Shown here piece after piece: positions 1-64,000 of a stretch of DNA of 64,000 bases. Numbering within the stretch: position 1 is the first letter of the stretch; each line of letters begins with the position of its first letter. The notes under the pieces were generated by a model, which saw only the letters and a program-made list of their open reading frames with translations, searched no databases and was not told the DNA's origin. This stretch comes from Acytostelium subglobosum LB1 (taxonomy: Eukaryota; Evosea; Eumycetozoa; Acytosteliales; Acytosteliaceae): positions 125,854-189,853 of the forward strand of contig NW_012236523.1 of the NCBI RefSeq assembly GCF_000787575.1. The letters run 5' to 3'. The translations under genes and the position numbers were made by a program.

Positions 1-2449
1 GATCAGCTCCACTATTGTACAGTTGTTGCCGTAGTAGGCAGCATAGTCGCGGGCAACGTTGCGCGCCAGCACACGCGTGCTCAGTGACGACTTGGCGCCC
101 AGACGCACATAGATGCGCTGGTCGTTCTCCAGGACGAATGCCAACTCTGAACCGGCGTGCTTGACCAGCTTGGACGAGATCTCGACGTGGCGCACACTGA
201 CGCGGCCACTCTTGTCACCAATCAAGGGGATGTCGATCTTGAGCAGAGTGGTTGGGCCGATCGGACGCTGCTTTGGCACGTGGTTAAAGTCGGAGCCGTT
301 GCCGCCAGACTTGTATTTGATGCCGCTGAACTCATCGTAGAAGTAGTCCAAGAAGGATTCGCTCTCATCACCCTGGTACTCATTGTAGATGTTGGCCTTG
401 CCGCCCAGATGTGTTGCCAGCTGAACTGCCAGCATTGCAGACGCACCCACTCTATCCAAAGGTGAATCGGCACCTGTCCATATGTGAATATTGTACAACT
501 TGGAATCTTTCTGTTCCTCTGACGACTGTTTGATTGAGTTAGTTAGTGAGTGAGTGTCAACACACCGAGGGCTTGACAACATACATATAATACAAGATAA
601 GAGTCCTTTGAGAAGAACGTTGGGTAGTCATCAAAGTCTCTCTCTTCGACGCCAAAGGATGTGACAGTCCATACAATGAAGCCACGGAGGTCGTCTGCAT
701 CGCCAAAGAGTATGGAGAAGTCAATGTCGATCACTCCATACTTGAAGATGTTGACCATGGCTGGAGGACGCTGGGACGAGAGCGCAAACTCCTCCTCCTC
801 AATCGACACTGGCTTGGCCACCTTTGGTGCATTGGGCTTGTTCATCAAGGCTTCAATGATCATGTTTCCATCTGCAATGGCCTTGGGATCGGGTCCAGGA
901 GGCAACTCTGGCTCACCCTGTTGTTGTTGTTGTTGTAGCTTCTGCTCCTCTGTCAATGGCTCTGTTTCAGTTCCATCAACCTTGGTTGTAGCAGCAGATT
1001 GAGTGTCTTCATCGTCCTCCTGTTGTTGTTTAGTCTGGTCACCAGTCACGTGAGGCTTTGTTGTGTCGACTGTCACCTGCTCGACTGGCTGTTGCTGCTG
1101 CACTTGGGCGCCATCACCACTTGGTGTGACACCTTGCTCAGCTGCTCTCTTCTCCTCCTCCTCGAGCAATCTCTGTCTTTCCAACTCTTGTTGTCTTTCC
1201 AGCTCCTGTTGTCTCTCTATCTCCTCCTGTCTCGCATGCTCCTTTTCCAATGTTGTGACGTACTCTGTTGTGTATGGTATGATGTGAGTGTTAGAGGTCT
1301 GTCACGTGACTGATCACCTGATCGCCCCTACTTACCCTCCCATTTCTTGTGCAGTTCCTTGTTTGGTTGTTGCTTTATGTCATCCTTTGATGAGTGACCC
1401 ACTGATCCGTAGAATGTCGGCTTTCTAATGGACATTGAAAGTGGACGTCTTGATCCCTCCTCAGTCGATGGTGAGTCTGGCGCTGTAGAAGAGGTCGTAG
1501 TAGTCGTGGTGGTAGTTGTTGTAGTCGTTGATGTTGACACTTCATCATCATGATGCCTCTCCTTCTCCTTCTCTTGTGCCTGTGCTTGTGCGTGTAAATG
1601 AAGCTTCTCCTCTAGTTGACGTGATAGCTCTGGCGCATCGATAAGGGTTGGTGGAGCGGATGTGAGTGTGCTGCCAGCTGACGAAGACATTGCCTTGTGT
1701 TGCATGAATAGATCCTGCAGACTGATCTGTGACTTGGCCACACGGGGCACAGAGATGGTCTTGAACAGGTTGCTGGCGGTCTTTCTGCCCAGAGAAGACG
1801 ATGACGAGTACTTGCGCAGTGCAAAGGCGTCACCACGAATTGTTGACATGCCTTTGATAGTGCCCATCTTCTTTGGATCATAGACGAACTTGCCGTTGAT
1901 GCTGCCGCCCGCACTGCCGCCGCCGTTTGCGGACATCTTAATGTTGAGCTCCTCGGCCTCCTTCTTGCTCTCGAGCTTCAGCTTCTCGATCATTCGCTTC
2001 TTCTCCTCCTCTGCCTGCTTGAGCTTCTTCTCCTCCTCCTGCATCTTCTTGAGCGTCTCGTTGGTCAGCTTCTTTCTCTCCTCGGCCAGACGCTCCTTCT
2101 CCTTCCTGTTGGCATAGGCCTCGTCCTCTTGCTGTGACTTGATGTCCAAGATCGTCTTGTTCAGGCTCAGCTTCTCGAGACGCGAGAGTTGGGTGTCGTC
2201 GGCCTGTCCGGCGGTGGGAGGCGAGTCGCCGCCACTGCTGTCGCTGTTGTTTATCATGTCGATGCTGCTTGCCACGGCTGTCGTCATGTGTGAGGCGACA
2301 GGAGGCTTGACGGGCTTAGTCTTGCCCTTGCCAGTTGCTGCGGCTCCTGCCTTGTGTCTACTATTCTGTCTCCTTGCCGTTGTTGAGCCACCCACATGAG
2401 GACTGGACCTGCCTTTCTTTGGAGTTGACATTCTCCTCTTTGGCTCCAT
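1..2449 (-). CDS. Gelsolin-related protein with long coiled-coil N-terminus (GRP125-like), 3'-partial
   Basis: Three exons are read on the minus strand: 2449-1336, 1264-585 and 525 to beyond position 1. Introns have GTAAGT and GTATGT donors and CAG acceptors, and the joins keep frame. The first exon starts MEPKRRMSTPKK. It has a charged coiled coil (Glu/Lys/Arg-rich, about residues 105-175) and Ser/Thr/Gln low-complexity stretches. Gelsolin homology begins at the end of exon 2 (TFFSKDSYLVLY) and continues in exon 3 (HIWTGADSPLDRVGASAM, then LATHLGGKANIYNEYQGDES), which matches a gelsolin repeat. Gelsolin repeats bind, sever or cap actin. A long non-gelsolin N-terminus followed by gelsolin segments resembles the 125-kDa gelsolin-related protein of Dictyostelium, linked to slug phototaxis; that assignment is inference. 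The remaining gelsolin segments and the stop lie left of the window. Confidence 0.85.
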
Positions 2450-3025
2450 TATGTGTTATATTATGTATGAATGTTCGTGTTTGTGAGTGTGTCCTGTGTT
2501 TCTAATGTTGTTTGTTGTCTGTTGGTCCTGTTTGTTTGATTGAGTCTGTGTCTGTTGTCTATTGAAGTTTGTTTGAATAAGTATTAGGTATCTATGTACA
2601 AAGGTATTGAAGAAAGAATAGAATAGCAACAATAAACAACAAACAAAGAGAGGTGAGAGTGAGAGAGGTAGAGAGGTGATTGCGTGTGGTGAGTGAGTGT
2701 CGTCGTTATCGTCACCTCTAAACAACAAGCAAGCAAAGTAAGCAACAACTTAAGTAAACTAACTTTAGACGATTCGCTGAACAAACAAGATGGTCAATGG
2801 ATCAGATAACAAACATTTCAATTCAATTCAATCATATCATCGGGGATGTCTTCAATGTGATGGGTCATGATGAGATGATGATCATCATCCATTGAACAAG
2901 GTGTAGATGATTGATTGGCATGATTGATGTCTTGTCTTGTCCTGTTATGTCATAGCTTGTACTTTCGGTGCACCACCACAGTTATGGTAGCTACCTTAAA
3001 TAACAACATTGGTGATAACATTTAA

Positions 3026-3074
3026 AGATAGATATAGGTCCGCTACATCGTCTTTAAAACACCTACATCTATCT
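3026..3074 (-). repeat. 14-bp inverted repeat (hairpin) with 21-nt loop
   Basis: The left arm is AGATAGATATAGGT (3026-3039) and the right arm ACCTACATCTATCT (3061-3074). As plus-strand RNA there is one A/C mismatch. As minus-strand RNA all 14 positions pair, with one G-U wobble. It sits about 580 bp upstream of the minus-strand gelsolin-related gene. A palindrome, GGTAGCTACC, lies close by near 2985. Function unknown. Confidence 0.6.
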
Positions 3075-3362
3075 ATACCTGTATTCCTCTCTCTGTCTGT
3101 CTGTCTCTCTTTGTGTCTTGTCTGATTATCTGTATCCTATGTCTCTGTCTGTCTCTGTCTCTCTCTCTCTCTATCACTATATCCTGTTGTTATATTTAGT
3201 TGACACACACTATCAACCTGTAATGCAATTATAAGATGGTCCAACAACAAACAGAGGTGTTTGTTTATATCTTTAAAAGTAGAGTATGTGTGTGTGTGTA
3301 TGTGTGTATGACTTACTTGACTTGGTTCACTCTTTGAGTTGAGGGTATGAGTAATAATCTTG

Positions 3363-3363
<1 letters not shown>

Positions 3364-3404
<41 letters not shown>
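3364..3404. repeat. (TG)n microsatellite, about 20 units
   Basis: An uninterrupted TG dinucleotide run is followed by a short AGGTGT hexamer-like repeat. Translations of it (Thr-His runs) are artefacts. Confidence 0.95.
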
Positions 3405-3406
<2 letters not shown>

Positions 3407-3874
3407 GTGTAGGTGTAGCTGTGTGGGATGAGCTGAGGGTATGAGTAATGTTATACAAATATATAAAAATGTGTATGTATGTAACTAGAATGTGAATATG
3501 AGTGAGTGACAGTGTTTGCTGGAGTATCCGCTCGACCTCGAGGTAATGTCCTACAAAATTGTCAAATATCTTTCTCATAAACAGTGAGATGCGCGCCCAA
3601 ACAATTGTTTCTTTCACTTTGTTGACACAAGTTGACATTTGGATGTTGCGTCGTTGGTTGGTCCACCATCAAACAACAAACAAACGAACGAATGAAGTGA
3701 AGTGAAGTTAAGTGAATGAATGGATGATCAAAAGGGATGTTTATTCGTTTGGGGGGAAGGAGGAAGGAAGAGAGAGTGGGAGCGAGCGAGTCATCTACCA
3801 AGCTAAGTGTGAGTGAGAGATGGATATACCTTTGAGGGGAAAAGGGACAATGATGATGATGATGATGACCGACC

Positions 3875-5530
<1,656 letters not shown>

Positions 5531-7013
5531 ATGGATCAACAACAAAATGATGATACTGTTGTTGACAACGATAGTGTCCAAACAGTGAACACCTCAGAGG
5601 TAGCCTCAATCGACAATGAAGCCAACAACAACAACAATGAGAGCTCTCAACAACAACAACAACAAGAACCTGAACATCAACATCAACAACAAGAGCAACA
5701 ACAAGAACAGCAACAACAACAACAACAACAACAAGTACATAGTAAACATAGTGTTGACAATGAGACATTAGTCAAAGGAGTGAACATTGATGAGACATTG
5801 AATAAGAAACAGAAGGAAAGGGAGGAGAGATTGGCATCAATGATGAGTCGTTATAATAAGAAGTATCAGGATAGTGAGAGTGATGTACCTGTAAGATCAA
5901 CAGATGATGTCGATACAGATACCGCTGCCGCTGGCTCACTGATCGATGATGGCGAGGATGGAATGATGCAGGAGCAGAGATCACGTCAGCGTCGTGCCCA
6001 ATCACTACGCATGAAGGACCAGCTGGCCGAAGAGATGAAGAAGTACCGTGATCAATATCAGACCATATTGAGCGATGTCAATACTATATTATCAACCACG
6101 CCACCATCATTAGAGTCGGCCGATGGCGTCCAAACATCGAGCTCGATGGTTAACAATCAAACAGTCGATGGTACAAATGGACAACATAGTGGTGAACATA
6201 GGATTGATTCATCAGTTACTGGAGGCGATGTCGTGTCGTCAGACAATGGAACAACATCAACATCAACATCAACATCACATGGTCAATCATCTGTTCCAAC
6301 ACCATTCGCAGAGGTTGTCAATTTCAACGCTGTACCACTTGTATCCATGAACTACAACACAAAGAAGAAGAAGAATAAGATGGCATCCAATCAAACATCA
6401 ACAACAGATGAGCCAACAACATCCACAACTACATCAACATCGACCACAACAACATCTTCAACAACTCAACAACCAACATCACAGGAATCTGAAGATATAA
6501 CAAATCAAACCAATAATAATGCATATATAGATCAACAACATATACAACAACAACTACTGCGACAACAGAATACATTATACTTTGAGACACAATCCATACC
6601 AGTTCTAAGTGAAGTTGGATTCAAGACACTAAAGGCCATCGAAATGGATGCCATCAGATGTGCCGACTCAATGGTCATCCTAACCAGGAATCTAAACTAC
6701 AGTCTAATGAAGGTATGTCCATCAATCCATCAATCCATCAATCCATCCTAACACAACTTTCAATCAATAGATGTCCAGAGGATCAGTAGAGCTGTTCAAT
6801 ACTTATAAGCTGTCCAATGATCTGACTTGTGACTCTGTTGGCAGCAGTGTGAATGAGACTCATGAATTGATTGACAAGTGTGTGTCGTTGAATGAACAGG
6901 CCAAGTGCATAGTTAGCCTCTCACAAAGGATCAAACAGATTCGTGAGGCTATCGACAAGCTGGACACCATCACACACCAAGCCCTCAAGCAACTGGACAG
7001 GCAACAGTCATAG
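5531..7013 (+). CDS. BORC complex subunit 6 (lyspersin)-like protein
   Basis: Exons 5531-6712 and 6771-7013 are separated by a 58-nt GTATGT...TAG intron and encode 474 residues. The N-terminal two thirds is Gln/Asn/Ser/Thr-rich low complexity with a short basic helix (KKQKEREERLASMMSRYNKK). The C-terminal about 125 residues are ordered and helical. They contain RCADSMVILTRNLNYSLMK, then SVELFNTYKLSNDLTCDSVG, then LIDKCVSLNEQAKCIVSLSQ. This pattern (a Ser-x-Glu/Asp-Leu...Thr-Cys core, then a heptad helix ending near the stop) matches the conserved end of BORCS6, a subunit of the BLOC-1-related complex that couples lysosomes to kinesin through Arl8. Assignment rests on the C-terminal pattern only. 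The start was chosen at 5531 because upstream codons are AT-rich leader. Confidence 0.65.
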
Positions 7014-7839
7014 TCATAGTCATAGTCATAGCCGACCCAAGGTCTCAAACAAGACAGACAGACGACAGGATCATTGATGATGGACCCTGGAAGTTCCTCC
7101 CATCCCACTCTCCACTCTCCCTCCCCTTTTGTAAAAACACAATAAACATTACAAAAAAAAAGGAGGGAAAATTTTTTATTTGAAGGTGTGTTTGTGTTTG
7201 CAAGTGAGCGGAAGGAAGAGAGAGCAGGTGAACAATCTAGGCCAGCTTCGAGCGCAACTAGCACTCTCAATCTCACATTCTCACACTCTTTCTGTCACTC
7301 CACTCCCTACCAACTCAACTCAACCCAATTCAATTCAACCTACTGGATACATAAGAGAGAGGTAGTAGTAGTAGTAGGAAAGTGTGTTATAATCATCCAC
7401 CAGTCGCTGTCATTGTCAACAACAGCTGCAGCTACGGCAACAGTCATCATCACCATCAACAACAACAATAACATAACTTGAGTAGTACTTTATACACAGT
7501 AATAGGGTCAGGTGCCTTTCATTGTTTTGGAGAGAGTCAGTCAGTCAGTCAGTCGTCCACACCATCACACCAACAGTTCAGGTTTAGTTCAGTTCAGATC
7601 ATCCATCCATCCATCTATCAATCCACTCCATACATCAAGAACACAACAACGTCGTCACATCCAATATCCAATGTGCCTGTGTATAAGGCTGAAGTATAAG
7701 TGCATGTCATAGATCTAAATAAGTAGATATATAGATATATATAGTATTGTAAAGGTATTCAATCAATCAAACAATCATTCATTCAATCAATCATCCAGTC
7801 AACAAGTTCAATCAATCAAACAAACAATCAAATCTGAGA
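7014..7839. other. Intergenic region between BORCS6-like and E2F genes
   Basis: The stop is followed by a short CATAGT tandem repeat (to about 7030) and a CAATAAAC polyadenylation-type signal near 7140. The 5' leader of E2F (about 7550-7839) is packed with CAATCAATCA, CAGTCAGTCAGTC and CATCCATCCATC repeats. Several frames of 60-100 codons are open here but are repeat-derived and show no family. Confidence 0.55.
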
Positions 7840-10271
7840 ATGAACGACGGTCCAGGCTTAAATAGTATACTCTCATCATTCCCGATGACGAGGAGTAGAG
7901 CTGCCGCACTAAACAACAATAATAATGCAGGTGGAGCAATCAACAACAATAACAATAGTAGCAATGGTAATGGTCGCGGTGTAGTCAGCAATCATGGAAA
8001 CGGAAGATCATCAACAACTACTACCACAACGACCACGATGCACAATAGTAAACGACACTCTGCTCCATCAGCAATATCAACGCCGACATCAACGACAAAG
8101 TCTGGCAATGGAGGTGTGAGCAACCACCACAACCACAACAACAACAATATCAATAGTACGCCAAATGGCAACTCATCACTGTCTGATCTTTACAGTATAT
8201 TACAGAGTAGTTCGGTAACTGGTGGCGCCAGTAGTAGCAGCAACAACAGTAGTATTAATAGCACACCAACTATGCCTGGCAATCATCTTAACAACAACAT
8301 CAACTCATCACTGTCACAAATCCAATCACTGGCATCGCTTCAATCACCATTCTCATCGATGCCCTATATCAATGGCAACAACGGCAACAACAGCAACAAC
8401 ACCAGCTTCAACGGTAGCTCTGGGTCGGGTGGTCACACCTCGTCATCGTCGACCGACAAGAAGATCCAGATGTCTCTGCAACAGCTGCGCGAGTTGAGCA
8501 ACTCCAATGTGGCCAGGAGTCCGGCGGCCTCCTTGTCGGCATCCAATGGATCGTCCAAAAACACTACACCAGCGTCATCGCAGGAGGTCTCTTCACAAGA
8601 GTCTACCATGGCAGCGGCAGCGGCGCCGCCGGCAACCACCGGCCGCGGCAGAGGCAGGAAGAAGAAGGATTCGAACGGTGCCAGCGAGGGCGCCCCAACC
8701 ACCACAACCACCTCTACATCATCCACTACAACTAAGACTACGAATGGAGGCACCAACAAGCGCACGAGGAAGGGTACGGCCGCGCCCAAGACAACTGGCA
8801 CACGATCAAGGGCAAAGAGCGCGGTGGTACATGACGAAGACGAAGAAGAGTCTGAGGAGGAGGAAGAAGACGACAGTCCACCAGCATCAGGAACAAAATC
8901 AAACAAGAAGCAGAAGCCTGGTAACTATCTGGCATTCGCCAACACAGCTCACTCACGAATCTCGACTGACCCAATCAATCAACATCCATCCATCCATTAT
9001 AGACAAAGCATCAAGATATGACAACTCACTTGTGATGCTGACAAAGAAGTTTGTGGATCTGGTTCAAAAGTCACCGTATGGCATCTTGGACTTGAAGGCA
9101 GCAGCTCAATCGATTGAGATCACCAAGCGACGTATATACGATGTGACCTGTGTGCTGGAAGGCGTTGGCCTTATTGAAAAGAGCTCAAAGAACCAGGTGC
9201 AGTGGCGAGGCGTCGACTCACACGTCCACAACAACATCGACCTGTTGGCCAGCAGCAACAACGAGGCACTCAAGATGGAGGTCAAGAAGCTCACCGAGAA
9301 GGAGGCCGGCATCGACTCCTCACTCAAGATTGTCCAGAAGAACATCCAACAAATCATTCATGAGGCTGCCACATCAAAGTATGTTGTGACATAGACAAAG
9401 TCCACGTGCCCGATAATGGCCTTGACTAACCTGGAATCATTCCAATCAATCAATTATAGGCTGTTCTTTGTAACATATGACGACTTGAGAGAAATAGAGC
9501 AGCTGAAGAACGACACATTGATCGCGATCAAAGCGCCAGCTGGCACGAAACTCGAGGTGCCAGACCCAGACGAGGGAATGATCATGCCCAACAGACGCTA
9601 CCAGATCTATCTAAACAATGAGAACAGCGACCCTATCGACGTCTTCTTGCTCAGTCATAATCAGGTGTCGGACGAGCCGTCCAACCCCGGCCTGAACAAC
9701 AGCGACAACAGCAACGACGCAATCTCCATCCTAGAACAACCGATTACCACCACTAGCCAGCCCAGCAGCAGTAGCGTTGGCACGGCGCTCATACCTGCCT
9801 TTGGATCACCGATCCGAACGACATCACATTCATCATCACAACCTCAACTCTCAACTGTACAGATCAACTCACTTCACAGCTTCCAAACGACGCCGACCAC
9901 CTATTGGGAACCAAACTCAACAGTGGCCGCCTATTCACCATTTGACACCTATCATCACCCGCAACAACAACAACAGCAACAGCAACAACAGCAACATCAA
10001 ACGACTGTCGCTGGAGTCATCCCATCCTCACAATACTTTGCCGACTCAATCTACGACTCTACCCAATCCGACTATTACTTCATGGACAGTGTCATTGATT
10101 CGGAGGGTATCTCTGAACTGTACACAGACGAGTCATTCTTAAGTAAGCACCCAGACATGTTGTCAATCCATGTGGTATCGATCACTCACTAATATCTCTC
10201 TCCTGCCCATCCATCCATCTTTAGCCCAATCATTCGATGACTTCCAGAATCAATCAACTGATCAGGTTTAA
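7840..10271 (+). CDS. E2F-family transcription factor
   Basis: There are four exons, 7840-8920, 9003-9378, 9460-10142 and 10225-10271 (728 residues). The first about 360 residues are Asn/Ser/Thr-rich with acidic and basic patches. The E2F winged-helix DNA-binding domain spans the exon 1/2 junction and exon 2: [19 protein letters not shown], then [20 protein letters not shown] (the RRIYDV recognition helix), then [20 protein letters not shown] leucine-rich dimerisation helix follows. Exon 3 carries the marked-box-like [20 protein letters not shown] and [15 protein letters not shown] stretches. A Gln tract lies at 9961-9995. The last exon gives 15 acidic/polar residues, where an Rb-binding tail would sit, but I cannot confirm that motif. 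It probably acts with a DP partner at cell-cycle promoters. It is convergent with the dihydroxyacetone kinase. Confidence 0.93.
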
Positions 10272-10275
10272 TAAA
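10270..10275 (+). promoter_or_regulatory. AATAAA polyadenylation signal overlapping the E2F stop codon
   Basis: The TAA stop at 10269-10271 is immediately followed by TAAACC, so the hexamer begins inside the stop codon. If used, the 3' UTR would be only tens of bases long. The convergent kinase gene has its own signal (TTTATT on the plus strand near 10333). Confidence 0.5.
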
Positions 10276-10372
10276 CCTGTCGTGTCGACGACAACTGCAA
10301 TATCATCACAATGTCATAGCATCTCGCGAGTACTTTATTACCAATCCAGTCCAGTCTGGTCCAGTCCACAGG

Positions 10373-12714
10373 TTAGACAAGATGGAATGTTACGACGTAG
10401 AGCTTATTCTCGTTGGGATATATCTCGCTGATCACACGCTTCAACTCGTCAAGTGTCATGTTCTCTTGTTTGGCATGATGTTCATTCAATTGATCAAATC
10501 GTACGGATAAGATTGATTCAACTTGGATACGGCATATTGGTTTGCCATCTGCAGGCTGTCCATGTGGATATACACGAAGTGGATAATTAGTTGGAATGTG
10601 CTTTGCTTCATCAAAATCACGAATAGTGATCGTCTTTGCGCCAGACAATATATCCGGCATGAACCTTGGGTAGAAGGTGATCGATGTATCAGGATCGTGA
10701 TGATGATGAGTTTGGTCCTGTGGAACAAGTTTGATTGATTGGAAGATGACACTAATAGCGCATGCACCTGGATCCATGCAATCCTTTGATCGATCACCAA
10801 GATATGAGGCACGGCCTTGGTTGGCCCTCATTCCAACTGTCGATTGAGCGCCCTGGTGCGCAGCCTCAGCCGAGGCTTCAAGAATCTGTTTGATGTTGAG
10901 CTGTGTGTCGTTGGACATGCGAACGATGGTGTCAATGGCGGGGATCAAAGCATCAAGCATTGTACAATCACCAATCTTTGCACCTCCAAGTTGTTGAATG
11001 GCCAAGTATCCCTCACGCAATGCATAGGCCCATTGTTGTCTGGTGATTGGCTCATTGGGTGCCTTGCCTTGATGAGATTGGAATATAGATGTTGCCAACT
11101 TCATAAAGAAAACAGCGTAGAATGGACCTGATGAGCCACCTGCAGTCTCTTGAAGTATATGTGATATCTTTAGCAATGCATAACATGGTCTGTCGAATGG
11201 AATGATGTCCACCAGCTTCAATACATTGTTGGCGCATCGCTCCAGTGTTATACCAAGATCACCATCGCCAACCTTAGAGTCCAAATCAGTCAATATGTTT
11301 GAGTTCTCCTGCAATGCCTTGCACACATGCTCAAGGATACTCTTGATCATCATTGCTGTTGACTTATCCACAACAACCTGTTTGTATTTATCATCTGTTC
11401 ATTCATTCATTCAATATTGTTAGTTGTGGCGATGGATTGATCATTGATGTGTCACATACATATGTGTTGGTTTGGGTCTGGCAACTCATTGTGTTGTGTC
11501 TTGTTCTTTCCAAGAGGGATAAGTCCTTGTCCATGGTATGCACGTGGCTTAGATACACTGTTAACAGGCCATCCCTGTGCATTGGTTGGATAGTCAATGC
11601 TAATAGAGTGAATGAATCAGTGAGTGTTCCATCACATATTATTCCATGACAAGGATGCGTACCATTCAATAATATCATTATCGCTTGACATTATACTGAT
11701 GCTGATGCCAGACATGTCTAGAGCGGTCATTAGTGTGCCATTGATCAGACGATCAATGATGTATCCTTTGGATTGAAGTAGACGAACGGTCTCCCCTACC
11801 ACAACATTCATCTCCATCTGTGTTGTTGATCCAAGGTTATTCACCATCACTACCAATCTCTTTCCAACACCATAATGTTGACTGGCATTTGGTGCATTCT
11901 CCAATATGTACTCAACTATATGTCTCTGTTTGATTGAATGAGTGATTGAATGATAGAGTGAGTGGGATGATCCCATCCCGCCAATGCTGACGATCGCTAA
12001 ACTTACAACAACATTATGACAACCTGTTAGCTTCTCTCTTTTGATACCTGGCTCACCATGGATACCAAGTCCAAACTCAAGTTCATCGTCGCCAAGTTCA
12101 AAGTTGGGCCTGCCAACAGCTGGAACAGTGCAGCTGGATAAGGAGACACCCATTGAGTTGAGAGTCGGAAGGAGTTGATGTGCCTTGCCAATCAGTTGGT
12201 CAAGGGCCATTCCACGTTGCGCATAACTACCTAGTATCTTGTTGACCAGCACCGTACCAGCAATGCCACGACGTTTGGACGAGTGGATGGTGGCCACATC
12301 ATCGCCTACCACCAGCATCTCCACTCGAAGGCCATCATTGCGAGCCATCTCTGCAGCAATTCCAAAGTTTAGACGATCGCCCGTGTAGTTCATGACGATC
12401 AGCAGACATCCGGGTGCTCCAGTGACAGCACGAATGGCGGCCAACACCTGTGATGGCGAGGGCGATGTGAACACATCACCAATGACCGCTGCATCCAACA
12501 TTCCAACACCTATGAATCCTGCATGCGCTGGTTCATGTCCCGACCCACCACCGCATATCAACGCCACCTTTTTATCCTTCTCCTTCTCTTGTCTTGACCT
12601 TTCCAAAACCATAACATTAGCATTATCAATCTTTGTCAACAATTCATTCGAGTCCATCATCGCATCCATCATCTCATGTATAACATTATTTGGATCATTT
12701 ATCAATTTCTTCAT
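10373..12714 (-). CDS. Dihydroxyacetone kinase (DhaK-DhaL) fused to a C-terminal ASCH/YqfB-type domain
   Basis: There are four exons, 12714-12007, 11925-11663, 11599-11460 and 11394-10373 (710 residues). The DhaK domain (about 1-330) shows ICGGGSGHEPAHAGFIG and GLGIHGEPGI, whose His forms the hemiaminal bond with the ketone substrate in this family, then IDYPTNAQGWP. The DhaL domain (about 380-595) shows LDSKVGDGDLG, the Asp cluster that binds Mg-ATP, and ETAGGSSGPFYA. It should phosphorylate dihydroxyacetone, and related animal enzymes also cyclise FAD. The same uninterrupted exon continues after a His-rich linker into residues 609-710. These read ITFYPRFMPDILSGAKTITI, then LNEHHAKQENMTLDELK and EIYPN, which is an ASCH domain of the bacterial YqfB type (N4-acetylcytidine amidohydrolase). 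The Lys, Thr and Glu positions of that enzyme family appear conserved. The first intron is 81 nt, in frame and stop-free. Confidence 0.93.
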
Positions 12715-13285
12715 CTTTGATTATATGTTTGATTGAATGTTTGGATTGATTGATTGATTGATGGGATTTGATGATTATATTATATAATTTGATGATGAGT
12801 ATTAGTATAAATGATTACTGTTCGCGGCTTCAAATAAACAATTGGATAATGAAGTTGAAGGAATGTGGTCATCATCTGAATGTTGGTCAAGTAAGTTGAG
12901 GGGGTGATGAGGGGGGAAACGGGGTCAGAATCATGAACTGATGATTCGCACGACAACCTTGGCACTGTTCTAAATGTGATGGATGGGGTTATTTATTCAT
13001 TGAACGAATTCGGGCAACTCATATTACCAATCCTAAATATCGTCGAACTTTAAATTTTGATTTGATTACTCAATTGTGTCTGTCTCACTCCTTCAACCAA
13101 TCACCATCATCATCAGTATCATGACGACCTTACTGATTCTTCATTACTTTTCTCTTTTCTTAAAATACCTTTTATAATAGTTAACTATATTACTTACTTA
13201 TAACTTATCACTCACACTCAATCAAACTCAATCAATCAAACTCAACTCACACGCTCACACACACATAGAGAGAGACAGATACAGG
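12715..13285. promoter_or_regulatory. Divergent promoter region (dihydroxyacetone kinase / C2-MUN-GRAM gene)
   Basis: 571 bp lie between outward-facing starts. The kinase side is marked by TGATTGATTGATTG (reverse complement of the CAATCA leader signature) at about 12745-12762. The other side has CTCAATCAAACTCAATCAATC at about 13216-13240. A short G-rich stretch (GGGGTGATGAGGGGGGAAACGGGG) lies at about 12900-12923. No defined factor site was recognised. Confidence 0.5.
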
Positions 13286-16200
13286 ATGGCCTCCAAACCA
13301 TTGCCACAGGTACCTTCACAGCCTAGCAAGAATATGGCAAAGTTGAATTTGACAAAGAATAGATTGGAGAGCAAGAGAGACTTGTTTGAGGATGATGAGA
13401 AGGTTACGCGTGGAAATGGCCCTGCGACAGGTGTGTCGCCAGACAAACGTCCATTGGGCGTGCCAGTCGGACCCAATGACGCACCTCTACAGCGTCTGGC
13501 AAGCGTAGTGCGACAACAGGATTTCTCAGCATTCCTCTCACATGCACCATCGGCACACATGCACTCGCCTTCCAGGTCGACATTTGGCGCGACCGTCACC
13601 ACTTCGCCTTGTGGCGTCGCCCAAATGCATGTGGATGACGCGGCCAATCGACCACACTTGTTCCGCGCCAAGTCCAAGGCTATCCTCTCGGCCGTACTCA
13701 TGACACACAACAAGGCCACACCAATGCTCACACTCAAACGATCGATCGAGAAGTCGGACGAGCGATCGATCGCCACACTTACTCCATCCGTGCGAGCAAT
13801 GTACGTCTACTTGCTGAGCAATCTGATATTGCAGCAGTCTGAGCGCAAGATGCGCAACAGTGTAGCATTGTTGGCACGATCGTTTGGTATCAAGTCCGAG
13901 GCGGACCAGGCCAGCCTTGCGCGCCAGGCCTACAACCTCACTCGGTACCACCTGGCCGAGTTGTCCTACAACGCATCGCTGGCGCAGCCCGCACCCAAGG
14001 ACTTTGTCGATGTGGCCACACACGCTCGCTTCACATCCGAGCGCACACAGTACTTCCGCACTCGACAGAAACAAGTTGCTGCACTACCACAGTTCTCCAC
14101 GTTGCTGATCGTGCTGGTCAACAGCGCCTCCACGCTTCAGTACAAGGACATTGCGACCAAGTCGTCGGACCCCTACGTGTGTCTTCATCTTACGACCCCC
14201 GACGACAAGTGCCACAAGTCAAAGTCGTCGCACGGACATCGCTCCTCAGTCAAGAAGACATCGCTCAACCCGGTTTGGGACGAGACATTCGTGCTCAAGT
14301 CAGAGAAGCGTGATGAGAACACATTCATTTGCTCGGTGTTTGACTCGGACCTCGTCACCAAAGACGACTTCATGGGCACCGTCCACATCAGACTCCAGAC
14401 GGACGATCCCCGTCTACCCCTCTTGCCGCTTGACGCTGCCGCGCAAGTGAGCTACTATCTTCAGCCTCGCGAGAAGAAACAGAGCTTCTTCTCCAAGCTC
14501 ACACATGGCAAGGATAAGGACAAGTCTGGCGCGCAAAAAGATGGCGCTCTAGAGGGCGAGGAGCTAAGTGATCAGGGACTTGGCAGCGTTAGGGTGTCGC
14601 TGTACTTTGCGCGCCGCGAACTTGAGAAGTCTGACGCATTGGACAGCGTACCAGCGGACATTCGCACACTTCTCACAATCAATCATCAGCAGTACATGGC
14701 CGATCTGGTCGAGTTCATCATGTCCACCACAGAGTTCAAGACATCGCTCATCTTTAGCGACGAGCTCGCCTCGCTGCTGACCGAGTTTGAGCAGCGCGTT
14801 GCCATTTCCTCGCTCACACGTCTAACCACCATACTCAATCATGTGATTGACAACTTCTCCATCACGCAGCAACACCTTAAGCTGATCTCCACCACGCTGG
14901 ACAACCTGGTGGCTGACTGCCAATCTGGCGCCATCATGTTGACCAACGACATGGCCACACGACTGACCACCACGATCAAATCACTCAAGTCAACATTCAG
15001 CAACATAATCAGTCGTTATGGATTAAGCTTCCCAGTGATGATGAATGAGGCTGGTGAGGTGCAAGGCATCAGTGGAGAGAATGGCAAGCTACTAGTAGCA
15101 TCTTTCGACATCATCAAGAAGTTGATCACAGTACGTTGTTTCCAAAAGGGTATCAAGGGCTCAGACATCGAGTCCAAGCTCAACACCAAGATTGACAAGT
15201 ATCTCAATGTAAGTGATCAGTTGTACCGCATCATCAATCACACGATCACTCACACATCAATCAATCCCATTGTTTAGAACTACTTTGACATCTTCTTCAA
15301 GATGGTGAAGGAGAACTCTGAGGTGTCCATTGAGGACTCCAATGACTTTAGGAATATCGTCAGCATGTTGGACATTTATGATGCCATTGAGATTCAAATT
15401 CACAATGACATTAGTATCTATTCACAGTTCTTTGGCAAGAGTTTGATCAAGAAGTCAGTAGTATCCTACTACAAACTATTGCGTGATGAGACCTTGTTCG
15501 TCCTCTCTAAAGAGCTCACTGTCAGCATTGAGACCTTCACACTCCTCAAGAAGATCCAATCACTCATGTCCTCAGTCATCTATCCAAACGCATCAAATGA
15601 GTACGTCCAACCAATCAATCAATCAAACATCGGGACTCGCCACTAACACCACCTCTCTCACCAAATCATTCCAGGATCAAGGGCATTGAGATGAACCTCA
15701 ATGAGATGTTCTCGCCATTCATTAGATTGTGGATTGATCAGGCGAGGAACCAGTTCAATACATGGATGGAGAGAAGTCTGGACGTGGAGAAGTGGGTGGC
15801 CATCGATGTGAAGAACAAGGTGTTGCACTCATCAAGTGTGATGGACCTGTTCCAGATGTTTGAGATTGGAAAGAATCATCTGGCGGGAATCGGCATCAAT
15901 GTGGACAAGGCAGTGCTGGACTTTATAGAGATAGTGGCACAATGCTACCAAGACTACTTGGAGACTGTGATGAGCTCGCTCATCAATGAGTTGGACGATG
16001 TGGCCAGCCCCCTGTTCAACCTGGACGAGGACGACTCTAACCAACACTCTTATGAGAAGTTCTTGTCCTTCATCAAGGACATCACCATCACGTCGCGAAC
16101 TCGTTCCTCTTCCACGGCCGTCTCGATCGATCAAGAAACTGCCAGGTCATCACGCACCATTAGCACGACCATCTGTGTTAAGCTCAACTCCATTGATACC

Positions 16201-17929
16201 TCGCGACAACTGCTTGACGACCTTTGTAACGACATGATCAAGACATTCCCCACCGTGGGCGAGGACCGCATCAATGACGCCTTTGCCAAGTCGTTCACGG
16301 CCGCAAAGCGCAACGTCGAGTATCTCTCCGACCTATCCATCAGCAAGATTGGACGCTGGGTTAACGCCTGTCTTGTGGGCATCATGCTGACCAAGTTGCC
16401 AGCACTCAACAAGCGTGGCTCGGCCACCACCATTCCCAGTGCTGCTTCGGCCACGCCCGAGCCATCATTGTTTGAAGCATCGTTTGTAGATGGCGCGCTG
16501 CAAGACCTCACCACTTACCTGTCCAACGAGCTCAGGATTCTCAGTGGTAACCTCTACCATCCAACATTCAATCGTTTCATTCGTGGCGTGTGGCAGTGCA
16601 TCTGGAAGATGTGTGAGCGTCTTCTCTTCCCAGGTTCAGACGGCAAGATGAAGCAGAAACAGACAGATGACGTGCTGCTCAATCAAGTGTCCATGATCCT
16701 CGCTATGTACGGCCCTCTCGAAGCCTTCTTCTATGCTGATGGTGAGGGCATGATCCTCGACCTGTTGCGCAAGCATGCTGAGCCACTGTTCTCCACGCTG
16801 CCCGTCTACTTTACAGGCACATCGGCGTTGATAAGCCTGCACCAGAAGCTGGTCGCTACCCCAACGTACCGCCTTGCCGGTGCCGATGTGTTGCCAGCCA
16901 TTCCAACCAAGTTCCAGTTGGGCTTCTTCCAGCGGACCACACCAATACGCGAAGTGCACATCATGGCCGCATTGTTCTCGCGACAAAAAGACAACGATGC
17001 CAAGCAGTTTGCCAAGACCAACAAGACCATGTATAAGAACCGCTTCATCCAAGATCGTTTCGATCTCAGCAAGTCAACATTAGTTGAGAGTATGTATACA
17101 TCATTCGCTCATTCACTCAATCAACCAATCACTAACATCATCATCAACAGAGTACAAGTGCCGTAGCTCGCTGGGCATCCCGACGGTCATCTATTTGATG
17201 GATGACTGCATGTGTATATCAACCATTCTGTCATACAATGAGACCAACTCTGTTGTGAAGTACGCCAACATTAGTCGACTACAGAAACAGACGATCAGTG
17301 GCCGCGAGACATTCAGTGTCTACGTGGGCGAGAAGAGCTATGACTTGTGGGACTTTGCCGAGAAGAAGAAGGCCAAGTTGTACAAGTCGACCATCCAGCT
17401 GGTGTCCAAGTTCAACGATCACATCAAGTTGGAGGAGGCCGTTGTCCAACACGCCAAGAACCAAGACATTGAGTACGAGTTTGTAGCCAACCTTTACAAG
17501 CTGCCCAAAGGCGAGAAGATCGTCTCCAATCACACGGCCATGCGCAAGGGCATGTATGGCCGCATCACACTCACAACCCATTTCCTCTGTTACCAGAACC
17601 ATGTCTCGTACGCAACAGTAAGTATCTCTCTCTACCTCACCGTGGACGCGACAGATCACTGACCCATCCACTACCGAGCAGGAGAAGATTGATTGGTCCG
17701 ACATCTCAGACATCAAGAAGTTCAACTCGTTCTTCTCCTCGGGTATCCAACTCACTGTCAAGTCAGCTGAGAAGATGGTAAGTACTGTCCACTACTTGGA
17801 CTTTTCTTCGCCAGTCGGCTTGATTACTGATCGGTCACTCTTCAGAAATTCACTGCTCTCCAGAACAGGGACCAACTGCTACTCGAGATGCTCGAGCTCA
17901 AGAGCAAGTCCAGGATGCCAGTGCTCTAG
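13286..17929 (+). CDS. C2 / MUN (Munc13-like) / GRAM domain protein
   Basis: There are six exons: 13286-15208, 15278-15600, 15675-17089, 17151-17617, 17682-17777 and 17846-17929 (1435 residues). A C2 domain lies at about 270-385, with loop motifs SSDPYVCLHL, TSLNPVWDETF and FDSDLVTKDDFMG; the acidic residues suggest Ca2+/phospholipid binding. A long all-helical region follows. It contains TICVKLNSIDTSRQLLDDL, the MHD1 signature seen in Unc13/BAP3-type priming factors. The last about 110 residues (LPKGEKIVSNHTAMRKGMYG, then TLTTHFLCYQNH, then FFSSGIQLTVKS) form a GRAM-type lipid-binding domain. The expected role is tethering or priming vesicles at membranes for SNARE-mediated fusion. The combination of C2, MUN and C-terminal GRAM differs from the classical C1-C2-MUN-C2 layout of Munc13. 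It is convergent with SPCS2. Confidence 0.88.
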
Positions 17930-18049
17930 AGTAGTACTACCACTACTGAATGAATAAACCAAATGAAGGAGGAGGATGCTATACTCCTCCTGTACATGCC
18001 TGTAATCGAAGAGAGTATATATAGATATACGTTGTCGTCGTCGTAGCCT

Positions 18050-18786
18050 TTACTTTGACTTCTTGGTGATTGCCTTCTCGTGTAGTTTGTGGAGGTCCTT
18101 GAATAGAGGAGCCTCAACCAGCAATCCACTGGTGTTAAAGTAGTTGTTGATTGGCTTGGTGACGCTGTGAACAATGTCCTTGCCACTCTCATACTTGATC
18201 GTGTAGTTTGGTTCGAATCGCGGCAGAGATGTGCTGATTCTAAAGTCGCTGTTGCCGCTCTCCTTGGCTCTTCCAAAGAGTATAGTATCCTTCTGTACAA
18301 ACTGTGCAATGTAATACAACGCCAATGAGATTAGCATATACCTGAAGAATGATTGTCAACAAGGTTAGATAGGTAGGGCCAGACCGGGATGGACTTGACA
18401 AACATACAATAGTACGCAAATGATCAATACTGGCTTATTCTTTGGGAATGGCTCAGGGTAGAACTGAGCAAGGCCAGCAAGGATACATCCCACCAGTCCC
18501 AGCAACACCTTGATATAGTTGATCGTGTGTACCTGTTCATAACTAAGTTCACTTGTAAAGTACTACAACATGATGTGATGTGTAAGTCATTATACTATTG
18601 ATGATGTATGAATCTTGTATATATTACTCTAACAATTGCATCATCCAATGCTTGCTTCTGTCCTACACCATCGTATAGTGCAACTCTGACTGGCTCGACC
18701 ACCTTTGACTGTGGGGCAGGTGCGGAGGCTTGATCGACTGGTGCTGTAGTAGTTGTAGTATTATTGTTTGTTTTATCTCTCTTCAT
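18050..18786 (-). CDS. spcs2: Signal peptidase complex subunit 2 (SPC25)
   Basis: Three exons, 18786-18628, 18562-18408 and 18341-18050, give 201 residues. After a Thr/Ala-rich cytosolic start comes DDAIVRYFTSELSYEQVHTI. Two membrane segments follow, spanning the exon 2/3 junction (YIKVLLGLVGCILAGLAQF and LIICVLLYMLISLALYYIAQ). Then comes a lumen/cytosol tail with FRISTSLPRFEPNY and a Lys-rich end (KAITKKSK). Order, spacing and the short Pro-Glu-Pro-Phe-Pro turn between the helices fit SPCS2, an accessory ER subunit that aids signal-peptide cleavage near the translocon. Introns are 65 and 66 nt. The gene is divergent from nothing obvious; its upstream flank is the AT-rich gap. Confidence 0.9.
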
Positions 18787-19187
18787 CTCTATTATATATA
18801 TTGATCACAAATACATGTAAGTAACTTCACTAATACATTTAATCTTGACGCGGGGTCAATGCACTGTCATCAATCAACAATTCTTTTGAAGTTCAATCAT
18901 TTTTCCATGGTCTAAATTATTTGAAGGATCCAATCTCAATGATCAGATTCATTTAGTCAAAGATTCATTAATACAATGTAACTATAATTAACGAGATTCA
19001 TGGACTTCATAACAATAACTTTGTACAAAGTTCAGAATGTTTCATATTAAAGGTCACCAGTTCAACTGATCACAATTCATCAACTGAGATGGACAAGTAG
19101 ATGGTGTTGTCAATGAATTGTTCGACGGATGTGAATGACGGTGGTGAGTCTATAATATTTTCCGATGACTCTAGCTTTATTCCTGGT

Positions 19188-19461
19188 TTATAAACCTCCA
19201 AAATAGTTATTTCCAGTTTTTAAATCTGCATGGAAACTGGGCATTCCTATTTGGTTTTGATCATCTCCCACAAAGATATCTAAAAGAATACTATTATAAC
19301 TGTGTATATTAATTAATATAGAAATCATTATGGTTAGTTATATATTCAAAAGATTAATTCAAAAATAATTACTCTGGATCAGATCCCGAGTGCGTGATAT
19401 CTGCATTAATAAGATTTGAAATAATACATAATACTATTAGTAATAAAACTATATTCCTCAT
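19188..19461 (-). CDS. Candidate small secreted protein with signal peptide (possibly frameshifted)
   Basis: Exon 1 (19461-19373) begins MRNIVLLLIVLCIISNLINA, a textbook signal peptide, followed by DITHSGSDP. A GTAATT donor and CAG acceptor (intron 19300-19372) lead to exon 2 (19299-19188), which continues DIFVGDDQNQIGMPSFHADL and ends at TAA after 66 residues in total. Another frame carries straight on from the A5 run near 19220 (ITILEVYKPGIKLESSENII, ending YLSISVDEL at 19070). A single-base slip in that run could therefore mark either sequencing error or a young pseudogene. Codons are AT-rich, unlike the neighbours. I do not recognise the family. Confidence 0.4.
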
Positions 19462-19705
19462 TATAATATTAATTGATATTGATTATTTGGTTATGATGAT
19501 GATGTATATTTTTATTAATGATGATATAATTATTAATTGATTATTAAATATTGGTTTGATATATAATTTATATAATTTGCACTCTGTCGTTAAAATAAAT
19601 ATTGTAGAAACTTCATGGACATTCTACTTCTGGTGATGAGTGGACGTTGTGTTCAGATCTCAACCAACAATTGATCTCTAATCCCCACCCTTATCACGTA
19701 TCTGA

Positions 19706-19744
19706 AACCCCATCATAATCCTCCAAGTTTCTTATGATGGGGTT
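19706..19744. repeat. Perfect 13-bp inverted repeat, 13-nt loop
   Basis: The arms AACCCCATCATAA (19706-19718) and TTATGATGGGGTT (19732-19744) are exact reverse complements around TCCTCCAAGTTTC. Both arms are C4/G4-anchored within AT-rich DNA. It could be a hairpin RNA, a recombination scar or a mobile-element end. No flanking target duplication was noticed. Confidence 0.75.
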
Positions 19745-20115
19745 GTTTAATTGATTCTGATGCCGAATAACGTTCTGGACCAAGGAAAGATGATGGTCTG
19801 TAGAGTTTGAAGTGATACAGGGTATAAAAATCGAAGTTTCTTTGTGTATGCATTTTTATCTTTATTATGGACATCTTCGTGATCGTCGCCAAGGTCATGA
19901 ACATGGTCATCCTAATCATCCTCTTTATCATGGTCGATTGCCACACAGATGTTATCAGTGTTCTTGCGTGATTGATGAGTTGCAAAGTATCATCCCTTGG
20001 TGTTGGGCAAATAAAAGTGTCCTTAAAGATAAAATAAAGATGATCAGTCATTTGACTCGACAACACAGAGTCCACTCATTCAACACGACTACTGTGATCA
20101 ACAACTAGTTGGCTT

Positions 20116-21732
20116 TTATTGTATCTCTTGATCCTCCTTCAGCTTGTCGAGGTGGAGACGAATGTTCATCATGGCCGCTTGGTTCAGCTTGGGATCGAGA
20201 TCCTTGTAAACAATCGAGAGTATGTCCTGGAGTGTTGTGTTGCCATCACGATACGCCTGAAGTATAGCCTTCTCTCTAACCAATCGATGTTTGATATAGT
20301 TCTGTAGCAGTGTGATTGGTTCGTAGTTTGATGGACCATGTGCTGGCAGTGCGATCGAGGGCTTCAGCACATCGATCATCGATTGAGTTGTGTGTAGATA
20401 TTGCTTCATGTTGCCGCTGTTGTGATCCAACACTGATGAGCCCCATCCTACGATGTGGTCGCCAGCGACAAGTGTGCGAGAGGTGGTCTCAAAGAGACAG
20501 AGCGAGTTGCTTGTGTGGCCAGGTGTTGATACAATGTCGAATGTGTATCTTCCAATAACGATGCGGTTGCCAGAGTCGACATTGGCGGCATTGCTGTCGA
20601 CAGACACAGAGCTGAATGGTGCTCCAGAGACAGACACCTTTGTCAGTGTTGTCTGGATGAGCTCCAGACACTCGGGATGGGCGACCAATGAAGCATTGGG
20701 GAAATGCTTCTCGACCAATGGCAGCCCCTCCCAGTGGTCCTTGTGCTCGTGCGTGATGAACACCTTGAGATTGCGTCCACCATCGGTTGTTCTTACATGC
20801 TCTGGGATTCGAGTGAGCAGTATATTCTCAAAGTGATGATGGCCTGATTGATTGGCGCCAGGGTCAACGATCAATGCACTGTCTCCATCACAACAGACTA
20901 TCAAGTTGGTGCTTCTAAACGGTATGATTGTGTTTGATACAATAGGTATGCTCTCGATACCAGGGGCATACAACAATGGTGTCTGCACTCCAACAATGTC
21001 ATCATTCTCTGGTGTTATGGGTTTGCCAAGTTGTTCTTGTGCGGTGGCAGCACTGGGTGAGCCAAGGACCTTGAGTAGATCAGCCACCAAACCAGTGATC
21101 CTCTGTGTCTCGGGTGTGCTAAGCCATCTATCAGAGACTGGAGCATTCTGGAATCTATTAATCACCTCTGCGGGGTGTAACCAGCTATAGCTTGATGTAT
21201 CATCATCGCTCTTGTTGACCAATTTGTTCAAACTATTCAGATCAAGTGACTCTGTGCCATCCATTAATACGATGTAGTAACTACAGTCATCTCGTTTGAG
21301 CTGTGGCAGATAGAAGGGAGTGCACAGACGACCCAAGTAGAAGACACCTGGTATCTTTTGTTGCTGTTGTTGGAACAGTGGCTGCAAGGTTTGCTGTTGG
21401 TCAATGTTGTTGTTGACTTGGTTTGGGATTGATGGAAAGCCATAGAAGTTGGGAGGAATGCTTGAATGAGTTGATGTTTGATCAGCTCTCTCCTTGATAT
21501 AGAGACATTGGTTATGACGTTGATCAAAGAAGATGAATGATTTCCAAGAGATCACATTTGATTGTGATGTAGATGATGTTGTAGTCATGTTTATTCTGTT
21601 GATGATGGACTTGTAAGCATTGTTATTGCTGCTATGCGTTGTATGTCCAATGAGGTAAGATGATGAAGTAGTTAATTTTGTTGATTTTGATGGAGATAGT
21701 ATAAGTGCACAACGTCTAAGTGTTGTAATCAT
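20116..21732 (-). CDS. Metallo-beta-lactamase-fold hydrolase (LACTB2-like) with N-terminal extension
   Basis: Single exon, 538 residues, from the ATG at 21732. The N-terminus (MITTLRRCALIL...) is basic and Ser/Thr-rich and could be a mitochondrial presequence; a second Met about 50 residues later is an alternative start. The MBL core has the zinc motif THEHKDHWEG (HxHxDH), then FDIVSTPGHTSNSLCLFE, then LVAGDHIVGW and PAHGP, in the order of the glyoxalase-II/LACTB2 branch. The C-terminal winged-helix-like tail (LQDILSIVYKDLDPKLNQAA) also fits LACTB2, a mitochondrial RNA endonuclease in animals. The region before the MBL (about 50-200) contains FFDQRHNQCLYIKER and SYSWLHPAEVINRFQN, reminiscent of a Nudix fold. 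No Nudix box is present, so any such domain would be degenerate. Confidence 0.85.
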   Translation of the reverse strand: MITTLRRCALILSPSKSTKLTTSSSYLIGHTTHSSNNNAYKSIINRINMTTTSSTSQSNVISWKSFIFFDQRHNQCLYIKERADQTSTHSSIPPNFYGFPSIPNQVNNNIDQQQTLQPLFQQQQQKIPGVFYLGRLCTPFYLPQLKRDDCSYYIVLMDGTESLDLNSLNKLVNKSDDDTSSYSWLHPAEVINRFQNAPVSDRWLSTPETQRITGLVADLLKVLGSPSAATAQEQLGKPITPENDDIVGVQTPLLYAPGIESIPIVSNTIIPFRSTNLIVCCDGDSALIVDPGANQSGHHHFENILLTRIPEHVRTTDGGRNLKVFITHEHKDHWEGLPLVEKHFPNASLVAHPECLELIQTTLTKVSVSGAPFSSVSVDSNAANVDSGNRIVIGRYTFDIVSTPGHTSNSLCLFETTSRTLVAGDHIVGWGSSVLDHNSGNMKQYLHTTQSMIDVLKPSIALPAHGPSNYEPITLLQNYIKHRLVREKAILQAYRDGNTTLQDILSIVYKDLDPKLNQAAMMNIRLHLDKLKEDQEIQ

Positions 21733-22328
21733 TGCAATGATGATGTGAATGTGAATGGGTATAATTATGTGATGTTCACACAACCATTGATATTATATTA
21801 TCTCTACCTATTTTGGAAATGATATTGATGTTTTTTTGTTGATGTAAAAAAACACTAAATCAAAATATGTGTGTGAGTGAAAATCAATCAATCAAACACA
21901 ATCAATCAAAACATCACCAACAACAAAGTGATGGTTTTGGAGGGATGTGAGGGCATTTTGATATTTTATTTATATTTATATTATTTTGTACCCCCTAATC
22001 TCCATCCAAAACAAAGACACACACGTCAACACCCCTTCCAGTCACCCCAAACTCAAAGAAAGAGTTGAGATAGGATAGGAAGCTACCTGTGTTGTTTGAG
22101 TGTCTGAGAGAGTGAGTGTGTTAGATAGAGAAGGACTCATTGTACATTGAGCCAAATAGATACACAACAACACATACACACACAAGCCACACATTGAGAG
22201 AGGGACCATTAAACACAACAAGAGTTAGAAGATAGTGAGATAGAGAGAAAGACAGATTATTACATCAACAACTCATTCATTTGAGCAATATTATATATTT
22301 ATAGATACAATTAACTCACTCACATTCA
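21733..22328. promoter_or_regulatory. Divergent promoter region (MBL hydrolase / FN3 protein)
   Basis: 596 bp lie between outward-facing starts. It includes T7/A6 tracts near 21831-21851, an AATCAATCAATCAAACACAATCAATC leader-like repeat at about 21880-21905, and CA-rich DNA near 22150-22190. Small open frames here are repeat-derived. Confidence 0.5.
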
Positions 22329-25300
22329 ATGACTTTGGAAATGAAGTCAAAGAATAGTGCAGCCTCAACAAAGCAACAGCAGCATCATCAGAACCAGAAC
22401 CAGACCCAGAAGAAGCAGCAACAAACACATCAACAAACGCAACAACAACAAAATGATTGGAGAGCACTTAGATCATTCCAATTGCTACAGTTGTCAAATG
22501 ATGATGAGTTCAATGAATTGATGGCCCAAGCCAATGACATACAACAACGTGTCAACAGACTGAATGAACGTATCAATGATCAAAAGAATGACGTCAATCT
22601 CATCAAACTCAGTCTGTACTATGTCAAGGAGAAGCAACAGCTGCAACTTCATGGTGGCGCCTCCACTGCCAACAGCAAGCACTCATTGAATCCAAATGGA
22701 TTGGCGTCGGCGTCGACCGCCACCAACGAGGCCATCGCCAAGAATTTTGAGTCGATCAAGCAGTCGATCATCAACAACGAGAACGAATACCAGGCGTTGA
22801 TGGACGACGAGTGTAAATTAAACGATCGCATCAATCTTTACATCGTGTCCAAGTTCGAGCTCAAGAAGAATGAGATCAGCAACCCCTACATCCTCGAGGA
22901 GCTCAAGTACGCCTATCTCTCCATCGTCGACTCCTCCAAGCGAACTCAATACATCAACACTTCAAATGACTATGATGATTCATTCAATCAACTGCCCTAC
23001 GACACCAACAACATCAACAGCAACGGCATCAACAACAATCTGAATAGCAGTAATAGTAGTATAAGTAGTAATGGTAGTAGTAGCAGCAGCAATAGTAGTG
23101 TCAGTAGTAGCAGTAGCAACAATAGCAATGGCAACTCGACAAACACCAAGAAGTATATACTCAATGACAACAACTCATTCACATCACAATCACCTCTCTC
23201 ATTCTACTCAATGTTAAATATCCCTTCGAAATCATTCACTTTCACTCAACCAATCAATACCAACAGTAAGTAACTACATGTGATTGGCATGGATCCAGGA
23301 ATGAATCCACTCACTCACTAACTCAATCAATCAATATCCAAAGACAAATCTCCAAACCAATGTACACAGCCAACAATCGACAAACTGATATTTATAAAGG
23401 AGAATGAGGTACAGGTGCAGTTGCGGTGGTCATGCAGCTCAAATGTACAGGAGTTCTGCCTGGAGATGATGAAGAAGGAGGACCCTCAACAACAGCAGTT
23501 CTCGGTGATCTATCGAGGCTACAACAACTACTACACAACACCTGGATTGGATAGTGGCAACTACTCGTTCAAGGTGCGCGCCACCAATCGTTTTGGCGTT
23601 GGACCTTACAGCCTCGAGTTCACCTACGTGATCAACGACTCCGTCTTTCAGGACTACAAGGCAGTGGCGCCCACAAAGGAGGGCGGCGAGCCAAACGGCA
23701 TCCATCCAGCACTGGCCAAACAGCAGCGCGAGCGCAAGGAGAAGGAGCTGCAGAGACAACATGCAGAGGAGTTGCAGAGGGTCAAGAAGAGAGATGACTT
23801 GTGTCACGAGATCAACAAGTATCTGAATCAGGCCAGCAATGCGAATGCCAGCAGGTCGATAGCATCAAGTGAGGAGCTGCTTAAGAATCTGCACGACCAT
23901 CAGGCGCGTCTGTCTCAGCAGTGTGGCGAAGCCCTGGCCGCTGCCGACACTGCCTCAAACACGCTGCACGGGGCCACGCTGGATCGCCTGTCGACCAACA
24001 TCCAGAAGCTCGAGGAGCTGCTCGAGTCACACCGCGTTGTCGGTCAGTGGAAGCAAACGATCAAGAAATCGATCTCTGACTACCTCAACTCGGGCAGCCA
24101 GGAGGAGGACAGCGACAATGAGTACTACGACGCGCTGCTCAACGTCGTGTCGTCGCTGAGCGCCGACCAGACCGAGCAGGTGAGGAGCATCGTCTACCAG
24201 ATGGTCGTTCAGACACTGAGGAAGAAGCTGAACGTCAACAACAACCTTCTAAAGACGAGATCAAGTGTAGTATTAGACCAGTTTGCCAAGAGGACCGACG
24301 TGTTCCACCCAGAGTGGTGCGCCGAGATGGAGAGTCTGTCCAAGCAGTTGATGGCCAAGGTCGTCAAGCCCAAGAAGAAGGAGCCCGCCGTCAGTCCAGT
24401 CAAGGCTGAGCCACCACGCAAGGTGTTGCCCAACAACAAAAAGGAGTTGGCAACCTCATCCAATCGCAAACTGCAGCTGCAGCAACCTCAACAGCAGACC
24501 ACAAAGCTGCAGATCAAGACGACACCATTGATCACTGTAGAGCAAAGACAACCAAATCCCCCAACATCATCATCAAACCCCAAGCTGCTGCCAACAAACA
24601 ACAACAACTTCAACGCAATTGAGCAGCAGCAGAAGAAGACGACGACTACAATTACACGACCACTCGATGTCCCGTCTCCATCATCATCATCAATGGCGGC
24701 CTTGTACATGCCAGCAGAGACCCACCACCAACAAGTTTTGGGTACCCAATTCACGCCGCCACTGTCACTCTCACCTCTTTCCCAACACACCCAATCACAA
24801 GCACAGCCCATTCCTGTAGTCAAGAACCAATACTTCCATCTCCACTCTTCACCAATGTCGCCACCACCCCTGTCATCGCCAAGCATGTTGAGCAACCAAT
24901 ATCCACATCAATACCAGCACTCATCTCTCATATCTCACATCCAGACAACCAACAACAACAGCAACATGAACGACGACATCATGTATCCAATCAAGAATCA
25001 CAGCAAGCAAACGCCACAACAGTTCATTGTGTCGCCTCCCAAGCAGCAACAGCAGCAGCAGCAACAACTGCATCAACAGCAGCAACGTCAGCAACAGCAG
25101 CACCAGAATGACGCTCAACGCCACGACCATGAACACCAGAATGGATACAGCAATGGCATTGGTATTGGCAATGGCGGCATGGATGGCTTCAACAGCAGCA
25201 CCTTCAATTTCAACATTAGCCCCTTTGAATGGGTCGGGTTCCCCTCGGTGTTGACCAACCTGACGTCGCCACTTTCACAATTGAGCCTGCTGTCCCACTT

Positions 25301-25433
25301 TGATGCGCCCTCCACGCATCACCATCATCATCATGCCGCGGCAACAGCGAATGGCCATACCTCATCGACACTGTCGCAATCCCTTTTTTCCTTTGATCCA
25401 CATGTCCTGGATAGTAGCAGAATAGACCAATAA
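22329..25433 (+). CDS. Fibronectin type III / coiled-coil protein with poly-Gln and poly-Asn tracts
   Basis: Exons 22329-23265 and 23344-25433 (1008 residues). The N-terminus is Gln-rich. It is followed by a coiled coil (FNELMAQANDIQQRVNRLNE onward) and an Asn/Ser tract. Exon 2 opens with a fibronectin III-like domain: EVQVQLRWSCSSNVQEFCLE, then YTTPGLDSGNYSFKVRATNR and FGVGPYSLEFTY, a standard FN3 end. A Lys/Glu-rich helix and a Leu-heptad helical stretch (KNLHDHQARLSQQCGEALAA) follow. The last about 380 residues are low complexity (Gln, Pro, Ser, His). There is no signal peptide, so a cytosolic scaffold or cytoskeletal role is more likely than an extracellular one. No specific family was recognised. 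It is convergent with MIC60 across 126 bp. Confidence 0.85.
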
Positions 25434-25559
25434 CACAGTCGACCTCTAGGTTGCATCATCCACTCCATTCATCCCTTTGTTGTTATCGATTAACCTGTTT
25501 TTAATACTCTATCTATCAATCCTCTCTTGATCCATCTCTCTTGATACATCACTGTCTAT

Positions 25560-27711
25560 CTATTTGCTTGAAGATGATCCCTTGATCTCTGTAGACACCT
25601 GCTTGAGCTTCACCTCCAACAACTTGACCATGTCCTCGACGGCAACACGATTCCTGGCAGTGGCTATCCACTCGTGGGTCAACTCCTCGATTTGTGGGTT
25701 TCTCTTGGCGATCGACTCCATCTCCTTGACAGCGCTGGTCAGGTTGCCCTGCTTGAGGAACTCCTCAGCACGAGCCAGTGTGGAGCCAGTGTCTGTGCCC
25801 TTGACCATGCCCTTCTCAGGCAGAATAAGCTTGGAGGCCACCATTGACAAGGCTCTGCCAATGATCGATGTGTCGTCGGGCAGAAGATCAATCTCGCGCA
25901 CCTTTGGTGAAATTTGATGGAACTGCTCCTTCAACTGATGCAGACTGGCGACACCCTTGTTTTGGATGTCGGCGGGGAAGTTGCGAAGCAGTGAATTGAG
26001 CAGGTCGTCAGACTTGGCTAGCTCCTTGAGCGTGGCATATTGCTGGACAAAGGGTGTTGGTACAACCTTGTTCATGACCTTCTTGAGCTCGACCAATGTG
26101 AGTGTCATTGTGCTGACCAACTTCTTCTCAAGCTCGCCACTCTGAATCGCCTTTTGCTGGCTGGTGAATATCTGTGTGAGGTTGTCGCGCTGTCTCTGAA
26201 CACTAGCCACCATTGTCTGGTAGTTCTGGTCCAGATTGTCCTTGAACGTGGTCTCCATCTCTTGCAACTTCTTCAGCGTGTCATCGGTCAACTCGCGCAG
26301 ATTATTCTCCACCTTGTCCTCATACAGCTTTCTCAGCTTCTGCTCAGTCATCTGAGCGAATGATTCCTCGCTGTTCTTCAACAATTCAATCTCATCCTTT
26401 AGCTTTATCTGTTTGTTGTCGTCATCGTTAGCATGTTGTCAATCAATCAATCATCGACCAACCTTGTGTAATACGTACATTCTCTTGTAACAACATCTTG
26501 ATCTGATTGATGTACTGTTGCTCCAATAACTTGAGTGCGGCCTCAGTCGCATCGTTTGATGCCACTGATGACAATGCTGATGCAGTTGCCGCCGCTGTTG
26601 TTGCAGCTGCTGCCACTGCTGCCTCGGCAGTCTCTATTGGGATGGTTGTTATGGTATTGGATGACTCGGATGATGATGTGTCAATGTTGACAGGTGTCTC
26701 CACAACGGATACCACCTCCTCTGAGTGCACAGGAGTCTTAAGGACCTCAGCTGCTGAGTTGGCAGTAGACTCTATCCTTTCTGGATGAGTGACATTCTTA
26801 ACAGCCTCACCAATTGCACTCTCGATAGTGGCCAGCTTATCATCAATGCGATGAACAATGACGTCGGCAGTGGTCACTGCATCAGATACTGGATCATGTG
26901 CAGAGGCGATTGTGGTGGTAGTGGCAGCGGGGGTGGAGGATGAATCCGACACATGAGTGTGCGCCACCTCTAAGCCTGGCAATGAGGTTGTAGTTGGTTG
27001 AATGAGAACAGACTCCTGGCCTCGGCATTCAATCTGATGCTCATCAGTGACAATGTCATCAGAGTATTTCTTCTTTGTATCCAATGTCTGTTGCTTCTTC
27101 TCTGTCGATGATTCAGTTGTTGTTGTTGGATGTTGTGTGGACTCCACAGCTGCTGCCACTGCTGTAGTAGCTGCAGCAATAACTGGTGCAACAATTGATT
27201 TGATTGGTTTCTCAATGGCTTGCTCTGTTGTTGTTGTTGATGATGGTGATGATGATGATGATCCACTTTCTCTTAACATTGAGTGCATCTCTTTGTACTT
27301 GTCCATGGCCTCTTTGGGCACTGATGGCAGGGCGCCTGAGAACATAAAGTCCTCATTCTTTAGGTATTCAAAGTATACGTATGCTCCACCTCCTACAATC
27401 GCAGCAGCTGTAGTCAATAGCAAATATCTCTTAAAGTTGCCTGTTGACGATGTATTGTTATTGTTGTCGTTGTTTGATTGATTCTGCTGTTGTTGCTGCT
27501 GTTGACCACCCGATGTACCTTTGTTCGGGCCAGGTGTTGGTGTGATGGTTGCATAATGTTGGATCACACCCGATCCCGATGCAACTGATCGGTTCAACAG
27601 TGATGGTGTCGCAACCTTTAAACAAGTCAGTCAGTCATTCTTGTCAGTCATTCATTCTATGTTGATCCTTCCTACCTTTGATATAAACCTCTTGGTACCG
27701 TTCAACAACAT
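25560..27711 (-). CDS. mic60: MICOS subunit MIC60 (mitofilin)
   Basis: Three exons, 27711-27676, 27615-26479 and 26408-25560 (673 residues). The 12-codon first exon (MLLNGTKRFISK) plus the next about 20 residues forms a basic, Arg/Lys- and Ser-containing mitochondrial presequence. One membrane helix follows (YLLLTTAAAIVGGGAYVYFEY). A long Thr/Ser/Ala-rich spacer leads to a coiled coil (LKKLQEMETTFKDNLDQNYQ). The C-terminal mitofilin domain shows SIIGRALSMVASKLILPEKG, then AEEFLKQGNLTSAVKEMESI and IEELTHEWIATARNRVAVED, the conserved crista-junction end. Topology and order match MIC60, which anchors crista junctions in the inner membrane. The first exon is too short to be seen without splicing. 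It is divergent from the PHD-SET gene. Confidence 0.92.
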
Positions 27712-28719
27712 CCTTCTTCCTCTATGTGAACAAGTAAGTAATTAATAATAATGATTGTTGATTGATTGATGTGCAACAGGGAAATGATGTGTGATTTAGG
27801 TGTTTGTTGCGCAGATGATGTTCAACCTGGTGCACAAACCCCACACCATTCATTCATTCAATCATCTCACTATTCACTCATTCACGCAACACTTTGGTTC
27901 AAGATTGAAAGAGCTAACAACCGAGATACAACAGTTACTAGTAATCTCTAAGTGCCTCTAATACCGACAGCATCAAAAACATTGCGATTGTATCGTGTAT
28001 CTCATTCATTAAATCAACAGATGCTGATCATGATGATTATTATTATGGACAGCGATATGACCTATAACATGTGACAGAGATAAGAATAATATGTGTTGCA
28101 ACCTATATCAAAGGACTGTCTTATTATTGTTTGTTTGTTGTGTCGAGTGACATAGAGAGACAAAGAGATAAACATCTTCAGTTGATTGAGCAAAGTTTCA
28201 AAATAGAAAATTGATGTTTTTTTTATGTTTGTTGGTTGTGGTGAAAAACAACAAAGTTGAAGAACACCAACAACAACAAACCATGTTGTGGCGGGCAACA
28301 AGGTTAACTGGTGGCAAAGGGGTGTGTGAGTGAGCATGAGCATGTGAGCAACAACATGGTTTGGGTTGTGTTCAGCAATAAAGGGTCTCTCTCTCTCTCT
28401 TTCTCTTTCTCTCACTCGACAAACAATCAAACTAAAGGGGCTCACACACACTTATAAACCTCATTGTTCTCTATCTCTAACTCCATTCAAACACATACAC
28501 ATACACAAAGATAGCTAAAGACAACTAAAATCATTTTTACACAAAGACAAGAGTTTAATGCATTGATAACGAAGCATAGATAGCAACATACAGTGAATGA
28601 GGAGAATACTACAATACATCACATAGATTGAGAGATTGATACATACATAAAGTTATACATAGATACATACACATAATACATCATACATACACATATACAT
28701 ATATATACATAGATACATA
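27712..28719. promoter_or_regulatory. Divergent promoter region, 1.0 kb (MIC60 / PHD-SET)
   Basis: It contains TGATTGATTGATG near the MIC60 start, a run of CA/CT simple sequence, a (CT)n tract at 28385-28412, and an AT-rich ACATAC-repeat leader before 28720. A 129-codon minus-strand frame crosses the CT tract (Arg-Glu repeats) and is judged spurious. No regulatory motif was recognised. Confidence 0.5.
28385..28412. repeat. (CT)n microsatellite
   Basis: CTCTCTCTCTCTTTCTCTTTCTCTC, interrupted twice by TTT. It produces an artefactual Arg-Glu peptide on the minus strand. Confidence 0.9.
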
Positions 28720-31700
28720 ATGAGCACGACAGAAGAGAATAAGAGGAGTGGAAGAAAGTCCATTGCTCGAAGGGCTCTACCAAAGAATATATTGGAACAA
28801 TCGCCGCCAATCACGTCGGAGGCATCAGCTCTGTTTAAGTCGATAAACTTTGGCAGTCTGTTTGGTGCACAACCCAACCTGATCAAGCTTGAAACGACAT
28901 CGCCAAACGTGCCCGCCGCCACCATCTCCATATCACCATCGACCCCTACAGCTACGACGATGCCAAACGCCTCATCATCAACCAACACATCATTCTCATC
29001 ATCAATATCATCAACGTCATCATTATCATCTTCATCAGTGTCGTCGTCTTCGTCTTTGTCATCATCAATACAATCACCTAGTCCTCAATCAGCCAAGGAC
29101 ACTTCATCATCAAGTACATCCACAGCAGCCACGTCTGCATCCGCATCGAGCATACCTACATCATCATCATCAACTACAACGACAAGTACGACGACGACGT
29201 CACAATCATCACCTTCATTGAGCAATGCATCACTACTGCCTTTAGCCTCAACGACGACAACATCCACACAGAGCAAGACACATTCGTTGCCTCCCTCAAT
29301 GAGCACAACGCCAAGCCAACAGGGAATCAACCATACCAACAAGGATCTGCCCAAGCTGCTCCTTGAGACCGACCTGATGCTGTCGTCGAAACACTCATCC
29401 ATTGCAACGCCCTCACCCTCCACACCCTCCTCCCACCACGCCAGCATACCTACCACGCCCGTTGTAGCATCGGCGTCACACATCGACATCACAATCAAAC
29501 ACGAAGCGAACAAGGACCTGAAGCCTCTAAGTGAGTCCTCAGACAACAATAACAAGCAATCATCATCATCAAAGACACCATCAACGACAACGACTACAAC
29601 AACCTCATCGACATCGACAACATCAACAACACCACTTTCATCATCAAAGAAATCAAAGAATAAGGGAAAGGCCAAGCAGGAGAAGGACGACGCTTCAGCC
29701 TCAAACGACGAGAACAACAACGAATCGATTATTAGATGTATATGCAACAACAACATCGACCAGGGACTGATGATCCAGTGCGAGAAGTGTGATGTTTGGC
29801 AGCACAGCATATGCTTTGGCATCAAGCAGCAGCAGGCCGTGCCCAAGCACTACTACTGCGAGCTGTGCGTGCCGCGCGCGATGAACTGTGTGTGCGGCAA
29901 GGAGACGGCCAGCGGCAAGATCACCGAGTGCATCATGTGCAAGAAGTGGTCGCACAACTCCTGCAACAGCAGGATGGCCGACCCCTTTGAGTGCCAGAGC
30001 TGTGAGAAGCTGGACAACCTGGAGGCCAGCATGGACACCGAGGACAAGGACGCCGCGGGCGCGCCCAGCAGCAGTAGTGCCAGCACCTCCAAGGCGCGCA
30101 AGCGTAAGCCGGCCGGCTTTGGCAGCAGGAGAAAGAAGTCCACTTCGAAGAAGGCCACCAAGGACAAGTCGACAACAGATAATAATAAGGATGCAGCGAC
30201 GTCGCCCAAGGATGCCGACGCGGACCACAGTGGCAACAACACGCCCATGCTCGTCGATTCCGACTCGTCGTCGCCCTACCTCAAGGAGCTGGACCTCAAG
30301 GAGCTCAAGAAGAACTTCACCTTCATCGAGGACATCCTGCCCATTGATGAACTGCGCGAGTCATTCAACAAGATCAAGTACCCCGTCGTGCCCAGCGAGG
30401 ACTACATCAACTCATTCGATCTATTCTCCTTTGTCGAGCCACTAGTCGTTCGAAACAACTTCACCGTATGTCATCATCAGACTTTGGTCACATGATCTCA
30501 CTCATACTCACTCAATCACTCTACTCCAATCAATCACACAGGATGACCACTGCCTACGCACTCAACTCAATACCAATGGAGGTAACAGACAACAAAAGAA
30601 ATGTATACACAATCTGAGCGTCCAGGACAACTTGATGTTCCAGAAGTACTGCTGGATGTTTGGCGACTCACCTCTAAAGTATAGAGACACGATGAAGAAG
30701 GCGATGGCACTGCTGCTACAGCAGTCTGTTGACAAGATAGTTGATTACATGACAGAATTTGCCCAAGAGGTGCTCCGAATGAGTGAGGGCATGGCCAAGG
30801 AGGAGTGCAGCAGCACGAGCAGCGGCAACAACAACAACAGCAATCACCTCAATAATAATAACAACAACAACCACAACCACGCCACCCAATGGAAGCAGAT
30901 CAACGAGAACCAGCACGCCAGCGGCATCAACGGCAGCACCTATCGCGTGGACGACCATGTCCAACCATTTTTCAGTACAACCTTTGAGATCAAAGCAGAG
31001 CAGAGCGGCACGTCACCGATGACGTTCCTGTCGCCCTCGCTCAAGACCATCAACTCCCCCGACAACCGCCTCAAGTCACCTCAGCAGCAACAACAGCAGA
31101 AGGACATCCCGCGAATACTGGCCTCCAACGATGTCGATGCCGGGCAGCTGCTGGGCGAGTACCTAGGCGTCCTGACAGACGCGGCCGACGTGCAGAACGA
31201 ATGTGCCGACACAAACTCCTTCTTCCTCAGCCCTTTGTCCCCATACATCCTATTTTTCCCTCATCCCAAGAACGCCGCCAGCAACTTCTGTTTGGACGCG
31301 CGCAACAATGGCTCAACACTCCGCTACGCGCGTCGCTCTTGCGCACCCAACTCTAGTGTCCAGTTTACCATGAACAGCAGTGGCGGAGGCTTGCGAGCCG
31401 CCATCTTTTCCCGCAACCCAATCCCATCGCAAGCTGAAGTCACCATCCCAATTGAAGTACCTTACCGCGCGCTAAAGTATCCGATCGCATGTGCATGCGG
31501 CACACCCACCTGCCTGGTGCAGATGTGGTTCAACGACCGAGCGTTGGCAGCCATCCGCGTGCTTGAGGCACTGGGCGTGCCAGTGGACGAGAAGACCAAG
31601 CGACGCGAGCTAGAACGAAAGGAGTTGGAGAACAGCTTCACAATTCCATTGTCCTCGTCCAAGAAGAGGCGTGGCTATTCCGACTCCGGCGACACCAAGA

Positions 31701-33166
31701 TCAAGTACGAGGAGATGGACACCTCACCCAGCAAACGAGGCGCCGCATTCGAGGAGGACGGTGCTTTGTCAGCGACGCCCACCAAGATCCCAGGAAAGAA
31801 GGCTTGGCTGAAAGAGTACAAGCAGCGAGAGCAACCTCCCTCGCGATCTCAGATGACGCCACTCAAGTTGAACTCAAACCCAGCGCCAGCCACACCCAGC
31901 AACAGCAGTGGCAGCGGCAGCACCTCTGCAAGTCCAGGATCAGACTCAAAAAAGCCGCTGTCACCTGTCCTCAGCAAGGTCAGCGAGAGCGAGGAGGAGG
32001 AAGGCCTGATACCCGATCACACAGCAGAGTACAGCAGCAACACGAAGCAAGGTGGCATGCGCGACAGTGGCGGCTACTACCACAACGATCACCGTGACCG
32101 CGACCGTGACAGACGTGACAGAGAGAGAGACAGAGACAACAGAGACAACAGGGACAGAATGCAGAACAGTCCGCACCTGTTTGACCGAGACTCCCGAGAC
32201 GACCAGTTCAAGAATGGTCTTTCGCGCTCGGCCACCTTCACCCCATCCTCTCCGACCCAGTCACCGCTGATGCGCAGTAACTTGTCATCATCGATGAGCA
32301 ACTTTAGAGAGCACATTGACCAGTCCTACCGCCTGAGTCGCGAGAGGGGCGAGAGCCGAGACGCCCCGGGTCAGCAGCAGCAAGACCGTGAACGTGAATG
32401 GGAGCGGGACAGACGTGACCCAGCAGCAGGCAAGCCAGAGTTCATCCGTGATCGTATGGAGCGCGAGAGAAACGACCGGGAACGCGAGTTCAGAGAGCGT
32501 GGAAACTGGAGCCAATACGAGCGAGAGTCATTCGACCGCAATAGATTCAATCAACGCTTCCGTGGTGACAGGTCGCCGCCACCCGAACATTGGGACGCCC
32601 CACAGCCACCAGGAGCTGGCGGTGCATTCAGGAAGAACACTGGATGGGATCGTGCACGCGGAGAGCATCCTTACGAACGCCAACACTATCGTGGCGGCGG
32701 CGGTGGCCAAGGCACCGGCCCTGTCTTTGACCAAAGAGGAGGAGGTGATCGCACCGGATGGGACAGAAGACCACAAGGAGGCCAGGGCTATCCGAGAAAT
32801 GGATTCTCTCCCCCATTGTCACATGGCTACGAGATGGAGGGCCATCCATACGATCGCAACACACCCAAGTCACCACCACTTTCCGAAGGCAAGTCATCAT
32901 CTGGTCGCGGTAGCGGCAAAGGCGGTCCACCCCTACCCAAGTCCTCACTCTATGTACAACAGTCTCCCAACTCACCTCCCAACCATTTCAATGGGCAGCC
33001 TCCACCAGGCGACAACCCCGACGAGATGGAGTGGAGTCGAAGTGGAAGTAGTCGATCATCATATGTTGTAAGTGTGCCATTCATCCATCAAATGACTCGG
33101 TCAGTCATGTATGTTCAACTCTTCTAACATTCATCTCATTCATCCATTCATTAGGAACGAAGATAA
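28720..33166 (+). CDS. Tandem PHD finger - SET domain protein (Set3/KMT2E-like)
   Basis: Three exons, 28720-30465, 30542-33067 and 33155-33166; the last adds only Glu-Arg-Arg and the stop (1427 residues). After a Ser/Thr-rich start come two adjacent PHD-type zinc fingers. The first is at about 340-387 (CICNNN...CEKCDVWQHSICFG...YYCELC). The second is at about 390-430 (CVCGKETASGKITECIMCKKWSHNSC...CQSC). The SET domain (about 770-935) has LLGEYLGVL, FCLDARNNGS and RYARRSCAPNSSVQF. The usual Asn-His-Ser catalytic motif reads Arg-Arg-Ser, and the terminal Tyr motif is not evident. KMT2E and yeast Set3 share such losses and act as chromatin readers in deacetylase complexes, so this protein is probably not an active methyltransferase. 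The C-terminus is a long Arg-Asp/Glu-Arg repeat region, then Gly/Pro-rich. Confidence 0.9.
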
Positions 33167-33449
33167 AGGGATCACAGCGCGCTATCATCAGTTGGTCTTA
33201 AGTCTAAATAAACGATTGTACCTTGGTCTAGCTTAGGCCAATCACTTCACAACTCCCCCACACTTACTTACTGCCTTCATCCAATCAATCAAGGCTCTAT
33301 CTCTCACACCATCAATCGCTCACATGATCAATCAATGAACCTGGATGAATGAACAAGAAGAAGTTCAACTACTAGTGTCTGATGATTGTTAAAATATATG
33401 ATATTATGATGTTGACTGACCGACTGATATAAGGACGTCGACGTCTTGT

Positions 33450-33794
33450 TTATTTGGCAGTTGGAGTCTTTCTGATGTAGGAGATGGTCTCCTTGACTGA
33501 GTTGATTCTGTCGGCCTCCTCGTCTGGGATCTCAATGCTAAACTCCTCCTCGACGGCGACCAGAATGTCGGCGCTGTCCAAACTGTCGAGATCGAGCTCT
33601 TTGAATGTGGAGGTTGGGGCGACAGCCTTGCCGGCGCACTTGTCGTACTTGCTGATCACGTCAATCACACGCTCAGACACCTCCTTCTCAGAGAGTCTGT
33701 GGGCGTCCGATGAGTATGAGCGAACGGCAAACACAGATGGTTTGTAGTTGACACGCTGAACAGAGGAGAATGATCTAATGGCTCTTGACAACAT
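33450..33794 (-). CDS. Mitochondrial acyl carrier protein (NDUFAB1-type)
   Basis: Single exon, 114 residues. A presequence (MLSRAIRSFSSVQRVNYKPS, then FAVRSYSS) precedes an ACP fold. The phosphopantetheine attachment site is seen as FKELDLDSLDSADILVAVEE, with the Asp-Ser-Leu core, followed by FSIEIPDEEADRINSVKETI. In mitochondria this carrier holds octanoyl chains for lipoate synthesis and is a structural subunit of complex I that also binds LYR proteins. Length and residues are all as expected. Its 3' end lies 283 bp from the PHD-SET stop. The other side is a divergent promoter with the LRR gene. Confidence 0.97.
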   Translation of the reverse strand: MLSRAIRSFSSVQRVNYKPSVFAVRSYSSDAHRLSEKEVSERVIDVISKYDKCAGKAVAPTSTFKELDLDSLDSADILVAVEEEFSIEIPDEEADRINSVKETISYIRKTPTAK

Positions 33795-34306
33795 TGTTTA
33801 TGTATGTATATGTGTATGTATATGTGTATATTTGTAATGTACTAAGGTTGTTTGATTGAATGATCTATCTGTTCTTTCTTTTTGAATGAATGAATGATAG
33901 AAGTTGATCTGTTTTTGAGGGTAGTCTGCTGCTTCTGTTTGAATGATGCTGCTGGCTTGATCTTGACAATCGAACGTGACGTTGTTGTTTGAGTGATCTT
34001 TGTAGTATTAGTGTAAAGAGTAACAAGTGTGTCTGACAAAAAAGAAGGGACTTTGTCGATGAATGAACTGAGTCAGGAAAGTGTGTGTGAGGCTGGTCCA
34101 CAGACATTGTGATGCAAGAATGATGGTGATGAAAAAATAAAAAAAACAAATTAAATTGATTCTCTTCACCTCACCCACCCCACAACGACAAAGTAAAAGC
34201 GATTGAAGTTGAGTAACGTTCTTCCTCAACTCAACAACCGACCGACAATGACCTAATCGGTCAACCAATATTATCATTATTACAATCTAAATGTAATATA
34301 AATATA
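33795..34306. promoter_or_regulatory. Divergent promoter region (acyl carrier protein / F-box-LRR protein)
   Basis: 512 bp. An ATGTATATGTGT repeat leader is adjacent to the ACP start, with GAATGAATGAATG and TGTTTGATTG repeats beyond. An AT-rich stretch precedes the start at 34307. Several overlapping minus-strand frames of 65-95 codons lack family signals and are not called. Confidence 0.45.
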
Positions 34307-36394
34307 ATGAATAAGAATTATAAGTTTGATCAATGTAGTGACTACATGTTATGGACATCACCTGGAGAGTTCACTCTCAATCTTGAGGCACCTGTAACCA
34401 AGTCATCATCAAACTACAAGTCTGGCCCGTCTAAGTCTTCGTCATCGTCATCGTCAACATCCAAGCCAAAGACAACATCATCAACATCAATATCAACAAC
34501 TACAACGACAACAAATGGTGATCAACAACAATCAAAGAAAAGATATAGGTTTGATGGACCTGCCTTGAGTACAAGCTATCTCGAGACTTTGAAGCGATTC
34601 AGACATGACATGCCAGAGGCCCAGAACAAGAATTACAAACCCGCCTCAGCACCATCTACTTCAAGTCCAACAACATCAACAAAATCAACGACCAAGTCAA
34701 AGAAAGTGTCATTTGTGGAAGAGGAGGTGAAGCCGCAGAAGAAGGACGAAGAGGAAGATAATGTACATAGACTACCAGTGCTGGTTCAGAAGTATATTGT
34801 TCAGATATTGGTGGATGATTGCTTTCTTAATACTAGACTGGTGTCTAAACTTTGGTGCAAGACTGCAATGAATTGGGTCAGTGGCCTATCAATCAATTTC
34901 CAGGGACTGTCGGCAACTTCATCACGAGCACATACATCAGAGACATTTCTAAAGTCACTGGCAACCGATTACAACTCATTGGAATCATTAACATTCATCA
35001 ACAATGATCCAAAGTGTATACTTGGATTGAATCGCTATCAATTCAATCGTTCAATCTATCCATTCATGTCGACGGCCATCTCCAAATGCGCCAATCTCAA
35101 GCGACTATATGTCAAAGGGTATCCCCTGGCCACGCTATCCATGGACAACTCTCAACCAACAACCAAACTTGTTACCAATATCAACAACAACCAACTTATC
35201 GATACAATTTCAAAGCATGCCAATCTTGAGGAGCTGTGTCTGAAGAGTGTGTCATTGGACTCAAGTACAATGCATCATCTCTTGCTGGCATTGGCCGAGA
35301 ACAATCATATAACTACATTGGACCTTGCTGAGGACATACCAGGCGAGTGCCTACAACTGCTCCAACAACTGTTTCGTCAGCACTCTCTGCGTTCACTCAA
35401 ACAGCTCAGACTGTCTAACAACGAGCAGGCCATCCCACTTGCCTGTACCGTTCGCCACATGCTCCAGAGCATGTCGCAATCGCCAGAGCCATACGCATTG
35501 GAGACACTTGACCTGTCCAACAACTCAATAGACGATGCCAGTTGTCTGATTGTGAGCAGCGGCGTGCGGGGTTGCCCCACGCTACGCTCGCTACTCTTGA
35601 CAAATAATCGATTCGGGAACAACCTTGATGGTCTGGACTTAGGTCGCACGATCACATCGCTCACAATGTCCAACAACAAGATCATGCCGTCGGGTATTAA
35701 GTGGATTGGAAAGTACCTGCAGCACAACACCTCTGTGACCTCGCTGGACCTCAGCTACAACAGTCTCGAGTCCAAGGGTGCCAAGAAGTTGGCCAAGTCC
35801 TTGTCCAAAAATCAGGTACTTCGCAAGTTGGACTTGTCCTTCAATCGAATCGAGAGTGATGGTGCAGTCTGTATGTTTGAGGCCATGAGGACCAATGTGA
35901 TAGATGATCTCAACATCCAGGGCAACATGCTCGACAACACATGTGTCAAACCATTATGCTCAGCATTGGATCGATCATCCCCAGCCATTCACAATCTCAA
36001 CCTGTCCTGTAACAGAATAGGACTGATCGGATTCAAATCATTCATCACGCCATTGTCCAAGTACAGCAAGATATCGACACAAGACATGGAGGGTGACTCA
36101 TTCGACAACTTTGATGAGTCCCCAGCAGAGCCCAAAGAAGAGGAAACAAAGAAGACCAAGAGCAAGAAGAATAAGAGCAAGAAGAAGAAGTCGTCCGAGT
36201 CTGAGAGTGAACCACAAGTACCAGAGTCATGTCCTGAGGAGATCCAGGACAAGTCTGTGGTCGCGCCATCACTTCCCAAACTTAGGTTGGATATGACCCA
36301 TAACAGGATCACAATGGATGGAGCCAGGAAACATCTGAGGCCATACAAGGAGCCAAAGATCCAAGTGTACAGCCAAGTCCTACTCGACATATAA
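34307..36394 (+). CDS. F-box-like leucine-rich repeat protein (RNase-inhibitor type LRR)
   Basis: Single exon, 695 residues. The N-terminal about 140 residues are Ser/Thr/Lys-rich. An F-box-like helix set follows (HRLPVLVQKYIVQILVDDCF, then LVSKLWCKTAMNWV). Then at least eight LRRs follow, for example LETLDLSNNSIDDASCLIVS, LRSLLLTNNRFGNNLDGLDL and VTSLDLSYNSLESKGAKKLA, plus LRKLDLSFNRIESDGA. The 28-29-residue period with the Gly/Ala-containing second half is the RNase-inhibitor class. Repeats are interrupted near the end by an acidic/Lys-rich insert (KKTKSKKNKSKKKKSSESES) before one last repeat (LRLDMTHNRITMDGARKHL). It may be an SCF substrate adaptor, but the F-box call is weak. It is convergent with the helical-repeat gene across 97 bp. 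Confidence 0.85.
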   Translation: MNKNYKFDQCSDYMLWTSPGEFTLNLEAPVTKSSSNYKSGPSKSSSSSSSTSKPKTTSSTSISTTTTTTNGDQQQSKKRYRFDGPALSTSYLETLKRFRHDMPEAQNKNYKPASAPSTSSPTTSTKSTTKSKKVSFVEEEVKPQKKDEEEDNVHRLPVLVQKYIVQILVDDCFLNTRLVSKLWCKTAMNWVSGLSINFQGLSATSSRAHTSETFLKSLATDYNSLESLTFINNDPKCILGLNRYQFNRSIYPFMSTAISKCANLKRLYVKGYPLATLSMDNSQPTTKLVTNINNNQLIDTISKHANLEELCLKSVSLDSSTMHHLLLALAENNHITTLDLAEDIPGECLQLLQQLFRQHSLRSLKQLRLSNNEQAIPLACTVRHMLQSMSQSPEPYALETLDLSNNSIDDASCLIVSSGVRGCPTLRSLLLTNNRFGNNLDGLDLGRTITSLTMSNNKIMPSGIKWIGKYLQHNTSVTSLDLSYNSLESKGAKKLAKSLSKNQVLRKLDLSFNRIESDGAVCMFEAMRTNVIDDLNIQGNMLDNTCVKPLCSALDRSSPAIHNLNLSCNRIGLIGFKSFITPLSKYSKISTQDMEGDSFDNFDESPAEPKEEETKKTKSKKNKSKKKKSSESESEPQVPESCPEEIQDKSVVAPSLPKLRLDMTHNRITMDGARKHLRPYKEPKIQVYSQVLLDI

Positions 36395-36491
36395 AGGTCA
36401 TGGATATCCATAATTCAATTTGTTTAATTAAGGTCTCTTGTGTCGCGCGTCTGAGATGTATGATCGATTGATTGATTGATCATTCGTGTGA

Positions 36492-37750
36492 TTACTGCTT
36501 CTCCTCCTTCTCCTCCTCCTCATCTTCCTTCGACTCTTGTTGCTTCTCTGGCTCTTGTTGTTGGATTTCCAGAACTGGCAGGATTGTCTTGGGTACATTG
36601 GCATCGCCACCAAAGTAATTCTTGACGTTCTCGATCAATGTCTGTTGAGCCTCTGGCGAGATCTCCTTGAGCTTCTGAAGGATGGTCTTGGCGGCAACAT
36701 CAACGATCTTCTCGTTGACTTCAACTTGTGATGGCAGGACCAGAGCGTTGTTGCCCGAGGCCATTTGCGCGGCATAGACGACGCCCGGGCAAATGATCTT
36801 GTCAGAGGTATTATCGAAAACGACCTGGATGAAGCGTCCAATATCGGCCAATACCTGCTCAGTGTTTCCTTGTTTGATGGATTCACGGAGGATATCTTTG
36901 ATCAAACCGGAGTGGACGTTGGTGGTCTCGATCGCTTGCAGCAGTGGGACTGCAGCGAGCGATTGTTTGGTCTTGTTCAGACCACGGGCCAAGGCAGAGA
37001 TGAAGTGTTTGGTGATCTTGTTCAACTTTTGATGGTACTTGAACAACTCGATGGCCTTGTCCGTGTCACCATTGCGCAGCAGCTGGTAGATAGTCTTGGC
37101 GACGGAGAGATGCGAGGGGAACATCTGGAAGGTGTGTGGGTTGGAGACGATGTCTGCCCACATCTTCCACTGGCCGCACCGGTCTGCGGCGTAGTAGATC
37201 TGTGAGAGGTGGTTGCCGTTGAAGTATTTGGGGTCGTCGTTCTTGAGTGACTTGTAGAAGAGCAGAGCCTCGTCCAATTGCTCGCTGGTCGTGACCTTCT
37301 TGAACAGCGTGGCCATGTGTGGGGCGCTGACCACCTTGTACTTTAACAACTTGCCCTTGAGGTTCTGCAACGCCTCCTCGAATGAGAGTGTTTCGATCGA
37401 GACCTTGTTCTCTTCAATGAACTTCTGCTCGGCTTCCTCCTTCAACAAACGTGCTGCCTCATCACGCTTGGCCTTGATCTTTTGAAACTGTTTCTCGCCG
37501 AATGTTGCGTAGTTCCTGATCTGTTGTTGTTGTTGCAATTGAGAGGTAGTTGTGTTGTTCAAAGTGTAACCTGATATCAGTCCTCTTTGTGACAATGATC
37601 CAACAAGCACTGTATGTGTTGTTAAGTGTGTTAGCGTGACTTCTGATTGATCAATGTGAGTGAGACCCAATGGATATTGATTAACATACCATTTCTGGAT
37701 GTTGGAGTGATCAGTCTTGAGCAAGTCAATAGTACTCTGTTTTGAATCAT
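36492..37750 (-). CDS. Mitochondrial helical-repeat (PPR-like) protein
   Basis: Exons 37750-37690 and 37609-36492 (392 residues). The first exon encodes MIQNRVLLTCSRLITPTSRN, a basic amphipathic presequence, which continues into a Gln tract and IRNYATFGEKQ, a plausible cleavage zone. The body is alpha-helical with pairs such as LDEALLFYKSLKND and TIYQLLRNGDTDKAIELFKY, resembling degenerate pentatricopeptide repeats. The tail is acidic (Glu/Lys/Gln-rich). PPR-like proteins usually act in mitochondrial RNA processing or in the mitoribosome, but no exact family was recognised. It is divergent from Thg1 across only 161 bp. Confidence 0.75.
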
Positions 37751-37911
37751 TGTATATTTATGTATGTATGTCAGTGATGTTACAGAGATAATGAATGAAT
37801 CTCACACTTTCGATCAAGTCGTCAAGTCGAAGGTGGGAGCTGGACTTGGAAAAGTTCAAAAAAGTCCATTTTAATTAATCAGTGATGAACAAATAATCAA
37901 AGAGATAAAAG
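37751..37911. promoter_or_regulatory. Compact bidirectional promoter (mitochondrial helical-repeat protein / Thg1)
   Basis: Only 161 bp separate two outward-facing start codons. It includes an ATGTATGTATG leader on the minus side, a central G/C-containing segment (TCAAGTCGTCAAGTCGAAGGTG) and an AT-rich block next to Thg1. The transcripts may be co-regulated. Confidence 0.5.
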
Positions 37912-38824
37912 ATGGCCAATAGCAAGTATGAGTATGTTAAGCAATTTGAACAACCAGATCAATTGTTACCAAATGTATGGGTGGTGATCAGAGTGGATGG
38001 TCGATCATTCCACAAGTTCACAACCAAACACGAGTATCAGAAGCCAAACGATGATAGAGGTCTGGAGTTAATGAATCGTTGTGCATTGGAGGTGTGCAAA
38101 GAGTTCACTGACATTGTAATAGCATTTGGTGAGAGTGATGAATATAGGTATGTAACGTAATCATATAAAAGATTAGGCGCGCACACATACTCATACATCA
38201 TCTTTAGCTTTGTTCTCAAGAAGACCTGTACATTGTTTGAACGTCGTGAGAGTAAGATCATCTCTTCAGTAGTATCATACTTTACCAGTCAATTTGTATA
38301 TCGATGGAAGGAATACTTTGGAGAGTATCCACTCAGGTATCCACCAACCTTTGACTCAAGAGCAGTCTGTTATCCATCAGATCAAAACTTAAGGTACGGG
38401 TATAACACTCAATCACCCTCAATCAATCAATCAACTCATACTTACATGCATACACAACAAATATAGAGATTACCTAAGTTGGAGACAAGCAGATACACAT
38501 ATTAACAATATGTACAATACTGTATATTGGGCATTGGTGTTGAAGGGTGGCAAGACACCACATGAGGCAGAGGTGTCTCTAAAGGGTACACTGGCAGAGG
38601 CAAAGAATGAGATACTCTTCACTCAATTTGGTATCAACTATAACACTTTGCCACAGATGTATCGCAAGGGATCAGTAATCTATCGCAAGATGGTCAATGA
38701 GGAATCAATCGACAGTCGAACCAACGAACCAACAAACAAACTCAAGAAACGTCTTGTTGTGGAGCACATTGACATCATCTCTGATAAGTTCTGGAAGGAC
38801 AATGCTGATATTCTCTCATCATAA
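37912..38824 (+). CDS. thg1: tRNA-His guanylyltransferase (Thg1)
   Basis: Three exons, 37912-38147, 38208-38393 and 38467-38824 (259 residues). The enzyme adds G at position -1 of tRNA-His by 3'-5' polymerisation. Motifs include VWVVIRVDGRSFHKFT (first metal Asp) and IAFGESDEYSFV across the exon 1/2 junction (second metal Asp). Further on are LFERRESKIIS, FDSRAVCYPS and THINNMYNTVYWAL, the HINN motif of eukaryal Thg1. Dictyostelids are known for several Thg1-like proteins, some of which repair tRNA 5' ends. The HINN motif argues for the canonical His enzyme rather than a TLP. The length is slightly below animal Thg1. The C-terminus (DIISDKFWKDNADILSS) is intact. Confidence 0.95.
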
Positions 38825-38903
38825 TCATCATGATCGATCATGAGGTGAATGCACAAAGACATTGTCCAACTACGAAAGTGATTGAAACCCATAATCAAAC
38901 ATA

Positions 38904-39047
38904 ATGGAGACCCAAGCAAAACATCGTGTTTTGCAAAATACGAGAGTTTCAATGAGCACACTGGGACTCGGCTTGGGTGTATTTCAATTGATCATCGCCA
39001 TCCTACTGACAGAGTTTTTCTGGCACTGGATCAAGGGTCTTGGCTAG
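38904..39047 (+). CDS. Candidate 47-residue single-pass membrane protein
   Basis: Starts MSMST-like only in part; the actual start is METQAKHRVLQNTRVSMSTL, then a hydrophobic helix (GLGLGVFQLIIAILLTEFFW) and a short end (HWIKGLG). The ATG lies in an A-rich context (CAAACATAATGG), 80 bp after the Thg1 stop. A charged start, one Gly/Ile/Leu helix and a Trp-flanked C-terminus are typical of tiny organellar or ER membrane subunits, but no family was recognised. The rest of 38825-39221 is AT-rich non-coding DNA. It could be chance, so confidence is moderate. Confidence 0.45.
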   Translation: METQAKHRVLQNTRVSMSTLGLGLGVFQLIIAILLTEFFWHWIKGLG

Positions 39048-39221
39048 TTCGTGTTCTTTAGATAAACAGGTAACTCATAGTACATAATTTTCTTGCCCAT
39101 GAGTATTATGTCTCCTTTGATCCAACATTCAATCATCTCTTTAATTTTAATCAACTTAAACAATTAACAACAAATAAAGTAATTTATATAAATATATCAC
39201 AAGGGAATTACTCCAAATCAA

Positions 39222-39998
39222 TCAATCAATAAACAATTGTTTATTAGTTGCTATCAAACATGTTCCAAAGAATATCCTCGATTCCATATGGTCACCGTCA
39301 TTGAGCATGGTCCATCTGTCATTCTGGAGTGAATATTGACAATTACTGCCCTTGCCTTGAATTAAAAGGATTCCAAACTGTGGATCAAACACCAGTGCAT
39401 GGTATTTATCACATGTTGGAAGTGGTGATAACTTTGTTGTTTGTTTGTTGGACCGTGAGTATCGGATGAATTTCTTCGGAGTGAGAATGTAGATGTTGTC
39501 TTGACTATCGAAACAACTGGAGGAGATATCATCGGTGATACCCTTCATAACGACTTCAAATGCACATGTCTTCACATTGAATGAAAGGAGGTCACACTGA
39601 ACTCCACCCCTTGGAAACATATTTCCAGACACTAGGTAGATGATATCGTTGTGGAAGTGGGTAGAGGGGCGGCCAGTACAACCCAGTTTACCAACTGATA
39701 TGAATTGTTGAGTGTCAATGTGGAAGCAAGCAACTTGATCCATTGGGTCTCCGAGTTCTATTTGGTATCCACCAACAAGATAGATACTCCTGTCACCATC
39801 ATACACTGCTGACATCCATTGGCCACCAGTGATGCCAACCATCTCAGCATCATAGCATTGGTTATCGATCAATGAGTATCGAATTTTGTTTTTGGCGCAT
39901 CTCCACCTCCAAATATATAGACATTGCCTCTGGCGTACACAGTAGATGTAGTCAAAATAGTTTGTTTCTGGTCTCGTCCCACTCGCTCTCGCTGGTTG
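39222..39998 (-). pseudogene. Truncated, frameshifted copy of the B-box/beta-propeller gene
   Basis: The sequence resumes only 8-20 bp after the stop of the intact copy ending at 40007. It begins in the middle of the family protein. The reading TTSTVYARGNVYIFGGGDAP is followed by an A-rich slip near 39885-39895 and then, in another frame, RYSLIDNQCYDAEMVGITGG and the rest of the propeller to the family C-terminus. The B-box, coiled coil and linker are absent. In the propeller it is more diverged than the intact copies are from each other. A chimeric open frame from an ATG at 40025, overlapping the intact copy's end, is possible (267 residues), but its first 40 residues are out-of-frame and carry no homology. 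Confidence 0.8.
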
Positions 39999-40006
39999 GG
40001 CACCAA

Positions 40007-41593
40007 TCAGTTTCTTATCAAACATACAGCACTGGTAGTTCGATCACTAATATAGTCATTGTCATTGATGATGAGCCATTGATTATTCTGGACAGTGTAC
40101 CTATAGTTCTTGCCCTTGCCTCCAATGTAGAGTATACCAATTTGTTCATCATACAAAATTGTGAGATAGTTATCAACCCTTGGAGGCATGGACAGCTTTG
40201 TTGATTGTTTGTTGGACAATGTGTATCGGATGAAAGCCTGTGAGGTAATAATGTAGATATTGTCCTTGCCATCGAAACAACTTGTCTTTTGATTGGTGCT
40301 GATATCTCGGAGGAGAACTTCAGATGTCAGTGTCTTCACATTGAATGAGATGAAGTCACGATGAGCCACACTCCTGTTTCCACCAACAATGTAGATGATG
40401 TCATTGTGGAAATGAATGAAAGGGTTGGACAGACCATATGGAATGTGTCCAATTAATGAGATTTGCTGAGTGTCAATATTGAAGCATTGGACAATATCTA
40501 AAAAGTTAAAGTCATGAAGGCCACCAACAAGGTAGATATGATTGTCACCATCATACACTGCTGATAAAAGTCGTCCACCAGTGATTCCAACCATCTCATG
40601 ACTATAGGCTTGTTTCTCGATCAATGAGTACCGAGTGTATGTTGCTGGTGAGTCTCCACCTCCAAATATGTAGACACTTCCTCTGGCATACACAGTAGAT
40701 GTAAATATTGGAGAGGATGATCTATTGTGTACTCTGTTAGTTGATTTCCATGTGAATGTGTCCAGTGAGAAAAGTGAACAATCGTCTTTGTTGAATGTGA
40801 ACACATGTCGATCAAACTCCTTTGGTTTGTTTACCTTAGTTGGATCAATGAGTGTAAAGCATGATTCAATCTGTTTCTTGACATCATTCAACTTGTTGGT
40901 GTCAATCCTAACTTGACACGCTTGTAGCTTGGCCGTAGAGTCATCATCATAAGGTAACATTGATATATGTTCAACGTGATTCTTGATCATTGTCAACAAT
41001 TGATCATCATCCACTCTGGATCCATCATCATCAACAATGGTTGGTGTATAGATGTTGATGAATTGTTCGATCGATGTGCATGATGTGATTGTGTTGATAA
41101 TCTTTTGGTAAACATCAAGACCATCTGAGTCATTGTTGTTGTTATTATTGTTGTTGTTGTGGTCCACAGGATGAGTCAAGTTGATGATAGAATTGATGTC
41201 TTTGATCTCATTGATGATGTTGTTGATTGTTGATTTGACAAGTTCCATCTGAACATTGATTGGAGTCTTGACCTTGTGTTCCTGAGCGATCAACACCTTG
41301 ATCATTTGTTCAAAGTGAGCAGTGATCTCATCATTCAATCTCTCCAATGATTGATATGTTGTTGAACATTGTTGTAATGTCTTCCATAATGTGTTCAACC
41401 TTGACTTGCACCACATTGATTGATAGTCCTTCTGTTCAATACTACTCTTAATAATACCGATATGATCTACATTATGACCTTTATGTAATCTTAACAAACA
41501 GAATGAACAACTCAATTGTTTACAATCTAAACATATAAACTCTGTCCTATGATTACTCTCCTCACACATATCATTCTTATTATCTATAGACAT
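40007..41593 (-). CDS. B-box zinc finger / coiled-coil / beta-propeller protein, copy 1
   Basis: Single exon, 528 residues. A B-box zinc finger lies at about 9-45 (CEESNHRTEFICLDCKQLSC, then CLLRLHKGHNVDH), with the expected Cys/His ligands. A long helical region follows (WKTLQQCSTTYQSLERLNDE onward), then an Asn tract. The C-terminal half is a kelch-like propeller made of blades such as VYARGSVYIFGGG, GDNHIYLVGGL, NDIIYIVGGN, KDNIYIIT and IGILYIGGKG. The layout is TRIM-like without a RING finger. Such dictyostelid proteins may be scaffolds or substrate receptors; function is unknown. It is the most diverged of the three intact copies in the propeller. Confidence 0.88.
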   Translation of the reverse strand: MSIDNKNDMCEESNHRTEFICLDCKQLSCSFCLLRLHKGHNVDHIGIIKSSIEQKDYQSMWCKSRLNTLWKTLQQCSTTYQSLERLNDEITAHFEQMIKVLIAQEHKVKTPINVQMELVKSTINNIINEIKDINSIINLTHPVDHNNNNNNNNNDSDGLDVYQKIINTITSCTSIEQFINIYTPTIVDDDGSRVDDDQLLTMIKNHVEHISMLPYDDDSTAKLQACQVRIDTNKLNDVKKQIESCFTLIDPTKVNKPKEFDRHVFTFNKDDCSLFSLDTFTWKSTNRVHNRSSSPIFTSTVYARGSVYIFGGGDSPATYTRYSLIEKQAYSHEMVGITGGRLLSAVYDGDNHIYLVGGLHDFNFLDIVQCFNIDTQQISLIGHIPYGLSNPFIHFHNDIIYIVGGNRSVAHRDFISFNVKTLTSEVLLRDISTNQKTSCFDGKDNIYIITSQAFIRYTLSNKQSTKLSMPPRVDNYLTILYDEQIGILYIGGKGKNYRYTVQNNQWLIINDNDYISDRTTSAVCLIRN

Positions 41594-41675
41594 GTCTTCT
41601 CTATTATCTCTAACTCTATCTCAATGGTCGATAAATGAATGAATGAACTTTTATTCATCAAACACATACAGACCC

Positions 41676-43280
41676 TTAGTTGCTGATCAAACTTGCTCCA
41701 AAAATCTGTCTGGTCTTCAAATAGTCATTGTCGTCATTGAGTATGGTCCATCTGTCATCATGGAGTGAATATTGACAATTATTGCCCTTGCCTCCAATGT
41801 AAAGGATTCCAAACTGTCGATCATACACCATTGTCCGGAATATCTCAAACTTTGGAGATTGTGATAACTCTGTGATTTGTTTGTTGGACAGTGAGTATCG
41901 GATGAATGACTTGGAGTTGAGAATGTAGATGTTGTCTTGACCATCGAAGCAACTGGCGGAGGATTGATCGATGATATCCTTCACTATGACATCAACTGCA
42001 TGAGTCTTCACATTGAATGAAATGAGGTCACGTTGAACATTCCCAGATATTGATCCGGAGACAATGTAGATGGTATCGTTGTGGAAGTGAACACAAGGGT
42101 AGGCCAGTCTAAATGGGAGTGCACCAACTGATGTGAATTGTTGAGTGTCAATGTTGAAGCGATCAATACGATTGAAATATTGGTCCTCTTGGAGTCCACC
42201 AACAAGATAGATATGCCTCTCACCACCATACAGTGCTGACATAAATAATCGACAAGTGATTCCAACTATCTCAGCATCATAACATTGGTTCTCGATCAAT
42301 GAGTATCGAGTGTATGTTGTTGGTGAGTCTAATCCTCCAAATATATAGACATTACCTCGAGCATACACAACTGATGTCAATATTCCTTTGAATGATCTCT
42401 TAAATACATTGTTGATTGGTTTCCACTTGGATGTCGATAGTGAGAACAATGAATGATGATTCTCACTCAATGAAAGGATATGTCGATCAAACTCCTTTGG
42501 GATAATATGAACGTGTTGTGCATTCGTGTGATCAATGAGTGTAAAGCATGATTCAATCTGTTTCTTGATATCATTCAACTTGTTGACATCGATCCTAACC
42601 TGGCATGCTTCTAACTTGGTTGTGGAGTCATCATAAGGTACCAATGATGTGTGTTCAGAGTGATTCTTGATCATTGTCAACAGTTGATCATCATTCAGTT
42701 TGGGTCCATCTTCATCAACCATCATTGGCGAACATATGATGTTGTTCATGAACTGTTCGATAGAGGTGCATGATGTGATTGTGTTGATGATCTGTTGGTG
42801 AATATCATGTCCATCTGAGTCATTTTTGTTGTTGTTGTTGTCCACAGGATGAGTCAAGTTGATGATTGAGTTGATGTCTTTGATCTCATTGATGATGTTG
42901 TTGATTGTTGATTTGACATGTTCCATCTGAACATTGATCGGAGTCTTGGATTTGTGTTCTTGAGCAATCAACACCTTGATCAATTGTTCAAAGTGAGTGG
43001 TGATCTCATCATTCAATCTCTCCAATGATTGATATGTTGTTGAACATTGCTGCAATGTCTTCCACAATGTATTCAATCTTGACATGCACCACATTGATTG
43101 ATAGTCCTTCTTCTCCAGGTTTATCTTTATATTCTCGACATGATCAACATTGTGGCCCCTGTGGACACTCACCGAACACACTGAACAACTCAACTGCTTA
43201 CAATCCAAACATATGAACTCTGACCAATGTCTGTGCACCTCACACCTTGTTGTGATAGCTGCATCATCAATGTTTGACAT
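41676..43280 (-). CDS. B-box zinc finger / coiled-coil / beta-propeller protein, copy 2
   Basis: Single exon, 534 residues. The B-box is CEVHRHWSEFICLDCKQLSC, then CSVSVHRGHNVDHVE. The helical core has KTLQQCSTTYQSLERLNDE and STINNIINEIKDINSIINLT. The propeller blades include VVYARGNVYIFGGL, GGERHIYLVGGL, NDTIYIVSGS, QDNIYILNSK and FGILYIGGKG. The closest relative is copy 3: their propellers share long stretches such as FRLAYPC.HFHNDTIYIVSG. The spacer to copy 3 is 77 bp, so the promoter must be very short or shared with the 3' end of its neighbour. Confidence 0.88.
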   Translation of the reverse strand: MSNIDDAAITTRCEVHRHWSEFICLDCKQLSCSVCSVSVHRGHNVDHVENIKINLEKKDYQSMWCMSRLNTLWKTLQQCSTTYQSLERLNDEITTHFEQLIKVLIAQEHKSKTPINVQMEHVKSTINNIINEIKDINSIINLTHPVDNNNNKNDSDGHDIHQQIINTITSCTSIEQFMNNIICSPMMVDEDGPKLNDDQLLTMIKNHSEHTSLVPYDDSTTKLEACQVRIDVNKLNDIKKQIESCFTLIDHTNAQHVHIIPKEFDRHILSLSENHHSLFSLSTSKWKPINNVFKRSFKGILTSVVYARGNVYIFGGLDSPTTYTRYSLIENQCYDAEIVGITCRLFMSALYGGERHIYLVGGLQEDQYFNRIDRFNIDTQQFTSVGALPFRLAYPCVHFHNDTIYIVSGSISGNVQRDLISFNVKTHAVDVIVKDIIDQSSASCFDGQDNIYILNSKSFIRYSLSNKQITELSQSPKFEIFRTMVYDRQFGILYIGGKGNNCQYSLHDDRWTILNDDNDYLKTRQIFGASLISN

Positions 43281-43357
43281 GTCCTCTCTACTATCTCTTT
43301 ACTTGTAAGTTAACTTTAAGCAATGAACGAATGTACTTTTATTCATTAAACACACCA

Positions 43358-44938
43358 TCAGTTGCTGATCAAACATGCTCCAAAACACTCTCTAGAATTC
43401 TCATAGTCATTGTCGTCTTTGAGAATGGTCCATCTGTCATCCTGTAGTGAATATTGACAATTCTTGTCCTTGCCTCCAATGAACAGAATTCCAAACTGTC
43501 GATCATACACCATTGTCCGTAATATCTCATACTTTGGAGATTGTGATAACTTTATGATTTGTTTGTTGGACAGTGAGTATCGGATGAATGTCTTAGAGTT
43601 GAGAATGTAGATATTGTCTTGACCATCGAAACAACTGGTGGAGAATTGATCGATGATATCCTTCAATATGACATCCACTGCATGTGTCCTCACATTGAAT
43701 GAAATGAGGTCCTGCAGAGCACGCCCAGTTTGCGATCCGGAGACAATGTAGATGGTATCGTTGTGGAAGTGAAGACAAGGGTAGGCCAGTCTAAATGAGA
43801 GTGCACCAAGTGATGTGAATTGTTGAGTGTCAATGTCGAAGCGATCAATAAGATTGAAATATTGTCTTCCTTGTGTTCCACCAACAAGATAGATATGATT
43901 GCCACCATCATATACGGCTGAGATAAATGATCGTCCAGTGATGCCAACCATCTCAGCATCATAACATTGGTTCTCGATCAATGAGTATCGAGTGTATGTT
44001 GTTGGTGCGTCAATTCCTCCGAATATATAGACATTACCTCGAGCATACACAACAGATGTCAATATTCCGGTAAGCGATCTCTTAAATACATTTTTTGTTG
44101 ATGTCAACTTTGACGTCGATAGTGAGAACAATGAAAGATTATTGTCACGCAATGAAACTACATGTCGATCAAACACCTTTGGGATAATAAGATTGTGTTG
44201 TGCATTCGTGTGATGATCAATGAGTGTAAAGCATGATTCAATCTGTTTCTTGATATCATTCAACTTGTTGATGTCAATCATAACTTGACACGCCTGTTTT
44301 GTGGATTGATCATCATAAGGTACCAGTGATGTGTGTTCAGTGTGATTCTTGATCATTGTCAACAGTTGACCATCATTCAGCATGGGTCCAACCTCATCAA
44401 CCGTCATTGGTGGACATATGTTGTTCATGAACTGTTCGATAGATGTGCATGATGTGATTGTGTTGATGATCTGTTGATGAAGATCTGCGTCATTGTTGTT
44501 ATTTTGGCCGACAGGATGTGACATGTTGATGATTGAGTTGATGTCTTTGATCTCATTGATGATGTTGTTGATTGTTGATTTGACATGCTCCATCTGATCT
44601 TTGATTGGAGTCTTCACTTTGTGTTCCTGAGTGATCAACACCTTGATCAATTGTTCAAAGTGAGTGGTGATCTCATCATTCAATCTCTCCAATGATTGAT
44701 ATGTTGTTGAACATTGTTGCAATGTCTTCCACAATGTGTTCAATCTTGACATGCACCACATTGATTGATAGTCCTTCTGTTTCATGCTCTTCTTAATATG
44801 AACGATATGATCAAAGTTGTGTCCCTTGTGCAACTTCATCAAGCATACTGAACAACACAACAGTTTACAATCCAAACAAATGAACTCTGTTCGTTCATTA
44901 TGTTCATTACATACAACAGACATGTCAGCATCTGTCAT
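43358..44938 (-). CDS. B-box zinc finger / coiled-coil / beta-propeller protein, copy 3
   Basis: Single exon, 526 residues from the ATG at 44938 (a GTG three codons earlier is not a credible start). The B-box is CNEHNERTEFICLDCKLLCC, then CLMKLHKGHNFDHIV. The coiled coil is as in copies 1 and 2. The propeller has VVYARGNVYIFGGI, GGNHIYLVGGT, NDTIYIVSGS, QDNIYILNSK and FGILFIGGKD. An Asn tract in the linker is shorter than in copy 1. It is the upstream-most gene of the array, 116 bp from the end of the BTB-BACK-MATH gene. Confidence 0.88.
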   Translation of the reverse strand: MTDADMSVVCNEHNERTEFICLDCKLLCCSVCLMKLHKGHNFDHIVHIKKSMKQKDYQSMWCMSRLNTLWKTLQQCSTTYQSLERLNDEITTHFEQLIKVLITQEHKVKTPIKDQMEHVKSTINNIINEIKDINSIINMSHPVGQNNNNDADLHQQIINTITSCTSIEQFMNNICPPMTVDEVGPMLNDGQLLTMIKNHTEHTSLVPYDDQSTKQACQVMIDINKLNDIKKQIESCFTLIDHHTNAQHNLIIPKVFDRHVVSLRDNNLSLFSLSTSKLTSTKNVFKRSLTGILTSVVYARGNVYIFGGIDAPTTYTRYSLIENQCYDAEMVGITGRSFISAVYDGGNHIYLVGGTQGRQYFNLIDRFDIDTQQFTSLGALSFRLAYPCLHFHNDTIYIVSGSQTGRALQDLISFNVRTHAVDVILKDIIDQFSTSCFDGQDNIYILNSKTFIRYSLSNKQIIKLSQSPKYEILRTMVYDRQFGILFIGGKDKNCQYSLQDDRWTILKDDNDYENSRECFGACLISN

Positions 44939-45053
44939 ATCTATCACTTATCTCTAATCTCTCTATCACTAACTCTATCTCTGTCTTGCAAAAATTAATG
45001 AACAAGAAATGATCACTGAATTTGAAAGTTTATTCACTCACAATAAGGCTCAT

Positions 45054-46688
45054 CTATCCCTCCAATGCAAGACACTCCAAGATATGTAATTGGATGGTGA
45101 CGGTGTCGTTGTCGATGAAGCCAAGTGCTGGGTCATAGAGTTGCTTCAACTCGATCAATCCATTGCCCCACACACTCTTGTCGTAGTTGAACAACACATT
45201 GGGCGATGATGGATACTCCTTGGTCAGTGTCATATCCTTGTGATTGACAAGCGAGAAGAAGAACGTAGTGTTCCTCAAAAAGTCGAATGACTCCCTCTCC
45301 TTGACTCGTATCGCCTCAAGATAGACAGAGAATGAGTCTGAGTGCTTGGCCTCGCCTGCGGGATAGCTCCACATCCTCCAGCGCAGCCCCATGATCTCAA
45401 ATGTGTTGCTGATGTGCTTCTGCGTCTTGATAAGACTGAAGTTTGAGATGGTCCAGCTGACCGAGGCACAGTTGGCATGGTCAGTACAAGGGATTCGATA
45501 GACCTCCACACCCGGGACCATTGGCGGGTCTATCTTCTTTCGCTGCATCAGTCTGAGATTGTTCGCATCGCATACTGCCAGTGGACAGTTCTTTGGCTTG
45601 GACAGGTGACGATAGGCCTCAACCAACAGATTGGTTGGGACCAACTTGGTGGGCTCGACCACCGTGCTCAGCTCCTCCCACTCCATCGTTGGGAATCTGA
45701 TATAGTTGAACAACTCTGCCAAGCTGGACACTCCATCATCATCAGTAGGTGGTGGATATCCAATATCCGCTTTGATCCATGTTGCCGTTGATTTGAATAT
45801 CTCCACCTCCTTCATTGGCATGTCCTCCTTTTGTAATATTCCCAACAACATGTCCCTTGTCAGCTTGGCCACTCGTTCCTCTTGCAAAAAGTATGTTGCA
45901 TTAGCCACTGCCTGGTCTATAAATAAGTTGTTCAGTTCTGTACATATAATATCGGTACCCTTCATTGATTGATGGTCTGGTTAGTTCCACGTTCACTCAC
46001 TCAATCACTCATTGATACATTCAACTTACATAAAGTAACTTCTCCAATATTGCATTGTCCATCGATTGGACATGAGACCTACAGAGTTGTTTGCCATCAT
46101 CCAGAAGTAACTGATCGCATACAAGGTATATATTGTTGATGTTGTCCTCGTTAATGTCCAACTTTGATGTGTAGAGGAATTGGAGTATGTTGTAGAATAC
46201 ATCAGTTGGTATGTTGGGAATTGTAATCTCTTGTTGAGTGGACTCTCTCATTCCATTGGTCAACAGTATTCTAAAGTATTCCGAGTGTGTCTGTACAATA
46301 TGTCGGTGTGCGTATATCTTGTCAAAGCTCTGCTGCGAAGATGCAGCGTCGTCTGCATCACCAGAACTATCTATAATATCCTGGATCGGCAACAGGAATG
46401 TGATATCATGTGTATCATTCTTCTCGAATGATGGCTCAAGTTGTTGTTGTTCGTTTTCATCTTGGTCACTCTTTGTTTCGGTTCCATAACTACTACTATT
46501 TGGAGTTTCCCTCGCACATTGAATATGTTCAATATCCAGTACTATAAGTATATACATGTTATGTATTAGTACAAACTCCACCATCCAATCATTCAATCAT
46601 TCTGAGACATGCCTTTATCCTTGTGATCATTATTTGAACTCAATGAAGGTCCCGCCAGAACCAATATATTATTGTCCTTCGTAGACAT
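45054..46688 (-). CDS. BTB-BACK-MATH domain protein
   Basis: Three exons, 46688-46613, 46541-46030 and 45959-45054 (497 residues). After an acidic start, a BTB domain shows DITFLLPIQDI, then FDKIYAHRHIVQTHSEYFRI and ITIPNIPTDVFYNILQFLYT. The BACK domain follows (DQAVANATYFLQEERVAKLT, then IFKSTATWIKADIGY). The C-terminal MATH/TRAF-like domain reads ASVSWTISNFSLIKTQKHIS, then GLRWRMWSYPAGEAKHSDSF and SVYLEA. BTB proteins of this kind recruit Cul3 and use MATH to bind substrates. Animal SPOP has the reverse order (MATH-BTB). The first intron appears to use a GC donor (AAAG/GCATGT). Without it, the second exon would need a start in unrelated 5' sequence. The 3' acceptor of intron 2 (ATGAAG) is the least certain boundary. 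Confidence 0.85.
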
Positions 46689-47410
46689 TGGTTTGAATAA
46701 TAATATATATTAATAACTTGATGTATATATTAATGATGATTATGAGGTAATATTATGTCATGTGATAAGATGGAATGAATGATGTAGTAGTGCAATCAAG
46801 GTAGTGTTGTTAACTTTGTTTGTTTGTTTGTTATTGATTGGTGATGGTGCTATTATTAATATATATTTATAAGGGTCCTTTACTTGTGATTGATTGACTG
46901 ATTGATTGATGAGATGAGTACCACACGCTACACAATGTCATCCTACCTCCGCATCCCTCTCTTCTCCTTGTCCAACACACACACTCACACACACACAAGA
47001 GCGCCAAGAAGGGTCATACTTATAATCAAACACACACATCTTGAGAGTGATGAACCACAAACCACCCCTCACACACTCCAACTTGAAGGTTCACATCATC
47101 ATACTTTAGCTTCAAACATGAATGAATGATCGATGATGTAGTGGTCTTGGAAGAAGAGATTGGTCGGACCTGTCTCTGATTGACTGGGTGTAGTTCAAGG
47201 TCTTCAGATGAAGACCATACTACATACATCGATGATTGTTTTTGCTGATTGGATTAGATTAGATTAGATCGCAAATCAATCAAGGTTGATGAGAGAGGTT
47301 GCTGCTGCTGTTGAACGTTGAATGCTGCTGCTTAAGCTGTTTGATGATTGACGATTGATGATGATATATTGTTATTATAGTTATGTAATAAGGTCCATCC
47401 ATCAACTGGT
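46689..47410. other. Intergenic region between BTB-BACK-MATH and eL34 genes
   Basis: AT-rich DNA (about 46690-46880) is followed by CA repeats (46974-46996). Two open frames look unlike repeat: plus 46917 onward (MSTTRYTMSSYLRIPLFSLS) and minus 47229-47026 (MYVVWSSSEDLELHPVNQRQ, then KLKYDDVNLQVGVCEGWFVV). Neither has a recognised family or convincing splice sites, so neither is called as a gene. Confidence 0.45.
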
Positions 47411-48108
47411 TTATTTGGCAGCCTTCTTATCCTTCTGCTGCTTCTTGTAGACGAGCTTGGCGGTCTTCTGCTCCTCAATCAAGAAAGCACGGATGATTCT
47501 GTTTCAGTTGGTTGGTTAGTTAGTCATTCAATTATCATCGTCATCATATTAAAAATAGAACATACCTGGTACGAACACAGGTGTGGCACTTGGCACCACC
47601 GTAGGCTCTGGCGACGGTTCTCTGGCACTTGGGAGCATTCTTCAACTCGAGTGGTCTCATGGCCTTGATTCCGTTGATCTCAGTACCACACTCGTTGCAG
47701 CGTGGGATTTGACCCTTCTTTCCGACATATTGGTAGACCAACTTGCCACCTATATAGTTGTTGATGTGATGATGATGTATCCAATGTGTCAATAACATGT
47801 TATTCCGAGACCTATCGCATTCGTCGTCAATCTTTCAATCATTCAATCCAAAGATGTATTTATCGCCACATCTACTCCAATCCTGTATCTCTAATCGTGT
47901 ATCCTAGAGCTGTATTTACCTGGAGTCTTAACACTGTGGATTGACAATGAATGTTATGTTAGTATCATATGTATCCAGTGGGGAGATACATCCAATCAAT
48001 CTTTGAAGGGATTGAACTCTGATGATGGATTGATGACACATACACTCTGACCTTGTTGGACTCAGTGCGGTAGGAGAGTCTTCTTCTGTAAGTGAGACGT
48101 TGAACCAT
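47411..48108 (-). CDS. rpl34: 60S ribosomal protein eL34
   Basis: Four exons, 48108-48044, 47933-47920, 47749-47566 and 47498-47411 (116 residues, the usual eL34 length). The protein starts MVQRLTYRRRLSYRTESNKV. It then reads RVVKTPGGKLVYQYVGKKG across three exons, the Cys-rich zinc-type region PRCNECGTEINGI...CHTCVRTR, and a basic tail ending QKDKKAAK. Exon 2 is a 14-nt microexon (TGTTAAGACTCCAG) that supplies Val-Val-Lys-Thr-Pro; without it the conserved sequence breaks. It is a structural component of the large ribosomal subunit. Identity is certain; splice junctions are fixed by conservation. Confidence 0.97.
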
Positions 48109-48355
48109 TTTATATGATGTTGATAGAGAGGATCAGTGGACGGGGCAAGAACAAAAAGTGTTGCTATCCAATGTCAAGAGTACTTGTTGCGTGAGATACA
48201 CGCCACATCCCTGCTCACAAACACACGCGAAAAAATATCAAATAAAATTATTTTTAATGATCAAACGAGTTCCTTCTTTTTGTGGATGGAAGTTCGAGCT
48301 TGTGAACGCCTTGTGGCTTTGTGGAGTTGAATTATTGGATTGATTCCAGTGATCA

Positions 48356-49951
48356 TCACCTTGGATGATGGCATGGTTCAAGTACAAAGATGATAAAGTA
48401 TAATATTGATATGATGATGATGATTGCCATTGAGATCTTTTGAATGAGATAGAACTTGTCATCGATGATATAGTCTGAGAATAATGGTTGTATTATTCCT
48501 CCATCTCCAGTGTCTGTTGCCAATGATCGATCATGAGATAGTCCACCACCACCACCACCACCAACATTATGAGTATTGTTGATGAGTTTGGCTTGTTTAC
48601 TACGCTCATGACGTACGAGATCGCATACCCTGCACTCTGCTTGGAAGACACAGTTGTTATAATGTCTTTGGAAGCTCTCTTTGAGTGGTTGCGTCTTCCA
48701 TTCAAAGTAACTATTGTACAATGTCTCATTCTCTGACACTTTGATCAAATAGTCTGCTAAGTCTCTTGGTGACTTGAATTGATCAGTCCGTATAATCGAA
48801 TTATGTCCAGCTGTCCACTCCTCAACATTATCCGCGCCCATATACACTGGCAATGATTGGCCCAAGTATGCATGAGGTAGTTTCTCACTATTTGATTGAT
48901 TGACCAAATTGAGTGAGTGGAATGATTCCATTACCGACTGATTGATTGATTGAGTAATGACTTACGTTACATAGTCAGTTTGATTGTTATTCTCAAAGGC
49001 TAGCACGAACTTGTATTGTTTGAATAGATCCATCTTTGCTTGGAATCGTTCCTTTTCATCTAGGTTGACCAATGCATCTTCGGGTTGGTTTGGTATGCAT
49101 TTGCCATAAGAGTCAATTTGTATATATTGCATCAGTTCCAGAACGTATTTCGTACGCAAATGTGCACCTCCATATCCACAGTTTGAAGCTACAAACACAG
49201 CAAACTTCTTCCTCTCTCCCAATGCTGGCACAGGATCACGATAAGCATCAATACCATTGCTCATGCCCCATCCACATACAAAGCTAACCTGTACATCTGA
49301 CTTGCTTTCAAATGTCATTCTCCAATCCATACTGATCAGATTGAGTGATTGATTGAGTGGGTGTGAGTGTGTAAGTGTGTAAGTGTGTGAGTGGAATGAT
49401 TCCATAAGGATTGATTGAATGAGTGAATGAACATACTGTGATAGGTATTTGTAGTCTGAATGTAATGGAAAGTAATCAGATGTCTCGTATGAGAATAACA
49501 TGTACTTTTGTCCACATCGCTTTAGAGGTGGGTATTGTTGGCCTCGTCTACCAAATAGTTGAGGTTCGAATAGTACAACATCGGCAGTTGAGCTCAATTC
49601 TCTTAGGCCAGTGAACTTGCAATTGTTACGACAATGTCCTGCTTCTTCATCCTTATATCCTGCCCAAAGTATCTTTGTATTCTTTCCCCATCCTGCCCAA
49701 TGGTCCTTCATCTCCCAATGTAATACAATAACTGCTTCATCATTCCTTTTGTTCATTCTAACGTTAGTAAATGATATATACTTTGATTGATTGAATGAGT
49801 AGATGTGATGTACATACCTTTCAATCATCATGTTTTGTTGGTATGTACATGGATGCTTGGTGAATAGGAAGAATGAACTGATAGTCATTGTTGCAATGTA
49901 TGCAAAGAATATAGAGATGAGGAACCATTTATGGTGCTTGGAGCACAACAT
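48356..49951 (-). CDS. GT10 alpha-1,3-fucosyltransferase
   Basis: Four exons, 49951-49818, 49757-49437, 49331-48966 and 48887-48356 (450 residues). A type-II anchor is near the start (FLISIFFAYIATMTISSFFL). The catalytic half shows YLSHMDWRMTFESKSDVQVS across the exon 2/3 junction (the WRMT/D motif of GT10), KKFAVFVASNCG, YKFVLAFENNNQTDYVTEKL and PHAYLGQSLPVYMGA, the signature GDP-fucose-binding stretch. Golgi enzymes of this family fucosylate N-glycans or Skp1-type and surface glycans. After a Gly tract the C-terminus has a second strongly hydrophobic helix (ISMAIIIIISILYFIIFVLE), unusual for this family. The first intron is 60 nt and stop-free in frame. It shares a 258-bp promoter with RMI1. 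Confidence 0.93.
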
Positions 49952-50209
49952 TGTTCATTCACATTGAACAAATAAAATATGTATGTATGTAAGTTAATAT
50001 AATATCTCTGTATCTTTGACACGTGACAAGTAAACAATTTCAAAGTCATCAGAAGAAACGATGTTTTGTCAAAGGGCACCCCCTTCAAAAAGTGGAATTT
50101 AGAAATAAATTCCAAGCATTCGATTATTGATGATTTGAGGACCAAAACAACAATTATTTGTTCATCTTCACAATACGTAGATAGATAGGATAGATAGATT
50201 AGTAATAGG

Positions 50210-51865
50210 ATGGATCAGCTACCTGCTGAATTGATTGAACAGTGGAGATTATACTTGGAGACAACATGTTGGACAAGACTCACTACAGATTGGTTGATAA
50301 GATGTATCAAATTCATATTGTCAACAGTTGACAAGTACAAATCAGTGACATCACTGACATCACATAGAGATGCAATATTGGAGAAGGTCTATCATCAACT
50401 ACTATATCAAGACATATCAATCGACAACAAGTGCAAGAATAAGATAACAATATCAACACTCACTGATACAATGTATAGACAACTTATGGATCATTCAATC
50501 AAACAGAATGTACTCAGTGGGACAATGTTGATGCAGATCAATTATGTCAAGAATATATCACAACCGTTTGAAACGAGGATGGACAATGATAGGTCTGAGA
50601 ATAGAACACTCAAGCTTCATTTGACAGATGGCGTTCATTCATTCTTTGCAATGGAGTATCAGTATATACCATTCATCACTCCACAGCTTGCACCCGGAAC
50701 CAAAGTATTAGTACGTGATGTACCAATAAGAAGAGGTATACTACTACTAGATGAAACAAACATTCGTATACTTGGTGGCAGTGTTCAGCGTTTAGTAGAC
50801 GCCGCGACAACTGCCGCCAAGTCATCAACTACGAATGGGGTGGTCCAGAGCAACAACATATCATCATCTACATCAACAACGGTCAACAACAATAACAATG
50901 TAACGAATAATACACCAGTCTTGAAACTCAATATCAACAACATCGCTCAACCAACTTCCGCGCCTGTCAAGACGACACTTCTTTCAAATCTTATTCGACA
51001 AAAGAAACAAGAAGATGGAGACAAGATCAATGGCACAAGCACATCACATACTAATGGCAACAGCAATGGCAACGGCAATGGCAATGGACATGGTAATGGA
51101 CATGGTAATGGAAGGACAAAACCAGTTGACAACTTCTTTGATCAAGATGATATTTATTATGATCCAATCGATATACCTATGATGGATGAGGATGAATACA
51201 ATGACAATGTTGACATTGCCAACTTTCACTTTGATCCTCAAGAGTTTGAGGATGAAGACGTATATCGCTCAACACCAATCAAACTGCCGCCGACCATCCC
51301 CAAGTTGACACTTGGCAACAACAACAACAAGTTATCCACATCATCACGTACACCAACTTCAATATCACCTCCACTGATACCAATGGACATTGTCAAGACA
51401 GAGAAGCCACAACAACAACAACAACCTCAACCCCAGTTCATGTATATAGTAGACCTACAGAAACAACTGTTAACATCATCATCGAGCAGCAACAACAACA
51501 ATAATCAAACATACAAGACAAGAGCAATAGCATTGGGAGCATCAACAAGGAAATCAAACGATGATAGTGGCAATAGTGATGTGATCGTACGAATATCAGA
51601 TGGCACTGGTGGTCTCTCGGTGAGATTGGCACGCGACCTAATGATCAAGCTCATGGAGATGAGTGAGGCAGAGTTCAAAAAGATGGTCGTCGACAAGAAA
51701 GCCGAGATGGGCAAGCAACTCAATCAAAGATTATTCCAAACCGAGGGTATCTTTGCGCTATCCATCCAACGGCGCAACGGCGAAACATTCGTGCTACTAG
51801 ATGACATTGCCGATCTAGACGACGCCAGCTACATTAACTATATAGAGGACAAGTCGACAAAGTAA
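50210..51865 (+). CDS. rmi1: RecQ-mediated genome instability protein 1 (RMI1)
   Basis: Single exon, 551 residues. The N-terminal helical DUF1767-type segment reads LIEQWRLYLETTCWTRLTTD. The OB-fold that activates topoisomerase III follows: LKLHLTDGVHSFFAMEYQYI, then LAPGTKVLVRDVPIRRGILL and NIRILGGSVQRLVD. A long Asn/Thr/Gly-rich linker leads to a second OB-like domain near the C-terminus (TRAIALGASTRKS...VIVRISDGTGGLSVRLARDL), as in full-length RMI1, where it contacts RMI2 and other partners. Its role is dissolution of double Holliday junctions with BLM and Top3. A (GNGNGH)-type repeat lies at 51050-51110. It is convergent with PTAR1 across 59 bp. Confidence 0.9.
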   Translation: MDQLPAELIEQWRLYLETTCWTRLTTDWLIRCIKFILSTVDKYKSVTSLTSHRDAILEKVYHQLLYQDISIDNKCKNKITISTLTDTMYRQLMDHSIKQNVLSGTMLMQINYVKNISQPFETRMDNDRSENRTLKLHLTDGVHSFFAMEYQYIPFITPQLAPGTKVLVRDVPIRRGILLLDETNIRILGGSVQRLVDAATTAAKSSTTNGVVQSNNISSSTSTTVNNNNNVTNNTPVLKLNINNIAQPTSAPVKTTLLSNLIRQKKQEDGDKINGTSTSHTNGNSNGNGNGNGHGNGHGNGRTKPVDNFFDQDDIYYDPIDIPMMDEDEYNDNVDIANFHFDPQEFEDEDVYRSTPIKLPPTIPKLTLGNNNNKLSTSSRTPTSISPPLIPMDIVKTEKPQQQQQPQPQFMYIVDLQKQLLTSSSSSNNNNNQTYKTRAIALGASTRKSNDDSGNSDVIVRISDGTGGLSVRLARDLMIKLMEMSEAEFKKMVVDKKAEMGKQLNQRLFQTEGIFALSIQRRNGETFVLLDDIADLDDASYINYIEDKSTK

Positions 51866-51924
51866 AAAGTGAGTGATTGATTGATTGATTGAATATGTCA
51901 ACCTTGAATGCGGCTATTCATTCA

Positions 51925-53374
51925 TTATTGAGCGTGCTGTTGTGGTTGTTGCTGCAGCTGTTGTTTCAAGACTAGAATGGGAGGGAATGGATCATTGGAT
52001 TGCATAAGTTCGTTGATGACCATTTGTCGCACCTCATTAGGTATCACGTGCTCGTCGAGATGTACTGGATTGCCACTACTTGTCGTCAGTTTGATGCTGA
52101 GTTGAAGGATCCAGAATGCAAAGCGCTGAGCAAATGTCTTTTGCTCAGTGTAGTACGATGATGCTGTGTCACCGATGATGCCTTGACAGTACTCCAGCTG
52201 ACTGATCATCGTTGGGAATGCCAAACCAGACAACAGCTGGCATTTGACCAACTGTTCCCTGCTGTTGGGCAGTATCTCTGACATCCACACACCGATCAAC
52301 AATCGCTTGTGAGACCAGAGTGTCTCGTGTCCTGGATACTTTACGATGAAAGTATCAATCATCTTGAACTCTCGCAGCCAGAGATCCAGCAGTGACTGCC
52401 AATCGCATTGTCCACCATTCCTAACATCATTGTACAGTTGTCTTAATATGAGTGATCGATGATTGAATCCACAATAGTCCGATATATTCCTCATTGACCA
52501 TTGATCCATCATCTTCAAATCATCCAGCAACTGATCATTGATTGATTGATTGATTGAGTGAGTGTGATTGATTGATTGAATGAGTGCGTGATACATATGA
52601 ACATACATTCTTAACAGTCATCTGTTGTTGTAGACACCACCATCTATGTGTCCATGCATAGTAGTTCTTGGGATAGATCTCTGCGACGCGACGACAGACG
52701 GCCATCTCTGAGGCAATGTCCATGGCAACACCTTTGGAGTTGTGAAGTACCCATCGGCGATGACACCATGCCTCGCCACTCTTTGGATGTTTGGTGAATA
52801 TAAAGTTGAGCAGCTTGATCTCGTCGATATGTGTGTTGAGACCAGCAGTGATCAGTCGCTTGCGAAGATTGAGTGCGGTCAAATTCTCGGCATTGACCAT
52901 TAGTATGACCTTGGTGAGCTTGTTCAATGTGTCGAGCAATGGCCCATCATTATAGTCGCGTATCTGTTGGGCAAACTGCTCATCAGTGATATCATTACAA
53001 TTGCGCAGTTTGCAGTTGTCCAACAATGTATTGAATGTCACAAAGCAGTAGTGATACAATGGAGGTACCGATCCAACTGACACGCCCAAGTTATTCTCAA
53101 CCACTATGAATGATTGTGATGGTGATATCTCCATTGACTGTGATGGTGTCGATGATGAAGCAGCAGCATTCTTTGCAGTGAACTTCTCAACTGATACAAT
53201 CAATCCAAGTTCATTACTGAGTATGATTGATTCGAATGAATGAATAAAAGAGTCAGTGAGTGAGATGATGTACTTGGTTCAAAGATAACACGATACATAC
53301 ATATTACTATGAGTATCAAATATATGTATCAGTTCATCATATATAGTATGTCCTCTTTGTATATGTTCATCCAT
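51925..53374 (-). CDS. ptar1: Protein prenyltransferase alpha-subunit repeat protein 1 (PTAR1)
   Basis: Three exons, 53374-53301, 53216-52607 and 52530-51925 (429 residues). Prenyltransferase alpha-type repeats show the Trp motifs SGEAWCHRRWVLHNS, NYYAWTHRWWCLQQQ, NHRSLILRQLYNDV and GHETLWSHKRLLIGVW. The N-terminal part (MDEHIQRGHTIYDELIHIFD) and overall order match PTAR1, the alpha-like subunit of geranylgeranyltransferase III that doubly prenylates Ykt6 in animals. The C-terminus is Gln-rich. The first exon (74 nt) is defined by the GTATGT donor and frame. Its start is 184 bp from the TRM1 start, in a divergent pair. Confidence 0.9.
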
Positions 53375-53558
53375 TATCTCTATCTTTATCTCTATTTTAA
53401 TACATGCAAATTGAATGAACTTGAATCAAAATCTTGATTTCTTTCCGTTTTTGTGTTGTGAGAAATTTGATGTATTGGGGGGGTTTGTCGATACTCGAGA
53501 TGCTTGATTCAAGTCAGGTTGTTCATACATTCATTCTCGTTTACAACTTTGGTCGCGA

Positions 53559-55707
53559 ATGTTTAGATACCTTTCCAATAATCATACAAGACTTGTACAA
53601 CTAGCAACAACTACTACAACATCATTAGCATCATTGAGACCTATTTACTTAGGTTCAATCACATCATCATCATTATTACATTCTAGAAACTCATCAATAA
53701 CAGCAACAACAGGTAGCATTTCGATCAATCAAACAAGAACATACTCAACAATGTCAGAGAGTTCTACAACAACATCGACAACATCGACTACAATGGTCGA
53801 TGATACCCCAATGGTAGATGAGACCAACAACAACGGAAACAACAACAATGGAAACAATGAGATGGTATCAATCACAGAGAACTCTGCAACTATACAATAT
53901 AACAGCAAGAAGGAGGTGTTTTACAACCCTGTTCAAGAATTCAACAGAGATATGTCGATTCTGATGATTCGTTTATTCATCGAACAACGCAACAAGGAGT
54001 TGGTAGAGAAGAAGAAGGAGCCCAAGAAGGTCAAGATCCTCGAGGCGCTCTCTGCCACCGGTCTGCGATCAATTCGTTACGCAAAGGAGCTTGACGGCGT
54101 CGACTATATCTTGTCCAACGATATTGAGGAGCCGGCCGTCAAGTCGATCGAGAAGAACCGTGATCTGAACAATGTTGACAAGAACCTCCTCAGACCAAAC
54201 CAGGGCGATGCCACCACTGTCATGTACAACCATCGCGACCCACAGGACCAGTTTGACATCATCGACATTGACCCCTATGGATCACCTTGCAACTTCCTGG
54301 ACGGTGCTGTCCAGGCCGTCTCAGAGGGTGGTCTGCTCTGTGTGACCGCCACCGACTCGGCGGTTCTCTGTGGCAACCATCCAGAGGCATGCTTCCACAA
54401 GTACTCATCAGTGCCACTCAAGGGTGACTTCTGTCATGAATTCGTAAGCATTGTTGTCTACGCGTAGAATGGAGCGATGGGCATTGCTGACACAATCAAT
54501 CAAACATATAACAGGGTATTAGGATACTTCTCCACACGATTGAATCACATGCCAATCGTTATAAGCGTCACATTGTACCTATACTTTCACTCAGTGTGGA
54601 CTTCTACATCAGAGTGTTTGTGAGAGTGTACACATCGCCACTGGAGTGCAAGCGTAGTTTCTCAAAGTTGGCAAACATCTTTAGCTGCGTTGGCTGTGGC
54701 AGCTACACAACTGTGCCACTGGGCATCGTGGAGGTCGAGGGTAAGAGCACCAAGTATAAGCTGCCCAACCTTGGCAAGTTCCTGGACAGCACCACATGCA
54801 AGTTCTGCACCAAGCCACTGCAAATGGCAGGTCCATTCTGGAACAAGTCTCTCCACAACAAGGACGCTTGCAAGACTGCATTGAAGTACATAGAGGATCA
54901 TCCCAAGGCGTTCAACACTTGCAAGAGGATGTTTGGCGTGCTGACCTCTGCGTTTGAGGAGCTGGAAGACGTGCCCTTCTACTTCAAGAGCGATCACTTC
55001 ACCTCTGTGTTGCACACCAACACTCCCTCGATCGCCATCATCAGATCGGCCATTTTGAACGGTGGATACAAGGTGTCGTCCAGCCACGTTCAATCAGTGA
55101 TCAAGACCAATGCTCCATTCGATTTCATGTGGGACGTGTTCAGAACATATGCCAAGTCTCATCCACCAAAGAACACCTCACTAACATCTCCAGCTCACTT
55201 CATTCTGGCCACTGAACCAAAGTATGTCGATACCATCACTGGTCCAATGTTGTCCAACATCCTCCTAACACACCTCTCACCAATCTCAATTTAGGCATGT
55301 GATCAACTTTGATTTACATCCACAGGCAAACGGAGCAACACCAGACGTACCCAAGTATCTGCCAAACCCAACCGAGAACTGGGGACCACAGGCAAGAGCA
55401 GGAAAGCGTGGAAATGAAGGCGATGAGACAGTTGCAGAGAAGCGTATCAAGAACCAGGGAAAGTACACAAAGCAGAAGGAGCCAAAGGGTTCATGGAAGC
55501 ATATCCCTTGCAAGCGAATGTTTGAGATTGTAAGTTAAATGTCTTATTATTGCTATTCCCTGGATACTAACTAACTACCAACCACAACAACAGGGAGAAT
55601 GCTCCAAGGGTGCCAGCTGCAAGTATTCACACGAGAAGCCAGACACAACCACTGCCACAACCGAAACTGACAACAACACCAACACCAACAACAACAACAA
55701 CTCATAA
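53559..55707 (+). CDS. trm1: tRNA (guanine26-N2)-dimethyltransferase (TRM1) with C-terminal CCCH finger
   Basis: Four exons, 53559-54443, 54515-55221, 55295-55529 and 55594-55707 (646 residues). The SAM-binding core reads VKILEALSATGLRSIRYAKE, then FDIIDIDPYGSPCNFLDGAV (the DPYG catalytic motif) and GLLCVTATDSAVLCGNHPEA. TRM1-specific Cys pairs are in CVGCGS and CKFCTKPL. The C-terminus adds a CCCH zinc finger split by the last intron (CKRMFEI / GECSKGASCKYSH), as in several eukaryotic TRM1 proteins. The first about 65 residues are Ser/Thr/Arg-rich and acid-poor, a probable mitochondrial presequence. An internal Met (MSESSTTT) could start a cytosolic/nuclear form, as known in yeast. It is convergent with the SNF2 gene across 75 bp. 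Confidence 0.95.
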
Positions 55708-55782
55708 TAAATGGCAGAAGAGAATACAGTTATCGACCCTAGAAAAGATTAGATTGACTGTGGTACAGGATGGATACGTTGT

Positions 55783-58700
55783 TTAATAATCGTCGTCCAT
55801 ACCGGACTCTGGTTCTGAGTCCGAGTATTTGGATGAGCCTGGTTTTCGATGGCTCTTTGAAGGCTTGGCGTTGGAATAGTTGGAGTTGAGTGTGAGTGGG
55901 GATGACGTTGGTGAATCGTTGCTGACCATGTTCGATAGGGACATTGGATCGAATGGCCTCTTCTTGCTGTTGCCATTGTTGTTGCTGCTGTTGCTGTTGT
56001 TGTTAATGCTGCTACTACTACTGCTGCTGCTGTTGTTGTTGTTGGATTGAGAAGAGAAATTGGCATTCCTATTGCTGTTACCACTGCTGTTGCCGCTTCC
56101 GCTGCTGCTGCCATGGGAAAAGTTGTTGCTGCCAAAAGTGAAGATGTTGTTGCCTTGCCTTGACGTGTCTGCCCGCATGTCCTCAGAGTCGCTGGTGGGA
56201 CTGTTGGAGTTGAGCAGTTGGGAGATTGGAACGACTTCCTTGAGATCGGCAGTTGGATGGAGCATCTGTGATGGGGACAATGGAGGCTCTGGGGGTGCCA
56301 GCTGATAGTTGGGGAAGTTCTGATTGAAAAGCTTTGTAAACACATTCTATTTGTGGTAACAGCATGTTGTTAGTGTCATTGACCATGAATATGATATGCA
56401 TGTGAGTGATGTTGTAGACATACCTGTAAATATACAGCATCCTCAAACACTTCTGATCCAGAACAGTTGTAAATCTGAGCATTGTAGAACATGGTGTTGA
56501 CGTTGGCTGCAAACTCGGCTGGTGAGTTGTACTTCTTGCCTGTGATCCTGTCCTTGATGGTCTTCATATCAATTGGCTCCTTGATGATGTTGTAGTAGTC
56601 TGGATAGTCTCGCTTGCTGGGCAGACGAAGGAAGATCTCGCACCTCTTTCGTCCGTCCTCATCAACGTCCAAACGCACTGTGTCAAAGATGTCCAGGTAC
56701 TTCATCTCATTCTCTGTTGTTGGCTTCTTCTTGATGGTGCCGGCTGGTCTGCCACGGCCACTGTACTTCCTCGCTGGAGGAGTTGGGGCGCCAACAACTG
56801 GCGTGGAGGCTGAGGATGATGGAGTCTTTGGAGTTGATGTGGAGGGTGACTTCTTGGCAGGGGTAGTCTTTGCCTTCTTCTTTGGTCCTCTCGTTGGCGT
56901 CTCCTCATCTGATGATAGGTCCTTGCGCTTGGATGAGCTCTTGGTGGGTGCCTGGTACTCTTCCTGCTCCTCTTCGGAGGATGAGGATGAGGCAAGGTCG
57001 TCGTACTCATCGCCATACACCTCGCTGGTGTTCAAGAAGGTGGTCTGGGTCCTTCGTCGCTTGAAGTCACCATTCTCAATCATCTTCTTGATCTGCTCCT
57101 CGGTCATCTTGAGATCCAGGTCCATCTTTTGGCCGGGTCGCTTACCAAACTGGAAGCCCAAATCCTCTGTCAACTCAACCTCTTGCTTGATCCAGTCGGG
57201 CAGCTCGTCATCTGTACATAGTCGGTGTGGCTCACCCTTCTTGCCCGCCTCTTTCCATTGCTTGGCCTCGAGCTCGCCACGATCGCGGTCCATCTTCTCA
57301 AACAGCTCCACCTCCTCAGGTGTCCTAGAGATCATCTCGTTGATCTGTTGGTCGCTCGGCACGCTCTGACGCTCCATCTCGGCGGTCTCGTCCTGTGTCA
57401 TGAGGAACTCGAGCATCTGGCGACGATCGTTGCGATTGGACTTGTTGTTGAACTGACCGGCCTGAATGATCTTCCTGTCGAGCTCCTTCTTGAAGTTGGC
57501 ACGCGCCAAGATCTTTTCCTCGACCGAGTTGAACGTGACCAGTCTCAGCACCTTCACCACCTGCTTCTGACCGATTCTATGCGCTCTGTCCTGAGCCTGT
57601 AGATCCATCTGAGGGTTCCAATCACTGTCAAAGATGATGACTGTGTCGGCAGTCTGCAAGTTGAGTCCCAGACCTCCGGCCCTTGTACTCAGCACAAAGA
57701 TAAAGTACTCGCTGTTCTCTGCATTGAAGAGGTTTAGCAGTGGTCCTCTCTCCTCGGACTTGGTCGAACCGTCCAGACGCAGATACTTGTAGCCTTTGTA
57801 GTAGAAGAACTGTTCGAGGACGTCGATCAAATGTGTCATCTGGGAGAAGATGAGCACACGATGGCCCGATGCCTTGAGCTTGGGCAGCACGCGGTCTAGC
57901 AGGTCAAACTTGCCAGCACTACGGATCATCATCTCGTCAATGGGATACTCGTCGTCGTAGAAGAGGTATGGATGGTTGCAGATCTTTCGCAGTTGTACGA
58001 GGGTGTTCTTGAGGCCCTTGGAGATCCTGGGTCCGCCATCCTGGCCTGAGCCAGTTTGGAACTGCGCAATACCCTTGGTGCGAATGAGGTTGTACATCTT
58101 GGTTTGGAATGCAGACATCTCACACTTGATCACCTTCTCCACCTTGTCGGGCAGCTGTGACTCCACTTCGGTCTTGAGACGTCGCAGGAGGAATGGACGC
58201 AGCACCTTGTGCAGACGCTGGATGATCAGAAGTTGTTCCTCTTCGTTCATCTCGAGCTTCTCGCCAGTGGCCGCGAATGGTGCGTTGAACCACTGCTCAA
58301 AGTCGTCAACACTGTCAAAGATGTTTGGCAGCAGGAAGTTGAGGAGGGCCCACAGCTCGGGCAGCGAGTTCTGCAAAGGTGTACCAGTGAGCAATAGTCT
58401 GTATCGACTGGAGTAGAAACTGCCAAGGGTGACGGCCAGCTTACTACTATAGTTTTTCATACGATGACCCTCGTCCACAATCATGTAGGCCCACTTGACC
58501 TTGGCCAGCATGTTCTTGTCCTTGATGATGTACTCGTAGGTGGTGACCAGCACGTTGAATGTCGAGGGGGCAATGTGATGCTCGTAGATAGCCTTGCGCA
58601 CCTCCTTCTTGCCAGTGTAGAGGATCTTCTGCACCTTGGGCGCCCACTTTGTGAACTCCTGGCCCCAGTTGGACAGTGTGGACAGTGGCACAATGACCAG

Positions 58701-60834
58701 GTAAGGGCCCTTGTTGCTCTTCTTCTCCATCAGATAGGTTACCAGTGCGATGGTCTGGATTGTCTTGCCCAGACCCATCTCATCTGCCAGAATACCATTG
58801 AGCTTGTTGTTGTAGAGTGATACGAGCCACTGCAGACCCTGCATCTGATAGGGTTTCAGTTGGCCACCTTCTAGCAGCAGGGGTTGATCGGGGATCTCCT
58901 CCACAATCGAGTGAGCCTTTGAGTAGTAAGAGTGCGCCTTGCTGACAAGTGGCGCAGACTGTGTGGTACCGGTCTTGGGTGATAGGGGCTCGGCGCCAAC
59001 CTCAGGCTCGACCTCCTCGGTCGTGGTCATCTTCTCCTTCTGAATGAGATGTGAGATCTTGTCGAGGAATTCGTTGGTCTGATCAAAGAGCTCACGCAGA
59101 CGCTGGTTCTTGGTCTGCTCCAGCAGCTTGAGGTACTTGCTCTCATCGTTGGTCTTGAGCGCACGCAGACGCTCACGCTCCTCACGCTCACGCTGTTGTT
59201 GCTCGCGCTTCTCCAGCTGCACAAAGTAGTTGGTCACGCGCTTCGATACCTTCTTGACCTTGACCATCTTGTTGGCGTGGTACTCCTTGAAGTCCTTGCC
59301 ATGTTGCAGGACGGACGAGATGAATGTTTGGAAACGTGTCTTCTCCACTTCCTCCTGTTGTTGCTGCTTGGTGCGCGTCGCATCGCGCGACGGCTTCTTC
59401 ACCTTGTTGGCAGACGAGTGGCCAGTGCCGCCCACCTTGCTCGAGCTGGCGCCCACATTGTTCTCGAGGGCGTACTCAAGCATCTCTGTGCGCACCTTGC
59501 GCTGCAGGTCAAACAGTGTCAGCTGCTTGAGCTCGACAGTCAGCTGCAGGCGAAGTGTGTCGTCGGTGCACGTCAATAGTAGCTCCCTAACGTCGATGAT
59601 CCTGCGGCTCATGCGACTCTTGATCGCGCTCTCTTCAGACTCTTTGAGCGTCATAAAGTCGACTGGCGCAGGCTTCAGGGACTCGACGGGTGGCAGAACG
59701 TATTGTGGCTGTGGGGGTGGTGGAGGTGCCTGTATCTGGATGGGTGGTGGCGCGGCAACGACTTGTTGTTGCTGTTGCTGCATCGATACTGATATTACAG
59801 GAGGGGAGGATATCAACAGGCCTCCGGGTGTGGCTGGCGCGCTGCCGGGTGCGACGCCCATGGGCATTGGTTGTGACATATACATCGCCGTTGGGTGTGC
59901 AGAGGCGTTCACGGATTGCGCAGAGGGTGACACAACACCACCTGTAGCGACCGCCGTTGCTGATGTTGGTTGTGTGACGCTGTTGGGTTTGGGAAATGAC
60001 GCCAGCAACTTGCTCTTGGACACGTTGAGCAGGGCCATGAGCTCGGGCGCAATGGGCTCGGTCGGCAATCCCTTCTGCGTCTGCTCGATCCATGTGGAGA
60101 TGTATGAGAATGCCTTGAGCTGTAGCTTTAGCAGGTCGATTTGCTCTTGCGTCAGTACGACGCGTGGTAGTTGTCCTGGTTGCTGTGGCTGTTGTTGCTG
60201 TGAGGGCATGCCAGGCGACTTGACCGTCTGGGCACTCTTTGGGAAGGTCCTCTTCAGCACTGTATTGACTCTGTTGATCAGTTCTGTCTCCTGACTTGAC
60301 AGCTGAAGTGAAGGTCGATTCTTGACCACCAAGTACACGCAGTTTTGATAAGCTTTATCGTTGAAGTCATATGCAGTGTTGTGATAGTTATCCAGGCGCT
60401 ATTGTTGTGATTGATTGTGAGTGAGTGAGTGATCGTGATTGACTTGGAGTCGATGCCTCGCCATTGAACTACTTACTTGGTATATTTCAATGTACTTCTC
60501 TTTTGTTAATATGGGTATCTTTTGCTGTTGTGGCTGCTGTTGTTGTTGTTGCTGTGGATTTACAGGTTGTTGTTGTTGTGGTGTAGACTGCTGCTGCACC
60601 ACTCCAGTTGGCTGCTGTGGCACGCCCATCCCTGGCTGTTGCGGCTGCTGTTGCTGCTGCTGCTGCGGCAGTTGTTGTTGCTGTTGTATCAGCTGTTGTT
60701 GGTGTAGCTGCCCAGTGGCCGCCTCGGCATATTGATATTGTGGCTGCTGTGTGCGTACCATTATGGGTGAGGAGATAGGCGGAGTCTGAGGCATCGGCTG
60801 CCCAACAGGCTGCTGCTGCTGTGTTGGTTGCTGT

Positions 60835-60866
<32 letters not shown>

Positions 60867-61038
60867 CTGCTGCGCAGGAGGAGGTGCCATCTTGCTCATT
60901 AGCATCTGCTGTTGAATCATATGATGTTGTTTGGCTGCTGTTTGTTGCTGCTGTTGTAACTGCTGTTGTTGGATCTGCTGCTGTTGCTGCTGCTGTGTTT
61001 GTTGAGTTTGTTGTTGTGTAGTCGGCGTCGTCGGGGGT

Positions 61039-61070
<32 letters not shown>

Positions 61071-61493
61071 TTGCTGGAACTGATTGATCTGATTCTCAAT
61101 GGGACCCATCATGTATGATGACTGCTGCTGCGGCTGGTGCTGTGTCTGTTGAGGTTGCTGCTGTTGCTGCTGCTGCATTGAGATCATCATTGGTGGAGAC
61201 TCAGTCTGCTGAGGTTGCTGTTGCTGTTGCTGTTGATGCTGCTGCTGCATATGAAGCATCTGTTGATATTGCTGATTGTAGTCGGTGGCATTGGGTGCTG
61301 CCGATCCATTGACTGCCAGTGATGATGACGACTGAGATGACTGAGGCGGCGATGCAGTCTGCTGTGTACTATTGCTCTGTTGACCGAGTGCCAGTGTGTG
61401 TTGTTGATGCTGCTGCTGCAGTGCGTGAGGAAACTGCTGATGTTGATATGATGCCGCCGGTGCTTGCAATGGAGACGTAGTGACTGGATTCAT
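55783..61493 (-). CDS. SWI/SNF-family chromatin remodelling ATPase (BRM/BRG1-type)
   Basis: Three exons, 61493-60477, 60398-56424 and 56346-55783 (1851 residues). The first 340 residues are nearly pure Gln/Pro low complexity. Next come a QLQ motif (TQEQIDLLKLQLKAFSYI, about 420) and an HSA domain (about 690-765, FISSVLQHGKDFKEYHANKM). The Snf2 ATPase contains ILADEMGLGKTIQTIAL, MIVDEGHRMKN, LLLTGTPLQNSLPELWALLN and DRAHRIGQ. A SnAC-like region (EEVELFEKMDRDRGELEAKQ) and a C-terminal bromodomain (about 1575-1670, RDYPDYYNIIKEPIDMKTIK, then FYNAQIYNCSGSEV) complete the BRM/BRG1 layout. It slides or evicts nucleosomes and reads acetyl-lysine. The last exon is Asn/Ser-rich with an acidic end. It is probably the main SWI/SNF or RSC ATPase of the organism. 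Confidence 0.96.
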
Positions 61494-62596
61494 TCATATG
61501 CGTTGATGTATCCAATGTATCTATCTATCTATGTAATCTATGTAATCTATCTATGTATCTATGTATGTATATGATGCCCAACCTCTTGTGATTGTGATTG
61601 ATATGTTTATAATATATATGTCGGTTATGTATTCTTCGGTGTCGATATCGTTATCGTCGTCGTTTCGATTCTGTGTCTGTATGATATGATTATAAGTATG
61701 AGAGTATGAGTATGAGGTCAAATTGATTGAATGAATGATTGAATAGTTGATGGGCATGTGTGGCTGACCAGTCAACAACAATGTGGACATGTGAATGGAT
61801 GAATGAATGTACTCAACAATCGCTATCGTCTACACATCAATAATAATTATAATATGCACAATAAACAACAAATAAATAATATGTACACATACTTGTACAA
61901 AGAGCAAGGACCTGTAGGCCTAGCTGTCCCTCTACCGTGATTGGTACAAAAGGGATATCGAATTAATAGATGGATGATGGATGATGGTTGATGTTCAATC
62001 AATCAATCAATCAATCAAACAATCAATCCACGATCCAATTGTTGCAATCTATTTATAATATATTAATATATATGTTGATGATGATGATTTGGTGTAGATG
62101 GTGTTTCGTTGATAGTTCAGCTCCCCGGTGGGCGTGTCTGACCTGAGATAACGTGATGCTATGATATGTACCTTAACTGACTAAACAGGTGACCCTGATT
62201 GATTGAAACTGACTGTTATTGTTGTTTAAATATTAATGTATTGTAATGTACCAATTTGTTTGAATTAATTGGGGCGCCTCTTCTGTACAGTACTGATGAT
62301 GATATGATATTATATGAGATGTGAGGGGATAGATTGATGATGATGTTGGTTGCTTGATTGTTTTGTTATGTTGTGATGGCGCCTTTGTTGAACAACTTGC
62401 AAGGTGGTTGAGTGAGTGAGAGATGTTTCACTTGATTCATTCAACTCACCCCACTCAACCAACCCCCAATTCATTAAAATAATTTCTTTTGACCACTCAC
62501 TTTCCAATTTCATTCTTAATGGAACTTCAACAATCAATCAATTTTCATATATTGGAACAATTCCCTGGGGCAGTATTTTAATATTAAATATGATAA
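61494..62596. other. Intergenic region, 1.1 kb
   Basis: Immediately upstream of the SNF2 start are ATCTATCTATGT repeats. Further on are a CAATCAATCAATCAATCAATC run in plus orientation (about 61996-62030) and an AT-rich block. Two short GC-richer islands stand out: about 61900-61960 (contains AGGACCTGTAGGCCTAGCTGTCC) and about 62115-62195 (contains AGCTCCCCGGTGGGCGTGTC). Neither gives a convincing gene or known RNA. Small frames at 62310-62620 lack support. Confidence 0.45.
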
Positions 62597-64000
62597 TTAT
62601 GATACCAATATTGAACTAGTTAGAATACAGAGTAGAGTGAAACTGACAATTAAAAATGGATTGGAACTTGGTGATCGTATTCCAGAATTGGCTCTTGGGT
62701 CCTCGAGCATTGAATCTAGATAGATGTTAGTAACATGGAAATGATTGATTGATGGATTGGTTTGCAACTAGTTACACATACCTCCACACTTTGATCTTTG
62801 TCTCTCTTTGTGTGATATATCAATAGGATTCTTGCACCTGTAACAATTGTTTGGATCACATTCTCCACTGTTCTCTTGGCAAACTGATCCACACACGACT
62901 GGAGATATAAATATTAGTATCAATTATTGATTGATTGATGAGATGATGGATTGATACAGTGGTACATACCATTGACACTACATGTATCTTTATCTGTACA
63001 TGTACATGTACCATTGATACATAGACCTGAACATTGAGTAGTGCATTGATTTGGTTGGTAGTTGATTGCAGCCCATACATTGATTGCTCCATATCCTTTA
63101 TAATTGTCTGGTGATGAGATTGATGATGCTGTTGATATCAATGCCTCTCGAACCATTGATGGTGTCCAATCAGGATGTGCCTCCATTACTAGTGCAGCTG
63201 AACCAGCAATCAATGGTGTAGATATACTAGTGCCACTGACAAACTCATATGAAGATGGTGAACTTGCAGCTGCAGAGTATATGAGCATTCCTGGACCAAC
63301 TACCTCTGGTTTGCGACGACCATCTGCTGTAGGTCCAATCGAACTAAATGTGGCAATAACATCAAAGTTGTCCACAGCTCCCACTGATATACATTCACGA
63401 CAGTCTGATGGAGGTGTGATTCCACTCACCCCATTGTTTCCACTTGATACCACAACCAACATTCCCTTCTGATGTGCAATGTCCACAGCCTTTGATATTG
63501 AAGATGTTCCATCCACCTCCCAATACTTGAACCAAGCACTATATCCAAGTGAGATTGAGGCGACACGAGCACCTTGTGAATGTCCCCATTCCAAAGCTGA
63601 TATAAGGTAGTCCTCTTCAACAGGTACTTCCTTATCAATAATCTCCTAAGTATTAACATTGTTAGTAAATCTATGTTGTTTGATTGATTAATTGAATGGT
63701 AGGGTATATCAACATGGTTCAATGGAACGTCTTATGGAAGGATAGATGGAATGATTGAGGCATAATGTTACCGTTTTGGCGAGTATATAGTTGGCCTTGT
63801 GTGCCACACCAATGATTGATCCAGGCATCCATCCACCAATGTTGGAAAGTACATTGGTCCCATGTCTATTTTGAACATCTATATAGTCAAACAAGTTAAT
63901 AAATCGATTAATCAATCGAGATACCGTGATCATACCTCCAAGTTGACCTTGAGTGTTTCCAGTGTTGTTGATAAAGTCTTTCTCAGCTATAATGTTGCAG
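62597..64000 (-). CDS. Subtilisin-like serine protease with Cys-rich region and hydrophobic C-terminus, 5'-partial
   Basis: Exons visible are beyond 64000-63936, 63878-63772, 63645-62970, 62898-62782 and 62715-62597. The catalytic His is in NRHGTNVLSNIGG, the oxyanion-region Asn in VVVSSGNNGVSG, and the nucleophile Ser in FVSGTSISTPLIAGSAALVM. The Asp and any signal peptide or propeptide lie right of the window. After the S8 domain comes a Cys-rich, EGF-like stretch (CTTQCSGLCINGTCTCTDKD, then CQENSGECDPNNCYRCKN). The end is a small-residue/hydrophobic tail (NPFLIVSFTLLCILTSSILV) that could be a GPI-anchor signal or membrane helix. Exon joins are in frame with GTATG-type donors. It is probably a surface or secreted protease; substrate unknown. 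Confidence 0.88.

What the first reader, a model, noticed from the sequence alone, without database searches (positions are those of the whole stretch)
10373..10681. Dihydroxyacetone kinase fused in one reading frame to a YqfB-type ASCH domain
The exon coding the DhaL domain continues without stop or intron into about 102 residues that match the bacterial ASCH protein YqfB along its whole length. The Lys-x-x-Thr (AKTIT) and Glu (QENMTL) positions that correspond to that enzyme's catalytic residues are kept. I know of no DhaK-DhaL-ASCH protein. It would couple a triose/FMN-forming kinase to N4-acetylcytidine hydrolysis or RNA-nucleoside salvage. The join is seen directly; the coupled function is inference.
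Basis: partly seen in the sequence, partly recalled or inferred. Interest (0 to 1): 0.75.

Follow-up and report, generated by a model that had tools for sequence, protein, structure and literature searches.

The report
Slime-mould kinase fused to bacterial ac4C hydrolase
In the social amoeba Acytostelium subglobosum the dihydroxyacetone kinase gene carries at its end a complete copy of a small bacterial-type enzyme that removes the acetyl group from the modified RNA building block N4-acetylcytidine, apparently taken up from bacteria and so far seen joined to this kinase only in this species.

Summary
The window is Acytostelium subglobosum LB1. A 710-residue spliced gene (minus strand, 12714-10373) encodes Dak1 + Dak2 + ASCH; DhaL and ASCH share one uninterrupted exon, and the public protein (695 aa) is identical from residue 16. 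The C-terminal domain is specifically YqfB-like: it passes NCBI's equivalog cut-off for N4-acetylcytidine amidohydrolase, keeps all seven residues changed to alanine in E. coli YqfB, and its AlphaFold model matches YqfB crystal structures best. It has no start codon of its own. Six named dictyostelid orthologues, including Heterostelium of the same family, end after DhaL. Named relatives of the domain are gammaproteobacterial; a tree places it among Enterobacterales/Pasteurellaceae rows, with a long branch. Best reading: yqfB was acquired from bacteria, joined to the 3' end of the only DAK gene found, and kept as a working ac4C amidohydrolase for nucleoside salvage. Two additions: a second fusion (DUF726-YqfB, unnamed source), and an otherwise invariant DAK lysine (119 of 119 others) that is methionine here. 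New variant of known parts; transcripts and activity untested.

The parts
12007..12714 (-). Exon 1 of the DAK-ASCH gene: most of DhaK (Dak1)
   Evidence: spliced translation; Pfam Dak1 residues 22-331. ATG at 12714; the public model starts 15 codons later.
11663..11925 (-). Exon 2: most of the rest of DhaK; flanked by introns 12006-11926 and 11662-11600
   Evidence: GT-AG introns; product equals P0001
11460..11599 (-). Exon 3: end of DhaK and linker to DhaL; followed by intron 11459-11395
   Evidence: same splice in P0001. A second acceptor would also keep the frame open (696 aa).
10373..11394 (-). Exon 4: DhaL (Dak2, about 11275-10733), short linker, ASCH, stop codon 10375-10373
   Evidence: one open frame, no stop, no intron; Pfam Dak2 and ASCH
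10376..10687 (-). YqfB-type ASCH domain (residues 607-710)
   Evidence: Pfam PF04266, NCBIfam NF003443 above cut-off; AlphaFold pLDDT 86.5, top fold matches 9kyh/9kyf
10688..10732 (-). Linker between DhaL and ASCH (residues 592-606, KLVPQDQTHHHHDPD); no ATG in it
   Evidence: letters; nearest in-frame Met codons are at 10777 (inside DhaL) and 10660 (inside ASCH)
12391..12393 (-). ATG (Met108) where 119 of 119 other DAK proteins examined have Lys, just before N/S-Y-x-G-D
10334..10339 (-). AATAAA polyadenylation-like signal starting 34 bases after the stop codon; an ATTAAA lies at 10272; neither motif occurs earlier in exon 4
   Evidence: scan of 11394-10100

Best explanation
A gammaproteobacterial yqfB gene was acquired in the Acytostelium lineage after it split from Heterostelium, and became the C-terminal domain of the dihydroxyacetone kinase by in-frame joining at the 3' end of its gene; it thereby gained a eukaryotic promoter, start codon and 3' end. 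The domain most likely still works as YqfB does: Thr attacks the acetyl carbonyl of free N4-acetylcytidine (or another N4-acylated cytosine), with Lys as base, Glu as acid and Arg as oxyanion hole, giving cytidine and acetate for pyrimidine salvage. The substrate would come from turnover of the cell's own acetylated RNA and from digested bacterial prey. The kinase and hydrolase probably act independently on one chain. Shown: the join, the domain identity, the kept residues, absence in six dictyostelid orthologues' protein models. Inferred: transfer and its direction, activity, substrate source, independence.
For: Equivalog-level match. All 7 residues changed to alanine in PMC6972931 (Lys21, Thr24, Arg26, Asp27, His70, Glu74, Tyr89) are kept, as K29, T32, R34, D35, H82, E86, Y101 of window:10376-10720:-. 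23 of 25 columns invariant in 30 relatives and 11 of 12 columns at 80-99% are kept, against 24 of 65 more variable columns equal to the majority, which suggests selection for function. The four best structural matches are E. coli YqfB, the first with ac4C. Relatives: 511 stretches of the genome collection; of the 80 kept, 79 bear gammaproteobacterial titles. Tree: query inside a 21-row Enterobacterales/Pasteurellaceae set, support 98/93. Six dictyostelid DAKs without ASCH. No own start codon. One NAT10-type acetyltransferase match and 8 matches to the broad deaminase family PF00383, two with internal stops, in the same genome.
Against: No transcript or enzyme data. The ASCH row has a very long branch (2.27) in an unrooted tree of 108 columns and 48 rows that I chose from 133; in the quick tree of all 133 it sat beside Edwardsiella, which the careful tree does not repeat, so the donor is unsure. 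Two columns invariant in the 30 relatives are changed (Glu to Ala at 57, Phe to Ile at 62 of window:10376-10720:-), and there are four extra residues, one and three, in two places. The 30 relatives were found with this query. Dictyostelid genomes other than this one are not held, so a separate yqfB gene in them is only made unlikely by a word-limited protein search.
Confidence: 0.62

Rival explanations
1. Coupled bifunctional enzyme: kinase/FMN-cyclase and ac4C hydrolysis belong to one process, or the ASCH domain regulates or localises the kinase, for instance by sensing a nucleoside or binding RNA.
For: Both domains are complete and kept on one chain; fusions often join linked functions (general knowledge).
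Against: No DAK match in the held flanks of 80 bacterial yqfB loci, while the same run finds the ASCH match in 80 of 80; no other DAK-ASCH protein seen; PMC9599836 reports no nucleic-acid binding by YqfB-like enzymes (abstract). The full-length model says nothing on geometry: pLDDT under 50 over 582-671 and 680-695, since no other row of its alignment covers the ASCH part.
Confidence: 0.12
2. The kinase half has lost or changed its activity and the protein survives mainly as a carrier for the hydrolase.
For: Lys before the N/S-Y-x-G-D motif is Met here and Lys in 119 of 119 other DAKs; by recall this is Lys104 of E. coli DhaK, which contacts dihydroxyacetone. The protein holds the only Dak1 and Dak2 match found in the genome. 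It misses the dak_ATP equivalog cut-off (540.9 against 574.95).
Against: Substrate His, the three Mg-binding Asp and nearly all other highly conserved columns are kept: 3 of 109 changed, as in Heterostelium (3) and Cavenderia (3), and fewer than in four other dictyostelids (8-12). One base could be an assembly error.
Confidence: 0.15
3. The ASCH domain is an old eukaryotic inheritance (or was gained early in Dictyostelia) and was lost in the other lineages.
For: A second eukaryote-like protein (P0002, DUF726 + YqfB) exists, and a clade of the two is not rejected (AU p 0.125).
Against: The two fall in different supported sets of bacterial rows (98/93 and 99/96); the query is 55% identical to a bacterial row and 43% to P0002; six dictyostelid orthologues lack the domain.
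Confidence: 0.08
4. Gene-model or assembly artefact: two adjacent genes read as one.
For: No transcript could be examined; all evidence comes from one strain's genome.
Against: One exon, one frame, no stop, no ATG at the start of the ASCH domain, polyadenylation-like signals only after it, third-position GC of 0.42 against 0.44 (DhaK) and 0.46 (DhaL), and a contig of 1.1 Mb.
Confidence: 0.03

Closest known systems
E. coli YqfB, N4-acetylcytidine amidohydrolase (NF003443; PDB 1te7, 9kyf, 9kyh)
   Same: Nearly the whole 103-residue protein aligned (residues 5-101), 46-48% identical in the structural matches, all seven alanine-tested residues kept
   Different: YqfB is a free monomer of 103 residues in a bacterium; here it is the C-terminal domain of a eukaryotic kinase, with four extra residues in two places and no start codon of its own
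ATP-dependent dihydroxyacetone kinase / triokinase-FMN cyclase (Citrobacter DAK 1un9, human TKFC)
   Same: DhaK-DhaL order, substrate His and Mg-binding Asp kept
   Different: Extra ASCH domain; Met instead of the Lys before NYTGD; below the NCBI equivalog cut-off for dak_ATP (540.9 against 574.95) though above the subfamily cut-off NF011049 (546.6 against 492)
P0002, DUF726-YqfB protein from an unnamed metagenomic contig
   Same: YqfB domain at the C terminus of a long, eukaryote-like protein
   Different: Different partner (DUF726), other tree position, source organism unknown

Membership tests
N4-acetylcytidine amidohydrolase (YqfB) | Score over NCBI's equivalog cut-off NF003443 | tested here: met
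   112.6 bits (full protein) and 117.6 bits (domain) against 93
N4-acetylcytidine amidohydrolase (YqfB) | Lys21, Thr24, Arg26, Asp27, His70, Glu74, Tyr89 | tested here: met
   7 of 7 present; list and mutant effects from PMC6972931 passages
N4-acetylcytidine amidohydrolase (YqfB) | YqfB fold | tested here: met
   AlphaFold pLDDT 86.5; Foldseek rank 1 9kyh_B, E 7.9e-12, TM 0.74/0.82
N4-acetylcytidine amidohydrolase (YqfB) | Free small monomer of about 103 residues | tested here: not met
   fused to DhaK-DhaL; in 80 bacterial loci the open frame, stop to stop, is 104-187 codons
N4-acetylcytidine amidohydrolase (YqfB) | Hydrolysis of ac4C | not testable with these tools
   needs an enzyme assay
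ATP-dependent dihydroxyacetone kinase | Dak1 and Dak2 domains in this order | tested here: met
   Dak1 22-331, Dak2 411-591; NF011049 546.6 bits against 492
ATP-dependent dihydroxyacetone kinase | Equivalog score TIGR02361 (glycerone kinase) | tested here: not met
   540.9 bits against 574.95; the subunit models TIGR02363 (367.9 against 406.25) and TIGR02365 (138.1 against 138.3) are missed too
ATP-dependent dihydroxyacetone kinase | Covalent His (220/221) and three Mg-binding Asp (380, 385, 387 in Citrobacter) | tested here: met
   H204, D394, D399, D401 of P0001 align with them in 1un9 (positions counted from the alignment; roles from passages)
ATP-dependent dihydroxyacetone kinase | Lys before the N-Y-x-G-D motif | tested here: not met
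   Met here, Lys in 119 of 119 others
ATP-dependent dihydroxyacetone kinase | Triokinase or FMN-cyclase activity | not testable with these tools
   needs an enzyme assay

The most novel reading that the evidence does not exclude
The protein is an ac4C-recycling enzyme of a eukaryote, gained from prey bacteria, riding on a kinase whose sugar site has been altered; the same small bacterial hydrolase has been captured as a C-terminal domain by unrelated eukaryotes at least twice (DAK in Acytostelium, DUF726 in the organism of P0002), because free ac4C from self and prey RNA is a salvage problem for which most eukaryotes have no such enzyme.
Probability: 0.18. Interest if true: 0.72.

Novelty: new variant of a known kind. 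Interest (0 to 1): 0.52.

Why it matters
ac4C is made in eukaryotic RNA by NAT10-type enzymes, while the ac4C nucleoside hydrolase characterised in the papers seen here (YqfB) is bacterial. A eukaryote that has taken one up, fused it to a core metabolic gene and kept its tested catalytic residues gives a tractable case for asking whether eukaryotes need to dispose of free ac4C, and for seeing how a phagotroph domesticates a bacterial gene without building a new promoter.

Tried and rejected
Operon link in bacteria (would favour coupling): tblastn of the DAK part (E 1e-3) against 80 yqfB loci gave nothing. Viral route: one scan of viral contigs, 39 pattern matches, 0 relatives. Fusions in bacteria: stop-to-stop frames of the 80 loci are 104-187 codons and those of the 15 positive genomes are 104-133, so none is large. 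Geometry of the two active sites: full-length model unusable in the ASCH part. A mixed alignment of DAKs and short ASCH rows misplaced the ASCH rows and was not used. Recent contamination: rejected because of the in-frame join, introns upstream and similar composition. Literature for the role of the DhaK lysine: two searches gave no usable open paper (only the first 10 of 120 papers were listed, and passages of PMC4661931 do not name it). Transcript evidence: passages and section 18 of the genome paper PMC4334915 tell how gene models used cDNA and ESTs but not this gene. Papers seen: passages of PMC6972931, PMC6429413, PMC4661931; passages and abstract of PMC9599836; others as search listings.

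Full report
What is there. The window is part of the Acytostelium subglobosum LB1 genome: residues 16-710 of the spliced gene equal the public protein SAMD00019534_054620 (P0001), and the window lies in a 30.7 Mb assembly. On the minus strand, four exons (12714-12007, 11925-11663, 11599-11460, 11394-10373) give 710 residues. Pfam finds Dak1, Dak2 and ASCH in that order.

Is the C-terminal part really YqfB. Yes, by four tests. It passes the NCBI equivalog cut-off for N4-acetylcytidine aminohydrolase (117.6 bits for the domain, cut-off 93). It matches E. coli YqfB over residues 5-101 of 103 (E 1.1e-22). It keeps all seven residues that were changed to alanine in E. coli YqfB: Lys21, Thr24 and Arg26 variants were inactive, Glu74 100-1000 fold slower, His70 and Tyr89 weaker; the passages seen give no value for Asp27 (PMC6972931; alignment). 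Its AlphaFold model (pLDDT 86.5) matches the crystal structures of YqfB with and without ac4C best. Of 25 columns invariant in 30 relatives it keeps 23; of 12 at 80-99% it keeps 11; at 65 more variable columns it equals the majority in 24. The 30 relatives were found with this query, so they lean towards it.

Is the join real. The ASCH domain has no start codon of its own: the nearest in-frame ATGs lie at 10777, inside DhaL, and at 10660, after the first strand of the ASCH fold. In a scan of 11394-10100 the polyadenylation-like motifs AATAAA (10339) and ATTAAA (10272) occur only after the ASCH stop codon. Third-position GC is 0.44, 0.46 and 0.42 in DhaK, DhaL and ASCH, and 0.36 in the DhaK-DhaL linker. 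I could not examine transcripts.

Who else has it. A search with the ASCH region in proteins of about 390-1240 residues gave 2 hits among 43 candidates: P0001 itself, and P0002, a 789-residue protein of an unnamed metagenomic source with DUF726 and a YqfB domain. A search with the DAK region scored 7995 proteins and listed 120; only P0001 among the 120 carries ASCH (the other 7875 were not shown). The six named dictyostelid orthologues (Heterostelium album, Dictyostelium purpureum, Polysphondylium violaceum, Cavenderia fasciculata, D. firmibasis, D. discoideum) end soon after DhaL and have no ASCH match at E 0.01. These are protein models; their genomes are not held, so an ASCH stretch missed by annotation is not excluded. 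Heterostelium belongs to the same family, Acytosteliaceae. In the open literature searched, 'dihydroxyacetone kinase' with 'ASCH domain' gives 0 papers, and none of the 10 papers listed of 40 holds both an ASCH/YqfB and a dictyostelid term.

Where the domain comes from. Stand-alone relatives (51 of 52 candidates) carry gammaproteobacterial genus names where an organism is given. In the genome collection 511 stretches encode a relative; the 80 best were kept, 79 with gammaproteobacterial titles (class partly by recall) and one titled Chryseobacterium (L067), which may be a mislabelled contig. Of 299 Pseudomonadota genomes searched, 15 have the family, one of them the centre, which was chosen because it has it. 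In a 48-row tree the query lies inside a 21-row set of Enterobacterales, Pasteurellaceae and unnamed rows (98/93), and P0002 inside a 23-row set of Vibrionaceae, other marine families, two Pasteurellaceae and unnamed rows (99/96), so two captures look likelier than one; but the branches are long, the tree is unrooted, I chose the rows from 133, and one clade of the two is not rejected (AU p 0.125). An earlier 133-row quick tree put the query next to Edwardsiella, which the careful tree does not repeat; the donor is therefore not named.

How it most likely works. The domain should hydrolyse free ac4C and other N4-acylated cytosines to cytidine or cytosine and the acid, as YqfB does, with no need for the kinase. 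The genome has one NAT10-type acetyltransferase match, so ac4C-bearing RNA of its own is expected, and 8 matches to the broad deaminase family PF00383, two of them with internal stops, which do not by themselves prove a cytidine deaminase. Dictyostelids also digest bacterial RNA (general knowledge). All this is inference. PMC9599836 (abstract) reports no nucleic-acid binding and places these enzymes in pyrimidine salvage. I see no evidence for coupling with triose or FMN metabolism: no DAK match in 80 bacterial yqfB neighbourhoods.

The kinase. His and Mg-binding Asp are kept. Of 109 columns at least 99% conserved in 111 background DAKs, 3 deviate here, as in Heterostelium (3) and Cavenderia (3), against 8 in D. 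purpureum, 10 in P. violaceum, 11 in D. discoideum and 12 in D. firmibasis; two plant rows were left out of the background. One of the three is striking: Met108 stands where 119 of 119 other DAKs examined have Lys. By recall this is Lys104 of E. coli DhaK, a residue touching the substrate; no open paper seen here confirms its role. It is the only DAK in the genome as far as an exon-wise search tells. It may be an altered sugar site or a one-base assembly error.

Verdict. Real at the level of the genome, so far seen in one species, mechanistically readable, not a new kind of system. The coupling story has no support; the acquisition and domestication story, and a direct test of ac4C hydrolysis by a eukaryotic protein, are what make it worth following.

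Noticed in passing
12391-12393 (minus strand): The codon for an otherwise invariant DhaK lysine (119 of 119 other DAKs) reads ATG, Met; either an altered substrate site in the only DAK found in this genome or a one-base assembly error.
   Followed up: partly
protein P0002 (not in the window): A 789-residue protein of unnamed metagenomic origin joins DUF726 (PF05277) to a complete YqfB domain: a second fusion of the same bacterial enzyme to a eukaryote-like protein.
   Followed up: partly
9005-10189 (plus strand): The neighbouring, tail-to-tail gene encodes an E2F transcription factor (E2F_TDP winged helix and E2F CC-MB domain); an Asn/Ser/Thr-rich open frame lies just upstream (7753-9021) and may be its N-terminal part.
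   Followed up: partly
proteins P0061 and P0062: D. firmibasis and D. discoideum DAKs have changed the R-L-N of the conserved NYTGDRLNFG motif (GDIGSFS, GDNGSFS), unlike the other dictyostelids compared.
   Followed up: no
L067: A yqfB locus among enterobacterial relatives sits in a record titled Chryseobacterium sp. 18061; perhaps a mislabelled or mixed assembly.
   Followed up: no
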